Of a stretch of 51,286 bases of DNA, positions 1 to 51,286 are shown in pieces (the first letter of the stretch is position 1; every line of letters begins with the position of its first letter). The stretch is from positions 1 to 51,286 of the IMG/VR virus record IMGVR_UViG_3300021432_000236; one strand, written 5' to 3'. Source of the stretch: a virus. The translations under genes and the position numbers were made by a program. The notes beneath the pieces are model-generated. The model saw nothing but the letters and a program-made list of their open reading frames with translations, ran no database searches and was not told where the DNA came from.

Positions 1-1
1 G

Positions 2-127
2 TCTTGGAGTAAATGTATTGATTATAAAGAGCAATACAATATGCTGCTATCGTTTATTCAATTTCATAGTACGGTTTATGAGGTAAAAGATGAGGGGCAG
101 GAAGACGGATTCTCAATTCTTAAGTGA
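2..127 (+). CDS. 3' end of an upstream gene (partial, unknown function)
   Basis: The window opens inside a reading frame that starts at base 2 and ends at TGA 125-127, giving 41 visible residues. The residue mix of charged and aromatic amino acids looks protein-like. It would overlap the next gene by 38 nt, longer than most overlaps here. A second open frame ends at base 86 and would not overlap, but its Cys/Arg-rich translation looks less like a real protein. No domain is recognisable from so short a tail. Confidence 0.45.
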   Translation, partial: SWSKCIDYKEQYNMLLSFIQFHSTVYEVKDEGQEDGFSILK

Positions 128-554
128 TTTTATTTCTACGTGTACCGCAGCAGAGATGGATACTCCTGAACTCATAGTTGCCTATGCTAAAAGTACTATT
201 GCTAATATTGATGAAGAAATTAAACGAATGGAACGGCAGAAGATTTATCGTTCTAAATTGCTGGGTGTAATTGAGGCTTTTGAAAAAGCTTCAACGGCTC
301 CTAAGATGGAAGAAATTAAAATTCTATCTTTCTTTAAGATTCAGAATCAGCAAATCTGTAAATTTATCTGTGATAATCTAAAGCGGGGCGTAGCGACTGT
401 TGAAGGGTTATGTAATTTGGAATTCTCCTCTGCCGACATTTTATTTTGTGTGAAGCAACTATTGGAGCATAAAGTAATCTCTAAATCGGGCAATCATTTG
501 TTAAGAGGAGAAATGTTTGATGAGTATCTTAAATTCGTACTAAGAGAGACCTAA
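90..554 (+). CDS. Unknown protein with coiled-coil N half and wHTH-like C terminus
   Basis: A 154-residue protein I do not recognise. Residues about 25-60 are rich in Lys/Glu/Arg with spaced hydrophobics and could form a helical hairpin. The last 60 residues read like a small winged helix (helix, 'EFSSADILFCVKQLLEHKVI', short strand), as in many small DNA-binding proteins. The start at 90 is preceded by GAGGT about six bases upstream. It begins the run of overlapping genes leading to the HU-like, DksA and ClpP genes. A DNA-binding role is inference only. Confidence 0.75.
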   Translation: MRGRKTDSQFLSDFISTCTAAEMDTPELIVAYAKSTIANIDEEIKRMERQKIYRSKLLGVIEAFEKASTAPKMEEIKILSFFKIQNQQICKFICDNLKRGVATVEGLCNLEFSSADILFCVKQLLEHKVISKSGNHLLRGEMFDEYLKFVLRET

Positions 555-931
555 TGTTTATAGCTTTATTCCTTAGAAATGGCAAAATACATATTGTTAG
601 TTATCGCCAAAGAGATGGTAACTATCGGGCGGTCTGTAATAAAACCATCAAGCCCGTAGATAGAATAAATACTATTGCTTTTGATAATACTTTCCCTGGT
701 ATTTGTGAATATTGCAAATCAGCTTACGACGAAATGTATCGTTCGGATTTAGAAGATGACACGGTAATGGCTCATAATAGTTCAACTAACAATTATGTAA
801 CATTAAGGGATTTACATCTGGTAGATTTTATGGGACCTAAAAACGATTATGAAACTCTTTTAGAAGATAAAACTTGGTATAAGTTAGCCAAATATCAGCG
901 TTTAGTTAAAAGAACCAAAAAACATGTCTAA
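554..931 (+). CDS. Unknown 125-residue protein
   Basis: Its ATG shares a base with the previous stop (TAATG), which suggests coupled translation. The first 30 residues look like two beta strands. Cys28 plus a CEYC pair near residues 51-54 could hold a metal, although a fourth ligand is not obvious. The C terminus is basic and runs 8 nt into the HU-like gene. No known family is recognised. Confidence 0.75.
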   Translation: MFIALFLRNGKIHIVSYRQRDGNYRAVCNKTIKPVDRINTIAFDNTFPGICEYCKSAYDEMYRSDLEDDTVMAHNSSTNNYVTLRDLHLVDFMGPKNDYETLLEDKTWYKLAKYQRLVKRTKKHV

Positions 932-1256
932 TGATTTATCTGTCAACAAAAGAACACTATGGCGATACGTCAACAATAAGATGCGTCATCTAATACATCA
1001 TTATCACATATTTGCTGTTATTACTATTTTGTTTGATGAGATGCTAAAGGATTTGATTAGTGGTAAAGATATTAGAATTTTCAATTTTGGAACTTTTACA
1101 TTGAAAGATATGAAGCCCAGAAGATATCATGATGTGACTCAGAGGCGCGTGGTTCTTTCTAAGGGACATCGTATTCTTCGTTTTGTGCTAGCTCCACAAA
1201 TTCGAAAAAAACTATGCGACCGCCTTGACCTTGACAAAACCTTAAGGAATGATTAA
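924..1256 (+). CDS. HU/IHF-family DNA-bending protein
   Basis: A 110-residue protein. From about residue 45 it follows the HU/IHF fold: a helix, then 'IRIFNFGTFTL' matching the conserved GFGTF core, a basic arm (KPRRYHDVTQRR), and a final strand-helix ending APQIRKKL. HU proteins bind DNA non-specifically as dimers and bend it, for nucleoid shaping, replication or packaging. The N terminus is about 20 residues longer than typical HU. The usual Arg-Asn-Pro at the tip of the DNA-intercalating arm is absent, so bending may be weaker or different. It overlaps the previous gene by 8 nt and lies just before the DksA and ClpP genes. Confidence 0.82.
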   Translation: MSNDLSVNKRTLWRYVNNKMRHLIHHYHIFAVITILFDEMLKDLISGKDIRIFNFGTFTLKDMKPRRYHDVTQRRVVLSKGHRILRFVLAPQIRKKLCDRLDLDKTLRND

Positions 1257-1258
1257 AA

Positions 1259-1639
1259 ATGAGCAGGAAAGGACCTCGACAGCTCGTGTTTGTTTGCGCG
1301 AGCATCTCTAGCGCTGGAGAGCTGGTAACCAAGATTATTCCAGCTAATTCTCCTGATGAAGCTACCAAGTTATTTACCGAACAATTCTCTCATGCGCCCA
1401 AAGAAGTATTGGGACCGTTTTTTAAGAAGCGTACGCAGGTAATTGAAAATACTAGGGTTCTAAAGTTCACCAATCAAACAAAGAAGGCTATATATAATGA
1501 TTGGATCGTCAACGCATTCATCCTAACAGAGCCGGCGAACCAGGCATATTTGGTCTTCCTCAAAAGGGCGGATGACAAAAAGCTGCCTACACCTAAGGGC
1601 ACTATCACGGTGCCCGTTTCTGATCTAAGGTTCCTATAA
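1259..1639 (+). CDS. Unknown 126-residue protein
   Basis: No family recognised. The protein starts two bases after the HU-like gene and its stop overlaps the DksA start (TAATG), so it sits inside the same transcription unit. The pattern is alpha/beta: a first strand 'RQLVFVCASI', a Glu/Ala helix region, and a C-terminal pair of strands ending in 'TVPVSDLRF'. No signal peptide, membrane segment or zinc motif is visible. Confidence 0.75.
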   Translation: MSRKGPRQLVFVCASISSAGELVTKIIPANSPDEATKLFTEQFSHAPKEVLGPFFKKRTQVIENTRVLKFTNQTKKAIYNDWIVNAFILTEPANQAYLVFLKRADDKKLPTPKGTITVPVSDLRFL

Positions 1640-1992
1640 TGCTAACCAAGAAATTCCTCAAGCAAACAAAAGAGAAACTCCTCTTAGAAAGAGATGAACT
1701 ACTAGAAAAGTCGACCAAACGTCCTGATATAGACACGGATGGAGATGAGACTGACGAGATTCAAGGTAATTTGTTAATTGATTTACACAATCAACTAACC
1801 ACTAGAAATCATTCTAAATTATTTCAGATTGCTGATGCTCTGAAAAGAATAGATGATAAGACGTACGGAATTTGCCAAGATTGTGAAGAGAACATTCCCG
1901 AGAAGAGGCTCTCTGCTAATCCATATTTTCTAACCTGTGTTTCCTGCGCGGAAGAACGCGAGACAGAGGAAAAACAAAGAAAGAGATTCTAA
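1639..1992 (+). CDS. DksA/TraR-family zinc-finger transcription regulator
   Basis: A 117-residue protein. The C-terminal half carries the family's four-cysteine zinc finger: YGICQDC (Cys79, Cys82), then EKRLSANPYFLTCVSC (Cys100, Cys103), followed by an acidic-basic helix. The N-terminal half is a helical hairpin with an acidic turn (DTDGDETDE, residues 32-40). In DksA that coiled-coil tip enters the RNA polymerase secondary channel and its Asp residues tune initiation. The family is common in bacteria, plasmids and phages. Here it would most simply redirect host RNA polymerase. It overlaps the previous gene and is two bases from the first ClpP-like gene. Confidence 0.9.
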   Translation: MLTKKFLKQTKEKLLLERDELLEKSTKRPDIDTDGDETDEIQGNLLIDLHNQLTTRNHSKLFQIADALKRIDDKTYGICQDCEENIPEKRLSANPYFLTCVSCAEERETEEKQRKRF

Positions 1993-1994
1993 CA

Positions 1995-2585
1995 TTGAAT
2001 ACTATTGTAACTGAAACGACTGAACATGGCGAAATGCCAATTGACGTCTATCACAAGCTAGCCAATGACCGTATTTTGTTCATCACAGAGTACATTACTG
2101 ATCGTGTTGCTGCCGACATCACCGCTACTCTATTATTGAAGGACAGTGAAGATTCTGAAAAGAAGATAACTTTGTTTATCAATTCACAGGGCGGCGACAT
2201 TCGTAATGCTTTTATGATTGTTGATATGATGAACATGATTGATGCTCCTATCGAAACAGTCTGCATTGGCGCTGCCATGGATGAAGCCGCTCTCATTTTG
2301 ACTTCTGGTGCTCCTGGCATGAGATTTGCTACCAAAAATTCTCGTATTGCTGCTAGCCAGCTGGTACATGAGTGGATTACCCGCGCCGACCTAACAGATG
2401 CTAAAAGGTATTTGGAGTTGGCATTAGTTGATAACAAACGCATGATGGAGATTTTTGCTAAAACAACCGGTAAAAGTTTAAAGCAAGTCATGGAAGATTT
2501 TGAGCGACGAGTGTTTATGGGTGCTGCTCATGCAGCCAAGTATGGTTTAATTGACAAAGTAGTTAGTTTTAGTAAGGTGCAATAA
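1995..2585 (+). CDS. ClpP-like protein lacking catalytic Ser (ClpR-like)
   Basis: A 196-residue ClpP-fold protein (family S14). It matches ClpP across 'ITLFINSQGGDIRNAF', the APIETVCIG strand, RFATKNSR and the C-terminal YGLIDKV. The nucleophile position of the GxAASMGA motif reads GAAMDEAA, so Ser is Asp96. At the canonical His position (NSRVMIH in ClpP) there is Ser121, with a His four residues on at 125. Only the Asp (Asp168) is kept. It is therefore probably not proteolytic itself and may form a mixed ring with the next protein, like plastid and cyanobacterial ClpR. The start is a TTG at 1995 with no strong RBS; an ATG at 2034 is the alternative. Confidence 0.88.
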   Translation: MNTIVTETTEHGEMPIDVYHKLANDRILFITEYITDRVAADITATLLLKDSEDSEKKITLFINSQGGDIRNAFMIVDMMNMIDAPIETVCIGAAMDEAALILTSGAPGMRFATKNSRIAASQLVHEWITRADLTDAKRYLELALVDNKRMMEIFAKTTGKSLKQVMEDFERRVFMGAAHAAKYGLIDKVVSFSKVQ

Positions 2586-3178
2586 TGGGAAAAGGATGCG
2601 ATCACAATCACGACCATATTCGTGCTCCCCTTCTTGCAGGATATGCTGACACCTATGTTAAACTGGCTAAACATCGTATTTTGGTGGTAGCCGAAGATGT
2701 TTCTGACACCATGGCAGCGGAATTGTCCGCTATGTTGCTCTATTTTGACAACGAAGATCATGAAGCAACCATTGAAATGCACATTCATTCTGATGGTGGG
2801 GCTGTAACGGGATTGCTAAACATTTATGATGTTATGCAAATGGTTCAAGCTCCCATCAAAACTGTTTGTGTAGGTAAGTGTTTTTCAGCAGCGGCTGTAT
2901 TATTGGCAGCAGGTAATAAAGGTGAAAGGTATGCTCAGAAGAATTCTAGCATTATGATTCACGGTATTCAGTGCGGTTTTCCCATTCCAGGTCACGACAT
3001 GACCTCTTCCAAAAACTATTATGAGTTTTTGGTGGAAAACAACGACAATATTATGAAGATTTTGGCACATCATACGGGTCACTCCCTCGAAAAAGTGAAG
3101 AATGACTGCAAGCAAGATGTTTACATGGATGCCAAGCAAGCGTTAGAATATGGACTAATTGACCATATCATCGGATAA
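2585..3178 (+). CDS. ClpP-like serine protease with intact triad
   Basis: A 197-residue ClpP-family peptidase. The nucleophile motif CVGKCFSAAAVLL has Ser101, the next motif NSSIMIHG has His126, and KVKNDCKQD has Asp174. HSDGGAVTGLLNIYDVM is the oxyanion strand-helix region. ClpP forms two stacked seven-subunit rings that degrade proteins fed by an AAA+ unfoldase. The N terminus has a His/Asp/Cys cluster (GCDHNHDHIRAP) not usual for ClpP. Its ATG overlaps the stop of the catalytically altered copy (TAATG), so the two are probably made in fixed ratio. No ClpX, ClpA or ClpC gene is in this window, so a host unfoldase may be used. A terminator follows. Confidence 0.92.
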   Translation: MGKGCDHNHDHIRAPLLAGYADTYVKLAKHRILVVAEDVSDTMAAELSAMLLYFDNEDHEATIEMHIHSDGGAVTGLLNIYDVMQMVQAPIKTVCVGKCFSAAAVLLAAGNKGERYAQKNSSIMIHGIQCGFPIPGHDMTSSKNYYEFLVENNDNIMKILAHHTGHSLEKVKNDCKQDVYMDAKQALEYGLIDHIIG

Positions 3179-3198
3179 ATGAAGTGTGTTGTGGAGTC

Positions 3199-3233
3199 AA
3201 TAATGCCCTCGTAACTGAGGGCATTATTGTTTT
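3199..3233 (+). terminator. Rho-independent terminator after the ClpP pair
   Basis: A perfect 12-bp inverted repeat (AATAATGCCCTC / GAGGGCATTATT) with a six-base loop is followed by GTTTT. It ends the first block of overlapping genes, 20 nt after the second ClpP stop. Confidence 0.9.
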
Positions 3234-3277
3234 AGCTGTCTGAAATGTGAGGAATATCAATAATTCCCTATATCTTT

Positions 3278-4675
3278 ATGCTAAAAGTGGCGGTTCCTGA
3301 TCCAGTTCAATTAAAGCTGAGACAAAACAAAAAGTTATGGAATAAAGAAGTCTCGACTTTTATTAATGATCTGATCAATTTCAAAAAGACTATGAATGGT
3401 GCTCCCTCCAAATTTCATCCGGAGAAAGGTACTATTAAAGATCCTATTCCTGCCGATCCTGCTACTATCATTGGAGTTTTAGCCGACGATTTTCGTGATA
3501 TTGCTGAAAAGGGCAATGCCATCATTACAGAGCAGATTAATTACTCCAAGACCCGTCGTAAATCCCAGCCAAAGGCTCCATTAGCTCCTGCACCGACTGG
3601 AACCGCTCCAACTACACCTCCGACTCCTGAAGCGCCTCCTGCGCCAGATTTGTCCAAGCAATTGGCAGCTTTTGAACAAAAGTATGGTTTGGTTGCCGAA
3701 GGCTCTAATCCACTCTCTAGATTTTTCACCAGATTGTTAACTCCAACTTTTGGTGTTAGTGAAGCGGCTCGTATTCGTAAATATAGGATGTCTTTGCTGG
3801 ATGCTTGTGTCAAAACTTATAAAGCACTTGGCAAGTTACAGGTAGAGATTGTTAAATCTTCTCCCGAAAGTATTAATATGTCTAATTCCATTCTTCATCA
3901 AGCATGGAACGATTGGACTTTAGTGGTAAGAGGTTTGGCTACCTATAAACAGAATATGCCAAAAGAAGTTCCAGATGCTGGTGGTGAAATTGCTCCTCCC
4001 GAAGATATGTCAACCACTACACCAGTTACTCCTGGTGCTCCCTCCACGCCCCAAGAAGACCCATCTAAATTTCCTTCTCTTAAACAGGCGTTGGATGCGG
4101 TCAATGATTTTAATGCTAACTCCGGAAGATTCACCTCTGATAATGTAGGTGATTTGGTTAGGACTATTGAAAAGTTTTATATGACCAAGAACTTGACTAC
4201 CGCTCAGGCAGTAGTTAAAGCCTATCAAAAACTATTAAGTGATCTGAACACTAAGTACCAGACTGCTGGCAGCAATTTAAGTGAAGTCGCGGATATGAAA
4301 GAAGAGAATAAACGAGCCAATAATCCTCCCGCTACAGCTGCGGTAAGCTCTCATTTAGAGAAGGTTTCTCAAGATTTCTTGAAGAAGTGGTTGGGTAAAA
4401 CTACACATCAACTAAGCGTATTTGATAAAACCTCTGTGTATCGTTTAGATATTTACAAGATGGCAGGTGAAATTAGAAAGAACATTAACCAGACCATGGA
4501 TTCTTTGGAAAAAGGAATGAGTGTTGATGAGCTAGATCCGTTAGTGACTCAGATTAACAAAGATATGTCAGCTATGAGAATGTTCATGAGATCTTTGCAT
4601 CTTAATGCTCCTCCACAAAAGAAGAAGACTCCTCGTAGTCAGCTACCGCCTGGTGCGTTAGAAAACATTTTTTGA
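3278..4675 (+). CDS. Unknown helical protein with Pro-rich linkers (possible virion protein)
   Basis: A 465-residue protein of unknown family. It is built of helical blocks (about residues 1-95, 125-225, 260-345 and 360-445) separated by Pro/Ala/Thr-rich linkers at about 95-122 and 225-265, with a short basic, Pro-containing tail. Similar helical-plus-linker architecture appears in the probable virion proteins near 41-50 kb, which is the only reason to suggest a structural role. No membrane segment or enzyme motif is seen. It is the first gene after a terminator, so it needs its own promoter. No Shine-Dalgarno sequence is visible before the ATG, but a small inverted repeat (GGAAT...ATTCC, 3251-3267) lies just upstream. 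Confidence 0.8.
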   Translation: MLKVAVPDPVQLKLRQNKKLWNKEVSTFINDLINFKKTMNGAPSKFHPEKGTIKDPIPADPATIIGVLADDFRDIAEKGNAIITEQINYSKTRRKSQPKAPLAPAPTGTAPTTPPTPEAPPAPDLSKQLAAFEQKYGLVAEGSNPLSRFFTRLLTPTFGVSEAARIRKYRMSLLDACVKTYKALGKLQVEIVKSSPESINMSNSILHQAWNDWTLVVRGLATYKQNMPKEVPDAGGEIAPPEDMSTTTPVTPGAPSTPQEDPSKFPSLKQALDAVNDFNANSGRFTSDNVGDLVRTIEKFYMTKNLTTAQAVVKAYQKLLSDLNTKYQTAGSNLSEVADMKEENKRANNPPATAAVSSHLEKVSQDFLKKWLGKTTHQLSVFDKTSVYRLDIYKMAGEIRKNINQTMDSLEKGMSVDELDPLVTQINKDMSAMRMFMRSLHLNAPPQKKKTPRSQLPPGALENIF

Positions 4676-4681
4676 GGTAAT

Positions 4682-5089
4682 ATGGAAGAGGGTATCATCT
4701 ACATTCATAATAACGTTTTTAACACGCTAATAGCTGTTTCAGAAGATGAGCAGGCGCAGGGTTTAATGGGACAAACTTGGCCACCTCCCGTTATGTCATT
4801 TGTTTATGCGGAACCGCGTGTTACTAAATTCTGGATGAAGAACACTCCAAGCCCATTAGATATTGTGTTTTGCCACAATGGTAAGGTTACTCAAATTTGT
4901 AAGGGCGAACCCTACTCTACCACTATGATTGGTGATAACAAATTTAGTGATTTGGTCATCGAGTTCCCATATGGGACCGCTGTAACCTCAGGTATCAAAT
5001 TGGGGCATAGTGTGGGACTCGTCAAACCGACCGTCGAGGAATTAAAAAAAATCATTGCTGAAAAATATCATGGAATTGTAAAACTTTGA
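4682..5089 (+). CDS. DUF192-family protein
   Basis: A 135-residue protein matching DUF192 throughout: the 'QGLMGQ' motif, then 'MSFVYAEP' in place of GMLFvF, the hallmark 'KFWMKNTPSPLDIVFCHNGKV' region (Trp/Met/Lys/Asn and Leu-Asp-Ile), and a C-terminal 'VIEFPYGTAVTSGIKLGHSV'. The family is a small beta-rich fold of unknown biochemical role found in bacteria and archaea. It is usually exported or lipid-linked, but this copy has no signal peptide. GAGGTAAT precedes the ATG. It sits between the Pro-rich protein and the FtsK-like motor. Confidence 0.85.
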   Translation: MEEGIIYIHNNVFNTLIAVSEDEQAQGLMGQTWPPPVMSFVYAEPRVTKFWMKNTPSPLDIVFCHNGKVTQICKGEPYSTTMIGDNKFSDLVIEFPYGTAVTSGIKLGHSVGLVKPTVEELKKIIAEKYHGIVKL

Positions 5090-5122
5090 CGGGCTTGCTT
5101 TTCTAATTTTAGTGATTATGTT

Positions 5123-6127
5123 ATGGGTATCAAGATGGAACTCATTCAAGACTTTAACAAAATTCTGACCTCCTTCAACATCAAGGCTTCCTGTGTCGAT
5201 CACAGAAGGGTGGATAACTATTTCTACTATGACCTGAAGTTGAATCCTAGTGCTAAAGTGAAGGATGTGCAAAAGTATAGTGATGAGATTTCGCTGGCAC
5301 TCAAAACGCCATGTAAACCTAGTGTCAAGGTTTTACACAGTGAGGGTGTGGTTAGATTAGAATTTGCCACGCCACGTTTAGCTCCGCTCAAACTATTTGA
5401 TTACTTTACTAACTATGGTATTCCTAAAGGTGAGATCAACTGCCTATTAGGTCAGACAGTAGATGGCAAAGAGATGTGGATGGATTTAGCTACTAATCCT
5501 CATATGATTGTTTCTGGCACCACAGGATCTGGTAAAAGCACACTCATTCACAATATCATCGCTAACCTGCTTAATTACAACAATGTGGATTTGTATCTAT
5601 CCGATCCGAAGCGTATTGAGTTTATTGAGTACAGTAATCGTATTAAGAGTATCGATGTTCGATTTTCTTACGATGAAACTTTGGCACTCATCAATAATGC
5701 CTTAGAGTTGATGGAATTTAGATATGAACTGATACGTCGGGGTAATATCAAGATTACAGATTTCAAACCAATGGTAATTATCATTGATGAGTTTGCCGAT
5801 CTTATTATGCAAGATAAGAATGATGCCTTTTATACTTCGCTGTGTCGTCTAGCGCAGAAGTGTCGAGCGGCTCGTATTCATATCATTCTGGCGACGCAGC
5901 GTCCCTCGGTCAATATTATTAATGGAACCATCAAAGCTAACTTTCCGGCTCGCATTGCCTGCCGAGTAGCTAGCCATGTGGATTCCAAAGTTATTCTCGA
6001 TGCTTCTGGAGCTGAGAACCTATTGGGTAAGGGTGATGCTTTGGTTCGCGATAACTCACGTTTTCTAGAACGTTTTCAAGTGGCATATACTGACGCAGCG
6101 GAAGTCTGCTCTGTATTCGGAGAATAA
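5123..6127 (+). CDS. FtsK/SpoIIIE-type DNA translocase ATPase
   Basis: A 334-residue motor that matches the FtsK/SpoIIIE core closely. It has Walker A GTTGSGKST (132-140), 'SDPKRIEFIEY' (the DPKR/E-Y motif), Walker B 'MVIIIDEFADLI' (217-228), then 'RAARIHIILATQRPSVNII' and 'IKANFPARIACRV...DSKVILD..GAENLLGKGD'. Residues 1-100 resemble the alpha/beta domain before the motor. The membrane N terminus and the gamma DNA-reading winged helix of cellular FtsK are absent. Such motors form hexamers that pump double-stranded DNA. A job in moving or packaging phage DNA is inference. The ATG has no clear RBS; Met5 (5135) is an alternative. Confidence 0.93.
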   Translation: MGIKMELIQDFNKILTSFNIKASCVDHRRVDNYFYYDLKLNPSAKVKDVQKYSDEISLALKTPCKPSVKVLHSEGVVRLEFATPRLAPLKLFDYFTNYGIPKGEINCLLGQTVDGKEMWMDLATNPHMIVSGTTGSGKSTLIHNIIANLLNYNNVDLYLSDPKRIEFIEYSNRIKSIDVRFSYDETLALINNALELMEFRYELIRRGNIKITDFKPMVIIIDEFADLIMQDKNDAFYTSLCRLAQKCRAARIHIILATQRPSVNIINGTIKANFPARIACRVASHVDSKVILDASGAENLLGKGDALVRDNSRFLERFQVAYTDAAEVCSVFGE

Positions 6128-7473
6128 TGCAAACAGTTCGTCCCGATAATCTACTAGAGGTAGATAATCTCATTGATAGTTTCTTGAAAAAGCATGAGCA
6201 AGGTATTGCTACTTTGCATCGTATCTATTTTCATAACAGTGATCAGTTGTCCATTCGCGCTTTAGTGGCGGAACTAATGGATGAATTGAGGACGGGCTGC
6301 GTTACTTTTTTGAATAAAGATTCTTCTATGGAAGAGTTAGATGCTTATCTGTTTTATATTGTCAATGATTTTGCCAAGAAGAAAGCAGCTTCGCACGCCA
6401 AAAGAAAAACAGAGTACCTGTGCCCCGGTTGTCTCGTTTCTGGTAAAGAAAATCTAATCTTCATCATCAATAAGTTTTTTAGGTGCGAAGATTGTGAAGC
6501 AGAATTACGTAGCGCAACCGACCCTAAAAGAGTTGCCTTCTATCGTACCTTCTATAAACATAATAAGAATGGCTACAGATGTTCGGACTGTGAGCGATTT
6601 ATTCCACATCCTATCGATGATTCTCCGGTGGTATCCTGTCCCTATTTCGACTGTGTTTTTGTAGGAGCTTGGTCATCTCTCAGACGAATGCACCATCCCA
6701 ACTCTCAAAGTAATGTAGAGATGTTAACTTTGGATGCCGATCAAGGTGGGCAGTGTTGGAAAAATGTCATTCCAGACTACGCCATGGATCCACAGAATCA
6801 GTTGTTAGAGCAAGAACAACTAGATAATAATGTCAAACTTCTCAAAGAAGTGATTGACTCTCAGAGTACCAGCATTCATTATAGTAGTTCTGAGTTTACT
6901 GTCAAACATAAATGTTTAGTATATGAAGCTTTCAAGAAACTACTGAAAAAGTATCCCGAAGGAATGGTAGAGTATCTGCTGTATGGCAGTAGGTCAGGCG
7001 GTTTCCAACATAAAGCTTTTCAAGAATACATTAATTTATTGGAGGCATCCATTCCCTTCTCTTTTAATAAGGGGAAGAAGCCTTATAAGGTAGAATCCCT
7101 GTTGGACCCTAATCTTAATCTATTTGATGGTATTAGTGTGTTTGAGGGAATGGTTTCTGATAAACTAGAAATCAAAAATGGAACCAAAGAATTTTATGTA
7201 GGCGGCAGAAAAGCCGCTTACACTCAACCATATTTCATGGGCAAAATTCTAAGCATTACTGAAAAGACCAGTAAAGCACCGCTAACCGATCATATTGAAG
7301 AATATAGTTTTATCAAAATCAAAATGAGGGATATAGATCCTGGTACAGAGGTTATTGTTACTCATTTAAGAGTGCCTCCACACTATCAGATGGGCGGTAT
7401 GGTTCACGTCAATCGAATAAGAAAAAAGATTGTAGACCGCGCCCACCTTCTGAAAAAAGGCTACAATGAATAA
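6127..7473 (+). CDS. Double zinc-ribbon protein, possibly sigma-like
   Basis: A 448-residue protein whose ATG overlaps the FtsK-like stop. Two four-cysteine zinc ribbons are clear: Cys99/102 with Cys120/123, and Cys142/145 with Cys161/166. The N terminus (about 40-95), with 'ELDAYLFYIVNDFAKKKA', resembles the region 2 helix of ECF sigma factors (AWLyrIarNla). Residues about 220-310 are helical, and the last 120 look beta-rich. I cannot assign a family. A transcription or DNA-binding role is plausible from the zinc ribbons and sigma-like helix but unproven. Confidence 0.8.
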   Translation: MQTVRPDNLLEVDNLIDSFLKKHEQGIATLHRIYFHNSDQLSIRALVAELMDELRTGCVTFLNKDSSMEELDAYLFYIVNDFAKKKAASHAKRKTEYLCPGCLVSGKENLIFIINKFFRCEDCEAELRSATDPKRVAFYRTFYKHNKNGYRCSDCERFIPHPIDDSPVVSCPYFDCVFVGAWSSLRRMHHPNSQSNVEMLTLDADQGGQCWKNVIPDYAMDPQNQLLEQEQLDNNVKLLKEVIDSQSTSIHYSSSEFTVKHKCLVYEAFKKLLKKYPEGMVEYLLYGSRSGGFQHKAFQEYINLLEASIPFSFNKGKKPYKVESLLDPNLNLFDGISVFEGMVSDKLEIKNGTKEFYVGGRKAAYTQPYFMGKILSITEKTSKAPLTDHIEEYSFIKIKMRDIDPGTEVIVTHLRVPPHYQMGGMVHVNRIRKKIVDRAHLLKKGYNE

Positions 7474-7933
7474 AGCTCAATACGCAGTATATGATGTATA
7501 CAAGCCTGAGACTAATTACATAAAGCTATCTACACCTTTTTTGGTAAAATCTCGTTGTAAGTTTTGTCGAGGATTACCTATGCATTACTACTACATCAAA
7601 AGCCGTGGATTGTATCAAGATCCTAGCAAATTGGTGCAATGGTTTCAGGATGTTTCAAAACATTTTAAGAGAATGTGTACGGAACACTATTTTTTGAGTG
7701 AGCCACGATACTGTGGTGGAATGGCGAATTTTTCGCAGACTCCCTTTTACAAAGGATATAATCCAACACTACACCGCACTCGTGGTGTTAGCAACTCATC
7801 TGAAATGTCAGAATTTCTAATGTGTGAATGTGGCGGGACCTCTTGGGCGTTTAGAAACAAAGCCGTCAAGAACCGACCTGAAATTGTTAATAGGAAGTCT
7901 CGTAAAAATTTCCCTCAAAAATTCGAATTTTGA
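7466..7933 (+). CDS. Unknown Cys-containing protein
   Basis: A 155-residue protein overlapping the previous gene by 8 nt. A CKFC pair near residue 31 and a CECG pair near residue 122 could form one zinc site across the fold. Aromatic residues are abundant in the middle (HYYYIKSRG, WFQDV). The tail is basic (NRKSRKNF). The gene converges with the minus-strand gene that follows, and the two share 19 bp at their 3' ends. No family recognised. Confidence 0.75.
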   Translation: MNKAQYAVYDVYKPETNYIKLSTPFLVKSRCKFCRGLPMHYYYIKSRGLYQDPSKLVQWFQDVSKHFKRMCTEHYFLSEPRYCGGMANFSQTPFYKGYNPTLHRTRGVSNSSEMSEFLMCECGGTSWAFRNKAVKNRPEIVNRKSRKNFPQKFEF

Positions 7934-8337
7934 AAGGATAACACAGAAAGTTTATTTTTAACCTGATGTTCTAGAGTTAGGAAGTTATCAGATAATTCTT
8001 CAAAGAGTTTCCACTGACGATTGATTAATCGGTAGCAAGAATAGTAAGATAATCTAGCTACTGTGTCATAATAGTCTTTGCTAGCAAATCTAAGGTGGTC
8101 GGGCGCTAAAGTATTAGCGAAAAAAATCCAATCTCCTAAATTCTGGTAGGTTAAAAAATCTTGATTACTGCGGGCTTGCGCAAACTGCAAAGTGACACTA
8201 TCTTTAGAGAGATCGAACTGCGCGGTTTTATATTTTCCGTAAATACTGATGATATAAGCTTTAGTGTCGCGTTGACATTTCAAATCGTCGAGCATTTCCT
8301 CAAAAAAGTTAGTAATGTTTCTATGAGTAGTATCCAT
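7915..8337 (-). CDS. Unknown minus-strand protein
   Basis: A 140-residue protein with a convincing composition and even helix/strand pattern: a start 'FFEEMLDDLK', a beta stretch 'KAYIISIYGKY', and C-terminal helices 'YSCYRLINRQWKLFEELSD'. The plus strand has no competing gene over most of it. It is one of only two credible minus-strand genes in the window. It converges on the gene before it and diverges from topA with a 40-nt spacer. No family is recognised. Opposite orientation next to a promoter region may mean separate (for example early) expression. Confidence 0.75.
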   Translation of the reverse strand: MDTTHRNITNFFEEMLDDLKCQRDTKAYIISIYGKYKTAQFDLSKDSVTLQFAQARSNQDFLTYQNLGDWIFFANTLAPDHLRFASKDYYDTVARLSYYSCYRLINRQWKLFEELSDNFLTLEHQVKNKLSVLSFQNSNF

Positions 8338-8377
8338 TCTCTCATACAGAAATATTGAAAGACATTCCGGAGATTAC
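8338..8377. promoter_or_regulatory. Divergent intergenic region (minus-strand gene / topA)
   Basis: These 40 bp separate two genes pointing away from each other, so they must hold the start signals for at least the minus-strand gene and probably topA. A CGGAG sequence six bases before the topA ATG is a good ribosome binding site. GAGAGA precedes the minus-strand ATG. No clear -35/-10 pair can be read. Confidence 0.5.
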
Positions 8378-10165
8378 ATGAAAACATTAGTAATAGTTGA
8401 GTCCCCAGCCAAGGGTCAGAAGATTCAAGAGTATTTGGGCAAAGACTATATCGTTATGGCAAGCAAGGGACATATTACTGATCTTGCTAAAGGTGGTAAG
8501 CATGGTTTAGGGGTTGATATCGACAATAATTTCAAACCACGCTATGTTCTCTCGGAAGATCGTTTGGATATCATGGATGATTTGCTGGCAGCCGCCAAAA
8601 GAGTCGACCGTATCTTGGTGGCATCCGACCCCGATAGAGAGGGCGAAGCTATCGCTTGGCATTTGGCTGACCGTTTAGCCGATACTGGCAAACCAATTAA
8701 GAGAATGGTTTTTAATAAAATCAAGAAGGATGCCATTCAAAAAGCTTTAAAAGAGATTCGAGATATTGATATTGATCTATTCCATTCGCAGGAAGCTCGC
8801 CGCATCCTAGACCGTTTGGTGGGGTTTATGGCATCGCCTTTCTTGATGAATTTCTTTGGTCCCAAATTGTCCGCAGGACGCGTTCAGTCGGTAGTGACCC
8901 GCATGGTTATTGACCGTGAACGTGAAATTGAGAATTTCGTTCCAGAAAACTTTTGGACTATTCAAGCTAAACTGACTAAAGACTCTAAGGAAAGTTTCGT
9001 TGCAAAGTATATTAACAAGATCACTACCCTGGCAGATGCTAATGCAGCACAGACCGCTTTGGATGTGAAAGATTACGTTATTTCTGATGTGATAGTAGAT
9101 GAGGAAAAGAAGTCTCCTCAAGCCCCGCTAGTTACCTCTACCCTTCAGCGTTTGATGTCTAAAATGCATGGATTTGATGCTGAGCGCACTATGAAGGCAG
9201 CACAGGTATTATATGAAAGTGGCTATGTTTCCTACATTAGAACTGACTCTGTTAGAGTGGGAGATGAGGATATCACTAATGTCCGTCAATGGCTGAAGGA
9301 TAACAAGCATGCCGTTCCAGCTAAACCTAACTCTTTCCCGAATAGAGACGCGGCTCAGGATGCCCACGAATGTATTCATCCGACTGATTTGAGTTTGTTA
9401 CCGAATCAAAATTACGCTATCATCAATCCTGATGAGAAAGCCGTCTATGAGATTATCTGGAAGTGCTTTGTGGCAAGCCAGATGAACCCGGCAGTCTACG
9501 ATACTTTGAGCGTAACAGCTCATCCACAGGGTAATCCTAAGGCTAAGGTCAGAGCAACTGGCAAGGCTCTTAAGAGCAAGGGCTATTTGGATATCCTAGG
9601 AATTGATGATACTCAATCAATTGATATTCCTACTTTGAAAGTAGGAGAGATTGTTCATTTAACTGGTAAGGGCGCTCTCAAAATGGAAAAGAAATCCACG
9701 CAGCCTCCGCCACGTTTTTCAGAAGATAAGCTAATTAAAGAATTGGTTAACCGAAATATTGGCAGACCCGCGACATATGCTGAATTGTTAAGCAAGATTA
9801 CTTCACGTCTCTATGTAGAGAAGAAGGGTAACGTTTATCACGCTACCGATTTAGGTAAGCAAATTACCGATGTATTAACCAAATTCTTCACTTTTATGGA
9901 TTACAATTATACTGCCAAGATGGAACAGCAGTTGGATGAAATTGAAAGTGGAAAAGTAAATCATGTTGATATGTTGAAAAAGTTTTTTCCAGAATTCAAA
10001 AAGGAACTTGACAAGGCATATCTAGGTCATGGCGGCACCCTGTGCAAAGATTGTGGCAGCCCCATGTCAGTTCGCACTACCAAGACTGGAGATAAGTTTC
10101 TTGGTTGTTCCAATTATCCGAAGTGCCGATGTACCATTAATCTTGGTGCTTCCCCAGCAGCGTAA
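8378..10165 (+). CDS. topA: DNA topoisomerase I (type IA)
   Basis: A 595-residue type IA topoisomerase, which relaxes negatively supercoiled DNA by cutting one strand. The Toprim domain starts 'LVIVESPAKGQKI' and has the metal motif DPDREGE (84-90). 'GPKLSAGRVQSVV' is the next signature. The catalytic tyrosine is Tyr286 in GYVSYIRTDS. 'NRNIGRPATYAELLSKI' follows. One C-terminal zinc ribbon remains (CKDCGSPM...CSNYPKC), fewer than the three of E. coli TopA, which explains the shorter length. It would manage supercoiling during replication and transcription of a large genome and stands beside the other replication genes. Confidence 0.98.
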   Translation: MKTLVIVESPAKGQKIQEYLGKDYIVMASKGHITDLAKGGKHGLGVDIDNNFKPRYVLSEDRLDIMDDLLAAAKRVDRILVASDPDREGEAIAWHLADRLADTGKPIKRMVFNKIKKDAIQKALKEIRDIDIDLFHSQEARRILDRLVGFMASPFLMNFFGPKLSAGRVQSVVTRMVIDREREIENFVPENFWTIQAKLTKDSKESFVAKYINKITTLADANAAQTALDVKDYVISDVIVDEEKKSPQAPLVTSTLQRLMSKMHGFDAERTMKAAQVLYESGYVSYIRTDSVRVGDEDITNVRQWLKDNKHAVPAKPNSFPNRDAAQDAHECIHPTDLSLLPNQNYAIINPDEKAVYEIIWKCFVASQMNPAVYDTLSVTAHPQGNPKAKVRATGKALKSKGYLDILGIDDTQSIDIPTLKVGEIVHLTGKGALKMEKKSTQPPPRFSEDKLIKELVNRNIGRPATYAELLSKITSRLYVEKKGNVYHATDLGKQITDVLTKFFTFMDYNYTAKMEQQLDEIESGKVNHVDMLKKFFPEFKKELDKAYLGHGGTLCKDCGSPMSVRTTKTGDKFLGCSNYPKCRCTINLGASPAA

Positions 10166-10195
10166 CGTTTTTAGAAAGAACGAGCTATCGATTAC

Positions 10196-11524
10196 ATGAG
10201 TAATAAACTAACTGAGAAAAAAGACTATTTGACTCCTGACAAACTAGAAGGTCAGGAACATCTTTCTTTGCAACAACTAGCGAAGCTAGTTCCTTCAACT
10301 GGAAAATATCCAGTTGATTTTGGTGTGCCCCGCCCACCAGCTAACTTCATCGATTTGATGAACTGGACGGCTGATCAATTCAGTCCTGCTCTTAAGGATC
10401 AAACCCTCTTAAACAAGTTTGTTCACAACCGCATTATTGTTGACGGACAATTTTTGCATTTCTGTAAAGATAATGGGGTGACCGTAGAGTGTCTGTATAA
10501 AGACTCTATCATTTCCTGGAAGACCGATCATAACTATGAGAAGTTCTTTGCCCAGGGTGTTTTTCTCATCAAGGCTAAAGGACTAGAATTCCTTCATGCA
10601 GCCCTTTTCCACAAAGGTAATCAAAACGAAGATGAGATTAGCTTCTTTGTTATCTGTTCAGAAAAGAACTATGAGGCTTACGTCAAGTTGCGCAATCAGT
10701 TTGATGAGTGGGTACAAGAGCGAGACCGTAGCAACCTACACATTCGTGTGATTGACGGCGAGGATATTCCTTATACCAAGGACGCTTCTTGGGAAGAATT
10801 ATTCTTGCCCGAGGACATTAAAAATGAATTAAAGGGATTAGTGGAGAATTTCCTATCTTCTAAGGATTTCTATCTGGAGAAGAAGATTCCTTGGAAGCGC
10901 GGTTTCTTGTTGTATGGCAAGCCGGGCAATGGCAAGACCTCTATCATCCGCACTATTATGTCGGAGTACAACTTTAAGCCAGTTACCATTGTACCTGGTG
11001 CCAACGATGAGGCAGTAAGAGAAGCGTTTTCATACGCAGAAGAACAAAGCCCTTCGTTGCTTTATTTTGAAGATTTAGATTCCCTCCTGGAAAAAAGCGT
11101 GGATATCTCTTCTTTCTTGAATTTGATGGATGGTATCTCTACCAAGAATGGATTACTGGTAATAGCGACAGCTAATGATGTCAAAAAGCTAAAAACCAAT
11201 ATTACCCAGAGACCATCTAGGTTTGATAGAAAGTTTGAGATTCCTCTACCAAATCAAGAAATGGCTTATATATATCTTAAGAGATGGTTTGGTAATATCA
11301 TTAGTACCCAGAAGGTGCGTGAGCTTGCCAAATACGCTGAAAAGTACGAGTTTTCTTATGCTTACTTAAAAGAACTTTACATCTCTTCGATGTTCGAGGC
11401 TTTGGCACACAACCGCAAGGCGCCGACTGTCAAGGATGTAGATAATACGCTGCAACGTCTGGTGAAAGACAAAAACATTTTGAATAACGGTAGTTCCATC
11501 AACACGGATAAGTATTTCAAGTGA
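10196..11524 (+). CDS. AAA+ ATPase, BCS1-like
   Basis: A 442-residue protein. An N-terminal domain of about 200 residues with no clear relative is followed by one AAA+ module: Walker A GKPGNGKTS (241-249), Walker B LLYFEDLDSL (288-297), sensor 1 'LLVIATAND', and the arginine-finger region 'RPSRFDRKFEIPLPN'. 'WKRGFLLYGKPGNGKTS' is typical of BCS1-type members. A small helical lid follows. BCS1-like ATPases remodel or translocate folded proteins, and phage versions are of unknown role. A partnership with the orphan M41 protease or with the ClpP rings encoded in this window is possible, but there is no direct evidence. Confidence 0.92.
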   Translation: MSNKLTEKKDYLTPDKLEGQEHLSLQQLAKLVPSTGKYPVDFGVPRPPANFIDLMNWTADQFSPALKDQTLLNKFVHNRIIVDGQFLHFCKDNGVTVECLYKDSIISWKTDHNYEKFFAQGVFLIKAKGLEFLHAALFHKGNQNEDEISFFVICSEKNYEAYVKLRNQFDEWVQERDRSNLHIRVIDGEDIPYTKDASWEELFLPEDIKNELKGLVENFLSSKDFYLEKKIPWKRGFLLYGKPGNGKTSIIRTIMSEYNFKPVTIVPGANDEAVREAFSYAEEQSPSLLYFEDLDSLLEKSVDISSFLNLMDGISTKNGLLVIATANDVKKLKTNITQRPSRFDRKFEIPLPNQEMAYIYLKRWFGNIISTQKVRELAKYAEKYEFSYAYLKELYISSMFEALAHNRKAPTVKDVDNTLQRLVKDKNILNNGSSINTDKYFK

Positions 11525-11547
11525 AGGTTAAAACGGGTCATTGATTC

Positions 11548-11925
11548 ATGAAAGACAATAGAGATTACAAAAAACCAAGGAGAAACTCCTTCAAGAAGGC
11601 GCCGAAGGGAGGTGAAACTCAGCCAGTCGTCGTCACCGACAAATTCGCACATATTGAACCTGTGCAAGCCCAACCCTTGGAAGTCAAAGTCTATCATAAC
11701 AATTTTGACAAAGCTCTTAGAGCATTTAGGGCATTAGTCCAAAAGGAAAGAATCCTTTCGGCATATAAAGAGAAGCAATCGTACGAGAAGCCCTCTAATA
11801 AACGTAGGAGAAAACGTAACGAGATGAAGAGAAAGCGTCTTGAACTAGAGAATCCTAGACCACCACGTGAGTCTAAGAAATCTAATTTCAAACGCAAACC
11901 TAAATCTGACGGTTCTCCAGAATAA
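11548..11925 (+). CDS. rpsU: Ribosomal protein bS21 with basic extensions
   Basis: Residues about 45-98 of this 125-residue protein match small-subunit protein bS21: 'VKVYHNNFDKALRAFRAL' aligns with the VkVrenEpfdkALRRFkr start of the family, followed by 'YEKPSNKRRRKRNEMKRKR', the YEKPs.kRkRkk signature. bS21 sits near the 3' end of 16S rRNA and helps choose mRNA. Phage bS21 homologues are known from large phages and can be assembled into host ribosomes. This copy has a 44-residue N-terminal extension and a basic C-terminal tail not found in ordinary bS21. No strong Shine-Dalgarno precedes its ATG. It follows the AAA+ gene by 23 nt. Confidence 0.88.
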   Translation: MKDNRDYKKPRRNSFKKAPKGGETQPVVVTDKFAHIEPVQAQPLEVKVYHNNFDKALRAFRALVQKERILSAYKEKQSYEKPSNKRRRKRNEMKRKRLELENPRPPRESKKSNFKRKPKSDGSPE

Positions 11926-11936
11926 CTGGAAACAGC

Positions 11937-12704
11937 ATGTCAACTAATGGAAAAGTAAAAGTCTACAAAAATCCTGAAAGACAAAGGACTGTCGCATATA
12001 AACCCTATGTGCCACAGTATCAGCAAATGGGTGTTGAACCGGAAGAGTACAGAAGTCCTCTAGCCCCGGGGTATAGCATTCCTAAACCTGCTCCTGGTTC
12101 CAAGGATAATCCACGTGCTCCACGTGCCCACATTCGTCGTCAGCAACCTTATGCTGAGGCGGTTCCATCTCCCATTGGGAGAGGAAAAGGACCTATTCCC
12201 AATGTCGGCAATAACATGGAACAAACTTGGTCTAGTGTGGATGGAGAGATCATTGATGATATCTCCGTAGATACTAGCCAGCCCATGGTTGATAATAATG
12301 AGTTTGTCAGTGCAGCTGCCCTCGGACTGCCTGAAGACTCTGTTTTGGAAATCCAAGAAGAGGAAGTAGAGCCAGAAGAAGAATTGCCCACTTTAGATGA
12401 AGTGGCTAATCCGCCTCCTAAAAAGTTCACTTCTGAAGAAAAGACATTCCTGACAGAGAATGAACTACATAACGCTCTCAAAGAAGAATACACTACTACT
12501 GTACTTAAACAACTCGAAGAAGAAGAATTTCTACTATTAGTTAACGGCGATGCCGTTTGTTCCGGTCCTTCTGACTATATTCAAGAACAAACTAGAGCAA
12601 TGGTATTTGGAGAACATGAGTTATATCATGGAAATCCTGTTCCAGTCGATGATATAGTAGTATTAAAGAGAGTCAAGATTAAGGTTGGAGTATTCTTGGA
12701 ATAA
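11937..12704 (+). CDS. Unknown acidic, Pro-rich protein
   Basis: A 255-residue protein of unknown family. Residues 1-90 are basic and proline-rich and look disordered. Residues about 105-175 hold a strongly acidic run (EIQEEEVEPEEELP). The C terminus, about 180-255, looks folded (alpha/beta, ending VKIKVGVFL). The mix of disordered arms and a folded end suits a scaffold or virion protein. It starts 11 nt after bS21 and is followed by another protein with disordered arms. Confidence 0.75.
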   Translation: MSTNGKVKVYKNPERQRTVAYKPYVPQYQQMGVEPEEYRSPLAPGYSIPKPAPGSKDNPRAPRAHIRRQQPYAEAVPSPIGRGKGPIPNVGNNMEQTWSSVDGEIIDDISVDTSQPMVDNNEFVSAAALGLPEDSVLEIQEEEVEPEEELPTLDEVANPPPKKFTSEEKTFLTENELHNALKEEYTTTVLKQLEEEEFLLLVNGDAVCSGPSDYIQEQTRAMVFGEHELYHGNPVPVDDIVVLKRVKIKVGVFLE

Positions 12705-12713
12705 GGAGTAGTT

Positions 12714-13550
12714 TTGGAGAACGTACCGCGTAAAGCCTCAGATATTTTGTTAGAGCTTGAAAAGAAGCTTGATGTGGCTTTGAGTATCATTCGTACTCAA
12801 GACCTAAACATTAAGATTTTATCCAATAAACTGAACACGGTAATGGAAGCGTTGGAAAAACAATCCAAAGCTCCACAAAAGATTACTGTGGAAGCAGTCA
12901 ATACTGCCCGCCCGATTCCAAATCCTCCAGTCTCGCCATTTCAACCAGTTATGGAATTTGATCCTAATCGCCAAATTCCAGTTCATGCTGAAGCTAGGCT
13001 ACCACTAGAAATGGAACCTAATGGGTTCCGAAGAACATCTCGTCCCGAAACCTTTGCCGGCGATGATGCTTATCTGCCACAATCTTCCAGTCAAGCGGAA
13101 ACCAAATTCCCAGTTCAAATGCCAAAAGCCCCACCAGGTCGAAGGGCTCCTAATGATCCTCCTCCAGGTCGAGAGGGAGAGATTACAGTTCCGACCGCTG
13201 CTACCAAACAAAAACCAACGGCTCCTACACAAAAACAACAGAGCCAACAGCCGCGTACTCAGAGCATCGTACAAAATGCCATTCCGGTTATGCAACGAGC
13301 AGTTGATGGTCAAGGTAAGTCTTTGTTCTTGGCAGATGTGGAAATCATTGACTCTCAAACCATGCAGTCTATTTTTAAGACCAGAACCAATGGAACTGGT
13401 AAATGGATGGCTTCGTTAGGTATTGGAAACTACCGTATCATTATTCGTAAGATGGAAAAGCTGAATAACACCAGACGTGAAGTAACGCAGGATATCATGG
13501 TTGACGGCAGCCAATCTCCATTCGAATTACAGACCATTATTATTAAGTAA
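12714..13550 (+). CDS. Probable virion protein: coiled coil, Pro-rich linker, beta-sandwich end
   Basis: A 278-residue protein starting at TTG with AAGGAG five bases upstream. Residues about 5-50 form a heptad-like coiled coil (LEKKLDVALSIIRTQ...). Residues about 55-185 are low-complexity Pro/Gln-rich. The last 85 residues resemble a carboxypeptidase-regulatory-like beta sandwich: 'LFLADVEIIDSQTMQSIFKT', then 'GTGKWMASLGIGNYRIIIRK'. Such small beta domains decorate phage tails and baseplates, so a virion role is inferred. No enzyme motif is present. Confidence 0.78.
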   Translation: MENVPRKASDILLELEKKLDVALSIIRTQDLNIKILSNKLNTVMEALEKQSKAPQKITVEAVNTARPIPNPPVSPFQPVMEFDPNRQIPVHAEARLPLEMEPNGFRRTSRPETFAGDDAYLPQSSSQAETKFPVQMPKAPPGRRAPNDPPPGREGEITVPTAATKQKPTAPTQKQQSQQPRTQSIVQNAIPVMQRAVDGQGKSLFLADVEIIDSQTMQSIFKTRTNGTGKWMASLGIGNYRIIIRKMEKLNNTRREVTQDIMVDGSQSPFELQTIIIK

Positions 13551-13568
13551 ACATTTAGGATTGACAAT

Positions 13569-14291
13569 ATGAAATTCCGTGTCATTGTGGCAGATCCACC
13601 ATGGTCGTTCCATGATTCTCTCAAAATGTCCGACGTGGCAAGAGGGGCTTCCTCCAATTACCAGGTCATGACAAATTCTGATATTGAACGGCTGCCCGTA
13701 AAAGACTTTATCTCGCCGACCGGGACTGTCTTGGCTCTCTGGGTTCCATCCTCCCTGTTACAAGAGGGATTGAACACCATGAAGGCTTGGGGATTCGCAC
13801 ACAAGCAGACGTACGTGTGGGTGAAAGTTAAAAATGATCCACTTAAAAATTTGCGCAGTTTATTCCTTGATGTGTGGAAAATACAAGATGCATTTAAAGA
13901 ACAAATTTCTGTTACCAAGTTCTTTAAAAATATGAAGAAATCTATTCTGTCTATTACCGATTTCAATAAATTAAGAGATGTTTTGGCTTTTGGGATGGGT
14001 CGATTGTTTAGGCAGACTCACGAAATATGTTTAATAGGCACTAGCGATAGTAAGATATATAAAGCACTGAAGAATAAGTCACAGCGTTCGGTTAGTTTTG
14101 CACCCAACCTGAAGCACTCTTCCAAACCCGAGGATCTGCAAGATTCCTTGGAGATTATGTTCCCCAGCGGTAATAGGCTGGAAATGTTCGCACGTAGGCA
14201 TCGTCCAGGGTGGACCTGTCTAGGTAACGAAATTTGCAATGGCGAGGATATCAGGGACTCGCTGGCAAAATTAAAAATACCAAAACCTTGA
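13569..14291 (+). CDS. MT-A70-family DNA adenine methyltransferase
   Basis: A 240-residue enzyme with the catalytic DPPW motif at residues 9-12 ('VIVADPPWSF'), 'LALWVPSSLLQEGLNTMKAWGF', a 'KQTYVWVK' strand, 'FRQTHEICLIGT' and the C-terminal 'LEIMFPSGNRLEMFARR.RPGW' segment, the usual order in bacterial MT-A70 proteins. These transfer methyl from S-adenosylmethionine to the N6 of adenine. An insertion (about residues 85-140) between the VWVK strand and the RQTHE motif is larger than in minimal members. It may protect phage DNA from restriction or regulate it. An HNH nuclease gene follows 32 nt later. Confidence 0.92.
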   Translation: MKFRVIVADPPWSFHDSLKMSDVARGASSNYQVMTNSDIERLPVKDFISPTGTVLALWVPSSLLQEGLNTMKAWGFAHKQTYVWVKVKNDPLKNLRSLFLDVWKIQDAFKEQISVTKFFKNMKKSILSITDFNKLRDVLAFGMGRLFRQTHEICLIGTSDSKIYKALKNKSQRSVSFAPNLKHSSKPEDLQDSLEIMFPSGNRLEMFARRHRPGWTCLGNEICNGEDIRDSLAKLKIPKP

Positions 14292-14323
14292 CAATTTAAT
14301 TTCGGAGGATTATTGCTGTCATC

Positions 14324-14836
14324 ATGAGTAAGAAAACGTTATTACTAAATGCTAGCTACGAGGTGCTTTCTTTCATTCCAGAAAGGAAAGTCTTCAAGCT
14401 CTTGTTTAAAGACAAGGTAGAGGTCATCTCAGCTTGGGACGAGTATATCATCTGGGGTTCCGGAAGATTACAGCACCCTTCTATTTTGAGATTGAAGAAT
14501 CATGTTAAGAGAAACTACTTCAACTCTAACTTCAGTCGTAAGGCTTTGGTTAAAAGAGATAGAAGCACTTGTCAATACTGTGGCAAGAAGCTAACGGCAT
14601 CTCAAATCACCATCGACCACGTCTTGCCTCGCGCTCAAGGGGGTATTACGTCGTTTACCAACTGTGTGGTTTGCTGCCAAGTCTGTAACAATAGAAAGGC
14701 AGACAAGACGCCAGAACAGGCAAACATGGTTTTGTTAAAGAGACCAACGCATCCGTCCTTCTCTGCACATCACTATGTCGCTGATCCACAAGAACATTGG
14801 CATAAGGATTGGGACGATTTTTTGGGTAACTCCTAA
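14324..14836 (+). CDS. HNH endonuclease
   Basis: A 170-residue protein. A predicted DNA-binding or dimer domain (residues 1-80) precedes an HNH module: CQYCGKKL (zinc pair), 'ITIDHVLPRAQGG' (catalytic His of the DH motif), 'NCVVCCQVCNNRKADKTPEQAN' (second zinc pair and the Asn/His region). This layout is the common stand-alone bacterial HNH type. GGAGGATT lies upstream but 18-20 nt from the ATG, so the RBS is imperfect. It could be a homing-type nuclease, a packaging-linked HNH, or the cutting partner of the adjacent methyltransferase. Its stop codon lies in a hairpin. Confidence 0.92.
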   Translation: MSKKTLLLNASYEVLSFIPERKVFKLLFKDKVEVISAWDEYIIWGSGRLQHPSILRLKNHVKRNYFNSNFSRKALVKRDRSTCQYCGKKLTASQITIDHVLPRAQGGITSFTNCVVCCQVCNNRKADKTPEQANMVLLKRPTHPSFSAHHYVADPQEHWHKDWDDFLGNS

Positions 14837-14951
14837 TCAACTGTAATTAGTTGATTAGATGGTGATTTACCCGGAGAAATGTCATTTTCTCAGAAAAGAT
14901 GGACTAATTGCATCGGTTGGAGGGGATAATGTGAAGAATATTATCCCTTTT
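14834..14951 (+). other. Three consecutive hairpins in an intergenic region
   Basis: Perfect inverted repeats follow one another: TAATCAACT/AGTTGATTA (14834-14857, includes the HNH stop codon), GAGAAA/TTTCTC (14874-14891), and GGGATAAT/ATTATCCC (14923-14947). The last has a T-run and is listed as a terminator. The spacing and lack of a gene leave room for a short structured RNA or a processed 3' end. No tRNA cloverleaf could be drawn. Confidence 0.55.
14923..14951 (+). terminator. Rho-independent terminator
   Basis: GGGATAAT and ATTATCCC form an 8-bp stem with a nine-base loop, followed by TTTT. It ends the topA-to-HNH block. Confidence 0.75.
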
Positions 14952-14989
14952 AACCATGCAATATTACAGAATACTATATAGTCTCCCTC

Positions 14990-14997
14990 GATATATA
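14990..14997 (+). promoter_or_regulatory. GATATATA promoter-like element
   Basis: GATATATA lies 17 nt before the ATG at 15007, downstream of a terminator. The same GATATAT core precedes genes at 16782, 23765, 30830, 38055 and 40750. It may be a -10-type element. No -35 match is evident. Confidence 0.4.
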
Positions 14998-15006
14998 GGA
15001 CTGACC

Positions 15007-15252
15007 ATGACCAAGGTAAGCTGTAATTGCATTGTATGCGCTCAAGAATTTGATCCAGATGAACTACAGAACGTAGCCTTGTCTGCGATTAATGTCACTC
15101 CGTTTAAGGTTTGTGAGGCTTGCCTCAACGAATCTAATCCAGAGGACGATTATGCTGAAGTGCGTAAAATTGTCAATTCTTACCTGAATTTTTCACAGGC
15201 GAAGACTCTATTTGCCGAGGTCAAGGATATTCTAGATTCCAGAAAAAAGTAA
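15007..15252 (+). CDS. Small zinc-finger protein
   Basis: An 81-residue protein with a CNCIVC cluster (residues 6-11) and a CEAC pair at about 36-39, enough for one zinc site. The C-terminal half is helical. I chose the ATG at 15007 over the in-frame ATG at 14956. The upstream choice would place the GATATATA element and AGGA ribosome binding site inside the gene, and the extra residues look unlike a folded protein. It ends exactly where the minus-strand gene at 15253 ends. Function unknown. Confidence 0.7.
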   Translation: MTKVSCNCIVCAQEFDPDELQNVALSAINVTPFKVCEACLNESNPEDDYAEVRKIVNSYLNFSQAKTLFAEVKDILDSRKK

Positions 15253-15408
15253 TCACAGCTCTATAATGATTATGTGTGACTCTTCTTTTTCTTCATCTTG
15301 CTTCGGCACTTCTTGAAGTGGAGGACCAACTTCTATGTATAGAGGTTGAGGCTCATTTTCTTTCTTCTTGGTCTTAGGATCATGAATGAAAGGATAGAAT
15401 GTATTCAT
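15253..15408 (-). CDS. Tiny minus-strand protein (51 residues)
   Basis: On the minus strand an ATG at 15408 follows a textbook GGAGG ribosome binding site with a five-base spacer (bases 15414-15418 on the plus strand read CCTCC). The 51-residue product begins MNTFYPFIHDPKTKKK, has a Pro/Glu/Lys-rich middle, and ends in the hydrophobic stretch IIIIEL. The plus strand has no gene here. Its stop abuts the stop of the convergent upstream gene. Function unknown. The perfect RBS and the otherwise empty region argue that it is real. Confidence 0.65.
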   Translation of the reverse strand: MNTFYPFIHDPKTKKKENEPQPLYIEVGPPLQEVPKQDEEKEESHIIIIEL

Positions 15409-15443
15409 AATAACCTCCGCAACTAATATGCAAGAATAGTTAT
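15409..15443. promoter_or_regulatory. Divergent spacer between two small genes
   Basis: Thirty-five AT-rich bases separate the minus-strand 51-residue gene from the plus-strand zinc protein gene. At least the minus-strand gene must be promoted from here or from just inside its neighbour. No clear promoter consensus can be read. Confidence 0.35.
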
Positions 15444-15647
15444 ATGCTCTGTACTAATTGCTCTAAGCTTGCACTCCTTTATACTAACAAAAAATGTGTC
15501 CGCTGTCAAGGTGACGTATTTAATAACCTTTCGGTTTTATGTGAGTCCTGTTCCGCCTCCTCTCAACAGTGTACCGTTTGCCTAAAAAAGGTAATTTCGG
15601 CGGCTCAACGAGCTGCCAATCGAGGCTGTAACTGCGGAGGCAAGTAG
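15444..15647 (+). CDS. Small Cys-rich multi-zinc-ribbon protein
   Basis: A 67-residue protein with CxxC pairs at CTNC, CVRC, CESC and CTVC, plus a terminal CNC. That is enough cysteines for two zinc sites in treble-clef or double-ribbon style. It has almost nothing outside the zinc sites. No strong ribosome binding site is visible. Function unknown. It is followed within 15 nt by the deformylase. Confidence 0.7.
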   Translation: MLCTNCSKLALLYTNKKCVRCQGDVFNNLSVLCESCSASSQQCTVCLKKVISAAQRAANRGCNCGGK

Positions 15648-15662
15648 TTATATAGGTAAGAG

Positions 15663-16199
15663 ATGATTATCATAAATAACGAAGCAGCTTTACGAGTGAA
15701 GTGCGAGGACGTGTCTCCCGAAGAAGTGGGTCAATTGATTCAGACTTTGGAGGCAGAACTAGACTACGCCAATAAATTGGGCAAAGGCGGCATTGGATTA
15801 GCTGCTCCACAAATTGGTATAGCCAAGAACATTGCTATTGTTCGACTTGGCAGAAATTCGGAATTCAACGTTGACTTGGTCAACTGTAAGATAGATAAGG
15901 GATTTGATCCCGCCGTTTTTAAGGACGAAGGATGTCTATCTTTCCCTGGTCGTGTGGAAACAACTACACGATTTCAAGAGGTACATATTGTCAATAATCT
16001 AGTTTATCCACATACTTTTGTGGCAACTGGATTGATGGCTGTCGTCTGTCAGCATGAGTTGGATCATCTTAATCAAACTTTGTTTATGGACAGAAAGCTG
16101 CCACCTGTAGCGCCCGTGGTCAGTAAGAAGAAGTCCGGGCCAAATGAGCCTTGTCTATGTGGCTCTGGCAAGAAAACCAAGAAATGCTGTAGGAGGTAA
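15663..16199 (+). CDS. def: Peptide deformylase with C-terminal SEC-C zinc motif
   Basis: A 178-residue enzyme that removes the formyl group from new proteins. All three deformylase motifs are intact: GIGLAAPQIG (43-52), EGCLS (89-93, metal Cys91) and QHELDHLNQTLF (130-141, with metal His131/His135 and catalytic Glu132). After the catalytic domain a short linker leads to 'GPNEPCLCGSGKKTKKCC', a SEC-C motif (Cys164, Cys166, Cys175, Cys176) as at the end of SecA. That tail is not part of ordinary deformylase and may bind ribosomes or protein partners. Phage deformylases are known, mostly from cyanophages and without this tail. The gene's last codons (AGG AGG TAA) double as the ribosome binding site for the next gene. 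Confidence 0.95.
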   Translation: MIIINNEAALRVKCEDVSPEEVGQLIQTLEAELDYANKLGKGGIGLAAPQIGIAKNIAIVRLGRNSEFNVDLVNCKIDKGFDPAVFKDEGCLSFPGRVETTTRFQEVHIVNNLVYPHTFVATGLMAVVCQHELDHLNQTLFMDRKLPPVAPVVSKKKSGPNEPCLCGSGKKTKKCCRR

Positions 16200-16202
16200 T
16201 CC

Positions 16203-16451
16203 ATGAATAAACAAGAAGCCGAAGAACTAACTAATAGTCTACTAATTGCAGATGCTTTATTGCGCCTCCGAGCCATTGAGAATCTCCTTGTCGCCAAGGG
16301 AGTTTTTACTCAGGAAGAGTTTTCTAAAGAGATGGAAGTTATTACCGCCCAAATTGCTAAAAGTCTTCTACAAAAGGCTAATGTGCCAGGCGACCTTGAT
16401 GAACTTATCAAAGGCTTGCAAGAACAAAGTAAAAAACCAACTGGTAACTAA
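16203..16451 (+). CDS. Unknown small helical protein
   Basis: An 82-residue, almost fully helical protein with alternating charged and hydrophobic residues (coiled-coil potential at residues 5-60). It starts after a strong AGGAGG formed by the deformylase's final codons, so the two are translationally linked. Its stop overlaps the thioredoxin-like gene's ATG. No family recognised. Confidence 0.7.
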   Translation: MNKQEAEELTNSLLIADALLRLRAIENLLVAKGVFTQEEFSKEMEVITAQIAKSLLQKANVPGDLDELIKGLQEQSKKPTGN

Positions 16452-16759
16452 TGTTATTCATTACACAAGAATCTGAAATATCTTCCCCAATTGCCATTAA
16501 ATCACTGTATTTCTATGCTTCTTGGATGCCTTATCATAAAAAAATGATGGTTATGATAGATAAAATGGAGCAAAAATATAAAGAAATTGAGTTTTTAGCC
16601 ATTGATGTAGACTATTTTAAAGGATTATGTAAGAGATTTAATATAGAGTCTATTCCCACCATATTGATAATTAATAAGGGTGAAGAGTTAAAAAGGATTA
16701 ATGGCTTGATTATGACCAGCGCCTTGAAAAGCGCGTTTGCTGATATATGTAATTCTTGA
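16451..16759 (+). CDS. Thioredoxin-fold protein without the redox cysteines
   Basis: A 102-residue protein with the thioredoxin pattern: a strand then 'YFYASWMPYHKKM' where the WCGPC active site should be, an 'EFLAIDVDYF' strand, 'KRFNIESIPTILI' with the conserved cis-Pro (Pro69), and 'KGEELKRINGL'. Both active-site cysteines are replaced (Met26 and His29), so it cannot do normal disulfide exchange. It may be a binding or structural module, as thioredoxin is for T7 polymerase. That comparison is only an analogy. Confidence 0.78.
   Translation: MLFITQESEISSPIAIKSLYFYASWMPYHKKMMVMIDKMEQKYKEIEFLAIDVDYFKGLCKRFNIESIPTILIINKGEELKRINGLIMTSALKSAFADICNS
16742..16749 (+). promoter_or_regulatory. GATATATG promoter-like element
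   Basis: GATATATG lies 40 nt before the ATG of the next gene, near the end of the thioredoxin-like gene. It matches the recurring GATATAT element found at a similar distance before the genes at 23765 and 40750. Confidence 0.3.
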
Positions 16760-16781
16760 ATACTATTTACGGAGAAATACC

Positions 16782-17105
16782 ATGACTAAAAAGACAGAGA
16801 AGAAACCAGTAGTTGTTGAGGCTCCTACCAGACCAACTTTCGAGCAATTAGCTGCTGACACCGAATCTGGTAAAATTTGGGATGAAATCAAAAACAAAAA
16901 CATCGAAATGTTTGCTTTGCCTGATCAAAGGGTCTGGCAACATTGTGAGCCTATTTTGATTGAGCCAACCAAGCTATATTTGCGCACTCGTTCTTCCTCG
17001 GTGCTGCCTTCGTTAGAAACAGCCTGTGGAAAAGGTTATGTAGTGGAACTACTAGACAAGTATGTAACAGTAACACGTGCAGTTACCCCTCTAACCCAAA
17101 GATAA
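16782..17105 (+). CDS. Unknown 107-residue protein
   Basis: The start at 16782 is set by GGAG seven bases upstream; in-frame codons further up lack an RBS. The N terminus is Lys/Pro-rich and likely flexible (KKTEKKPVVVEAP). The rest is alpha/beta and ends in beta-rich residues (KGYVVELLDKYVTV). No family recognised. Confidence 0.7.
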   Translation: MTKKTEKKPVVVEAPTRPTFEQLAADTESGKIWDEIKNKNIEMFALPDQRVWQHCEPILIEPTKLYLRTRSSSVLPSLETACGKGYVVELLDKYVTVTRAVTPLTQR

Positions 17106-17109
17106 TAAC

Positions 17110-17622
17110 ATGCCATTTGACGAAGAAGACAACGACCAGCCATCTCTTCAGTCCCAGAAATTAGGATTGAAGAAAGTTAGTACTCAGAGTTCTATTTTTG
17201 ATTCCATGCCCAAAAAACCATCTCCGGAGGAGTTTGAGCAACAGGTGCAAAGAGTTCAAGAGCGCGGCTCTTCTTTTAAAGCTAAAACGGCTGATTTAGC
17301 TGTCAGATTTTATAGGACGATGGCAGATAAGACTTTAGCCTCAAACAAAAACATGTTCCAGAAAGAAGTGGAAATGGAAATGTTGAAGGACATGATTAAA
17401 TTGGCTCAGGAGATTAATGCTCATCCTCTTGAAAGAGAGGGAGAGGGATCTCTGAGTCTTATTACTCTGTTAATGAAAACTGTTTTCAATCAAAGAGACA
17501 AAATTAATGCTCTGGAATATTACGTGGTGCAATTAGAAAAGAAAGCTGACCCGGCATATCTTTCGGATTTCGTATCAAAAGAAATTGCCAAGGCGCTTGA
17601 CAAACAGAAGAAGAGTGAATAA
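17110..17622 (+). CDS. Unknown protein with C-terminal coiled coil
   Basis: A 170-residue protein. A disordered acidic start is followed by helices. 'EMEMLKDMIKLAQEIN' and 'RDKINALEYYVVQLEKKAD' suggest a helical bundle or coiled coil that could form oligomers. It follows the previous gene by four bases and precedes the small gene and the primase zinc-finger gene. No enzyme motif seen. Confidence 0.72.
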   Translation: MPFDEEDNDQPSLQSQKLGLKKVSTQSSIFDSMPKKPSPEEFEQQVQRVQERGSSFKAKTADLAVRFYRTMADKTLASNKNMFQKEVEMEMLKDMIKLAQEINAHPLEREGEGSLSLITLLMKTVFNQRDKINALEYYVVQLEKKADPAYLSDFVSKEIAKALDKQKKSE

Positions 17623-17629
17623 GTTTACC

Positions 17630-17809
17630 ATGATAACCAAAGAAATGTTGTTGTCCCTCATTTCTGAGGAAAAGGATAACTTTAGCAGGTATTCACAACT
17701 ATGCGCGATGTACCAGATACAACCGGACTCGATGGCTATGGCGAGGAACCAGGGGAGACTGGAAATTCTTCAGAGGCTCTTACAGGAAAAGCCTTTTACC
17801 AAGACTTGA
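17630..17809 (+). CDS. Small helical protein before the primase zinc-finger gene
   Basis: A 59-residue protein from the ATG at 17630, mostly helical (MLLSLISEEKDNFSRYSQL, GRLEILQRLLQEK). Its stop TGA overlaps a TTG codon in the primase frame (TTGA, 17806-17809), an arrangement that often couples translation. Function unknown. An alternative is that this is the N-terminal part of the primase joined by frameshifting, but no slippery sequence is apparent. Confidence 0.6.
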   Translation: MITKEMLLSLISEEKDNFSRYSQLCAMYQIQPDSMAMARNQGRLEILQRLLQEKPFTKT

Positions 17810-18339
17810 TCCGTCGAGCTAATACAGTTCCGCTTAGTAACATATTCAGACATTACGGCATTCGTGTGGCGAATACCCAGTGCACTATCATTTGTCCATT
17901 CAAATCCCATAAGGGTGGTCGAGAGAATTCGGGCTCTTTTACTTATTATCCCCACACCAATAGTTTTTTTTGTTTCGGTTGCAAAATAGGCGGACAACAC
18001 TCTCACGGATGTGAATTCATGGCTGCTATGGAAAGTATTTCCAGAGCTAAAGCCGCTTACAAAATTCTACAATTATTTGCCTCCGATGCAAGCGAAGGCG
18101 AAGTGCTAGAAGGCGAGAGTTTTTCGGAACGCCTAGAAATCATGATGGATTTTTCCAACACCGTACGTCAATTTCGACAGGAACATTTTGATGAAAAAGC
18201 CTTCGCATTCATTGAAAAAATCTGCGTGGTATATGATGATGTACATCTCCGACACAAAACGCTTGACAATGAGGCACTCCGCCGAACTGTCGAGGCGCTC
18301 AAAGGAAAGATAAAGTCTTATACATGTCTCACGCCATAA
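17806..18339 (+). CDS. DnaG-type CHC2 zinc-finger protein (primase N-terminal half)
   Basis: This protein resembles the DNA-binding N terminus of DnaG primase: an opening helix 'IRRANTVPLSNIFRHYG' like DnaG's dLlartdIv..i, then CPFKSH (Cys30, His35), 'SGSFTYYP', and FFCFGCKIGG (Cys56, Cys59). It has no RNA-polymerase or Toprim domain; those are encoded separately near 40 kb. The His is two residues further from the Cys than in DnaG. I favour the TTG at 17806 overlapping the upstream stop. An ATG at 17701 in the same frame would add residues that read like a shadow of the upstream gene. It overlaps the SbcD-like gene by 16 nt. Confidence 0.8.
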   Translation: MIRRANTVPLSNIFRHYGIRVANTQCTIICPFKSHKGGRENSGSFTYYPHTNSFFCFGCKIGGQHSHGCEFMAAMESISRAKAAYKILQLFASDASEGEVLEGESFSERLEIMMDFSNTVRQFRQEHFDEKAFAFIEKICVVYDDVHLRHKTLDNEALRRTVEALKGKIKSYTCLTP

Positions 18340-19526
18340 TTCTTGGCGACGTCCATTTAGGGAAGGGCATCAACATCGGTAAAACGGGCGTTGGTTCCAA
18401 CTTAAATAGTAGAGTCGCAGACCAATTAAATCTTCTGGATTGGACTTTGGAGCAGGCGATAGAACGCCATGCTGACAGTATTATCATCACTGGTGACGTT
18501 TTTGAAGACCCCAAACCACATCCATCTTTAATTACCTTCTTTCTAGCTTGGCTGAAAAAGTGTCAAGCTTATGATATTCACGTCTACATTATCATGGGCA
18601 ACCATGATATGCTACGTAGTGGTTCTTCTTTTACTTCCTCCCTAGATATCATTAGCGAAGTAGAGCTGGATAACGTTAGTGTTTACAAAGATATCAATAC
18701 CGTCATGATTGGGGCTACCGCATTTACGCTGGTACCATTCCGTGATAGAAAATCTTTCAGTGTTTCTTCTAATGCCGAGGGCGTAGACATCTTAAGGGAA
18801 AGCTTCAAGTATGAGCTAGCTGGCATCCCAGTTACCTACAAGAAAATTATGATTGGACACTTGGCGATTGAAGGCTCCATCCCCATCGGCGATGAAATCG
18901 ACGACATTGCTAATGAACTGTTCTGTCCGTTAGATATGTTCACCGGCTACGATTATGTTTGGATGGGACATGTTCACAAGCCACAACTGATGAAAAAAAG
19001 TAAGCCATATGTAGCCCATATTGGCAGTATGGATATCTCTAATTTTGGAGAAACTGATCACAAAAAATACATCGTTATCGTTGATTGTGATTCTGGTGCA
19101 CCTGATTTTACTATTGAGCATCTGCCAACTCGTCCTCTTATTAAACTGAATATCACGGTTCCCAAGGATACGGTTGATCCTACTGCTTACGTGCTAGAAG
19201 AGATTGAGAAGGCAGATACAGAATTTGGTCGCTCTATTGTTCGAGTGGAGGTCTCCCTCGCCGCCCCCGAATTGAAATCAGTGAGCAAATCAGCTATTGA
19301 AAAGTTCCTAACAGAAAAGGGAGTCTTTAATGTTACCGGCATCTCAGAGTCCAAAAAGATTGCTCTGATTAAAAAGGATGGTACGAACACTATTGACACC
19401 AAAATGGATGTGGCATCTGCTATTAAAACGTACGCACAGACGTACGTGGACGCGCTTGCGCGTGATTCTTTTATAGAATTAGCGATGGATATCTATAAAA
19501 CCTATAAAGCTGAGGCGAAAGAATGA
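18324..19526 (+). CDS. sbcD: SbcD/Mre11-like nuclease
   Basis: A 400-residue calcineurin-type phosphoesterase with the Mre11/SbcD metal motifs in order: GDVHLG (8-13), 'IIITGDVFEDPKP', 'VYIIMGNHDM', 'KIMIGHLAIEG' and 'YVWMGHVHKPQLM'. With its SbcC/Rad50 partner it trims DNA ends and opens hairpins; the T4 equivalent is gp47. The C-terminal 120 residues would bind the partner's coiled coil. The start overlaps the primase zinc-finger gene by 16 nt and the end overlaps the SbcC-like gene by 4 nt (ATGA), as expected for a stoichiometric complex. Confidence 0.93.
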   Translation: MSHAIILGDVHLGKGINIGKTGVGSNLNSRVADQLNLLDWTLEQAIERHADSIIITGDVFEDPKPHPSLITFFLAWLKKCQAYDIHVYIIMGNHDMLRSGSSFTSSLDIISEVELDNVSVYKDINTVMIGATAFTLVPFRDRKSFSVSSNAEGVDILRESFKYELAGIPVTYKKIMIGHLAIEGSIPIGDEIDDIANELFCPLDMFTGYDYVWMGHVHKPQLMKKSKPYVAHIGSMDISNFGETDHKKYIVIVDCDSGAPDFTIEHLPTRPLIKLNITVPKDTVDPTAYVLEEIEKADTEFGRSIVRVEVSLAAPELKSVSKSAIEKFLTEKGVFNVTGISESKKIALIKKDGTNTIDTKMDVASAIKTYAQTYVDALARDSFIELAMDIYKTYKAEAKE

Positions 19527-21751
19527 AGCCAATCAGACTCTACATCGAAAACTTTGTGTGTTACGAAAAGGGCTTCATCGATTTCCGAGAATTTAGCTCC
19601 GCCCTTATTGTGGGTAGGAAAGAAAACAATGACATGTTTTCCAATGGTGTTGGTAAGTCCACCATCTTTTGTGCCCTGGCTTACGTGCTCTTCAACGAAT
19701 CTGATGTACCTCTGGAGAGACTAATTAGAGATGATACTAACGCCTGTCAAGTGGTATTAGATTTTATGATTGGCGATCAAGAGTACCGTCTAGCTCGCTC
19801 TCGAACTAAGAAGGGCAGTACCGATCTAACTCTGTTAGAAAGGAATACAGTGTCAGGTACCGATGATGAAGTATATCATACGATAGTGGCTGACTATGAA
19901 TCTCCGCTGATGGGTAAGAAAAAAACCGAGAAGTTCTGGAAAGATAAATCTGGTAGTCGTGCTGGAGATACCGAGAAAGATCTGGCTAAGCTGATCAAGA
20001 TTAACTATAAATCTTTCTTGAGTACAGCTTTGTTTCCTCAGAACGATATGGCAGGTTTGGCTACTGCTACCCCAGAAAAACGTAAAGGCATTCTAAAGGA
20101 TGCCCTTAATCTGTTGGTATACACCAAGCTGGAAAAACTAGCGAAAGATAAGTCTAGTGCTCTTCTTAAAGAGATTGAGAAAAACACTATCCTGAAGGAT
20201 AATTTGGGTCAGCCTCAAAAAGAATTATTAGAATTGGTCAAGCAGTTAGCGTCGGTCGAAAAAACCCTAGAAGAAAAAACGTTGTTGCTAACCGATGTTA
20301 ACACCAGACAGGCGGAGCAGACCAATAAGGTTAATGAGTTAGTTAATACTCATGCTAACCTAGAAGGTAAATTCGCTGCCCTGTTGACACAGGAAAAAAC
20401 TATTCTGGCAGAAAAGAATAAACTAGAGATCTCTGTTAAGGAGTATCAGTCTAAAAAAACCAATGTCAGTAAAGCCGCTCGTGAGATGGTTTTGGAAATC
20501 AATGACCTAAAGGAACAGCAGACTAAGCTAGCGGTTATCGACTATTCCCAGGCTGACATTTTGAATGAGACTATTGCTGCCTTGAAAGAGCAAGTTACTC
20601 AACATAACGTCAATATCAAAAACAAAATGGAAGAGTATGAGGATCTCAAGATTCCTCTGCCTAGCGGAAGTGTTTGTAAAAACTGTCGCAAACCCATGAC
20701 GGATAAGGACAGAAAAGATCATAAGGTTCATATCGCCAAAGATATGGAAGCCTTGCAAACTAGCATGCAAGATTCTAAGAAAACCATTGTTGCTCTTTCT
20801 GCCGAGGTATTGACTCATCAGCAAGTGGTTAATGGTCTCAATTTATCTAAACAGCAATTAGAAGGCATCAATACCAAAATCTCTGCCAAGAACAAAGAAA
20901 TCTTGGACAAAAAGGCTTTGCATGATGAATATGCGACGCTGCTGAATAAATTCACCACTGAACTGGGTGGCAAAAGTATTGAACTAGAGCTGGCACAAAC
21001 AGAACTCAAGAACTCTTCTATTGAGGAGGCTAAAACTTTGCAGCTTCAGATTGAGGCTGAAAAGAAAAAAATTGCTACTATAGTGGTAGAAACGAATCAG
21101 CTCAACAAGGAAATTAGCCATTTCAATAGCAATAAGGCGGTGGTACAACATACCATTGATCAGAAAACTAAGGACCAGCTTAAAAAGCAAGAGTTAGAAA
21201 AGGCGTTGGCAGAGCTAGTGGATAGGCTAAGTACATATCCGTCTGTCATCCAAGCTTTTTCCTCCACTGGCATCCCTAACCTGATTATTCAAAATGTTTT
21301 GGATGATTTGCAGATTGAGGCTAACAACTTACTGTCGCAGTTGAAGCCTGGTTTACAGCTTTCCTTTTTCATTGAGAAAACCAAGGGCGACGGCGACCAA
21401 GCCGATACGCTGGATATTAACTACCATATCAATGGTAAAGAACGATATTACAAACAGTTATCGGGCGCTATGCAGTTAGCAGTAGCTTTCAGTCTTAAAC
21501 TGGGTTTGTCATTCCTTTTACAGAAGATGATTGGCACCGATATCAGGTTCCTATTACTAGATGAAATTGACCAGTCTTTGGATAAAGCTAGCGTAGATGC
21601 CTTTGCTGATATTGTAAAGTTTTTCCAAAAGGAATTCACCATCCTAATTATTACTCATAACGACAGATTGAAAGATAAATTCTCGCATGCTATATTGGTG
21701 GAACAAGATATCAATATGGTATCCAAAGCAAGAGTAGTGTCCTCTTGGTAA
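19523..21751 (+). CDS. sbcC: SbcC/Rad50-like ATPase
   Basis: A 742-residue SMC-like ATPase. The N-terminal half-site has 'LYIENFVCYEKGFIDF' and Walker A 'NGVGKST' (41-47). Long coiled coils (about 200-370 and 400-580) flank a zinc hook, CKNC at Cys385/Cys388. The C terminus has the signature 'YKQLSGAMQLAVAFSL' and Walker B 'FLLLDEIDQSLD' (about 674-685). It holds DNA ends for the SbcD-like nuclease; the T4 equivalent is gp46. It is shorter than cellular SbcC because of shorter coiled coils. Together they prepare ends for recombination-dependent replication. Confidence 0.95.
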   Translation: MKPIRLYIENFVCYEKGFIDFREFSSALIVGRKENNDMFSNGVGKSTIFCALAYVLFNESDVPLERLIRDDTNACQVVLDFMIGDQEYRLARSRTKKGSTDLTLLERNTVSGTDDEVYHTIVADYESPLMGKKKTEKFWKDKSGSRAGDTEKDLAKLIKINYKSFLSTALFPQNDMAGLATATPEKRKGILKDALNLLVYTKLEKLAKDKSSALLKEIEKNTILKDNLGQPQKELLELVKQLASVEKTLEEKTLLLTDVNTRQAEQTNKVNELVNTHANLEGKFAALLTQEKTILAEKNKLEISVKEYQSKKTNVSKAAREMVLEINDLKEQQTKLAVIDYSQADILNETIAALKEQVTQHNVNIKNKMEEYEDLKIPLPSGSVCKNCRKPMTDKDRKDHKVHIAKDMEALQTSMQDSKKTIVALSAEVLTHQQVVNGLNLSKQQLEGINTKISAKNKEILDKKALHDEYATLLNKFTTELGGKSIELELAQTELKNSSIEEAKTLQLQIEAEKKKIATIVVETNQLNKEISHFNSNKAVVQHTIDQKTKDQLKKQELEKALAELVDRLSTYPSVIQAFSSTGIPNLIIQNVLDDLQIEANNLLSQLKPGLQLSFFIEKTKGDGDQADTLDINYHINGKERYYKQLSGAMQLAVAFSLKLGLSFLLQKMIGTDIRFLLLDEIDQSLDKASVDAFADIVKFFQKEFTILIITHNDRLKDKFSHAILVEQDINMVSKARVVSSW

Positions 21752-21760
21752 GGAGTTTGT

Positions 21761-22372
21761 ATGTACAAAATAGCAATTTGTGGGAAAGCCAATACTGGTA
21801 AGAATACAGTGGGCAAACTGTTATTTAAACAATTGTATGATCTGAAATTTGATTATACTAAAGGTCCATCAGAATCTTTTTCAGGCATGAAGTATATGGC
21901 ATTCGCCGATCCTATCAAAGAAATGATTCGTATTGCTTATCCCGAGTTGCCAAGAAAATATCTGTATGGTTCCTCTAAATTCCGCGCCGAACCGATACCG
22001 GGAGCCTTCAAAAACGGTGTTCCTCTAACCGTACGTCAGTGTCTCATTGATATTGGTAATGATTTCGGTCGTGCCAATAAGCCAGATATTTGGCTTCGTA
22101 ATTTTGATAACAGACTTAGCAAGGTTGTCAAAAAAGGTATTAGTTTGGTAGTAGTGACTGATGTTCGTTTTCGTAACGAGTTTGACCATCTGAAGACGTT
22201 GGGGTTTTATCAAATTCGTTTACTCAGAGATTCTCATCTAAAAATTGATGATATTAGTGAAACTAACCAAGACGGAATTCGTGATGATGAATTTAGTTAT
22301 GTACTACATAATAATAGTACGATAAAAAATCTAGAGTTAGAGGTTTCTCAGATTGTTTCTCAGCTAAAATAA
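21761..22372 (+). CDS. Deoxynucleoside monophosphate kinase-like (T4 gp1 type)
   Basis: A 203-residue P-loop kinase: 'AICGKANTGKNTVGKLL' is the nucleotide-binding loop, 'MAFADPIKEMIRIAYP' follows, then 'LVVVTDVRFRNEFDHLKTLG' and a C-terminal 'SETNQDGIRDDEFSYVLHNN', all in the order seen in T4-type dNMP kinases. These phosphorylate dNMPs, including those salvaged from host DNA, for phage DNA synthesis. It has a strong AAGGAG before the ATG and follows SbcC by 9 nt. An AT-rich inverted repeat follows the stop. Confidence 0.85.
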   Translation: MYKIAICGKANTGKNTVGKLLFKQLYDLKFDYTKGPSESFSGMKYMAFADPIKEMIRIAYPELPRKYLYGSSKFRAEPIPGAFKNGVPLTVRQCLIDIGNDFGRANKPDIWLRNFDNRLSKVVKKGISLVVVTDVRFRNEFDHLKTLGFYQIRLLRDSHLKIDDISETNQDGIRDDEFSYVLHNNSTIKNLELEVSQIVSQLK

Positions 22373-22391
22373 GTATATTTTGACATATACT
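22372..22391 (+). repeat. Inverted repeat between two genes
   Basis: AGTATAT and ATATACT are perfect 7-bp arms around a six-base loop, lying between the kinase stop and the next ATG. There is no T-run, so it is more likely an operator or RNA hairpin over the next gene's start than a terminator. Confidence 0.45.
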
Positions 22392-22395
22392 CAAG

Positions 22396-22710
22396 ATGAG
22401 CATAGATGGCTTAAAAGAAGAGTATGTTCCGAAGTATTCGGCTAACGGAGAGCAAAAGTTTTATCGTTATCTGTTGGTGTCGGCTTTGAACAAACTGGTT
22501 CTCATCGAGAGGGGATTGTACAAAGGTACTACCCCAGATTTGGAATTTTTAGATTATCATGATCGCTTCATAATCTTGTATAGAAGGGAAGGGGATGAGA
22601 TTTACCTCCGGGTAGCCCGTCTTCTTCGAAAAGCGGCTCATAAAATCTATCGCATAATGCTAAAGAAAAAGATGACCGTAGCTAATGCAAAATTTCTAAA
22701 TCTGGTATAA
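22396..22710 (+). CDS. Unknown basic helical protein
   Basis: A 104-residue protein with a basic C-terminal half ('LRVARLLRKAAHKIYRIMLKKKM'). It could bind nucleic acid. There is no clear Shine-Dalgarno; the inverted repeat just upstream may affect its translation. It ends one base before the chitobiase-like-domain protein. No family recognised. Confidence 0.7.
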   Translation: MSIDGLKEEYVPKYSANGEQKFYRYLLVSALNKLVLIERGLYKGTTPDLEFLDYHDRFIILYRREGDEIYLRVARLLRKAAHKIYRIMLKKKMTVANAKFLNLV

Positions 22711-22711
22711 A

Positions 22712-23707
22712 ATGGTAGTAATCAGCGTAACAGTCACCCAGTCGGATGAGCAAATTGTGGCAGGAATCCCTAGAACGGTATCGATTTCTACCAATGTACC
22801 GGCTTCTATTTTTTACACTCTAGATGGTAGTATTCCTACTCTCTTTTCCACAATGTACACTGGACCTATCTTTTTGTCCAAGACCAGTCTCAGCATAACT
22901 TTAAACATTCTAGCTACCAACGGGGTCGACTCCTCCCCAATCGTGACCGAAACCTTTATTACAAATATGGTGGAGGGCACTAACGTCCGTATTGCGCATT
23001 CCGGTACCGATGCTCTTCCAGGCTCCAATCTGCCTGACCTGTATCCTTTTGGTACCAATCCGGTCATGCCCAATCAAGATTTTACCAATCCTGCTGACGC
23101 TGGTATTACAGTAGATAATCCAGCGTTACCCGCCACCTCTACTGGATTTGATGGTAAGGGTAATCCAACGGGTTTCACTAATCAATCATTCGATCTAACT
23201 AACTATAGTATTAAATATTCTACCACAGACCGTGAAGGACAAATAGGTCCGGGTATTGGTAATTTACCAGCCTCTTTCACGATTGAAAAAGAGTCAGCTC
23301 CACCGGAAAGTACTAACATCAATAGTAATATGTTTGACCCAAGAGCTTTTGTCATTTTTCAAGATTCTACTACCGAGAATCCTGGTGACCCTCCGCACAT
23401 CAATCGAATGCATTTCTCTCTAGAGAACCCAGAAAAAGCTAGAGACGGCAATCACTTTTTCAATAGTGGTTTAGATGCTCCGCCAGTTAGCGGTACTTTT
23501 TTGAGATCACATTTTAATCCAAGAACCAATATGATGACTTATTATTATTTGGATAGTTGGACTAATAAATGGATTATCTCTACTCAACCATATGTTCAAA
23601 ATGGAACCTTCGATGGTAACTTATCTGGAGTAGCAATGTCTACGAGAGAACCAGGGTCTAAATACGTATTCGAATGGTTGCCATTCACTAGAAGAGTTCT
23701 ATTTTAA
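22712..23707 (+). CDS. Probable virion protein with chitobiase-like N-terminal domain
   Basis: A 331-residue protein. Residues about 5-85 match the chitobiase/beta-hexosaminidase C-terminal-type repeat: 'ASIFYTLDGSIPTLFSTMYTG' then 'LNILATNGVDSSPIV'. This is a small beta sandwich common in surface and phage tail proteins. The rest is Asn/Pro/Thr-rich, beta-like and unrecognised, ending 'KYVFEWLPFTRRVLF'. No signal peptide. A tail, baseplate or head-decoration role fits, and it is isolated among replication genes. Confidence 0.8.
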   Translation: MVVISVTVTQSDEQIVAGIPRTVSISTNVPASIFYTLDGSIPTLFSTMYTGPIFLSKTSLSITLNILATNGVDSSPIVTETFITNMVEGTNVRIAHSGTDALPGSNLPDLYPFGTNPVMPNQDFTNPADAGITVDNPALPATSTGFDGKGNPTGFTNQSFDLTNYSIKYSTTDREGQIGPGIGNLPASFTIEKESAPPESTNINSNMFDPRAFVIFQDSTTENPGDPPHINRMHFSLENPEKARDGNHFFNSGLDAPPVSGTFLRSHFNPRTNMMTYYYLDSWTNKWIISTQPYVQNGTFDGNLSGVAMSTREPGSKYVFEWLPFTRRVLF

Positions 23708-23726
23708 TTGAAATTGTTCGGACGCC

Positions 23727-23734
23727 GATATATA
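23727..23734 (+). promoter_or_regulatory. GATATATA promoter-like element
   Basis: GATATATA sits 38 nt before the ATG of the nuclease gene in a 57-nt gap. It is part of the recurring GATATAT element. Confidence 0.4.
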
Positions 23735-23764
23735 GATTGTACACCTATTATTTGAAAGAATAAA

Positions 23765-24562
23765 ATGTCCGAAGAATTACTTGAAGAATTGCGCCTGTCG
23801 GTCAGCAAAACCAAAACTTTTGATGGCTGCAAGAAGAAATTTGATTTTTGTTACGTTCAGAAACTGCCTCGCAAGGATTGGGATTTCCATATCTTTGGCA
23901 AGTTCTGCCATTCGGTCTTAGAAACTTTTCATAAGACTTATTTAGAAGGATGTTTTCTACCTTACAACACCGTTATGGGAGATGCTTATAAAGCAGCCCT
24001 TCTGGAGTTCAAAGATAAGATGACCCCAGATATGAAAAAAGAGTGTTGGGGATTGATTGACAAGTATTTGCGATTAGTATCCAAGGATAAAGCCAATAAA
24101 TTGCCGGCGAACGTAATTGCCGTAGAAAAAAGATTTGAATTTCCAGTCGCCAAAAACATTATCTTAAACGGGGCGATTGACAGAATTCAGTTGGATGCCG
24201 ATAATGTTATACACGTGGCAGACTACAAGACCACAAAAAACAAAAAATATCTGAAGGATGATTGGTTCCAACTATTAACGTATGCTTATGTTATACATAA
24301 GGAAGACCCAAGCATTACGAAAGTAAGGGCGTCATACATTCTGCTCAGACATGATTTTGAGTATATTACTAGAGAGTTTACTCTAGCAGAGATTTTGAAA
24401 GTCAAAGATCAATACATTAAGTATGCTGAACAAATTGTGAATGAAACGGAATATAAACCGAATCCAACCGCACTTTGCAACTATTGCGATTATCTAAGTC
24501 TTTGCCCAGAAGGTAAGACCAAATCTTTCAATTCAAACACTTATGGCGAAGTAAGTTACTAA
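23765..24562 (+). CDS. PD-(D/E)XK nuclease, RecB/Cas4-like with Fe-S cysteines
   Basis: A 265-residue nuclease of the RecB/Cas4 group (PDDEXK_1). 'LSVSKTKTFDGCKKKFDFCYV' is the usual opening with the first Cys. The active site is 'GAIDRIQLDADNVIHVADYKT' split as GAIDRI then VADYKTTK. 'DWFQLLTYAYVI' supplies the QxxxY motif. Cys residues at the end (CNYCDYLSLC), with the early Cys, likely bind an iron-sulfur cluster. Such proteins are DNA exonucleases in recombination. There is no CRISPR array or other cas gene, so it is not a CRISPR protein here. Confidence 0.9.
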   Translation: MSEELLEELRLSVSKTKTFDGCKKKFDFCYVQKLPRKDWDFHIFGKFCHSVLETFHKTYLEGCFLPYNTVMGDAYKAALLEFKDKMTPDMKKECWGLIDKYLRLVSKDKANKLPANVIAVEKRFEFPVAKNIILNGAIDRIQLDADNVIHVADYKTTKNKKYLKDDWFQLLTYAYVIHKEDPSITKVRASYILLRHDFEYITREFTLAEILKVKDQYIKYAEQIVNETEYKPNPTALCNYCDYLSLCPEGKTKSFNSNTYGEVSY

Positions 24563-24571
24563 GAGGACCAC

Positions 24572-25819
24572 ATGCAAATTGAAGTCAAAGAAATTGAGCC
24601 TTGCAAACTAAGCATTCACTATGTAGCGGACGCTGAAGAGATTCTTAACAAACGTGGCGAGGTTATTGCCCACTTCAAAAAAGCTCCAGTCCCAGGTTTT
24701 CGTCCTGGTAAAGCTTCTGTCGATGCCATCAAGGTTCATTACAAAACTCAAATTGAAGAATCTCTCAAAAGAGCCTTGGCTGAAGATGCTTTTCATAATA
24801 CCCTTTTCGAAAAGAAACTCCGCCCCCACGGCGCCCCAAGATTCAACTCCCTGCTTCTAGCAGATGGTAAGTTTACTTGTGATTTTGATCTACATACTAA
24901 GCCAGATTTCGAATTGCAGCCATATCAAGATTTGGAAATCCCTAAGCCACACGCCGATCAAACCACACTGGAACTGACGGAAAAAATGCTACAAGAGCTA
25001 AGGATTCGTTTTGGTGAAGCCGTACCGTATAACGAAACCGACTTTGTACAAAATGGTGACAATGTCATTGTTGATTACGAAGGCTCTGTGGATGGCGAAA
25101 AAGTAGATCATTTATGTGCCGTTGGTGAAATGTTGACGGTAGGTGCTAGCAATCTTACGCAATTCGACGATAATTTGCTTGGAATGATTATGGGAGAAAC
25201 CCGAGAATTTGATTTAGTGGTACCTGACGCAGGGCTACCCTCTTTGGTAGGTAAAACGGTTCACCTCAAAGTAACTTTGAATATGGGGTCTAAGACTACG
25301 CCATGTCCACTAGATGATACTTTGGCTCTTAAGTTTGGTAAGAAAGACTTTGCAGAATTGAAAGCTTTTGCTTCCGGCACTGCCGAAGCCGCCATTCAAA
25401 ACAAGAGCAAACAAAACATCAATGAAGCTGTGGCTGGCAGATTAGTGGAATCAAATAAGTTTGATGTTCCTAATTGGCTATCATTATCTGAAGCCCAATA
25501 TTTGGTGCACAATGCCAAATTAGATTGGAATATACTATCAGATCTTGATAAAGAAAAATATATCGAAATGGGAGCTAAGAATGTAAAGCTTTCTCTTATC
25601 TTAGATAAGATTAGAGAGTCTAATCCTGAAGCTCAATTAACTGACCAAGAGGTTTTTGAAGTTTTGAAGCATAATCTAGCCAAGACTCAAGTTAAGCAAC
25701 CATTAGACGAAGTTATTCAGCAAATGAATAAAACGGGATATTTACAGATTTTGTTCTCTAGAATTAGAGACGAACACACGATGGATTTCATCACAAAAAC
25801 AGTTAAACTAGTTGAGTAA
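24572..25819 (+). CDS. tig: Trigger factor (ribosome-associated chaperone)
   Basis: A full-length 415-residue trigger factor. The N-terminal ribosome-binding domain has the signature 'VPGFRPGKAS' (GFRPGK at 42-47, the loop that docks on ribosomal protein uL23), then the 'FHNTLFEKKLRPHGAPRF' helix. The FKBP-like prolyl isomerase domain begins near 'QNGDNVIVDYEGSVDGEKV'. The C-terminal chaperone arms run from about residue 245. It binds new chains as they leave the ribosome. This is a cellular protein seldom found in phages. A good RBS (GAGGACCAC) precedes it. It is followed closely by two small unknown genes and an M41 protease. Confidence 0.92.
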   Translation: MQIEVKEIEPCKLSIHYVADAEEILNKRGEVIAHFKKAPVPGFRPGKASVDAIKVHYKTQIEESLKRALAEDAFHNTLFEKKLRPHGAPRFNSLLLADGKFTCDFDLHTKPDFELQPYQDLEIPKPHADQTTLELTEKMLQELRIRFGEAVPYNETDFVQNGDNVIVDYEGSVDGEKVDHLCAVGEMLTVGASNLTQFDDNLLGMIMGETREFDLVVPDAGLPSLVGKTVHLKVTLNMGSKTTPCPLDDTLALKFGKKDFAELKAFASGTAEAAIQNKSKQNINEAVAGRLVESNKFDVPNWLSLSEAQYLVHNAKLDWNILSDLDKEKYIEMGAKNVKLSLILDKIRESNPEAQLTDQEVFEVLKHNLAKTQVKQPLDEVIQQMNKTGYLQILFSRIRDEHTMDFITKTVKLVE

Positions 25820-25830
25820 GGAGTTTTAAC

Positions 25831-26151
25831 ATGGGCAAGAAAAAAGCAGACGCAGCACCAGGGACGTTTCCAGAGAAGTGGCACAAAGTAATTGAGAAGC
25901 TTCCAGAGTTCAAAGATACGGCTGATGCAGCCAGTGTGGATGAGCTGAAGAAGATTATTGTTACTGCTGAAGGTAACATTTATACTATCGAGCAAGAAAA
26001 AGAAGCCGATGAGAAACTCAATGCTGCTAAGGCATTGGTGAAGGATTATTCCGAACCTCATCGTGATGCCATCAAAGCTCAGACAGCTAAGATTAAGTAT
26101 GCCGTCTTCCTGTTAGAGGGCAAAGGCGTTGAGATAGATAACAAGGACTAA
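25831..26151 (+). CDS. Unknown small helical protein
   Basis: A 106-residue, helix-rich protein (for example 'ASVDELKKIIVTAEGNIYTI' and 'EADEKLNAAKALVKDY'). It has AAGGAG upstream of its ATG and lies 11 nt after trigger factor. The regular heptads suggest a two- or three-helix bundle. Similar small helical proteins are common in large phages, but I cannot name a function. Confidence 0.75.
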   Translation: MGKKKADAAPGTFPEKWHKVIEKLPEFKDTADAASVDELKKIIVTAEGNIYTIEQEKEADEKLNAAKALVKDYSEPHRDAIKAQTAKIKYAVFLLEGKGVEIDNKD

Positions 26152-26152
26152 G

Positions 26153-26431
26153 ATGAAGGTGGAACGATTTACGATACAAGCGTGTTGTGGATCAACGGTG
26201 TTGATCTTTAGAACAGATCAACCCGTCACCAAAAATCATCTAGAAGCACTCAAGAAGCTAGGCTTTAGCGAGTCTGTGAATTTTACAACAGCCGGAATCC
26301 TATATGTGGATAATCCGGACTTTACAATAACGGGTCCTCTCGGGTCCGATAAATTGACTGTAAGATGTAAACACAAAGAGTGCACCCAAAAACTCAATGA
26401 TTTGGAGGTGTTACTTCAGCAGCTGGGGTGA
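26153..26431 (+). CDS. Unknown small protein with Cys pairs
   Basis: A 92-residue alpha/beta protein with 'ACCGS' near the start and 'CKHKEC' near residue 73, which might bind zinc or form disulfides. It sits one base after the previous stop and three bases before the M41-type protease. No family recognised. Confidence 0.7.
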   Translation: MKVERFTIQACCGSTVLIFRTDQPVTKNHLEALKKLGFSESVNFTTAGILYVDNPDFTITGPLGSDKLTVRCKHKECTQKLNDLEVLLQQLG

Positions 26432-26434
26432 AAC

Positions 26435-27100
26435 ATGGCGAATTACAGCATAAACTCTATTGAGGACCTGAGACGTAAAGTAACTCAAGTACACGAATAC
26501 ATTGCAACTTCTTATCATGAAGCCGGGCATACCATTTACGGCTTACTTCATTTCATGAAAATTGAATCAGTTTACGTATTTGAACATAAAAAGTCCAAGA
26601 GAATCGAAGGTTTTACTCATTATGAGTCTCCGCCTTTGAAAGAAATTACGGATAATAGTCTGTTAATGGACCGTGTTTTAGCTGAAGTTTGTTTATCTTA
26701 CGCTGGTTTGGTAGCTGAAAAACACCAATTCAAGCTCTTTTCTGGTTCCGATAAGTTCCCGTCTTTTCTAAAAGACGGATCTTCCAATGACACGATGGAG
26801 GCGGCAACGCTAATTAAAAAGTATAACGTGGCGCCACCTGGAAGAAAAAGATACGAATTCAAAAAGAAAATGATTAAGAAGGTCTCTTTGGAATTGCAGG
26901 ATAATTGGGACGCGGTTACATTAGTAGCACACGCATTGTTCCAAAAGAAAAAGTTATATTTTGCAGATTTGAAAGAGCTGCTAACTAAAAAGACCAAGAA
27001 CAAAAAGTTCTGGAAGGAACAATTTAAGACTCTAGCCACCATTTACGATTTTGACGATGGGCTTTATCGTTTTCCAATCAGCATTCTTACCCATCATTAA
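26435..27100 (+). CDS. M41-type (FtsH peptidase) metalloprotease without AAA+ domain
   Basis: A 221-residue protein matching the peptidase half of FtsH: 'ATSYHEAGHTIYGLL' holds the zinc motif HEAGH (28-32). 'LAEVCLSYAGLVAEK' matches the helix before the third ligand, and 'GSSNDTMEAATLIKKYNV' matches FtsH's GAsnDl..AT.iAr.MV, giving the third ligand Asp119. FtsH's membrane segments and AAA+ unfoldase are missing, so substrate feeding must come from elsewhere or be unnecessary. No transmembrane segment seen. It ends a block that begins with the nuclease and trigger factor. Confidence 0.88.
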   Translation: MANYSINSIEDLRRKVTQVHEYIATSYHEAGHTIYGLLHFMKIESVYVFEHKKSKRIEGFTHYESPPLKEITDNSLLMDRVLAEVCLSYAGLVAEKHQFKLFSGSDKFPSFLKDGSSNDTMEAATLIKKYNVAPPGRKRYEFKKKMIKKVSLELQDNWDAVTLVAHALFQKKKLYFADLKELLTKKTKNKKFWKEQFKTLATIYDFDDGLYRFPISILTHH

Positions 27101-27207
27101 TCACCGTATTCCCTGATAAAGCATACGCAGCCTATCCTTAGGCTGAACAGCTCCATACGTGAGTCGATATGCACTTTGTCATAATACACAACCAATAGGA
27201 AAGTACT
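27101..27207 (+). promoter_or_regulatory. Leader region before dnaE
   Basis: A 107-nt gap holding a perfect 7-bp hairpin CAGCCTA/TAGGCTG (27128-27145) without a T-run, and GATATG 42 nt before the dnaE ATG, a partial match to the recurring GATATAT element. AGGAAAG lies just upstream of the ATG. The leader could carry a promoter and mRNA hairpin for dnaE. Confidence 0.45.
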
Positions 27208-30200
27208 ATGACCGATTTTGTCTCGCTCCATAATCAAACCGATTTTTCCATTCTTGATTCTCTCATTTCGCCCAAAACGCTTTTTTATCGCGCCAAAGAA
27301 TTAGGGCAGACAGCCATTGCAATCACTGACCACGGCACTTTAGCAGCCGCCTGGGATGCCCTCAAAGCTTCCAGAGAAACTGGTGTCAAACTGATTATGG
27401 GCTGCGAATGTTATTTCGTCGATGATGCCACCAACGTAACCGACAAATTTCGTCATGTTGTTCTGTTGGCAAAAAACGCAGTAGGCTATCGTAACCTGCT
27501 CACCCTCAACAAAAAGGGTTTCGATCAGGGTTCTTTCTTGGGGAAGCGCGTGTATCCAATTGTGGATTGGAAATTATTAGCACAACACGCCGAAGGACTT
27601 ATTTGTCTAACGGCTTGTGGTAATGGTATCATCAATCAGTTACTGATGAACAAGAAATTTGAGGAAGCAGGGCAGACACTACTTCGATTGAAGGTTTTAT
27701 TTGGTGACAATTTGGGATTGGAAATCCAACCCAACAACATGAAACGTGGTGGGAACATCTACAACGATGAGATCGATCAACAGTTTCTCAATCGCCGACT
27801 TATTGAGCTGGGCAAAACCCACGGCATCAGGGTAGTACCGGCATGTAATGCTCACTATATTAAGAAAGAAGACTCAGATACTCATGATGTCTTTCTGGCT
27901 ATTGGTTCACATCAACCAAAGTATTCTAATTTTAGACTCCGATACAATGTGCCTGATTTTTATCTGAAGACGGGCGAGGAGGTAGTGAATTTCTTTGCCA
28001 GAAATTATGGGGAAGAATTTGCTAAAGAAGCCTGTGCCAACACGACTTACTTTGCCAGCTTGTGTGAGAAACCGGATTGGATTGACCCTAAGTTCTCCAA
28101 TCCATCTGGGAAAGAATTGCCAATCTTCCCAGTCAAAGATGAACCAGATTATGCGGAGTTTTTAGAGTGGGAACTAAAACAACCTGAAGATGTCCAAAGG
28201 TTGGATGAAGATAAAGTCTTTTTGCGATATAAATGTGAGCAGGCTTTTGAATCCAGAATCAAGGGTATCAACGACGAGAATCGTAAGCAGTATCAAGATC
28301 GATTGATAGAAGAGTTGGATGTTATTGAGTTTCACGGATTCTCCAGCTACATGCTCATCGTGGCAGATTTTATTGACTGGGCACGCAAACACGATATTGC
28401 CGTTGGAGATGGTCGAGGATCTGTCGGTGGTTCGTTGATTGGATTCTTATTAGGAATTCATCAAGCGGATCCCATCAAGTATAACTTGATTTTTGCTAGA
28501 TTCCATAACAAGGAAAAGTCTAGCTTTCCAGATATTGATACAGACTTTGCTCCCAGCGGGCGAGCTTTGGTACAGGAATATCTGCGTAAAAAGTATGGAG
28601 AAGACCATGTGGCTCACGTATCTAACGTCAATACCATCACGCCAAAGGTATACGTTCGAGACATCGCCCGTGCCTGCGAGATAGGCGGCTCCAAAGACGA
28701 AGCGATTAGAATCGGTACAGAGGCAGCAGACTGCATCCCAGCAGACATTCATTCTATTGATGATGCCTTGGCTAAGGTGCCATTGTTTGCTGAGTATTGC
28801 AAAAGATATCCTCAATTCATAGAGTACAAAAGCATTTGTGGTAAGTATCGTGCATGGTCGACACACGCAGGTGGTATTATCATTTCAGCTCGACCTTTGA
28901 CTGGATTGATACCACTTAGAAAAGATAAAGATGGTTCTCTTGCCATTGAGTATGATAAAGACAAAGCCGAAGAAAACGGATTGGTCAAGATGGATACTTT
29001 GGGTCTATCTACTTTGGATATCATTGGTGAGACCTACAAGATCATCAGGGCTCGTGGTAAAGTGCCACCTCCTGATCCGTTAGATTACGATGCTCCTGAT
29101 AAGGAAGCTTACGACCTAATTACCAAGGGAGATACTTTCTGCGTGTTCCAGTTGGGAACCAGCGGAGGCACCATTGATTTATGCCGTCGTATCAAACCAG
29201 AAAACATCAACGACTTAGCCAACATCAATGCTTTGGCGAGACCATCAGCTCGTGATATGCGCAACGACTTCATCAAGACCAGAGATGGTGAGAAGAAGAT
29301 GACGTTACTACATCCTAAACTAGGAAGAGCTTTCAATAGCACTTATGGTTTCGGCTTGTATGAAGAGTGTCTGATGTATTTGGCACAAGACGTGGCTGGT
29401 TGGAGTTTACACTCAGCTGACCGTTTGCGTAAACTGACTAAAGAAAAGGGTAAAAACCCCAAGAAAGCTCAGGCATGGAGAACGGAATTCATTGAAGACG
29501 CTATCAAGCAAGGTGTTAGCGAGCCCATTGCCAAACGTATCTGGGATGAAGTTGTAGATAAGTTCCAGGGCTATGGTTTCAATGTATCTCACGCTGTATT
29601 GTATTCCATGACGGGATTCAAGACCGCAGCATTAAAGGCTCATTTTCCAGTAGAATTCTTATTGGCTAATTTGATGGCTGAAGTTAAATCCAACAATCCA
29701 GATGCCAGAGGCAATATTGAGAAAATCAAAAAAGAACTAAGGGGTCATAAAGTTAAGATTCTTCCACCAGATATCAACACCTCACAGTTGACTTATACCA
29801 TTAGTGATGGTAACAAACTATTGACGGGACTGGATGCTCTTAAGTTTGTCGGCGAGGATGCTATCAAGGACATTATTGAAAAAAGACCATTCAACAGTTT
29901 CTTTGATTTCATGGCGAGAGTAGATTCCAAGAAGGTGAGAGCCAATAGCATTCAAGCTTTGGCATCAGCCGGTGCCATGGATTCTTTCAAGATTCCTCGC
30001 AAGCTCATCTATCTATACTGCTCAGATTATCGTAAGAAATTACAGGTCTGGTTGAAGAAGCATGATCCGAAAATTGATCAGTTTGTTTATCCTTGGCCTG
30101 CCGAAGCTGATTGGAAACTATCGGAGCTATATGCCATGGAACAGTTCTTCTTGGGAGAATCTTTCACTTGTAAGCCACCGGATGCATATGGCAAGTTCTT

Positions 30201-30726
30201 TAAAGATAATCATGTGACCATTTATGAAATCAAGAAAGCTAAAGACAAAACCAAACTATCTCCCATCAAGGGAATTGTTAGGGGTTTCTTTGAATTCAAG
30301 GTTAAGAAAGAAACTAGCAAATATTATGGTCAATCTATGATCAAAGCCATTCTGGAAGACAAGAATGGTGATCAATGCAGTTGTACTATCTTTCCAGATA
30401 GATGGAAGCAGGTACAAGATCGTATCAAAGAGTTACATTCTAAGGCTGTGTTTAACTCAGGAATTGCCTTGTGTTTTGCCGGCAACACCAATAACTATGA
30501 AGATGATATCGGAATCATTTTGGATGATTTGTATAATGTGGCAGATATTCCAGCACTGCCCGCTGATTTAAAAGCCAAGAAGGTTAATTTGAAAGAAGCT
30601 AAGGCGAAATTAGCCAAGGATACTACTGAAAAGCCTAGTGAATCCAAGGATTTATTGGAAGAAATCGAGGACATGCTTTATGACGAAGGACTTATCGATT
30701 TAGATGACGAGTCCGAAGATGACTGA
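27208..30726 (+). CDS. dnaE: DNA polymerase III alpha subunit (DnaE, C family)
   Basis: A 1172-residue replicative polymerase of normal DnaE length. The PHP domain comes first ('ITDHGTLAAAWDAL', 'ACNAHYIKKEDSDTHDVFLAIG'). The palm catalytic acids are PDIDTDF (Asp442, Asp444) and 'VKMDTLGL' (Asp596). Helix-hairpin-helix and OB-like regions follow, and the tail is acidic. The PHP metal site looks eroded: the HLHxH motif reads SLHNQ (residues 6-10). Proofreading by PHP is therefore unlikely, and no DnaQ exonuclease is encoded nearby. A C-family polymerase is unusual for a phage; most use A- or B-family enzymes. Confidence 0.98.
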   Translation: MTDFVSLHNQTDFSILDSLISPKTLFYRAKELGQTAIAITDHGTLAAAWDALKASRETGVKLIMGCECYFVDDATNVTDKFRHVVLLAKNAVGYRNLLTLNKKGFDQGSFLGKRVYPIVDWKLLAQHAEGLICLTACGNGIINQLLMNKKFEEAGQTLLRLKVLFGDNLGLEIQPNNMKRGGNIYNDEIDQQFLNRRLIELGKTHGIRVVPACNAHYIKKEDSDTHDVFLAIGSHQPKYSNFRLRYNVPDFYLKTGEEVVNFFARNYGEEFAKEACANTTYFASLCEKPDWIDPKFSNPSGKELPIFPVKDEPDYAEFLEWELKQPEDVQRLDEDKVFLRYKCEQAFESRIKGINDENRKQYQDRLIEELDVIEFHGFSSYMLIVADFIDWARKHDIAVGDGRGSVGGSLIGFLLGIHQADPIKYNLIFARFHNKEKSSFPDIDTDFAPSGRALVQEYLRKKYGEDHVAHVSNVNTITPKVYVRDIARACEIGGSKDEAIRIGTEAADCIPADIHSIDDALAKVPLFAEYCKRYPQFIEYKSICGKYRAWSTHAGGIIISARPLTGLIPLRKDKDGSLAIEYDKDKAEENGLVKMDTLGLSTLDIIGETYKIIRARGKVPPPDPLDYDAPDKEAYDLITKGDTFCVFQLGTSGGTIDLCRRIKPENINDLANINALARPSARDMRNDFIKTRDGEKKMTLLHPKLGRAFNSTYGFGLYEECLMYLAQDVAGWSLHSADRLRKLTKEKGKNPKKAQAWRTEFIEDAIKQGVSEPIAKRIWDEVVDKFQGYGFNVSHAVLYSMTGFKTAALKAHFPVEFLLANLMAEVKSNNPDARGNIEKIKKELRGHKVKILPPDINTSQLTYTISDGNKLLTGLDALKFVGEDAIKDIIEKRPFNSFFDFMARVDSKKVRANSIQALASAGAMDSFKIPRKLIYLYCSDYRKKLQVWLKKHDPKIDQFVYPWPAEADWKLSELYAMEQFFLGESFTCKPPDAYGKFFKDNHVTIYEIKKAKDKTKLSPIKGIVRGFFEFKVKKETSKYYGQSMIKAILEDKNGDQCSCTIFPDRWKQVQDRIKELHSKAVFNSGIALCFAGNTNNYEDDIGIILDDLYNVADIPALPADLKAKKVNLKEAKAKLAKDTTEKPSESKDLLEEIEDMLYDEGLIDLDDESEDD

Positions 30727-30732
30727 TATATA
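30725..30732 (+). promoter_or_regulatory. GATATATA element overlapping the dnaE stop
   Basis: GATATATA overlaps the dnaE stop and lies inside an inverted repeat (CTGATAT/ATATCAG, 30723-30741). It is 105 nt before the next ATG. A second, longer-loop repeat (TCGACT...AGTCGA) follows in the same 103-nt gap. There is no T-run, so neither is a standard terminator. Confidence 0.35.
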
Positions 30733-30829
30733 CGATATCAGATAATAATAAAATCGACTGAAAACACCCTTAAAGTCGAAAAATGATATAAATGATAGTA
30801 TCTGTATATGCATAACGAGGAATGAAGTC

Positions 30830-31747
30830 ATGAAGCTAAAAGATTGGGCAGATAAACAGGGAATTTCTTACTTGACGGCGTGGCGCTGGTTTAAGGCGGG
30901 AGACCCTCGTTTGTCACATGCATACCAATCTGATTCGGGCACGATAATTGTGCCTGAGGATAATGATTCCTCGGAGAAGTCAATGGGTATCACTCAATCT
31001 AATGATGTAATGTCTATGGTTCTTAAGAAGACCGTAGAACTCAGCAAAAACAATTCTTCTATTGAAGATTTTGCTGCTTGGATTCTTTCTACTTTCAATC
31101 TCAAATTAAACACTGTGAATGAAGGTCCTAGATACTCCAGAAATAAACCAGCGCCTGAGATGGTTCAAAACCATTTCAAGCAGTTCCTAAAGCCAAAAGG
31201 TGATAAGCCAAAGCCAAATATGTTCGTTGCAGAGCCAGAAGCTTTCGATGATTTGATGGCAAAAGCTGATGACCTGACCACTCAGGAATTGGTAGATGAA
31301 ATTCACAAGATTGGTGCAGAGGGTGGCGTCTCCGTCAACCCAACCGATGCTCCAGAAGTGGGAGAATTAATGAAAGATCTTTCTGCTTTTATCGATCCTT
31401 CATTGAAAGCTTCCAGCGTGAAGTTCTACAATGAAAACAAATTTACTGAAGGCGGCGTTACAAGAAGCGTTGATTTAACTCCACAACTCAACTATACCGG
31501 CTCGACTAATTCCGCCTTCAGTAATAACTCTTTGTCTGTGGCAAGTACCCTTGCAGACGGCGGAAGCGCCTTCAATAGTGTGTATGTCAGTGCTGATGTT
31601 TCTGGACCGAATACCTTCGGCGGCACCAGTATAGCCTCTCATTTTCAACCAACTCAAAAAGAAACTGAGTTAGTTGCTCGTGCCACCGAGCTTGTTGATA
31701 AAAGAAGAAGAGGCAGAAAACCATCCAAGATTACAGGAAATAAATAA
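30830..31747 (+). CDS. Protein with IS607-type HTH head and unknown body
   Basis: A 305-residue protein. Residues 1-42 ('MKLKDWADKQGISYLTAWRW', then a Ser-Gly-Thr-Ile-Ile-Val strand) match the MerR-like helix-turn-helix at the start of IS607-family serine recombinases. The recombinase catalytic domain that should follow is absent. Residues 45-175 are helical, 190-275 Ser/Asn/Thr-rich, and the tail 'KRRRGRKPSK' resembles an AT-hook. The protein may bind DNA at both ends. GAGGAATGAAGTC precedes the ATG. It could have been built by capturing a transposon head. Confidence 0.75.
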   Translation: MKLKDWADKQGISYLTAWRWFKAGDPRLSHAYQSDSGTIIVPEDNDSSEKSMGITQSNDVMSMVLKKTVELSKNNSSIEDFAAWILSTFNLKLNTVNEGPRYSRNKPAPEMVQNHFKQFLKPKGDKPKPNMFVAEPEAFDDLMAKADDLTTQELVDEIHKIGAEGGVSVNPTDAPEVGELMKDLSAFIDPSLKASSVKFYNENKFTEGGVTRSVDLTPQLNYTGSTNSAFSNNSLSVASTLADGGSAFNSVYVSADVSGPNTFGGTSIASHFQPTQKETELVARATELVDKRRRGRKPSKITGNK

Positions 31748-32256
31748 TGAAGCTCTTTAAAGCTATTGGTGCCTGGTTCCGTGCCAAGTATATCGGAATC
31801 GTAGAATATGTGACTCTTTCTCTATTAGCCATCACTGGTAGATATGTTCGTAAACTCATCATTCTAAAAGGTAAAGATCCAGATTATGTGGCGCCTCCAG
31901 CACCACCTCCAGCTCCTCCTAAGGTCTATCCAGAATATAATCCATTGGAAGCTCAACAGAAACTGGCGACCTACTATACTTCTAAGAAGCCATCCTGGAC
32001 TACTAGTTCGCAGGATTCCTGGGTAAAACAACCTAGTAAGCATCCAGTTTTGGCAGCTAGAAAACAGTTTGAGGAACATCTTATTGCTAAAGCTGCTGTT
32101 GTCGCCACAACTTCTGTTGTTTCGGAACCTCAGCCACCTTCATTGACACCAGAAGAGGCTAAGGAAATTCTACAACCATTAAATGACCCTGGTTTTGCAT
32201 CAAAAGAGTGGCTAGAAGTTGTTCAGTCCGCAGCAGGTGAAGGAGAAGTCAAGTGA
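31747..32256 (+). CDS. Unknown protein with hydrophobic N-terminal helix
   Basis: A 169-residue protein whose ATG overlaps the previous stop (TAATG). Residues about 14-32 (YIGIVEYVTLSLLAITGRY) form a moderately hydrophobic helix that might touch a membrane or a partner; it is borderline for a transmembrane segment. A Pro-rich stretch (APPAPPPAPPK) and a helical C terminus follow. No family recognised. Confidence 0.7.
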   Translation: MKLFKAIGAWFRAKYIGIVEYVTLSLLAITGRYVRKLIILKGKDPDYVAPPAPPPAPPKVYPEYNPLEAQQKLATYYTSKKPSWTTSSQDSWVKQPSKHPVLAARKQFEEHLIAKAAVVATTSVVSEPQPPSLTPEEAKEILQPLNDPGFASKEWLEVVQSAAGEGEVK

Positions 32257-33029
32257 AAGCATTAACAGATTTATTACAAAAACATCCAGAAGTATTGAAC
32301 AAATATGTTTCCATAGGTTTTGCCTTAGTAGACAAGACTGTTGCCCCAATTAATAAGTTCATGCAACATTTGATGGTAGTTCAAGGAATTGATCCTAACA
32401 CCCAGCCTGGTGAAAAGGAAAGAAAAGCTCTTGAAGATATGTTGAACAATGTCGATGATTCGGAAGAGTTTGAGGAAAATTTTGATTTTGCTCCAGCATT
32501 GAAAGCTTTTGATAAGACCAACAAGAAGCTACAACATCTTCATCTAACTAAAGAAAAGTTCAAAGATTTGACTGATGTATCTCAATTGGGTGTAGCTCAG
32601 CCTTCATTACAGAGAACTAAGCCCGCTAAGATTTTCAATTCCGAAGGTTTATTGAATTCTGGTTCTCTCAAAGAAGCCCTTCAAACTCTCAAGAAATACG
32701 CTGAAGAATTAGAATTTGATAAAGACGAATCAACCCAGCTGTCTCCCAAATTAGCTAAAGCTCGTGAGTTAACACAACAAATGGTAGACAGAGGACTGTT
32801 AGATTCTAGTGTCAAAGCGTTTCAAGCTCAGGTAGATGAAATTCTAAAGTTCAGTGATGATGCTTTAACTTCATTAGAGAAAGTAATTTTAAGACACCCT
32901 AAGACAGAACCTAAAAATGCTACTTCTCGTCAAAGTGTAGCAGTGGGTAAAAACAAGAAAACTAGAGCTAAAGCTAAAGTAACTAAGAGTTTCAAAGGTT
33001 GTTTTAGAAGAGTGTCTGATAAAGAATAA
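32253..33029 (+). CDS. Unknown helical protein with basic tail
   Basis: A 258-residue, mostly helical protein with a GTG start overlapping the upstream stop (GTGA), with AAGGAG seven bases before it. The first 30 residues are hydrophobic helix. The middle is acidic ('NVDDSEEFEENFDF'). The last 40 are Lys/Arg-rich ('KNKKTRAKAKVTKSFKG') and probably bind nucleic acid. No known family. Confidence 0.72.
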   Translation: MKALTDLLQKHPEVLNKYVSIGFALVDKTVAPINKFMQHLMVVQGIDPNTQPGEKERKALEDMLNNVDDSEEFEENFDFAPALKAFDKTNKKLQHLHLTKEKFKDLTDVSQLGVAQPSLQRTKPAKIFNSEGLLNSGSLKEALQTLKKYAEELEFDKDESTQLSPKLAKARELTQQMVDRGLLDSSVKAFQAQVDEILKFSDDALTSLEKVILRHPKTEPKNATSRQSVAVGKNKKTRAKAKVTKSFKGCFRRVSDKE

Positions 33030-33052
33030 TCTCGTATAATATCTGAGGTAAA

Positions 33053-33478
33053 ATGCCAATTAGAACGGTCAAACAATATACAGATAGAGGAAAGATTAAG
33101 GATTTAGTTGTCCGTTTGGGCGAAACTATTGTCCCAGAATCTGAACCATCTTCATCCGAACTTAGGATGAAGAAGCTGTATGAGTTTGCTCAGATTTGCA
33201 AAGACAAGAAATTGCAAGATGCCATTGGTTTTATTACGACAGATTACATTGCTGACAAAAACGCCATCCCGCTCAGTGCCTACCGTCTTAGACAGATGGT
33301 CGCTGATATAAAGTCTAAGTCTCCAGGAAAGATTGATGCGCTTGAGAAGCAATTTTCTGAATGTTTTGCTGAACCGTTGGATCCTGAAGCATTGGATTAT
33401 CTAAACAAAAAGCATGCCCGAGTCAAGACCGCTAGTGTGCGAAAACCTCCTATTTTTTGGAGAGCGAGAAAATCATGA
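33053..33478 (+). CDS. Unknown basic protein
   Basis: A 141-residue protein with a start preceded by GAGGTAAA. The first helix is basic (TVKQYTDRGKIKDLVVRLG) and the C terminus is basic (KKHARVKTASVRKPP). No motif is recognised. It is translationally coupled to the next gene through an ATGA overlap. Confidence 0.7.
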   Translation: MPIRTVKQYTDRGKIKDLVVRLGETIVPESEPSSSELRMKKLYEFAQICKDKKLQDAIGFITTDYIADKNAIPLSAYRLRQMVADIKSKSPGKIDALEKQFSECFAEPLDPEALDYLNKKHARVKTASVRKPPIFWRARKS

Positions 33479-34344
33479 AGTGTATATCTTGTGAAATTGA
33501 AATCAATCCACAATGGACTCATGCCATTGATATCAATGTGTGCCCATTCTGTGGGAAACACATTATGGAAGAGCATTTAAAGAATTTATTTGCTACTCTT
33601 CGTGAGACTATGGATTCTTTGAAAGAATATCCTGAGCAAGTAAATGATTGGATGTTATCAAACCACAATTATATCAAAACAGATTCTCCTAACATTGGAC
33701 AGTACATGCCAAAGGAGATGCTTAAAGAACTTAAGAAGATTGAAGATGATAAAGAATTCCTTAAGAAGAAGGAATCTCAGAAGTCTATTGTTAAGGTCAA
33801 GACCGAACAAGGCGAAGAGGATGTGCTGGTAGAAAAGATTCAATCGGAAGAGAAGACTAATGACTTCTTTAAAAGAGCCGAAGTTATCAAGCCACAGCAA
33901 ACCAATCAACAACTTGGACCCAATGTTAGTCCCAGCTTTAACTCTCCAGCAGAAAAGACTCAACATCTTAAAAAGGTATTTCAACAAATCAAGAAAGCCG
34001 GCTCTCAGGGTCTAACGGATCCTTCTGGTGGTAGTATGATGCTTCCTGCCGGTATGATGGACCAAGCTGATCCAGAAGCGGTGGCAGAATTTCAACAGAT
34101 GATTTCTGGTGGTGCTGAAGTGGCGTCTTCCCTAGATGCCGAGCTAGATGACGATTTGCCGGGTGGAGACTATATCTTGCAGGCTAACATCGCCGCCGCG
34201 CAAGGAAAGGCTGCTGGAGGCTCTGGAGGCGGAGCAAATGCCAAAGACATGGCACATCTACAAAGACTACAAGCCAAGGTATCTCAGGCTCGCCGCGATG
34301 TGGTCAATGGTACAGGAGCTAAAGGCTCATTTTCACGATCATAA
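33475..34344 (+). CDS. Unknown protein with N-terminal zinc ribbon
   Basis: A 289-residue protein. I take the ATG at 33475, which overlaps the previous stop (ATGA); a TTG at 33457 is the alternative. Residues 3-28 hold a zinc ribbon (CISC...CPFCG). The rest is long helices with acidic/Lys-rich stretches, then a Gly/Met-rich low-complexity part near residues 195-250 ('SGGSMMLPAGMM', 'AAGGSGGG') and a helical end. The shape suggests a scaffold or adaptor. No enzyme motif. Confidence 0.72.
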   Translation: MKCISCEIEINPQWTHAIDINVCPFCGKHIMEEHLKNLFATLRETMDSLKEYPEQVNDWMLSNHNYIKTDSPNIGQYMPKEMLKELKKIEDDKEFLKKKESQKSIVKVKTEQGEEDVLVEKIQSEEKTNDFFKRAEVIKPQQTNQQLGPNVSPSFNSPAEKTQHLKKVFQQIKKAGSQGLTDPSGGSMMLPAGMMDQADPEAVAEFQQMISGGAEVASSLDAELDDDLPGGDYILQANIAAAQGKAAGGSGGGANAKDMAHLQRLQAKVSQARRDVVNGTGAKGSFSRS

Positions 34345-34360
34345 TTGAGGACGGTAAGTT

Positions 34361-34663
34361 ATGTCCATTAAAGTAATTGACAATAAAAGAGTAGATATGA
34401 CAGATGATGAGTGGGCTATGTACCTCAAAATCGTCAAATCATATACTACAGTTAATAACAAAGGTGAAGACCTATTCAAGAATCTGTTTGAAACGGGTCC
34501 TGATGGAATTATTATCTTTTTGAAGCCGCCTTCTACCTTTAGAACTAGCTTCGAAGTATTCTTATTTTTGATGAGTTTAATGCAGCACCAGCATCTTCGT
34601 TTGATGCACCAACAGGTGGACGACGTGTGCCAGCAGATGAAAGAAAAATTGAAGGACAAGTAA
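34361..34663 (+). CDS. Unknown 100-residue protein
   Basis: An alpha/beta start with a hydrophobic 'GIIIFLKPP' is followed by a helical end rich in His/Gln/Met ('LMSLMQHQHLRLMHQQ'). GAGGACGG precedes the ATG. It lies just upstream of the recombination genes. No family recognised. Confidence 0.7.
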   Translation: MSIKVIDNKRVDMTDDEWAMYLKIVKSYTTVNNKGEDLFKNLFETGPDGIIIFLKPPSTFRTSFEVFLFLMSLMQHQHLRLMHQQVDDVCQQMKEKLKDK

Positions 34664-34717
34664 TTCTATTTGTCGAGAGAAAGTTCACGATATTCTATAT
34701 TACAGAAGGAAGACAAC

Positions 34718-35230
34718 ATGACCCAGCAGGTAAGACTTAGCGATTTTTTGGGCACGGAATTAGAGGAAGATTTTGCTAATTTCGATATGACTGAGATTGA
34801 GCAAGTGTTGGTAAATTTGAGAGATATCGATGCTATCGATTTGTCTCACGTAGAAATGCTACAACAGCAGTCTCTACGAGGAGCAGATGTGATTGCAGGG
34901 TATCTAGGTAAGATGGTAAAGACAATCGGTTATCTAGAAGCGAAAGTAAACAGTACAAAGAATAAAGTGTCTTTGGAGTACTCGGCGCCAGATGGGTCAA
35001 GGACGACAGTAGACATGAAAAAATGGGCAGGAGAAAGTTCGCCCGAAGTAGAAGCAGTACAAATTAAACTAGCATACGCTAAGGGAAGCAAGTTAGTCCT
35101 CGACCGCAAATATGAAATTTTGGTGAAGGCTCACCATCATTTTAAAGATATTGCCGCCGGGCTCCGCAAGACGATCCTCGGATATAGTCAGAGCACGACT
35201 AACGAGCCAGTCCCCAACGGCTATGAATGA
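34718..35230 (+). CDS. Candidate UvsY-like recombination mediator
   Basis: A 170-residue protein from the ATG at 34718 (AAGGA 7 nt upstream; a TTG at 34670 is a weaker option). The body is two long helices around a short strand: 'GYLGKMVKTIGYLEAKVNST', 'KVSLEYSAPDGSRTTVDMKK', then 'GSKLVLDRKYEILVKAHHHF'. This resembles the layout of the phage recombination mediator UvsY. It ends 11 nt before recA, as expected for a partner that loads RecA onto SSB-coated DNA. The similarity is by pattern and neighbourhood only. Confidence 0.6.
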   Translation: MTQQVRLSDFLGTELEEDFANFDMTEIEQVLVNLRDIDAIDLSHVEMLQQQSLRGADVIAGYLGKMVKTIGYLEAKVNSTKNKVSLEYSAPDGSRTTVDMKKWAGESSPEVEAVQIKLAYAKGSKLVLDRKYEILVKAHHHFKDIAAGLRKTILGYSQSTTNEPVPNGYE

Positions 35231-35241
35231 TGGGAGATAAA

Positions 35242-36438
35242 ATGTCGAACAAATTAGATGCGTTTTTCAAAAGTTATGCTGACTCGGAAGAGCAAATAGA
35301 TTTCAGAATGGCTCACGAAACTGTGGGCGAAAAGGTCCCAGTTATTTCGACCGGCTCCGCCGCACTAAATGATGCGCTGTCTTCTGGTGGTCTTCCAAAA
35401 GGAAGACTGATTCAATATTACGGTCCTACTGGAAGTGGTAAAACTTTGATGGCTATGATTGCCATGCTAGAAGCTCAACGCCAAGACCCCACTTCTCAAC
35501 AGATGTTTATTGACGCCGAGCAAACTTTCGATCCCAATTGGGCAGAAGTTTTAGGCGTAGACACATCTCGTGTTATTCATGTGTTCGGTGATAAAGCGGC
35601 TAATGGTCGTAAGTGTTTTGAAATGCTTTTAGGTGTTCCAAAAGAAGATGCAAAAACTCACGTACTTAAAGGTAAATCTAAAGAAGGTTTACTAGATTTA
35701 ATCAGTGCCAAAGAGTTAAACATTAACCTAATTGTTCTAGATTCACTAGGTTCAATTGTGCCTCCTGGAGAAGATACTTCAGTAGTTGGTAAGATGAACA
35801 TGGCTTTGTTAGCCAGATTCTTAACGACCACTTTCAAGAAACTCACTTTAGAAGTTAGCAAAGCAAATATTCCTTTCATCATTATCAATCACAAGAAAGA
35901 TAATATGGATCCTTATGGTGCCGACCATACTTATTCAGGTGGTAACACTTACGCACACACACTAAGTGCAAATGTCTATTTCGAAGCAGTACAACGTAAA
36001 GATGCAATGATTCTTGATGAGAAAGAGAATAAGGTTGGACATCCTTTGCGAGCTACTATTGAAAAATCTAAGTTTGGACCTTGGCCAAGAAAGTGCGAAT
36101 TCAAAGTAAATTTTGGAATCGGTGTTATAGACACACACGAAGAAATCGGACGCTTGGCGCTAGACTACAACGTAGTCGTCAAGACTTCCAGCGTTTCTCA
36201 TGAATATGGAGACCGCAAGTGGGTTGGTGAACCCAAGTTTTTTGAAGCTGTCAAGAGTGACCCTGCATTAGCAGCTGAGTTGTTAATGAAGGCAAATGAA
36301 GCTCGCGAAGCTAAAATGGAAGCCAAGAGACAAGAACAAATTGCTAAGAGAGCAGCTTTTGAAGCCGCCGCACAAGCTGGTATCACAACACTTGATGCTG
36401 ATGGTGAAAAGAAGAAAGGGAAGAAAGGTAGCAAATAA
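35242..36438 (+). CDS. recA: RecA-family recombinase
   Basis: A 398-residue RecA/UvsX-type strand-exchange protein. 'GGLPKGRLIQYYGPTGSGKT' includes Walker A GPTGSGKT (61-68), 'QMFIDAEQTFDPNWAEVLGVD' the ATP-sensing segment, 'LIVLDSLGSI' Walker B, and 'IIINHKKDN...SGGNTYAHTLSANVYFE' the DNA-binding loop region. The Lys/Ala-rich tail (from about 345) is longer than usual. The start at 35242 follows GGGAG by five bases; upstream in-frame ATGs at 35227 and 35230 lack that RBS. It is the centre of the recombination set with SbcCD, RuvC and the gp32-like protein. Confidence 0.96.
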   Translation: MSNKLDAFFKSYADSEEQIDFRMAHETVGEKVPVISTGSAALNDALSSGGLPKGRLIQYYGPTGSGKTLMAMIAMLEAQRQDPTSQQMFIDAEQTFDPNWAEVLGVDTSRVIHVFGDKAANGRKCFEMLLGVPKEDAKTHVLKGKSKEGLLDLISAKELNINLIVLDSLGSIVPPGEDTSVVGKMNMALLARFLTTTFKKLTLEVSKANIPFIIINHKKDNMDPYGADHTYSGGNTYAHTLSANVYFEAVQRKDAMILDEKENKVGHPLRATIEKSKFGPWPRKCEFKVNFGIGVIDTHEEIGRLALDYNVVVKTSSVSHEYGDRKWVGEPKFFEAVKSDPALAAELLMKANEAREAKMEAKRQEQIAKRAAFEAAAQAGITTLDADGEKKKGKKGSK

Positions 36439-36779
36439 TGACCGAGAAAGATTTTGCAATAAGTGTAACTGCTGCTCCGCCAGTAGGACACATTTCTAAA
36501 AAGCCTTGTTATCTGATTACTCTCGAAGAGTCATCTGGTAAAGGCAAGAGCATTATTAGATTCATTGCGATAGATAAGCCGGCTTTTGAGACCACCTTCA
36601 TTCAAGTTAAGGGCGTTTACTCTCTTCTGGGTGAAGAAGAAATCACCAAAAGATTTAGCGAGATTATTGCTTCAACTCCTAAAGAAGAAATTGTAGATAT
36701 GATGTTTCCGTCTCATAGAGTTCATAGCATCAGAAGCCTTGTTTTTAACGCAAATAAACCCTCAACACTGATCAAATAA
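36438..36779 (+). CDS. Unknown small protein after recA
   Basis: A 113-residue alpha/beta protein whose ATG overlaps the recA stop (TAATG). It contains 'PCYLITLEESSGKGKSIIRF' as two likely strands and a helical C terminus. It could be a RecA or DNA accessory factor by position alone. No family recognised. Confidence 0.7.
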   Translation: MTEKDFAISVTAAPPVGHISKKPCYLITLEESSGKGKSIIRFIAIDKPAFETTFIQVKGVYSLLGEEEITKRFSEIIASTPKEEIVDMMFPSHRVHSIRSLVFNANKPSTLIK

Positions 36780-36811
36780 TTCGATCAAAAAGTAAGAAAG
36801 TGAGTAATAAA

Positions 36812-37126
36812 ATGGCATCTAATAGTAAGATAATCAATCGCAGAAATGCAGCGATTAGCCACGTCGATGACGTAGTTTTTCGAGGTATCTCTTCGGTGAT
36901 AGAAAGACAATCTGCGGGCATTTGGATTGGTACAGTTACGAATTTGACAACGGCTCTTAACCGAGTTTTGAGCAAGAGACAAAGGACAATTTTACCAGGA
37001 AGTCCAGGCGCACTCAGAGTGGTAATTAATAGAGTGGTCAATAGACTACGCAATAGAGGTATCGGAGTAAGATTTAGCCGTTCCTCAGATCATACTAGAA
37101 CTCGTTTCGTTAGATTTGCACGCTGA
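36812..37126 (+). CDS. Small basic winged-helix protein
   Basis: From the ATG at 36812 the product is 104 residues and strongly basic. The segment 'GIWIGTVTNLTTALNRVL', a 'LPGSPGALRVVINRVV' helix and a final 'RNRGIGVRFSRS' wing match a winged-helix domain I associate with the C-terminal end of phage/plasmid primase-helicase proteins (WTGT...L...ALP.SP.AL...L.....LR..GI.V.F.R). Here it stands alone. A role in replication-related DNA binding is inferred. A GTG at 36800 is an alternative start. Confidence 0.68.
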   Translation: MASNSKIINRRNAAISHVDDVVFRGISSVIERQSAGIWIGTVTNLTTALNRVLSKRQRTILPGSPGALRVVINRVVNRLRNRGIGVRFSRSSDHTRTRFVRFAR

Positions 37127-37205
37127 TGTGCTAAAATAAAAAACGTCGTTTCGCTAAATAAAAAGTACCTTTGTGTACAGAAGATAAATATAGCAGGAGA
37201 ATACA

Positions 37206-37970
37206 ATGACTACATTCGGTGAAGTTTCTTATAATGATGATGTGTACGGTGGTTCAGATAACAAAAAGGGTGGAAACAACAAGGACTTGTTCCTTCGTTT
37301 GGCTGAAGGTTCCAACGAGCTAAGACTCGTAACCGCGCCTTTCCAATACCTTGTTCACAAGGTCAAGAAAGACCCAACCAATCCAAAAGATTTTGGACAG
37401 AAGGTTGGATGCTCTGCCCTTCATGGCAGCTGCCCACTTTGCGATGGTGGCGATAAAGCCAAGCCACGTTGGTTCTACGGTGTGATTGACCGTAAGACTG
37501 GAACCTATAAGGTGCTAGATGTTTCGTTTGCTGTCTTTTCAGCAATTCGTAAGCTAGCCAGAAACACTGCACGTTGGGGTGATCCAACCAAGTACGACAT
37601 CGATATCGTTGTCGACAAAAACGGTGGACCAACCAACTACTACTCTGTGCAACCAATCTCCAAGGAGCCACTTTCTGCAACTGATCAACAGTTGAAGGAC
37701 AACGCTGATTTGGACGATTTGAAGAGACGCTGCACTCCTCCAACCTTGGAGCAATTGCAACGTAGAGTTGACAAGATCATGGGCGTTGCATCTGATGCAA
37801 CTGCCGTCGCCGCAGCTGCTGTAGCTGCTGCACCTCCAGCAACTGGCAAGAAGGCATCTGCGAAAGCAGCTCCTAAAGCCGCTGCTCCTGTGAGCATGAC
37901 TGATGACGAGGAAATGGGCGGAGACTTCCCAGCCTATGACGGCAGCTCTGAAGCTGACGCCACTTCCTAA
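37206..37970 (+). CDS. gp32-like single-stranded DNA-binding protein
   Basis: A 254-residue protein resembling T4-type gp32: a basic N terminus, 'LFLRLAEGSNELRLV', a zinc site CSALHGSCPLC (Cys69, His73, Cys76, Cys79), OB-fold residues 'RWFYGVIDRKTGTYKVLDVS' and 'DIDIVVDKNGG', then an Ala-rich linker (about 195-235) and an acidic tail (TDDEEMGG...). The acidic tail is the usual docking site for replication partners. GCAGGAGAATAC gives a strong RBS. It has its own terminator, suggesting high expression as one gene. Confidence 0.88.
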   Translation: MTTFGEVSYNDDVYGGSDNKKGGNNKDLFLRLAEGSNELRLVTAPFQYLVHKVKKDPTNPKDFGQKVGCSALHGSCPLCDGGDKAKPRWFYGVIDRKTGTYKVLDVSFAVFSAIRKLARNTARWGDPTKYDIDIVVDKNGGPTNYYSVQPISKEPLSATDQQLKDNADLDDLKRRCTPPTLEQLQRRVDKIMGVASDATAVAAAAVAAAPPATGKKASAKAAPKAAAPVSMTDDEEMGGDFPAYDGSSEADATS

Positions 37971-37999
37971 CGAACACTGCTAAGTAAGTCAAGCAAAAG

Positions 38000-38035
38000 A
38001 GGAGATAAGGTAACACTTATCTCCTTTTCTATTTT
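38000..38035 (+). terminator. Rho-independent terminator after the SSB gene
   Basis: AGGAGATAAG and CTTATCTCCT form a perfect 10-bp stem with a six-base loop, followed by TTTCTATTTT. The next gene starts only 20 nt later. Confidence 0.9.
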
Positions 38036-38039
38036 GTCC

Positions 38040-38047
38040 GATATATG
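38040..38047 (+). promoter_or_regulatory. GATATATG promoter-like element
   Basis: GATATATG lies 15 nt before the ruvC ATG, just after the SSB terminator. No Shine-Dalgarno sequence is present, so a message from here might be nearly leaderless. Confidence 0.4.
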
Positions 38048-38054
38048 ACCTAGT

Positions 38055-38612
38055 ATGAAAAAAGTATTAGGATTTGATGTGTCGAGTACTACAATTGGTT
38101 GGTGTGTATTAGAGATTAATGAAACAACCAAAGAGATCGATTATAAAGTTTGTGACTATGTCAAACCCCTAAAGAAGGGATCCATCATTGAACGTATTGT
38201 AGATACCAGAAATAAGATTTCTGTTATTATCAATAAGGTACAACCAGATTATATTGGCATTGAAGATATTATCCAATTCATGCAAGGCAAAAGTACTGCC
38301 AAAACTATTATCATGCTAACTACATTTAATAGGATGATTGGATTATGCGCTTATGATTATCTGGGAAGGTCGCCGGAGTTATTCAATGTCATGACTATTA
38401 GGCATGGACTAAAAGAAGATAAAGTTTTGCCAAAAAAAGAAGATATGCCGGAGCTTGTCGCTAAACATTTAGGAATTACATTTCCTTACGAGTACAATAA
38501 AAAGGGCAAAGTCAAAGTGGAAAGTTTCGACAAAGCGGATGGTGTAGCTGTCGCTCTCTATTATGCACGAGTCCTCACTGATAAGGTCAAGCGTAAGGGT
38601 AAGAAAAAATGA
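38055..38612 (+). CDS. ruvC: RuvC-like Holliday junction resolvase
   Basis: A 185-residue RuvC-family nuclease with the four acidic residues expected: Asp8 in 'VLGFDVSSTTIGW', Glu70 in 'DYIGIEDII', and Asp159 and Asp162 in 'SFDKADGVAVALYY'. The C terminus is basic. It cuts four-way DNA junctions, to resolve recombination intermediates or debranch DNA before packaging. Its end overlaps DnaJ's ATG by 4 nt (ATGA). Confidence 0.93.
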   Translation: MKKVLGFDVSSTTIGWCVLEINETTKEIDYKVCDYVKPLKKGSIIERIVDTRNKISVIINKVQPDYIGIEDIIQFMQGKSTAKTIIMLTTFNRMIGLCAYDYLGRSPELFNVMTIRHGLKEDKVLPKKEDMPELVAKHLGITFPYEYNKKGKVKVESFDKADGVAVALYYARVLTDKVKRKGKKK

Positions 38613-39547
38613 ATCTCAAGGAAGCCTACTCAATCTTAGAAATTCCCCAGACCTCCACACCGGAGGAGGCTAAGAAGAAGTACCGCGAACTTACGAAAAA
38701 GTATCACCCCGACATCAATAAGGAGGTTGGAGCCGAAGATAAGTTCAAAAAGATCAATGAAGCTTATCAGGTAGTCTCTTCTGGTAGAAGTACTGATCGT
38801 GAAGATGTGATGCATCAGCGCAATCCATTTACCAATCCTTTTGGTAGCCAGATTCAATATCAGGCAGAAAATATTCCTTTACACACTACTATCTCATTTA
38901 AAGATTCAGTGAGGGGATGTAAAGTGGATCTAAAGTTTAACCGCAATGCCAAGTGCAAAAACTGCCATGGTCAAGGCGAAGTATCCATCCATAATGGTTG
39001 TACTAAATGTGGTGGTAAAGGACAAGTCGTTAGTCGTCAGGGCAACATGATAGTAGTACGGACTTGTGATAAATGTTTTGGTCGGTCATCTGCCGAGGCA
39101 TGTAAAAGCTGCAACGCTACTGGTGTGGTAGAAACTGAAACCTCTATTAACGTCACCATCCCTGGCGGAATTCAGAATGGGAATATTCTGCGTGTAGGTG
39201 GAATGGGAAACTTTGCCGGTCATTTCGGACCACTAGAACAACACACAGACGTGCATCTGCACGTGGCTGTGACTCCAGAAAAGGGCTTATCCCTAGATGG
39301 TAATCAGGTGGTATCTACTTTAGAAATATCTCTTCTAGAAGCCCTGAAAGGGTGCCAAAAGGTAGTTCCTACTATTTTTGGCAATAAAGAAATAGAAGTA
39401 AAACCGATGTCTAGGAATAAAGAAGAGATTATAATTCCACGTTTAGGCGTGAATGGCACTGGGAATCAAAGAGTAATTCTAGACGTCAAATACCCAGCGG
39501 ATGTCCATAAGATTATCGACATCCTTACTAATGAGAGGATATCATAA
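38609..39547 (+). CDS. dnaJ: DnaJ (Hsp40) co-chaperone
   Basis: A 312-residue DnaJ. The J domain (about 1-65) has HPD at 33-35 ('KKYHPDINKEVG'). The cysteine-rich region has four CxxC repeats (CKNCHGQG, CTKCGGKG, CDKCFGRS, CKSCNATG). The two C-terminal substrate domains start near 'TSINVTIPGGIQNGNILRVGG'. The Gly/Phe linker is short (about 70-85). J domains stimulate DnaK; no dnaK or grpE is in this window, so it probably recruits host DnaK. It stands between ruvC and a zinc-ribbon protein. Confidence 0.96.
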   Translation: MNLKEAYSILEIPQTSTPEEAKKKYRELTKKYHPDINKEVGAEDKFKKINEAYQVVSSGRSTDREDVMHQRNPFTNPFGSQIQYQAENIPLHTTISFKDSVRGCKVDLKFNRNAKCKNCHGQGEVSIHNGCTKCGGKGQVVSRQGNMIVVRTCDKCFGRSSAEACKSCNATGVVETETSINVTIPGGIQNGNILRVGGMGNFAGHFGPLEQHTDVHLHVAVTPEKGLSLDGNQVVSTLEISLLEALKGCQKVVPTIFGNKEIEVKPMSRNKEEIIIPRLGVNGTGNQRVILDVKYPADVHKIIDILTNERIS

Positions 39548-39885
39548 TGGCATTTTCCACATTCTGCACCAATAAAGGTTGCGGCAAAATTCAAGAACCT
39601 TATCTAGATCCTAAGGACAATAAAGTTTATTGCTCGGAGTGTGATAGAGAAATAACCAACATTACGCCGTTTGTCAAGATCCAAATGAAGAGCATGAAGC
39701 AATTTCGACAGACTAAGCCGAAACCCTTTGCTGTCAAGTGCCCGGCATGTGGTAGAGAAGAGCAGCCGATGCACCTTGGCGACGATATAGTCTGTAGTAT
39801 GTGTGGCGATCCACTCAATAATCTGAGCCCAATCTTCAAAAATATGCTCAAAGAAAAGTTGAAAAACGCCAATAAAGATGTCTAA
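39547..39885 (+). CDS. Zinc-ribbon protein after DnaJ
   Basis: A 112-residue protein with two four-cysteine zinc ribbons: 'CTNKGCG' with 'CSECDR', and 'CPACGREE' with 'CSMCGD'. The ATG overlaps the dnaJ stop. It may be a nucleic-acid- or protein-binding adaptor. No named family recognised. Confidence 0.75.
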   Translation: MAFSTFCTNKGCGKIQEPYLDPKDNKVYCSECDREITNITPFVKIQMKSMKQFRQTKPKPFAVKCPACGREEQPMHLGDDIVCSMCGDPLNNLSPIFKNMLKEKLKNANKDV

Positions 39886-39909
39886 ATTCGCCACGTTAGG
39901 AAGTATGGC

Positions 39910-40677
39910 ATGTTAAACAAAATCATTGAATCCTGTCAATTTCTGTTGGAGAATTTCCCAGAAGCGCAAGAAGCTAGAGACTATTTGGATTCTAGGCTCA
40001 ACAAAGAGAGTCGGCAGCAATTCCAATTTGGTTATTTCCCAAGGACTAATAATCTAAATGTCTTAACTGAAATGGTAGGAGAAGAGGCGTTACTTAATAC
40101 AAGTCTATTGTATTATAGAGAGATAGAAGACTCTTTATCTCATCGAATGATTCCTGTTCCTTATTTCGAAGACTATCCGGTTATCATGCCATTTCGTAAT
40201 ACTTACGGCGAGATAGTGGCTATTGTAGGAAGAACCTTACTGAGTGAAGAGGAGCAGAAGGCGAAGAAAATTCCCAAGTACAAGAATACTAAAAAAACGA
40301 GACGATTTGAGAAAGGTCAATTAGTTTTTGGATTGCACGAAAATAAACAACATATTTTAGACCAAAACTGTGTTTATGTCGTAGAAGGTCAGTTCGACGT
40401 TATTAAAGCTGTTGAAAAGGGATTTAGGAATATTGTCGCATTAGGTACTTCTAATATGACAGCCTATCAATTTTCTGTCATTAGTCGATACACCGATAAC
40501 ATATTTCTGTTATTGGATAATGATGTAGCTGGCGAAAAGGGGAGGAAACTAGCGATTAACAAGTATGGCAAACTTGCCAATATTCAGAATTTTTACTTAC
40601 CAGAAAGTTATAAAGACATCGACGAATACCTAACCAAAAATGGTAATGAGTCTGTGTCTTTTGTTGTCAAAGCGTGA
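39910..40677 (+). CDS. DnaG-type primase catalytic half (Toprim, no zinc finger)
   Basis: A 255-residue protein matching DnaG's RNA-polymerase core. 'QFQFGYFPRTNNL' is the FxlGyap region, 'DYPVIMPFRNTYGEIVAIVG' the FPI..G.viaFGGR motif, and 'IPKYKNTKKTRRFEKGQLVF' the pKYlNspeT..f.Kg motif. The Toprim domain has 'YVVEGQFDVIKAV' (Glu149) and 'LLLDNDVAGEKG' (Asp193, Asp195). The N-terminal zinc domain and C-terminal helicase-binding domain are absent. The zinc half is encoded 22 kb upstream. It makes RNA primers for the DnaE polymerase. Confidence 0.92.
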   Translation: MLNKIIESCQFLLENFPEAQEARDYLDSRLNKESRQQFQFGYFPRTNNLNVLTEMVGEEALLNTSLLYYREIEDSLSHRMIPVPYFEDYPVIMPFRNTYGEIVAIVGRTLLSEEEQKAKKIPKYKNTKKTRRFEKGQLVFGLHENKQHILDQNCVYVVEGQFDVIKAVEKGFRNIVALGTSNMTAYQFSVISRYTDNIFLLLDNDVAGEKGRKLAINKYGKLANIQNFYLPESYKDIDEYLTKNGNESVSFVVKA

Positions 40678-40709
40678 TAATTAAACTAAAATTACCACTC
40701 CTTGCTATT

Positions 40710-40717
40710 GATATATT
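40710..40717 (+). promoter_or_regulatory. GATATATT promoter-like element
   Basis: GATATATT lies 40 nt before the ATG of the sigma region 4-like gene, in a 72-nt gap with no other signal. It matches the recurring GATATAT element. Confidence 0.4.
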
Positions 40718-40749
40718 CTGACTCAGTCTTTAACTTTACTGGAGTTCAA

Positions 40750-41190
40750 ATGGAACGTAGAAAAAATCGTAGCGACAAATACCAATGGGTCCTGTTGGAA
40801 ACAGTTTGTTCGAATGACATGATGGAAGCCTTTTGCAATGAAGACAGCATTTACAATAGACTTAACCCATTTCAGTACGATGAGGACCTAATGGATTTAG
40901 AAGAGCAGTTGAAGCAAGAGTTTTGGAGAGTGGTAGATACCCTTTTGACTCCAAGACAAAGAGAAGTGATTAGACTTTACGCAGATGGCTACACTCAGAT
41001 GGAGATTGCCAAGATGCTGAATGTCAACCAAAGTTCTATTACCAAGTCTTTAAATGGAAATGTGGACTACAAGAATGGTAAGAAGATTTACGGTGGGGCT
41101 AGAAAGAAAATCCGCAAGATTATCGAAAACGATGACAGGATTAAAGAGATACTAGCAGAGATGGCAGCTTGTAGAGAAGAAAAGTGGTAA
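40750..41190 (+). CDS. Protein with sigma-70 region 4-like HTH
   Basis: A 146-residue protein. From about residue 73, 'LTPRQREVIRLYADGYTQMEIAKMLNVNQSSITKSL' is the typical sigma region 4 helix-turn-helix (LTprqrevl.l...G.s..EIA..lg.s...v). No clear region 2 precedes it; the first 70 residues are acidic/helical. A basic C-terminal tail may contact DNA. GGAG five bases before ATG 40750 sets the start. It is likely a transcription factor that steers RNA polymerase to a class of phage promoters. A terminator follows. Confidence 0.82.
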   Translation: MERRKNRSDKYQWVLLETVCSNDMMEAFCNEDSIYNRLNPFQYDEDLMDLEEQLKQEFWRVVDTLLTPRQREVIRLYADGYTQMEIAKMLNVNQSSITKSLNGNVDYKNGKKIYGGARKKIRKIIENDDRIKEILAEMAACREEKW

Positions 41191-41197
41191 GATAAAA

Positions 41198-41230
41198 GGC
41201 GGGCTTCATTTGAAGCCCGCCTTTCTTTTT
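41198..41230 (+). terminator. Rho-independent terminator before the unknown large-protein block
   Basis: GGCGGGCTTC and GAAGCCCGCC form a perfect 10-bp stem with a four-base ATTT loop, followed by TTTCTTTTT. It is the strongest terminator in the window and divides the replication genes from the probable structural block. Confidence 0.95.
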
Positions 41231-41335
41231 GGTAATAAAATGGACTTATTAGGTATACTACCCGCCTAAATAAGTAGAAAATCGTATCAATATTTCTTTA
41301 TCTATAGTAGGCACGTTCTGTTTATGGGAGACGTA
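41231..41335 (+). promoter_or_regulatory. Leader region of the 41-51 kb gene block
   Basis: This 105-nt gap after the terminator must hold the promoter for the downstream block. It has AT-rich stretches including TATCTATAG (about 41300) but no clear consensus -35/-10 pair. An ATG at 41324 is in frame with the next gene; GGAGA just after it serves as RBS for ATG 41336. Confidence 0.45.
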
Positions 41336-41791
41336 ATGTCAAAAAATTCGATAGATTACTCTAGTTTGGAAACCAAAATCTACAAAAGAGCTTACAAACT
41401 GAGCGATGTTAAAGATCGTTTGGAAACCGTTGCTTTTGACATTGTTAGATTCAAAGATAGTGATAAGGCTGCTGATTTGTGGCAGGTACAGAACGCCGAA
41501 GACGGTGATTATATCGTTGCGATGTACCAGTCTGAGGAAGAAGAGAAGACTGCTTCCTGGGGTGTGACTGTCAGCAAGACTGCCGGTGACCTACAGGTCT
41601 CTTACAAAGGCGATCCTCTAGTTAGCATCTCGTCTGGCAAGTTAGGAATACCTCCTTCCGAGCTATATAAGATTGAAGAATACCTACCTGCTAAGCTAGC
41701 TGCAAACAAGAAATTGGTCAAGGCTCTACTCAATGAGTTGCCAGCATCAGCTAAAAATGCGGTATTAAATAAATACCCTGAGTTGGTTTAA
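41336..41791 (+). CDS. Unknown protein opening the 41-51 kb block
   Basis: A 151-residue protein starting at ATG 41336 (GGAGA RBS; ATG 41324 is an alternative). It is alpha/beta: 'LWQVQNAEDGDYIVAMY' and 'ASWGVTVSKTAGDLQVSYKG' look like a beta sheet, with a helical end. It is the first gene after the strong terminator. A virion or assembly role is suggested only by its neighbours. Confidence 0.75.
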   Translation: MSKNSIDYSSLETKIYKRAYKLSDVKDRLETVAFDIVRFKDSDKAADLWQVQNAEDGDYIVAMYQSEEEEKTASWGVTVSKTAGDLQVSYKGDPLVSISSGKLGIPPSELYKIEEYLPAKLAANKKLVKALLNELPASAKNAVLNKYPELV

Positions 41792-41812
41792 CATACGGAA
41801 TAGGATGCTTAA

Positions 41813-43417
41813 ATGAGTCTCGACAAAATCAAACAATTAGTAGGTTCTTTGGCAAAGTCAGTTGATGACAGCGAAAGAGTTGCTACCCCGATTCTGGCTG
41901 CCAAGTTAGCTAAAGCCGTTGAGGCTTATCCGGGCGATCAAACCATCGGAGCTATGTCTCGTGTTATTGGTAAGCTCGCTTCTAACAATACTTTCTTTAT
42001 TCGTAAATCAGAACTTAAAAGTTTGTATCAAAAACTACATTCTCGTAACACCAAGTTCGCTGAATTGTTTCAGGACGAATTGGGTGTGGTAGATTCTCTT
42101 CCAACACCAACTTTGATGCCAAGAGATGAAGCTGTTCAGGTAAATACTTACGAAGTTGGTGATCAAATCTTAGCAAATGCGCTGAATAGTGTCTTTGACA
42201 AGTTCACTCCACTTAAACTTTACAGCCAAAATTTGGCTAATAAAGCGTTAGCCTCAGTGGCTAGCACTTTAGATGCTTGGAATTTGAAGCCAACTGCTCT
42301 TGCAGTCGATGATGGCAACGAGAAATTCCTAGTTATCAGAGCCGACTACGAGACTCCAAAGGGAGTCACCAGTCTTTATGTTCCAGTAGAGACTACCAAA
42401 ACCACCGTGGCTGAAGCTTCGGTTTTTATGGGCAACACCGGTCCTCAAGAACTCAATCATACCAATATTAAAACCTATCTAACTACCTTCGCTGGCACCA
42501 AACTCAAGATTAATGCTACCAGCATCTTGGGTGTGTTGACCAGTGCGGCTTCTGAAAACAGGACTGTTAGCGATGCAGAGATTGCATTAACTAAATTGAA
42601 TGCTACTCGTCAAGGTAAGTCAGAATTCTTCCAGAACCAAGTAGTTGGTTTGAAGGTTGCTGAGGCTGCCAAGAAAGATGTGGAGCTTTCGAGGTCCGAA
42701 GAGTTCGTTTCTTTCGAAAAACAATTCACCACTCCATACGGTCAAGCTTCTTGGCAGTTCGGTGCAGATAAAGTTAAGACTGCTAGAGAACATGTGACTA
42801 GACAGTTGTTAACCTACGGTCATAAGAACCCACAAGTTACTGTTGTCAAAAGTGACGACACTTCCATTCTCTTTAGCGTTGCACTAGATGCGGGCAGGGT
42901 TGGATTTACCGTTCCTGTCAAATTTGCCAGTGGCAATATGGTTAAGCCAAGTGTCATGTTGTGCAATGGTACGGTTGCTTCATTTAGCCAAGAAGGAATT
43001 AACGAACTATACGTCAGTAATGCCAGCGACTTCAAAGCTGCGGCTGCTGCCTCTCCTCAATTTGGTTTGAAGCCAAGTGATGTATTAAATAACTTGAGAG
43101 TAGCTTTAGCCGAGGGTAACCACGCCAAGGCAGAAGACGCCTTGAACGTCCTAGCAAATTCTGGAGATACTAAGGCTCATGCCATCGGCTTCCAGTTATT
43201 CCTAGATGGTTTAGCCCACAAGAAGGCTGAAGCTGAAGTCAAGTGTTCTCACATGATCAAGAATGCTACTAGTGAGCATCCAATCTGTGCACATACTGGA
43301 TTACCAGTTCACAAGGTGTATCAAGATAAAGATGGTAATTGCCGTCCTCTTTATAGAAGAGGTCAGGATGAAACTTATGAAGGAGCAGTCTTTAATAACT
43401 CCAAGATCTTCGGGTGA
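41813..43417 (+). CDS. Large unknown protein, possible structural role
   Basis: A 534-residue protein of unknown family. Helical N terminus (1-110), a mixed alpha/beta middle with many Thr/Val/Ser strands ('TSLYVPVETTKTTVAEASVF', 'DTSILFSVALDAGRVGFTVPV'), and a helical C terminus with a Cys/His pattern ('CSHMIKNATSEHPICAHTGLPVH', read in two parts) that may bind metal. No enzyme motif or membrane segment. Length, even composition and neighbours fit a virion protein, but I cannot say capsid or tail. Confidence 0.8.
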   Translation: MSLDKIKQLVGSLAKSVDDSERVATPILAAKLAKAVEAYPGDQTIGAMSRVIGKLASNNTFFIRKSELKSLYQKLHSRNTKFAELFQDELGVVDSLPTPTLMPRDEAVQVNTYEVGDQILANALNSVFDKFTPLKLYSQNLANKALASVASTLDAWNLKPTALAVDDGNEKFLVIRADYETPKGVTSLYVPVETTKTTVAEASVFMGNTGPQELNHTNIKTYLTTFAGTKLKINATSILGVLTSAASENRTVSDAEIALTKLNATRQGKSEFFQNQVVGLKVAEAAKKDVELSRSEEFVSFEKQFTTPYGQASWQFGADKVKTAREHVTRQLLTYGHKNPQVTVVKSDDTSILFSVALDAGRVGFTVPVKFASGNMVKPSVMLCNGTVASFSQEGINELYVSNASDFKAAAAASPQFGLKPSDVLNNLRVALAEGNHAKAEDALNVLANSGDTKAHAIGFQLFLDGLAHKKAEAEVKCSHMIKNATSEHPICAHTGLPVHKVYQDKDGNCRPLYRRGQDETYEGAVFNNSKIFG

Positions 43418-43420
43418 TCT

Positions 43421-44260
43421 ATGAGTGTATCAAGACTAGCTAGATTTCTAACTCTCAAATACGCCGCAGAGCTAATCAATCCTGATGCTCCTGCCGGTGA
43501 ATTGATTGAGACGATTAAAAATAATTTAGCTGACATTTACCGAAAGTTTATGCCAGAGTATAGCGGTCTTATATCTCAAATCAATCAATCCTATAAACTT
43601 CCATTTCTAGATAGTTTGGAAGATATTTTTTCTGCCTTTATTGCTAATCTTGACAATCTGGATATTATTCAAGTTAATCAGCTATCCCTTGAATTGATTA
43701 AGAATGTTGAGCATGTAAGGGTTAAATTAAACGATTTCATCAAAACCAATAAGAATGACCCTGCTTTTACCGCTTTCTTTATGAGAAAGAGATTAGCTAG
43801 CACGGTGGATAAAGTATTGGAAGGTTTGGAGAAAGATTTAATTAGACAATTAGATTACATTAATGCTACCAACAAAAGTGTTCATCTTCCTACTGCCGAG
43901 TTCACGGAACATGGTAGGGGTCGTCGCATGCCAGATGGTAGTGAAACTACCAAGCGTCGTCGTATGGAACAAACTCCACAACAAACTGAAATGTTGGTTT
44001 TGAGATTCGGTGATTTGTATGGTGTTAGGGATATGTCTGATTGGGGTAAGCTCAAACATGGGGATGCCGATTTGGCAGAAGAATTAATGACGGCATTTCT
44101 TGGGCTAAATAGAGCATCTAAGGAGTACCAGAAATCTGAGGACTACGATCCTAAAGACCGAAGGAATGCCAGCAAAGAAAAATTATTTTTGGCAACCAAG
44201 GTAAAGGGTGGTTTGCGCAAGCGAATTGAAGAGTTCTTTAGTAATAAGAGAGGTTTATAA
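43421..44260 (+). CDS. Unknown helical protein
   Basis: A 279-residue, strongly helical protein of repeated amphipathic segments ('LADIYRKFMPEYSGLISQIN', 'KLNDFIKTNKNDPAFTAFF'). It has a basic patch near 'HGRGRRMPDGSETTKRRRM' that may bind nucleic acid or a partner. Its stop overlaps the next ATG (TAATG). No family recognised. Confidence 0.78.
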   Translation: MSVSRLARFLTLKYAAELINPDAPAGELIETIKNNLADIYRKFMPEYSGLISQINQSYKLPFLDSLEDIFSAFIANLDNLDIIQVNQLSLELIKNVEHVRVKLNDFIKTNKNDPAFTAFFMRKRLASTVDKVLEGLEKDLIRQLDYINATNKSVHLPTAEFTEHGRGRRMPDGSETTKRRRMEQTPQQTEMLVLRFGDLYGVRDMSDWGKLKHGDADLAEELMTAFLGLNRASKEYQKSEDYDPKDRRNASKEKLFLATKVKGGLRKRIEEFFSNKRGL

Positions 44261-44976
44261 TGAGAATAGCAGAAATGTTGACCGCCATTGCGGCTTGGCT
44301 AGAAAGCCCAAATAATGAAGCTTTGCTGTTAGCCGAAGCTGACGAGGACTGCATGAAAGTCGTTGCAGAGTCCTGTACTTTGGCTGCCGCTCTTCTCAAG
44401 AATGCTGCTGAACAAGTAGACACCATGGAAGCCCCAGAAGAGTCTAAAATCACTCCTGAATCCATTGATGAGCTTGCCAATTTGGCAGCCGCTTTCGATG
44501 CCTCGGGTGACCCACAACTCAAGAAGCAGGCTTCTGTACTTGATGAACTATTGCTATCTATTGCTGCTCCACCTAATGCTTATGCAGAAAGAAAAGATTT
44601 ACAAGAGCAAAGATTGATTGAGATAGGTAAGAAGTACAATGATCCACGTAAAGAATTGCATGAAGTAAATAAAATTGGTGATTCTGAAAAGGGCATTGAT
44701 AAAAGCAAAATGACTGAGAAATATAGAATATTGGAAGCTCCTTTGAGCACTCGATATTGTCCAGATCATCCGGGCGTGCAAATTGCTCGTATTGGTGAGC
44801 ATATGTGGCAATGCGAGATGGACAAGAAGTCTTACAATTTCGAAACAGGTTTTGAATTAAATAATGGCTCTAAGGTTCCAGGTGGTGATGTGGCACAACA
44901 GACTCAAGGAGTCAATGTTCCTTATCATGCCATTTTTGATACTCGCGAAGGTAGATTAGGTTATAATAAACCATGA
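44260..44976 (+). CDS. Unknown protein with C-terminal Cys-containing domain
   Basis: A 238-residue protein. The first 95 residues are helical, Ala/Glu-rich. The C-terminal half contains 'CPDHPGVQIARIGEHMWQC', a Cys...Cys arrangement that could bind a metal, then 'NVPYHAIFDTREGRL'. No family name is known to me. It overlaps the next, small gene by four bases (ATGA). Confidence 0.76.
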   Translation: MRIAEMLTAIAAWLESPNNEALLLAEADEDCMKVVAESCTLAAALLKNAAEQVDTMEAPEESKITPESIDELANLAAAFDASGDPQLKKQASVLDELLLSIAAPPNAYAERKDLQEQRLIEIGKKYNDPRKELHEVNKIGDSEKGIDKSKMTEKYRILEAPLSTRYCPDHPGVQIARIGEHMWQCEMDKKSYNFETGFELNNGSKVPGGDVAQQTQGVNVPYHAIFDTREGRLGYNKP

Positions 44977-45152
44977 GCGAACTACAGCAGACCATGCACA
45001 AGCTAATTGATACTATGGAAAAGAGAATAGAAGAAATATTGTCTTGTGTAGATAATGAGACTGCTGAAGAGTTTCTCAGAATATTTAATGAGAAAATGAA
45101 GGAACTTAATGAACAAACCAACCTACAAAAAAATCCTGGAGCATCCGGATAA
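44973..45152 (+). CDS. Small coiled-coil protein (59 residues)
   Basis: An ATG overlapping the previous stop (ATGA) opens a 59-residue frame of charged helix ('MHKLIDTMEKRIEEILSCVD', 'EEFLRIFNEKMKELNEQ'). It overlaps the following gene by 44 nt in another frame. The heptad-like pattern argues that it is a real coiled-coil peptide rather than chance. Function unknown. Confidence 0.6.
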   Translation: MSELQQTMHKLIDTMEKRIEEILSCVDNETAEEFLRIFNEKMKELNEQTNLQKNPGASG

Positions 45153-45867
45153 AGACGAAATCATTAATAAATTAGTGATTGGACAGCCGTTAAATGATAT
45201 TCATGATTGGCTAAAGGGTAAATATACCAACGTCAGTGAGGCTAAATTTGTTCTTTCTGAAAAAATTCTTAAGTCTTTTCAACATACTTATTTAGATTTT
45301 TATAATGATGTTTTAACCGATCTTTCTAAAACAAAAACAGCTTTAGCTACTGGCACAGTTGATCAATTAGAATTAGCTGTTAAAAAGAGTCCAGCCTATA
45401 AAGATGCCATGATTAGAACGGCAGGAACTGAATTAGATATTAGACAGATGGTACATAATTTATGTGTCAATGTGGAATCTCGTTTATCACAAGTCTTCGA
45501 TGAAATTCAAGAAGACCCCAGAAATATCAACACCAAGGTAGATCGTTTATTGATTGATTATGCTGAAGTACTTGGTAATATTCTTGAAAAATACTATAAG
45601 TTTACTGAAGCTCCTGCCGACCAAATTATTCAGCATAACGTGACTTTACAAGTGGTAGATCAGCATATTTCGGTATTTCATGATGTAATTAAAGAAGTTT
45701 TGTCTCAGATGGATTTGGAGACCTCTTTGTATTTTATGGAGGTATTCAACACCAAGATGGCGGCGCTCAAGGTACCCGTACCAGATGCTCAGCCAACCCA
45801 GGAAATGAAGCTGGCTGAAGCAAGATTGCTTAATGAAACCATTAACCAAAAAATAAATCAACCATGA
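45109..45867 (+). CDS. Unknown protein with HTH-like N terminus
   Basis: A 252-residue, almost all-helical protein. The start 'EHPDKDEIINKLVIGQPLND', then 'IHDWLKGKYTNVSEAKFVLSE', has the spacing of a small-terminase or regulator-type helix-turn-helix (HP..d.I...l..G.....i..wL..ky). The rest is long helices suited to oligomerisation. A small terminase subunit is possible but unproven; no large terminase is in the window. It ends with an ATGA overlap. Confidence 0.75.
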   Translation: MNKPTYKKILEHPDKDEIINKLVIGQPLNDIHDWLKGKYTNVSEAKFVLSEKILKSFQHTYLDFYNDVLTDLSKTKTALATGTVDQLELAVKKSPAYKDAMIRTAGTELDIRQMVHNLCVNVESRLSQVFDEIQEDPRNINTKVDRLLIDYAEVLGNILEKYYKFTEAPADQIIQHNVTLQVVDQHISVFHDVIKEVLSQMDLETSLYFMEVFNTKMAALKVPVPDAQPTQEMKLAEARLLNETINQKINQP

Positions 45868-47705
45868 CCAAACCTCGTTCAGCAATTATCGACATGCCAT
45901 CCAAGAAACAATTGGAAATGGCTACCCGTCCATATTCTAATGAAGAGCTACAAGTGGAGCCTGAGGTTCAAGAAAGACTTGACAAGTTGATGAAATTTTT
46001 CGACGAAGCTGGGATCGATTATAGTAAATTTGATCCAGAGTCTATTCCTAAATTAGACTTCAGCAAAAGACAAGCTTATCCAAACAATGACCAGTATATG
46101 TATATCCCGGGTCAACATAATACGCATAAATGGATGCAAGCAGTTAGAGAAATTTTTGCCAAGGAGAAATCCGGCGACAACCGAGTTAATGCCATTCGTC
46201 GGGTTACTTCTGGTTGGAATATTATGGAGACGTTTGACTTTCTAAACTGGCTTAAATTTCATGAAGCAGGAGATCATATGAAGTACAAGTTCGCACAACT
46301 ATGGTATGAAAATGGTGAGCCCGGCTATTTTCTACATGTTAAGCCAGATCCAGCCAAAGAACCAGAGCCACAGGTTTCTGGACGTGATATCGATTTTGCT
46401 AGAGATCAAAGCAATAACAACGAAGAAAAGAAACAACTAATCGAAAAGCAACGTAATAAGATTATTGGCAGATTAGATTCCGCTGAGAAACTTCTACGCT
46501 CTCCGGATGGACAAGTGTTCTCTGGTAAAGAATTTGAATCTCTGTTAGAAGCCATCTATCAACTAAAAAAGAAAATTCAGATGGTAAACAAAGTAAGCGC
46601 TTCGACTAGATTGTATGAAGATATGATTATTCGTGAAGCCAACATTCTTAGCAGAAATGGTTTTACTAAGGCTGCTAGCGTATTACATTCTGTGGCACAA
46701 ACTCCGGGCGCCGCCGGCGAACAAGCTAAAGGTACGCCTGGTGGAGAGATGGCTCTAACCCCTCCTGCTCCGCCTGATCCATCTGGTGCTGGTAATCCTG
46801 GTGCTCCTGGTGGATTGCCATCAGTGGGTCCGGGAATGCCTCAAGGTGCTCCTAACTCTGCGACTCCAGCAGGCGTACCTAATGAGACATCTCCTGCTCC
46901 AAAGGGGATTAGTGAATTTTTAGAGGGAATGAATACGGGTAAATTTTCTCCTGGCGACAATCTAGAAGTAGAAGATACTTTGTATGTATCTGACAACCAA
47001 GACGAGTTATTGGTAACAGAAGCGCAAGTTCCACCAGTAGATGAACCAATGACTGCTACTCCAGCACCTGCACCACTAGATCCTGCTCCTGTAGCCACCC
47101 CACCAGCTCCTGATGCTCCTGCAACCGAAGAGCCGTTAGAAGTGACCGAGGATGATATTAAACCAAAGGGTGATGCTCCTGCGCCATCCGCCAGTGATTT
47201 TGATAGTAAAATTGATGCGGTCTTTTCCGGCATCACAGTCGCTGATGTGGTAGCCAAGCTAGAAGACATTGCCAAAGTTTATAAAACCAGAGAAATTCCA
47301 AGACAGCTCGGCGTCGTTGATATGATGCTAGATAGTCTGGGACTTGCCTCCTACTTCCCATCTTTATCAGAAGCTACTAACAAAGCGCTTGAGTCTAACA
47401 ACTATATTTCTACCCGTGTGGAAGACATTCTTTCCAAACTACGTGGAGCTATGGCTGGTAAGGATATTGATTTAAAGGGTGACGATAATGAGAAGCCAGA
47501 AGTAGCAGGCATTAAAAACCAGCTACAGTCTGATCAAGATAAAGAAAAGGCTCGTAAGCAGATGAGAAAAGATCAAGAAACTGCCGAGCTTGCCGGTAAG
47601 GGCAAAGAAACACCTGAAGTGGAAATTGAAGAAGATTTAGGTGCACCACCGACTCCGGCAGCACCTCCCGCCGCTCCTCCAAGAGCCCCTAGACCTCCAG
47701 CATAA
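45864..47705 (+). CDS. Large unknown protein with Pro/Gly/Ala-rich region
   Basis: A 613-residue protein. Residues 1-165 look folded with aromatic-rich helices ('HNTHKWMQAVREIFAK', 'FDFLNWLKFHEAGDHMKYKF'). Residues about 180-285 are charged coiled coil. Residues about 285-345 are Gly/Pro-rich, collagen-like in places (PGAPGGLPSVGPGMPQGAP), and about 395-455 Pro/Ala/Asp-rich. A helical domain (455-555) and a Pro/Ala-rich tail follow. Many such linkers suit virion scaffold or decoration proteins. No enzyme motif. Confidence 0.8.
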   Translation: MTKPRSAIIDMPSKKQLEMATRPYSNEELQVEPEVQERLDKLMKFFDEAGIDYSKFDPESIPKLDFSKRQAYPNNDQYMYIPGQHNTHKWMQAVREIFAKEKSGDNRVNAIRRVTSGWNIMETFDFLNWLKFHEAGDHMKYKFAQLWYENGEPGYFLHVKPDPAKEPEPQVSGRDIDFARDQSNNNEEKKQLIEKQRNKIIGRLDSAEKLLRSPDGQVFSGKEFESLLEAIYQLKKKIQMVNKVSASTRLYEDMIIREANILSRNGFTKAASVLHSVAQTPGAAGEQAKGTPGGEMALTPPAPPDPSGAGNPGAPGGLPSVGPGMPQGAPNSATPAGVPNETSPAPKGISEFLEGMNTGKFSPGDNLEVEDTLYVSDNQDELLVTEAQVPPVDEPMTATPAPAPLDPAPVATPPAPDAPATEEPLEVTEDDIKPKGDAPAPSASDFDSKIDAVFSGITVADVVAKLEDIAKVYKTREIPRQLGVVDMMLDSLGLASYFPSLSEATNKALESNNYISTRVEDILSKLRGAMAGKDIDLKGDDNEKPEVAGIKNQLQSDQDKEKARKQMRKDQETAELAGKGKETPEVEIEEDLGAPPTPAAPPAAPPRAPRPPA

Positions 47706-47713
47706 GCAGATGA

Positions 47714-48478
47714 ATGAAACTACGAGAATTGCTTCAACAAATGAAGGAAGTGCAAGAGACTATAGGGACTTCTGAGCCCTATATCTGTGGAGGCACGCCT
47801 AGAGATAGATACTTGAAGCACTTAGAAAATATCTCGGATTTAGATATTACTACCGGTGACAAAACAGTAGATTATCTATCACAAGAATTTGCAGAGGCTC
47901 TTAAAAAACAATACAACATTACTAGAAGAACAATGGATGATGGTCACAGCACCATCTACATTGGTTCCTTTAAAATGGATTTCTCTTCTAATTTTAATGT
48001 TCCTGGCATTGATGCTATCCTCGCCAAAACGGGGATTGCCAAGCCCACGGAAATACAAAAAGAAATGTTCAGCAGGGATTTTACCTGTAATGCTCTTCTT
48101 CTATCTTTGGACCTAAAAGAGTTAATTGATCCAACTCATAAAGGATTTAAAGATATGAATGAGAGAATGATTCGCACCTGCTTGGCTCCTGAGATTACTT
48201 TGACTACCAACAGGAATAGAGTGATTAGAGCTATTTATTTGGCGTCTAAACTAGATTTTGATGTTGATCCTCGCCTCATTGAGTATGTTAGAAAAAATCC
48301 TCAGACTGTCAGAATCTCTACCGAAAAAGCCATGTCTGAGAAATTGAATGAAGCTTTCAATCGAGATGCTGATAAGGCTAGTAGTCTTATTACTAAAATG
48401 GGATTATGGAACTACATCCCAATTACTGAAGTAGTTTATCCATATTATATGAAACATAAGGGTTCCAATGGGAAATAA
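47714..48478 (+). CDS. CCA-adding enzyme/poly(A) polymerase-like nucleotidyltransferase
   Basis: A 254-residue protein with class II tRNA nucleotidyltransferase head and neck motifs: 'YICGGTPRDRYL' (GGxxRD at 26-31), 'SDLDITTG' (catalytic Asp42, Asp44), 'FSRDFTCNALLLSL' (RDFTxNA), and 'RNRVIRAIYLASKLDFDVDP'. The body and tail domains of bacterial CCA enzymes are missing, so the length is about 60% of normal. It may repair the CCA end of tRNAs, add A tails, or have another RNA role. It sits unexpectedly inside the possible structural block. Confidence 0.88.
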   Translation: MKLRELLQQMKEVQETIGTSEPYICGGTPRDRYLKHLENISDLDITTGDKTVDYLSQEFAEALKKQYNITRRTMDDGHSTIYIGSFKMDFSSNFNVPGIDAILAKTGIAKPTEIQKEMFSRDFTCNALLLSLDLKELIDPTHKGFKDMNERMIRTCLAPEITLTTNRNRVIRAIYLASKLDFDVDPRLIEYVRKNPQTVRISTEKAMSEKLNEAFNRDADKASSLITKMGLWNYIPITEVVYPYYMKHKGSNGK

Positions 48479-49562
48479 ACGAGCTTATTTTCAAGGAGGT
48501 GGTGGTGTCAATGAACCAACTCCGGGCGAAAAGAAATACAAATCAGACCCAGCCATTGTGGTACAGCCTCGTTTTGAAGAGGTGTTCTATCGCAATTATG
48601 ACCTCTACGAAGTGCCTGGTTTCGAGCACATTGGTCCAGGGGCTGGTTGGCACGCCCTACAAAATTATAACTCGGTTGGGGAATTTCTAGAAGCCCGCAG
48701 GAAGAGACTCGCCCCTCGCTACGTGGCTGATGACTCTTGGCAGTTGGATAGTGGGAAGCGCACCAAAGAAAATCCCGGAATTAAAGCTAGAGCAGCCTTG
48801 CTAAACAGAATAATCAAAACGGCATCAAACTGTGGATTCTGTGGAAAATCTAAAATCGATGTAACTTTTCCTTGTGAACATTGTGGCAAAGGTGGAGCTG
48901 TTGTTGCGGGTGACGAGAATAATGGACCCAATTTTGATTATGGTAAAGGCTTGTACTCCAATATGAATAAGTATAAAAGTGTCCAAGATTTTGAAGAACA
49001 TGCTGATAAAGGTCCTGGAGCTTTTTTTGCTGATGACAACGAAGACCATATGATGCCGCCTAAAGAGCATGGCACTAAAATCTACGATTGGAAAAACAGT
49101 ATTTATCAAGGAACGCCTAAAGCTACTAAACGACACGACTCTAATAATATAGATTTCCTAGCTGATCAATATATTGATCCAAATATTGTAACACCAGAAC
49201 CTGGTGACGTAGATGGTGGCAATCCAGTAGGAGAGGCTAATCAAATGGGAGGATATTTAGATGAATATCTTCCAGAAAAAGATTTTGAGGGCAAAGATCC
49301 GGATACTCTGGATTTTGGTAGGGATTACTCTGGCAGTGACCAGTTTCCTAGCAAAAAAGACTTTGCTCCGGCGACCATTGACCAAGAGTCTGTCAAAAAA
49401 CTAATAGACAAATACTCTCCTGCACCTACTTCTGGGCTGTACGGTTTGCCTGATGGTGTGGATTTGCCGGAGGAAGACCTTGGGAATCCAACGGATATTA
49501 ATCCAGATTATGGCTCAGTGGGTCCAGAAAGTAAGATGTACGAAGATAAATGGAACATTTAA
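48468..49562 (+). CDS. Unknown protein with zinc ribbon
   Basis: A 364-residue protein overlapping the previous gene by 11 nt. A four-cysteine zinc ribbon lies near residues 122-140 ('CGFCGKSKIDVTFPCEHCGK'). The rest is Gly/Asp/Asn-rich, with many turn-forming residues and aromatic clusters, and a long likely disordered acidic stretch at about 235-345. No family recognised. Possibly a virion or assembly protein from the neighbourhood. Confidence 0.76.
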   Translation: MGNKRAYFQGGGGVNEPTPGEKKYKSDPAIVVQPRFEEVFYRNYDLYEVPGFEHIGPGAGWHALQNYNSVGEFLEARRKRLAPRYVADDSWQLDSGKRTKENPGIKARAALLNRIIKTASNCGFCGKSKIDVTFPCEHCGKGGAVVAGDENNGPNFDYGKGLYSNMNKYKSVQDFEEHADKGPGAFFADDNEDHMMPPKEHGTKIYDWKNSIYQGTPKATKRHDSNNIDFLADQYIDPNIVTPEPGDVDGGNPVGEANQMGGYLDEYLPEKDFEGKDPDTLDFGRDYSGSDQFPSKKDFAPATIDQESVKKLIDKYSPAPTSGLYGLPDGVDLPEEDLGNPTDINPDYGSVGPESKMYEDKWNI

Positions 49563-49612
49563 AACAACGGATATTACTACATATAAATGCATATCAGCTT
49601 AGAGGTACCTAA
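49563..49612 (+). promoter_or_regulatory. Short intergenic promoter candidate
   Basis: A 50-nt AT-rich gap with GGATATTAC and TATAAATG, the latter resembling T4-type late promoters (TATAAATA), and AGAGG as RBS for the next gene. Confidence 0.35.
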
Positions 49613-50563
49613 ATGTCATTACAGTCAACAGCACAAGAATTAATCGTTGTCGACCCAGCTTCTATGGGTCACCAAATGGGTGGTGGCACACCTATGCAAC
49701 TAGTTCCTTTGGAAGTGCACGATGGACCATCAGAGCATGACCATTCTGAACCTTTAGAAGTCAGCGACCAACCCGTTGAAATTGAAATCGAACTTACTCC
49801 TGAGCATTTAGGTATTGCTGGACCTGATCCACAACAACCTTCCGAACTTGAAGTGTCAGAACATGACCACAAAGACGAAGCCAAAGTAGATGAAGATCCC
49901 GCCCAAACAGCTAAGAATGAAAAATGGGACTGGGGTAAACGTGGACCAACTGGTTTTATTGCCTGGGTTAAAGAGCGCTGTGACGATGTTCCTAAACACT
50001 CCGGTTATGATACCGCAGGTCTTGAGCGTGCTGTAGCTTATCTTGAGAGACTAGATAACGAAGTTTCCAAAGCTATGAGAATGGATTTGGATGGTGAGCT
50101 AGATGCTAACCAAATTGAGAAGGTTCGTTCTATCATCGATAATGGTATTGAACGTTTGCATGATCGTTTAGATAAGGTTAAGAGCAGCAAAAAGAAGACT
50201 CGCAAGAAGAAGTCCGATTACGAATCAGATGGTCTTGTTAAAGAGGCTCAGAAGATTACTGGAGTATCTGGGGTGTACGTTATGGTACCTCTATTGATTT
50301 CTAGAATTGCCAGAGTTTGTATTAATGGCATGGTGTCTGCTGGTCATGACATCGAAGATTTGTTTGAGAGACAAGTAAAATTCTACAAGCTTGATGTGCA
50401 ACAACAAGCCGAGGTAATGCAATTGTTGGCTGATATGGGCTATAATGTTCGTCAGGACAGAGGCTTCATGCCAGATCAGGATATTGACGTTGCAGACAGC
50501 GGCAATATGGACTGGGCAGCAAACTACAATCCTTCGGCTAATGTGTGGGGCAAGGATAGATAA
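49613..50563 (+). CDS. Unknown protein, acidic N terminus and helical body
   Basis: A 316-residue protein. Residues 1-100 are acidic, with His-Asp pairs (SEHDHSEP, SEHDHKDE) in a disordered-looking arm. Residues about 115-200 are helical ('GIERLHDRLDKVKSSKKKTR'), then a basic patch and a hydrophobic helix 'SGVYVMVPLLISRIARVCIN' (borderline membrane or buried). The end is helical/acidic. No family recognised. It is coupled to the next small gene (TAATG). Confidence 0.76.
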   Translation: MSLQSTAQELIVVDPASMGHQMGGGTPMQLVPLEVHDGPSEHDHSEPLEVSDQPVEIEIELTPEHLGIAGPDPQQPSELEVSEHDHKDEAKVDEDPAQTAKNEKWDWGKRGPTGFIAWVKERCDDVPKHSGYDTAGLERAVAYLERLDNEVSKAMRMDLDGELDANQIEKVRSIIDNGIERLHDRLDKVKSSKKKTRKKKSDYESDGLVKEAQKITGVSGVYVMVPLLISRIARVCINGMVSAGHDIEDLFERQVKFYKLDVQQQAEVMQLLADMGYNVRQDRGFMPDQDIDVADSGNMDWAANYNPSANVWGKDR

Positions 50564-50733
50564 TGAGCAGACCAATTATTCAAAAGGTTAGCTTATTAAT
50601 GTCTGCCATGATGAGAGCTTGTCTAACCAAGCAATCTACTTATAGGCAGCAAGTGCAGAAGTATGATTTGAATAGTATCGAACAAAAATGTCTCTTAGAA
50701 TTATTGTACGACATGGAGAGCAAACATGTCTAA
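50563..50733 (+). CDS. Small unknown protein (56 residues)
   Basis: An ATG overlapping the previous stop (TAATG) starts a 56-residue helical protein with hydrophobic and basic faces ('VSLLMSAMMRACLTKQSTYR'). It overlaps the next gene by 8 nt, the spacing usual in this genome. Function unknown. Confidence 0.65.
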   Translation: MSRPIIQKVSLLMSAMMRACLTKQSTYRQQVQKYDLNSIEQKCLLELLYDMESKHV

Positions 50734-51286
50734 ATATTCTCGTCATCAATCAGTGGTTTCCAGACAATCCGATGAAAACATCAGTGAAGACCACTGGTTA
50801 AAAAACTTTCAAAAGAGTTTACAAAAGGGCGCGGTTCAACCACGTTCCACCGATAACTCTTTGTTTGACCAAATTAATTCCATCATGAATGGAAAATCCA
50901 AATACACGTCAGTTGATCACGCTGTAAAGGATATGCAAGAAAGAAGCGGTCTTACCGCTTACTTAGATAAGATCAGCAAAACGTCGGGAGAAGAGCGCGC
51001 TACTAGTAGCAAAGCTAAAACCGCTTCCGACATCCACCATGTAATCGAGAAGAGAGTCGATAGCGAAAAGGGACTTCCCGTTGTATTCAAGAAGTGCCCA
51101 CAAGCCAAGACGACCTTAGAGAATTACATTAGGGATACAAAGGGCAACTTGCCAGTTCCGGCAATTATTGAAAAACTAAGGTCTATCCATCAGTCTGACG
51201 TCTCTGACGCCAAAGATTGGGATGATGACAATCTTATCAGAGAAGTAAGTAAGCAGAACCTGATCGCTAAGAGAGATAATCCAGCA
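50726..51286 (+). CDS. Unknown protein, truncated by the window end
   Basis: The frame opens at ATG 50726 (GGAGAGCAAAC upstream) and stays open to the last base, giving 187 residues with no stop. It is basic and Ser/Lys-rich, with helical segments ('AVKDMQERSGLTAYLDKI', 'DIHHVIEKRVDSEKGL'). It belongs to the same block of unrecognised, probably structural proteins. The C terminus lies outside this window. Confidence 0.75.
   Translation, partial: MSKYSRHQSVVSRQSDENISEDHWLKNFQKSLQKGAVQPRSTDNSLFDQINSIMNGKSKYTSVDHAVKDMQERSGLTAYLDKISKTSGEERATSSKAKTASDIHHVIEKRVDSEKGLPVVFKKCPQAKTTLENYIRDTKGNLPVPAIIEKLRSIHQSDVSDAKDWDDDNLIREVSKQNLIAKRDNPA

Follow-up and report, generated by a model that had tools for sequence, protein, structure and literature searches.

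A conserved pair of ClpP-like genes in a viral genome

The sequence analysed here, a 51,286-base virus record from IMG/VR, is referred to as the window. Two consecutive ClpP-like genes, termed A and B, lie on the same strand within it, in a block of genes several of which could be assigned to protein families:

1639-1992, + strand: DksA/TraR-type zinc-finger gene (PF01258), directly 5' of A and adjoining the pair in 33/33 related loci
1995-2585, + strand: gene A, a ClpR-like pseudo-subunit of 196 aa with a TTG start and a ClpP fold without any catalytic residue
2585-3178, + strand: gene B, a putative catalytic ClpP subunit of 197 aa, whose start overlaps the stop of A (TAATG)
4682-5089, + strand: DUF192 gene (PF02643), a neighbour kept in 33/33 loci
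5123-6127, + strand: FtsK/SpoIIIE-type ATPase gene (PF01580), a neighbour kept in 32/33 loci

Scans of viral contigs in IMG/VR identified 39 related contigs of up to 481 kb, which together carry 33 distinct pairs. Across these loci the block follows a conserved order, in which genes for HU, an unknown protein and the DksA-type zinc finger are followed by A, B, an unknown 465-aa protein, DUF192, the FtsK-type ATPase and two further unknowns, with topoisomerase I (TopA) coming after the block in most of the loci that extend that far. All 33 loci contain DksA, A, B and DUF192. Farther along, the window carries DNA polymerase and recombinase genes, and no capsid or portal gene was recognised among the window proteins tested; A and B do not sit in a capsid operon. 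ClpP identity to the nearest phage records is below 42%. No tRNA was found in the 51,286-base window.

The window also encodes ribosomal protein S21 (11548-11925), peptide deformylase (15663-16199), trigger factor (24572-25819) and DnaJ (38609-39547), a broad host-like kit for protein synthesis and folding that accompanies the Clp pair.

A has lost its entire catalytic triad while B retains one

The original prediction of two ClpP-like open reading frames at these positions is borne out by matches to PF00574 (157.8 bits for A and 166.3 bits for B, with a cut-off of 20.2) and by alignments of both proteins, end to end, with bacterial ClpP structures in the PDB (E about 1e-33 to 1e-34). The start position of A is supported by the MNT(I/L)V N-terminus, which its relatives share. 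Models generated using AlphaFold 2 (mean pLDDT 86.5 for A and 83.5 for B) resemble ClpPs of known structure, among them the M. tuberculosis ClpP1P2 hetero-complex, with a Foldseek TM of about 0.9 to ClpP structures in the case of A. Alignment with E. coli ClpP then located the triad positions:

2280-2282, + strand: codon for A D96, at the E. coli Ser97 position; never Ser in 33 distinct homologues
2355-2357, + strand: codon for A S121, at the E. coli His122 position; S/G/T/N/D in homologues, never His
2508-2510, + strand: codon for A R172, where E. coli has Asp171; the cross-ring pair E170-R171 (E. coli E169-R170) just before it is retained
2885-2887, + strand: codon for the B nucleophile S101; Ser in 33/33
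2960-2962, + strand: codon for the B catalytic H126; His in 33/33
3116-3118, + strand: codon for the B catalytic D178, at the position of E. coli D171 in the E/D-R-D motif; Asp in 24 and Glu in 9 of 33

All three catalytic residues have been lost from A: the first two replacements had been correctly called from the sequence, while the third, R172, had been missed. For B, the original prediction was right about S101 and H126 but named D174 as the third residue of the triad; this aligns with E. coli D167, another conserved Asp, and the catalytic Asp is D178.

The replacements in A vary between relatives. Among the 33 distinct copies, position 97 (E. coli mature numbering) is D in 19, N in 8, F in 2, K in 2, Y in 1 and R in 1; position 122 is S in 16, G in 7, T in 6, N in 3 and D in 1; and position 171 is R in 16, K in 8, Q in 3 and T, I and L in 2 each. 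The nucleophile position is thus best described as "not Ser", most often Asp, rather than as a fixed Asp. Ser is found there in 0/33 copies of A, as against 33/33 copies of B and all 56 of the other ClpPs compared, from phages or bacteria (each of which has both Ser and His), a distribution that excludes chance as the source of the A-specific loss. The residue that follows the lost nucleophile is Glu in 32/33 copies of A, and Met or Ala in other ClpPs. There is also some pairing of charge between positions 97 and 171, since Asp97 occurs with Arg or Lys in 17/19 cases, while Lys97 occurs with Leu and Arg97 with Gln; given the small number of independent changes, this is only a hint of a replacement salt bridge.

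Like ClpR, then, A is a ClpP homologue without a catalytic triad (33/33) that is encoded beside an active ClpP partner.

The pair is constant across related viruses and under selection

A precedes B on the same strand in 39/39 related contigs. In the 29 of these that were searched whole there are exactly two ClpP genes each, and A was never found without B. The TAATG overlap, proposed as the junction of the two genes, is present in the window but is not conserved: in most relatives B probably starts a few bases before or after the A stop.

Pairwise NG86 estimates, for pairs with unsaturated dS, gave dN/dS values of 0.04-0.20 (A) and 0.03-0.15 (B), which are rough because dS is high. The reading frame of A is open in all relatives, and 28 columns are invariant among 24 aligned sequences, so that A is under purifying selection. 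Two outcomes that would have spoken against the original prediction, a return of Ser in related copies of A and the decay of the gene, were not seen in the 33 distinct copies, each of which adjoins an intact B. On this evolutionary evidence the pair is real, conserved and functional.

A cyanophage origin was considered as an explanation and rejected, as no psbA-type gene was found in any of 24 related contigs.

An origin independent of cyanobacterial ClpR

Two unrooted phylogenetic trees were built, one of 133 rows and a more careful one of 66 rows. A forms a single clade in both (support 99 and 100/99, respectively), as does B (99 and 88/97), and the two subtrees branch similarly. A, B and one single-copy ClpP (L073) together are set apart from the remaining ClpPs with 100/99 support. 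The simplest reading of these unrooted trees would be one duplication before the related phages diverged, followed by the loss of catalysis in A. A profile of A found no relative when used to scan bacterial and archaeal genomes.

The single-copy L073 sits near the B branch and carries a charge-swapped K-E cross-ring pair. It may represent the state before the duplication or the state after a loss of A.

In cyanobacteria, ClpP3 and ClpR form a hetero-tetradecamer that is served by ClpC (PMC7966870). For comparison we used 80 cyanobacterial loci (L123-L202), which were fetched with a ClpR probe, the conclusions resting on the database loci themselves. In nearly all 80 loci an inactive paralogue without a triad is followed directly by an active ClpP gene in the same orientation, as in the phage pair. 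Plastid and apicoplast ClpR are of the same kind as cyanobacterial ClpR. The triad replacements differ, however, being Gly/Asn/Met-Thr in cyanobacterial ClpR and Asp-Asn/Ser-Gly-Thr/Arg-Lys in phage A, and ClpC, ClpX and ClpS were not recognised in the related phage contigs. The origins are also separate: cyanobacterial ClpR and ClpP3 group together (100/99), and descent of A from the ClpR lineage is rejected both by the trees and by an AU test, in which forcing A and ClpR into one clade cost 28.4 log units (p-AU 0.019). The likeness to ClpP/ClpR that had been proposed from the sequence therefore stands as regards a conserved inactive paralogue in the clpR-clpP3 order, and fails as regards descent. 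The phage pair is a variant of the ClpP/ClpR arrangement that lies outside the ClpR lineage, an independent invention, convergent in both its architecture and its loss of residues.

About ten of the 80 cyanobacterial loci contain a third ClpP-like gene between clpR and clpP3, mostly also without the catalytic Ser; the two such copies placed in the tree (L168 and L202) sit beside ClpR.

A and B have undergone complementary losses

In ordinary ClpP, an acid-Arg pair that precedes the catalytic Asp bridges the opposing heptamers and helps to align Asp172 (PMC9823225). Both members of this pair (acid169 and Arg170 in E. coli numbering) are kept in 25/33 copies of A and in 65/70 other ClpPs, as compared with 1/33 copies of B. 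A second structural feature, the N-terminal beta-hairpin of ClpP, lines the axial pore. A motif for this hairpin, which is loose and catches only 31/70 other ClpPs, was found in 29/33 copies of A and in 0/33 copies of B; E8 is kept in 33/33 copies of A. AlphaFold 2 models made from natural alignments agree, in that A possesses the hairpin (E4-9, E12-17), whereas B is disordered over residues 1-16, with pLDDT below 50. B thus combines the ClpP fold and a Ser-His-Asp triad (with Glu for Asp in 9/33 relatives) with the absence of both the axial hairpin and the cross-ring pair.

As judged from these alignments, A has kept contacts and dropped catalysis, and B has kept catalysis and dropped contacts. 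Subunits that can work only as a hetero-oligomer would be expected to show such complementary losses, and a hetero-oligomer of A and B is likely. Some observations count against an obligate pair. E-R-D is still present in L040, the B with the deepest branch, which means that the complementary loss does not go back to the ancestor of the entire family; and L073, with its swapped pair and no partner on its 71-kb fragment, indicates that the acid can be lost where A is absent. The nine copies of B with Glu in place of the catalytic Asp likewise speak against a shared core.

A search for the motor

The absence of a Clp unfoldase from the window, as originally noted, extends to the family. No C-terminal domain of the Clp/Hsp100 type (PF10431; ClpX/ClpA/ClpB) was found in 29/30 related contigs, although these contigs may be incomplete and an unfoldase could have been missed. 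The single match is to a 748-aa ClpB-like protein of the relative G024 (whose A/B locus is L057), in which inspection revealed no IGF/IGL-type docking tripeptide between the TSNIG and RPEFINR motifs; a phage-encoded unfoldase was rejected on these grounds. Weak AAA_2 matches, when examined, proved in most cases to be MoxR-type proteins, about 370 aa in length. No ClpS adaptor was found in 24 contigs. Another candidate, the 442-aa AAA+ protein encoded at 10196-11524, is BCS1-like and has relatives of 53-100% identity in 24/25 related contigs; it was set aside as a motor for want of a recognisable pore loop.

This BCS1-like protein is missing from G024, the only relative with a ClpB-like gene. 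In two of the MoxR-like AAA proteins (L207 and L208) the Walker A loop itself (GVGK^T) is interrupted by some 340 extra residues, the last two before the T being HN; this insert, which is absent from L205, L206 and L210, is apparently an intein.

Since no ClpP-docking unfoldase was recognised in the 30 related contigs, a host unfoldase is the probable motor for a core made of A and B. The pair would then use a host ATPase, or else cleave peptides independently of any unfoldase. Docking of a host unfoldase on either face seems uncertain, since the docking-pocket position Leu114 is Thr in 33/33 copies of A, and B of the window has His62 and Gln114 at pocket positions.

A proposed shared A/B core and its alternatives

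Taken together, we consider it probable, at roughly 0.68, that A and B form one phage-made Clp core. B would supply the catalytic Ser-His-Asp, while A, as a ClpR-type subunit with its triad replaced, would supply what B has lost, namely the acid-Arg pair and the N-terminal beta-hairpin. The active particle would probably be an obligate hetero-tetradecamer of A and B, with B activated by A and only half as many catalytic sites, and it would probably be fed by a host Clp ATPase. Assembly, ring arrangement, the activation of B by A, the use of a host unfoldase and the substrates of this core are features that we infer. The cross-ring argument would favour stacks of A7 on B7; the split of docking features, with the hairpin in A and more canonical pocket residues in most copies of B, would also fit mixed rings. 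A more specific form of the proposal, in which dead A is an obligate allosteric activator that supplies the cross-ring contact lost by B, within a phage-specific core that functions only when both are present and borrows a host unfoldase, has about even odds.

Experimental precedents for such a division of labour come from host-encoded systems. Streptomyces, Mycobacterium, Listeria and Chlamydia encode two ClpP paralogues together, ClpP1 and ClpP2, one of which docks the ATPase or activates its partner (PMC9765437, PMC9823225). In Streptomyces ClpP1 provides catalysis and ClpP2 docks the ATPase, while the triad of Listeria ClpP1 aligns only in the presence of ClpP2 (PMC9765437). Unlike these bacterial pairs the phage pair is viral, and whereas both triads are canonical in Streptomyces and that of Listeria ClpP1 is near-canonical, the triad of phage A is wholly lost.

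ClpP is also found in other jumbo phages of at least a third of a megabase (Atu_ph07, Phosso, Lak and phage G), and reports on jumbo phages describe ClpP genes, unfoldases and ClpS (PMC7824862, PMC6102473). In contrast to A and B, the single ClpPs sampled from such phages have an intact Ser-His-Asp and no adjoining inactive partner, and phage G has a ClpX-like gene of its own next to ClpP. Our search of open-access papers turned up no account of a ClpR-type subunit in phages. A 636-kb uncultured huge phage (LR756504.1) carries two ClpP genes (L212 and L213) about 79 kb apart, both with intact triads.

The original prediction raised the possibility that a phage-made mixed ring could poison or retarget host Clp. 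In one such scenario A, alone or together with B, would join the ClpP rings of the host at infection and poison or redirect the host protease. The acid-Arg pair and axial hairpin that A would require to engage an ordinary ClpP ring are both retained, and, with no ClpP-docking unfoldase found in related phages, any ATP-driven use must involve host Clp parts. Yet a pure poison needs no intact, conserved catalytic partner in every genome, A is never seen without B, and both proteins have diverged far from bacterial ClpP (to about 30-40% identity). With their losses also complementary, poisoning or retargeting of host Clp is unsupported over a core of the phage's own and seems unlikely. A similarly doubtful proposal is that B works alone as a homomeric peptidase, with A doing something else, such as binding peptides or serving as a scaffold. 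The odd conservation of the A pseudo-active site, with its nearly constant Glu and a position 97 that is mostly Asp or Asn, hints that this pocket functions. However, a solitary B would have to manage without the cross-ring acid-Arg pair in 32/33 copies and without the axial hairpin in all 33, and the two genes are inseparable across the 39 contigs.

That A and B are ClpP-related head-maturation (prohead) proteases is very improbable. Although among the PHROGs they match "head maturation protease" families best, they score only 43.5 and 64.8 bits against NCBIfam Clp_rel_HeadMat, far under its cut-off of 120, compared with 144-167 bits for true ClpP models; their neighbours (HU, DksA, DUF192, FtsK and TopA) likewise provide no capsid-gene context. 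Finally, the notion of A as a decaying duplicate, which its lost triad and the six different residues in place of Ser might suggest, is refuted by its low dN/dS, open frames and invariant columns.

For the question of why photosynthetic lineages keep a catalytically dead ClpR, the phage pair provides another instance, independently evolved but in the same gene order and spread over dozens of diverse viral genomes, and with it a comparative test of the role of the dead subunit; as two 20-kDa proteins, A and B are small enough for expression. The pair also suggests that the proteolytic core of giant phages is a specialised one and not a borrowed copy of host ClpP.
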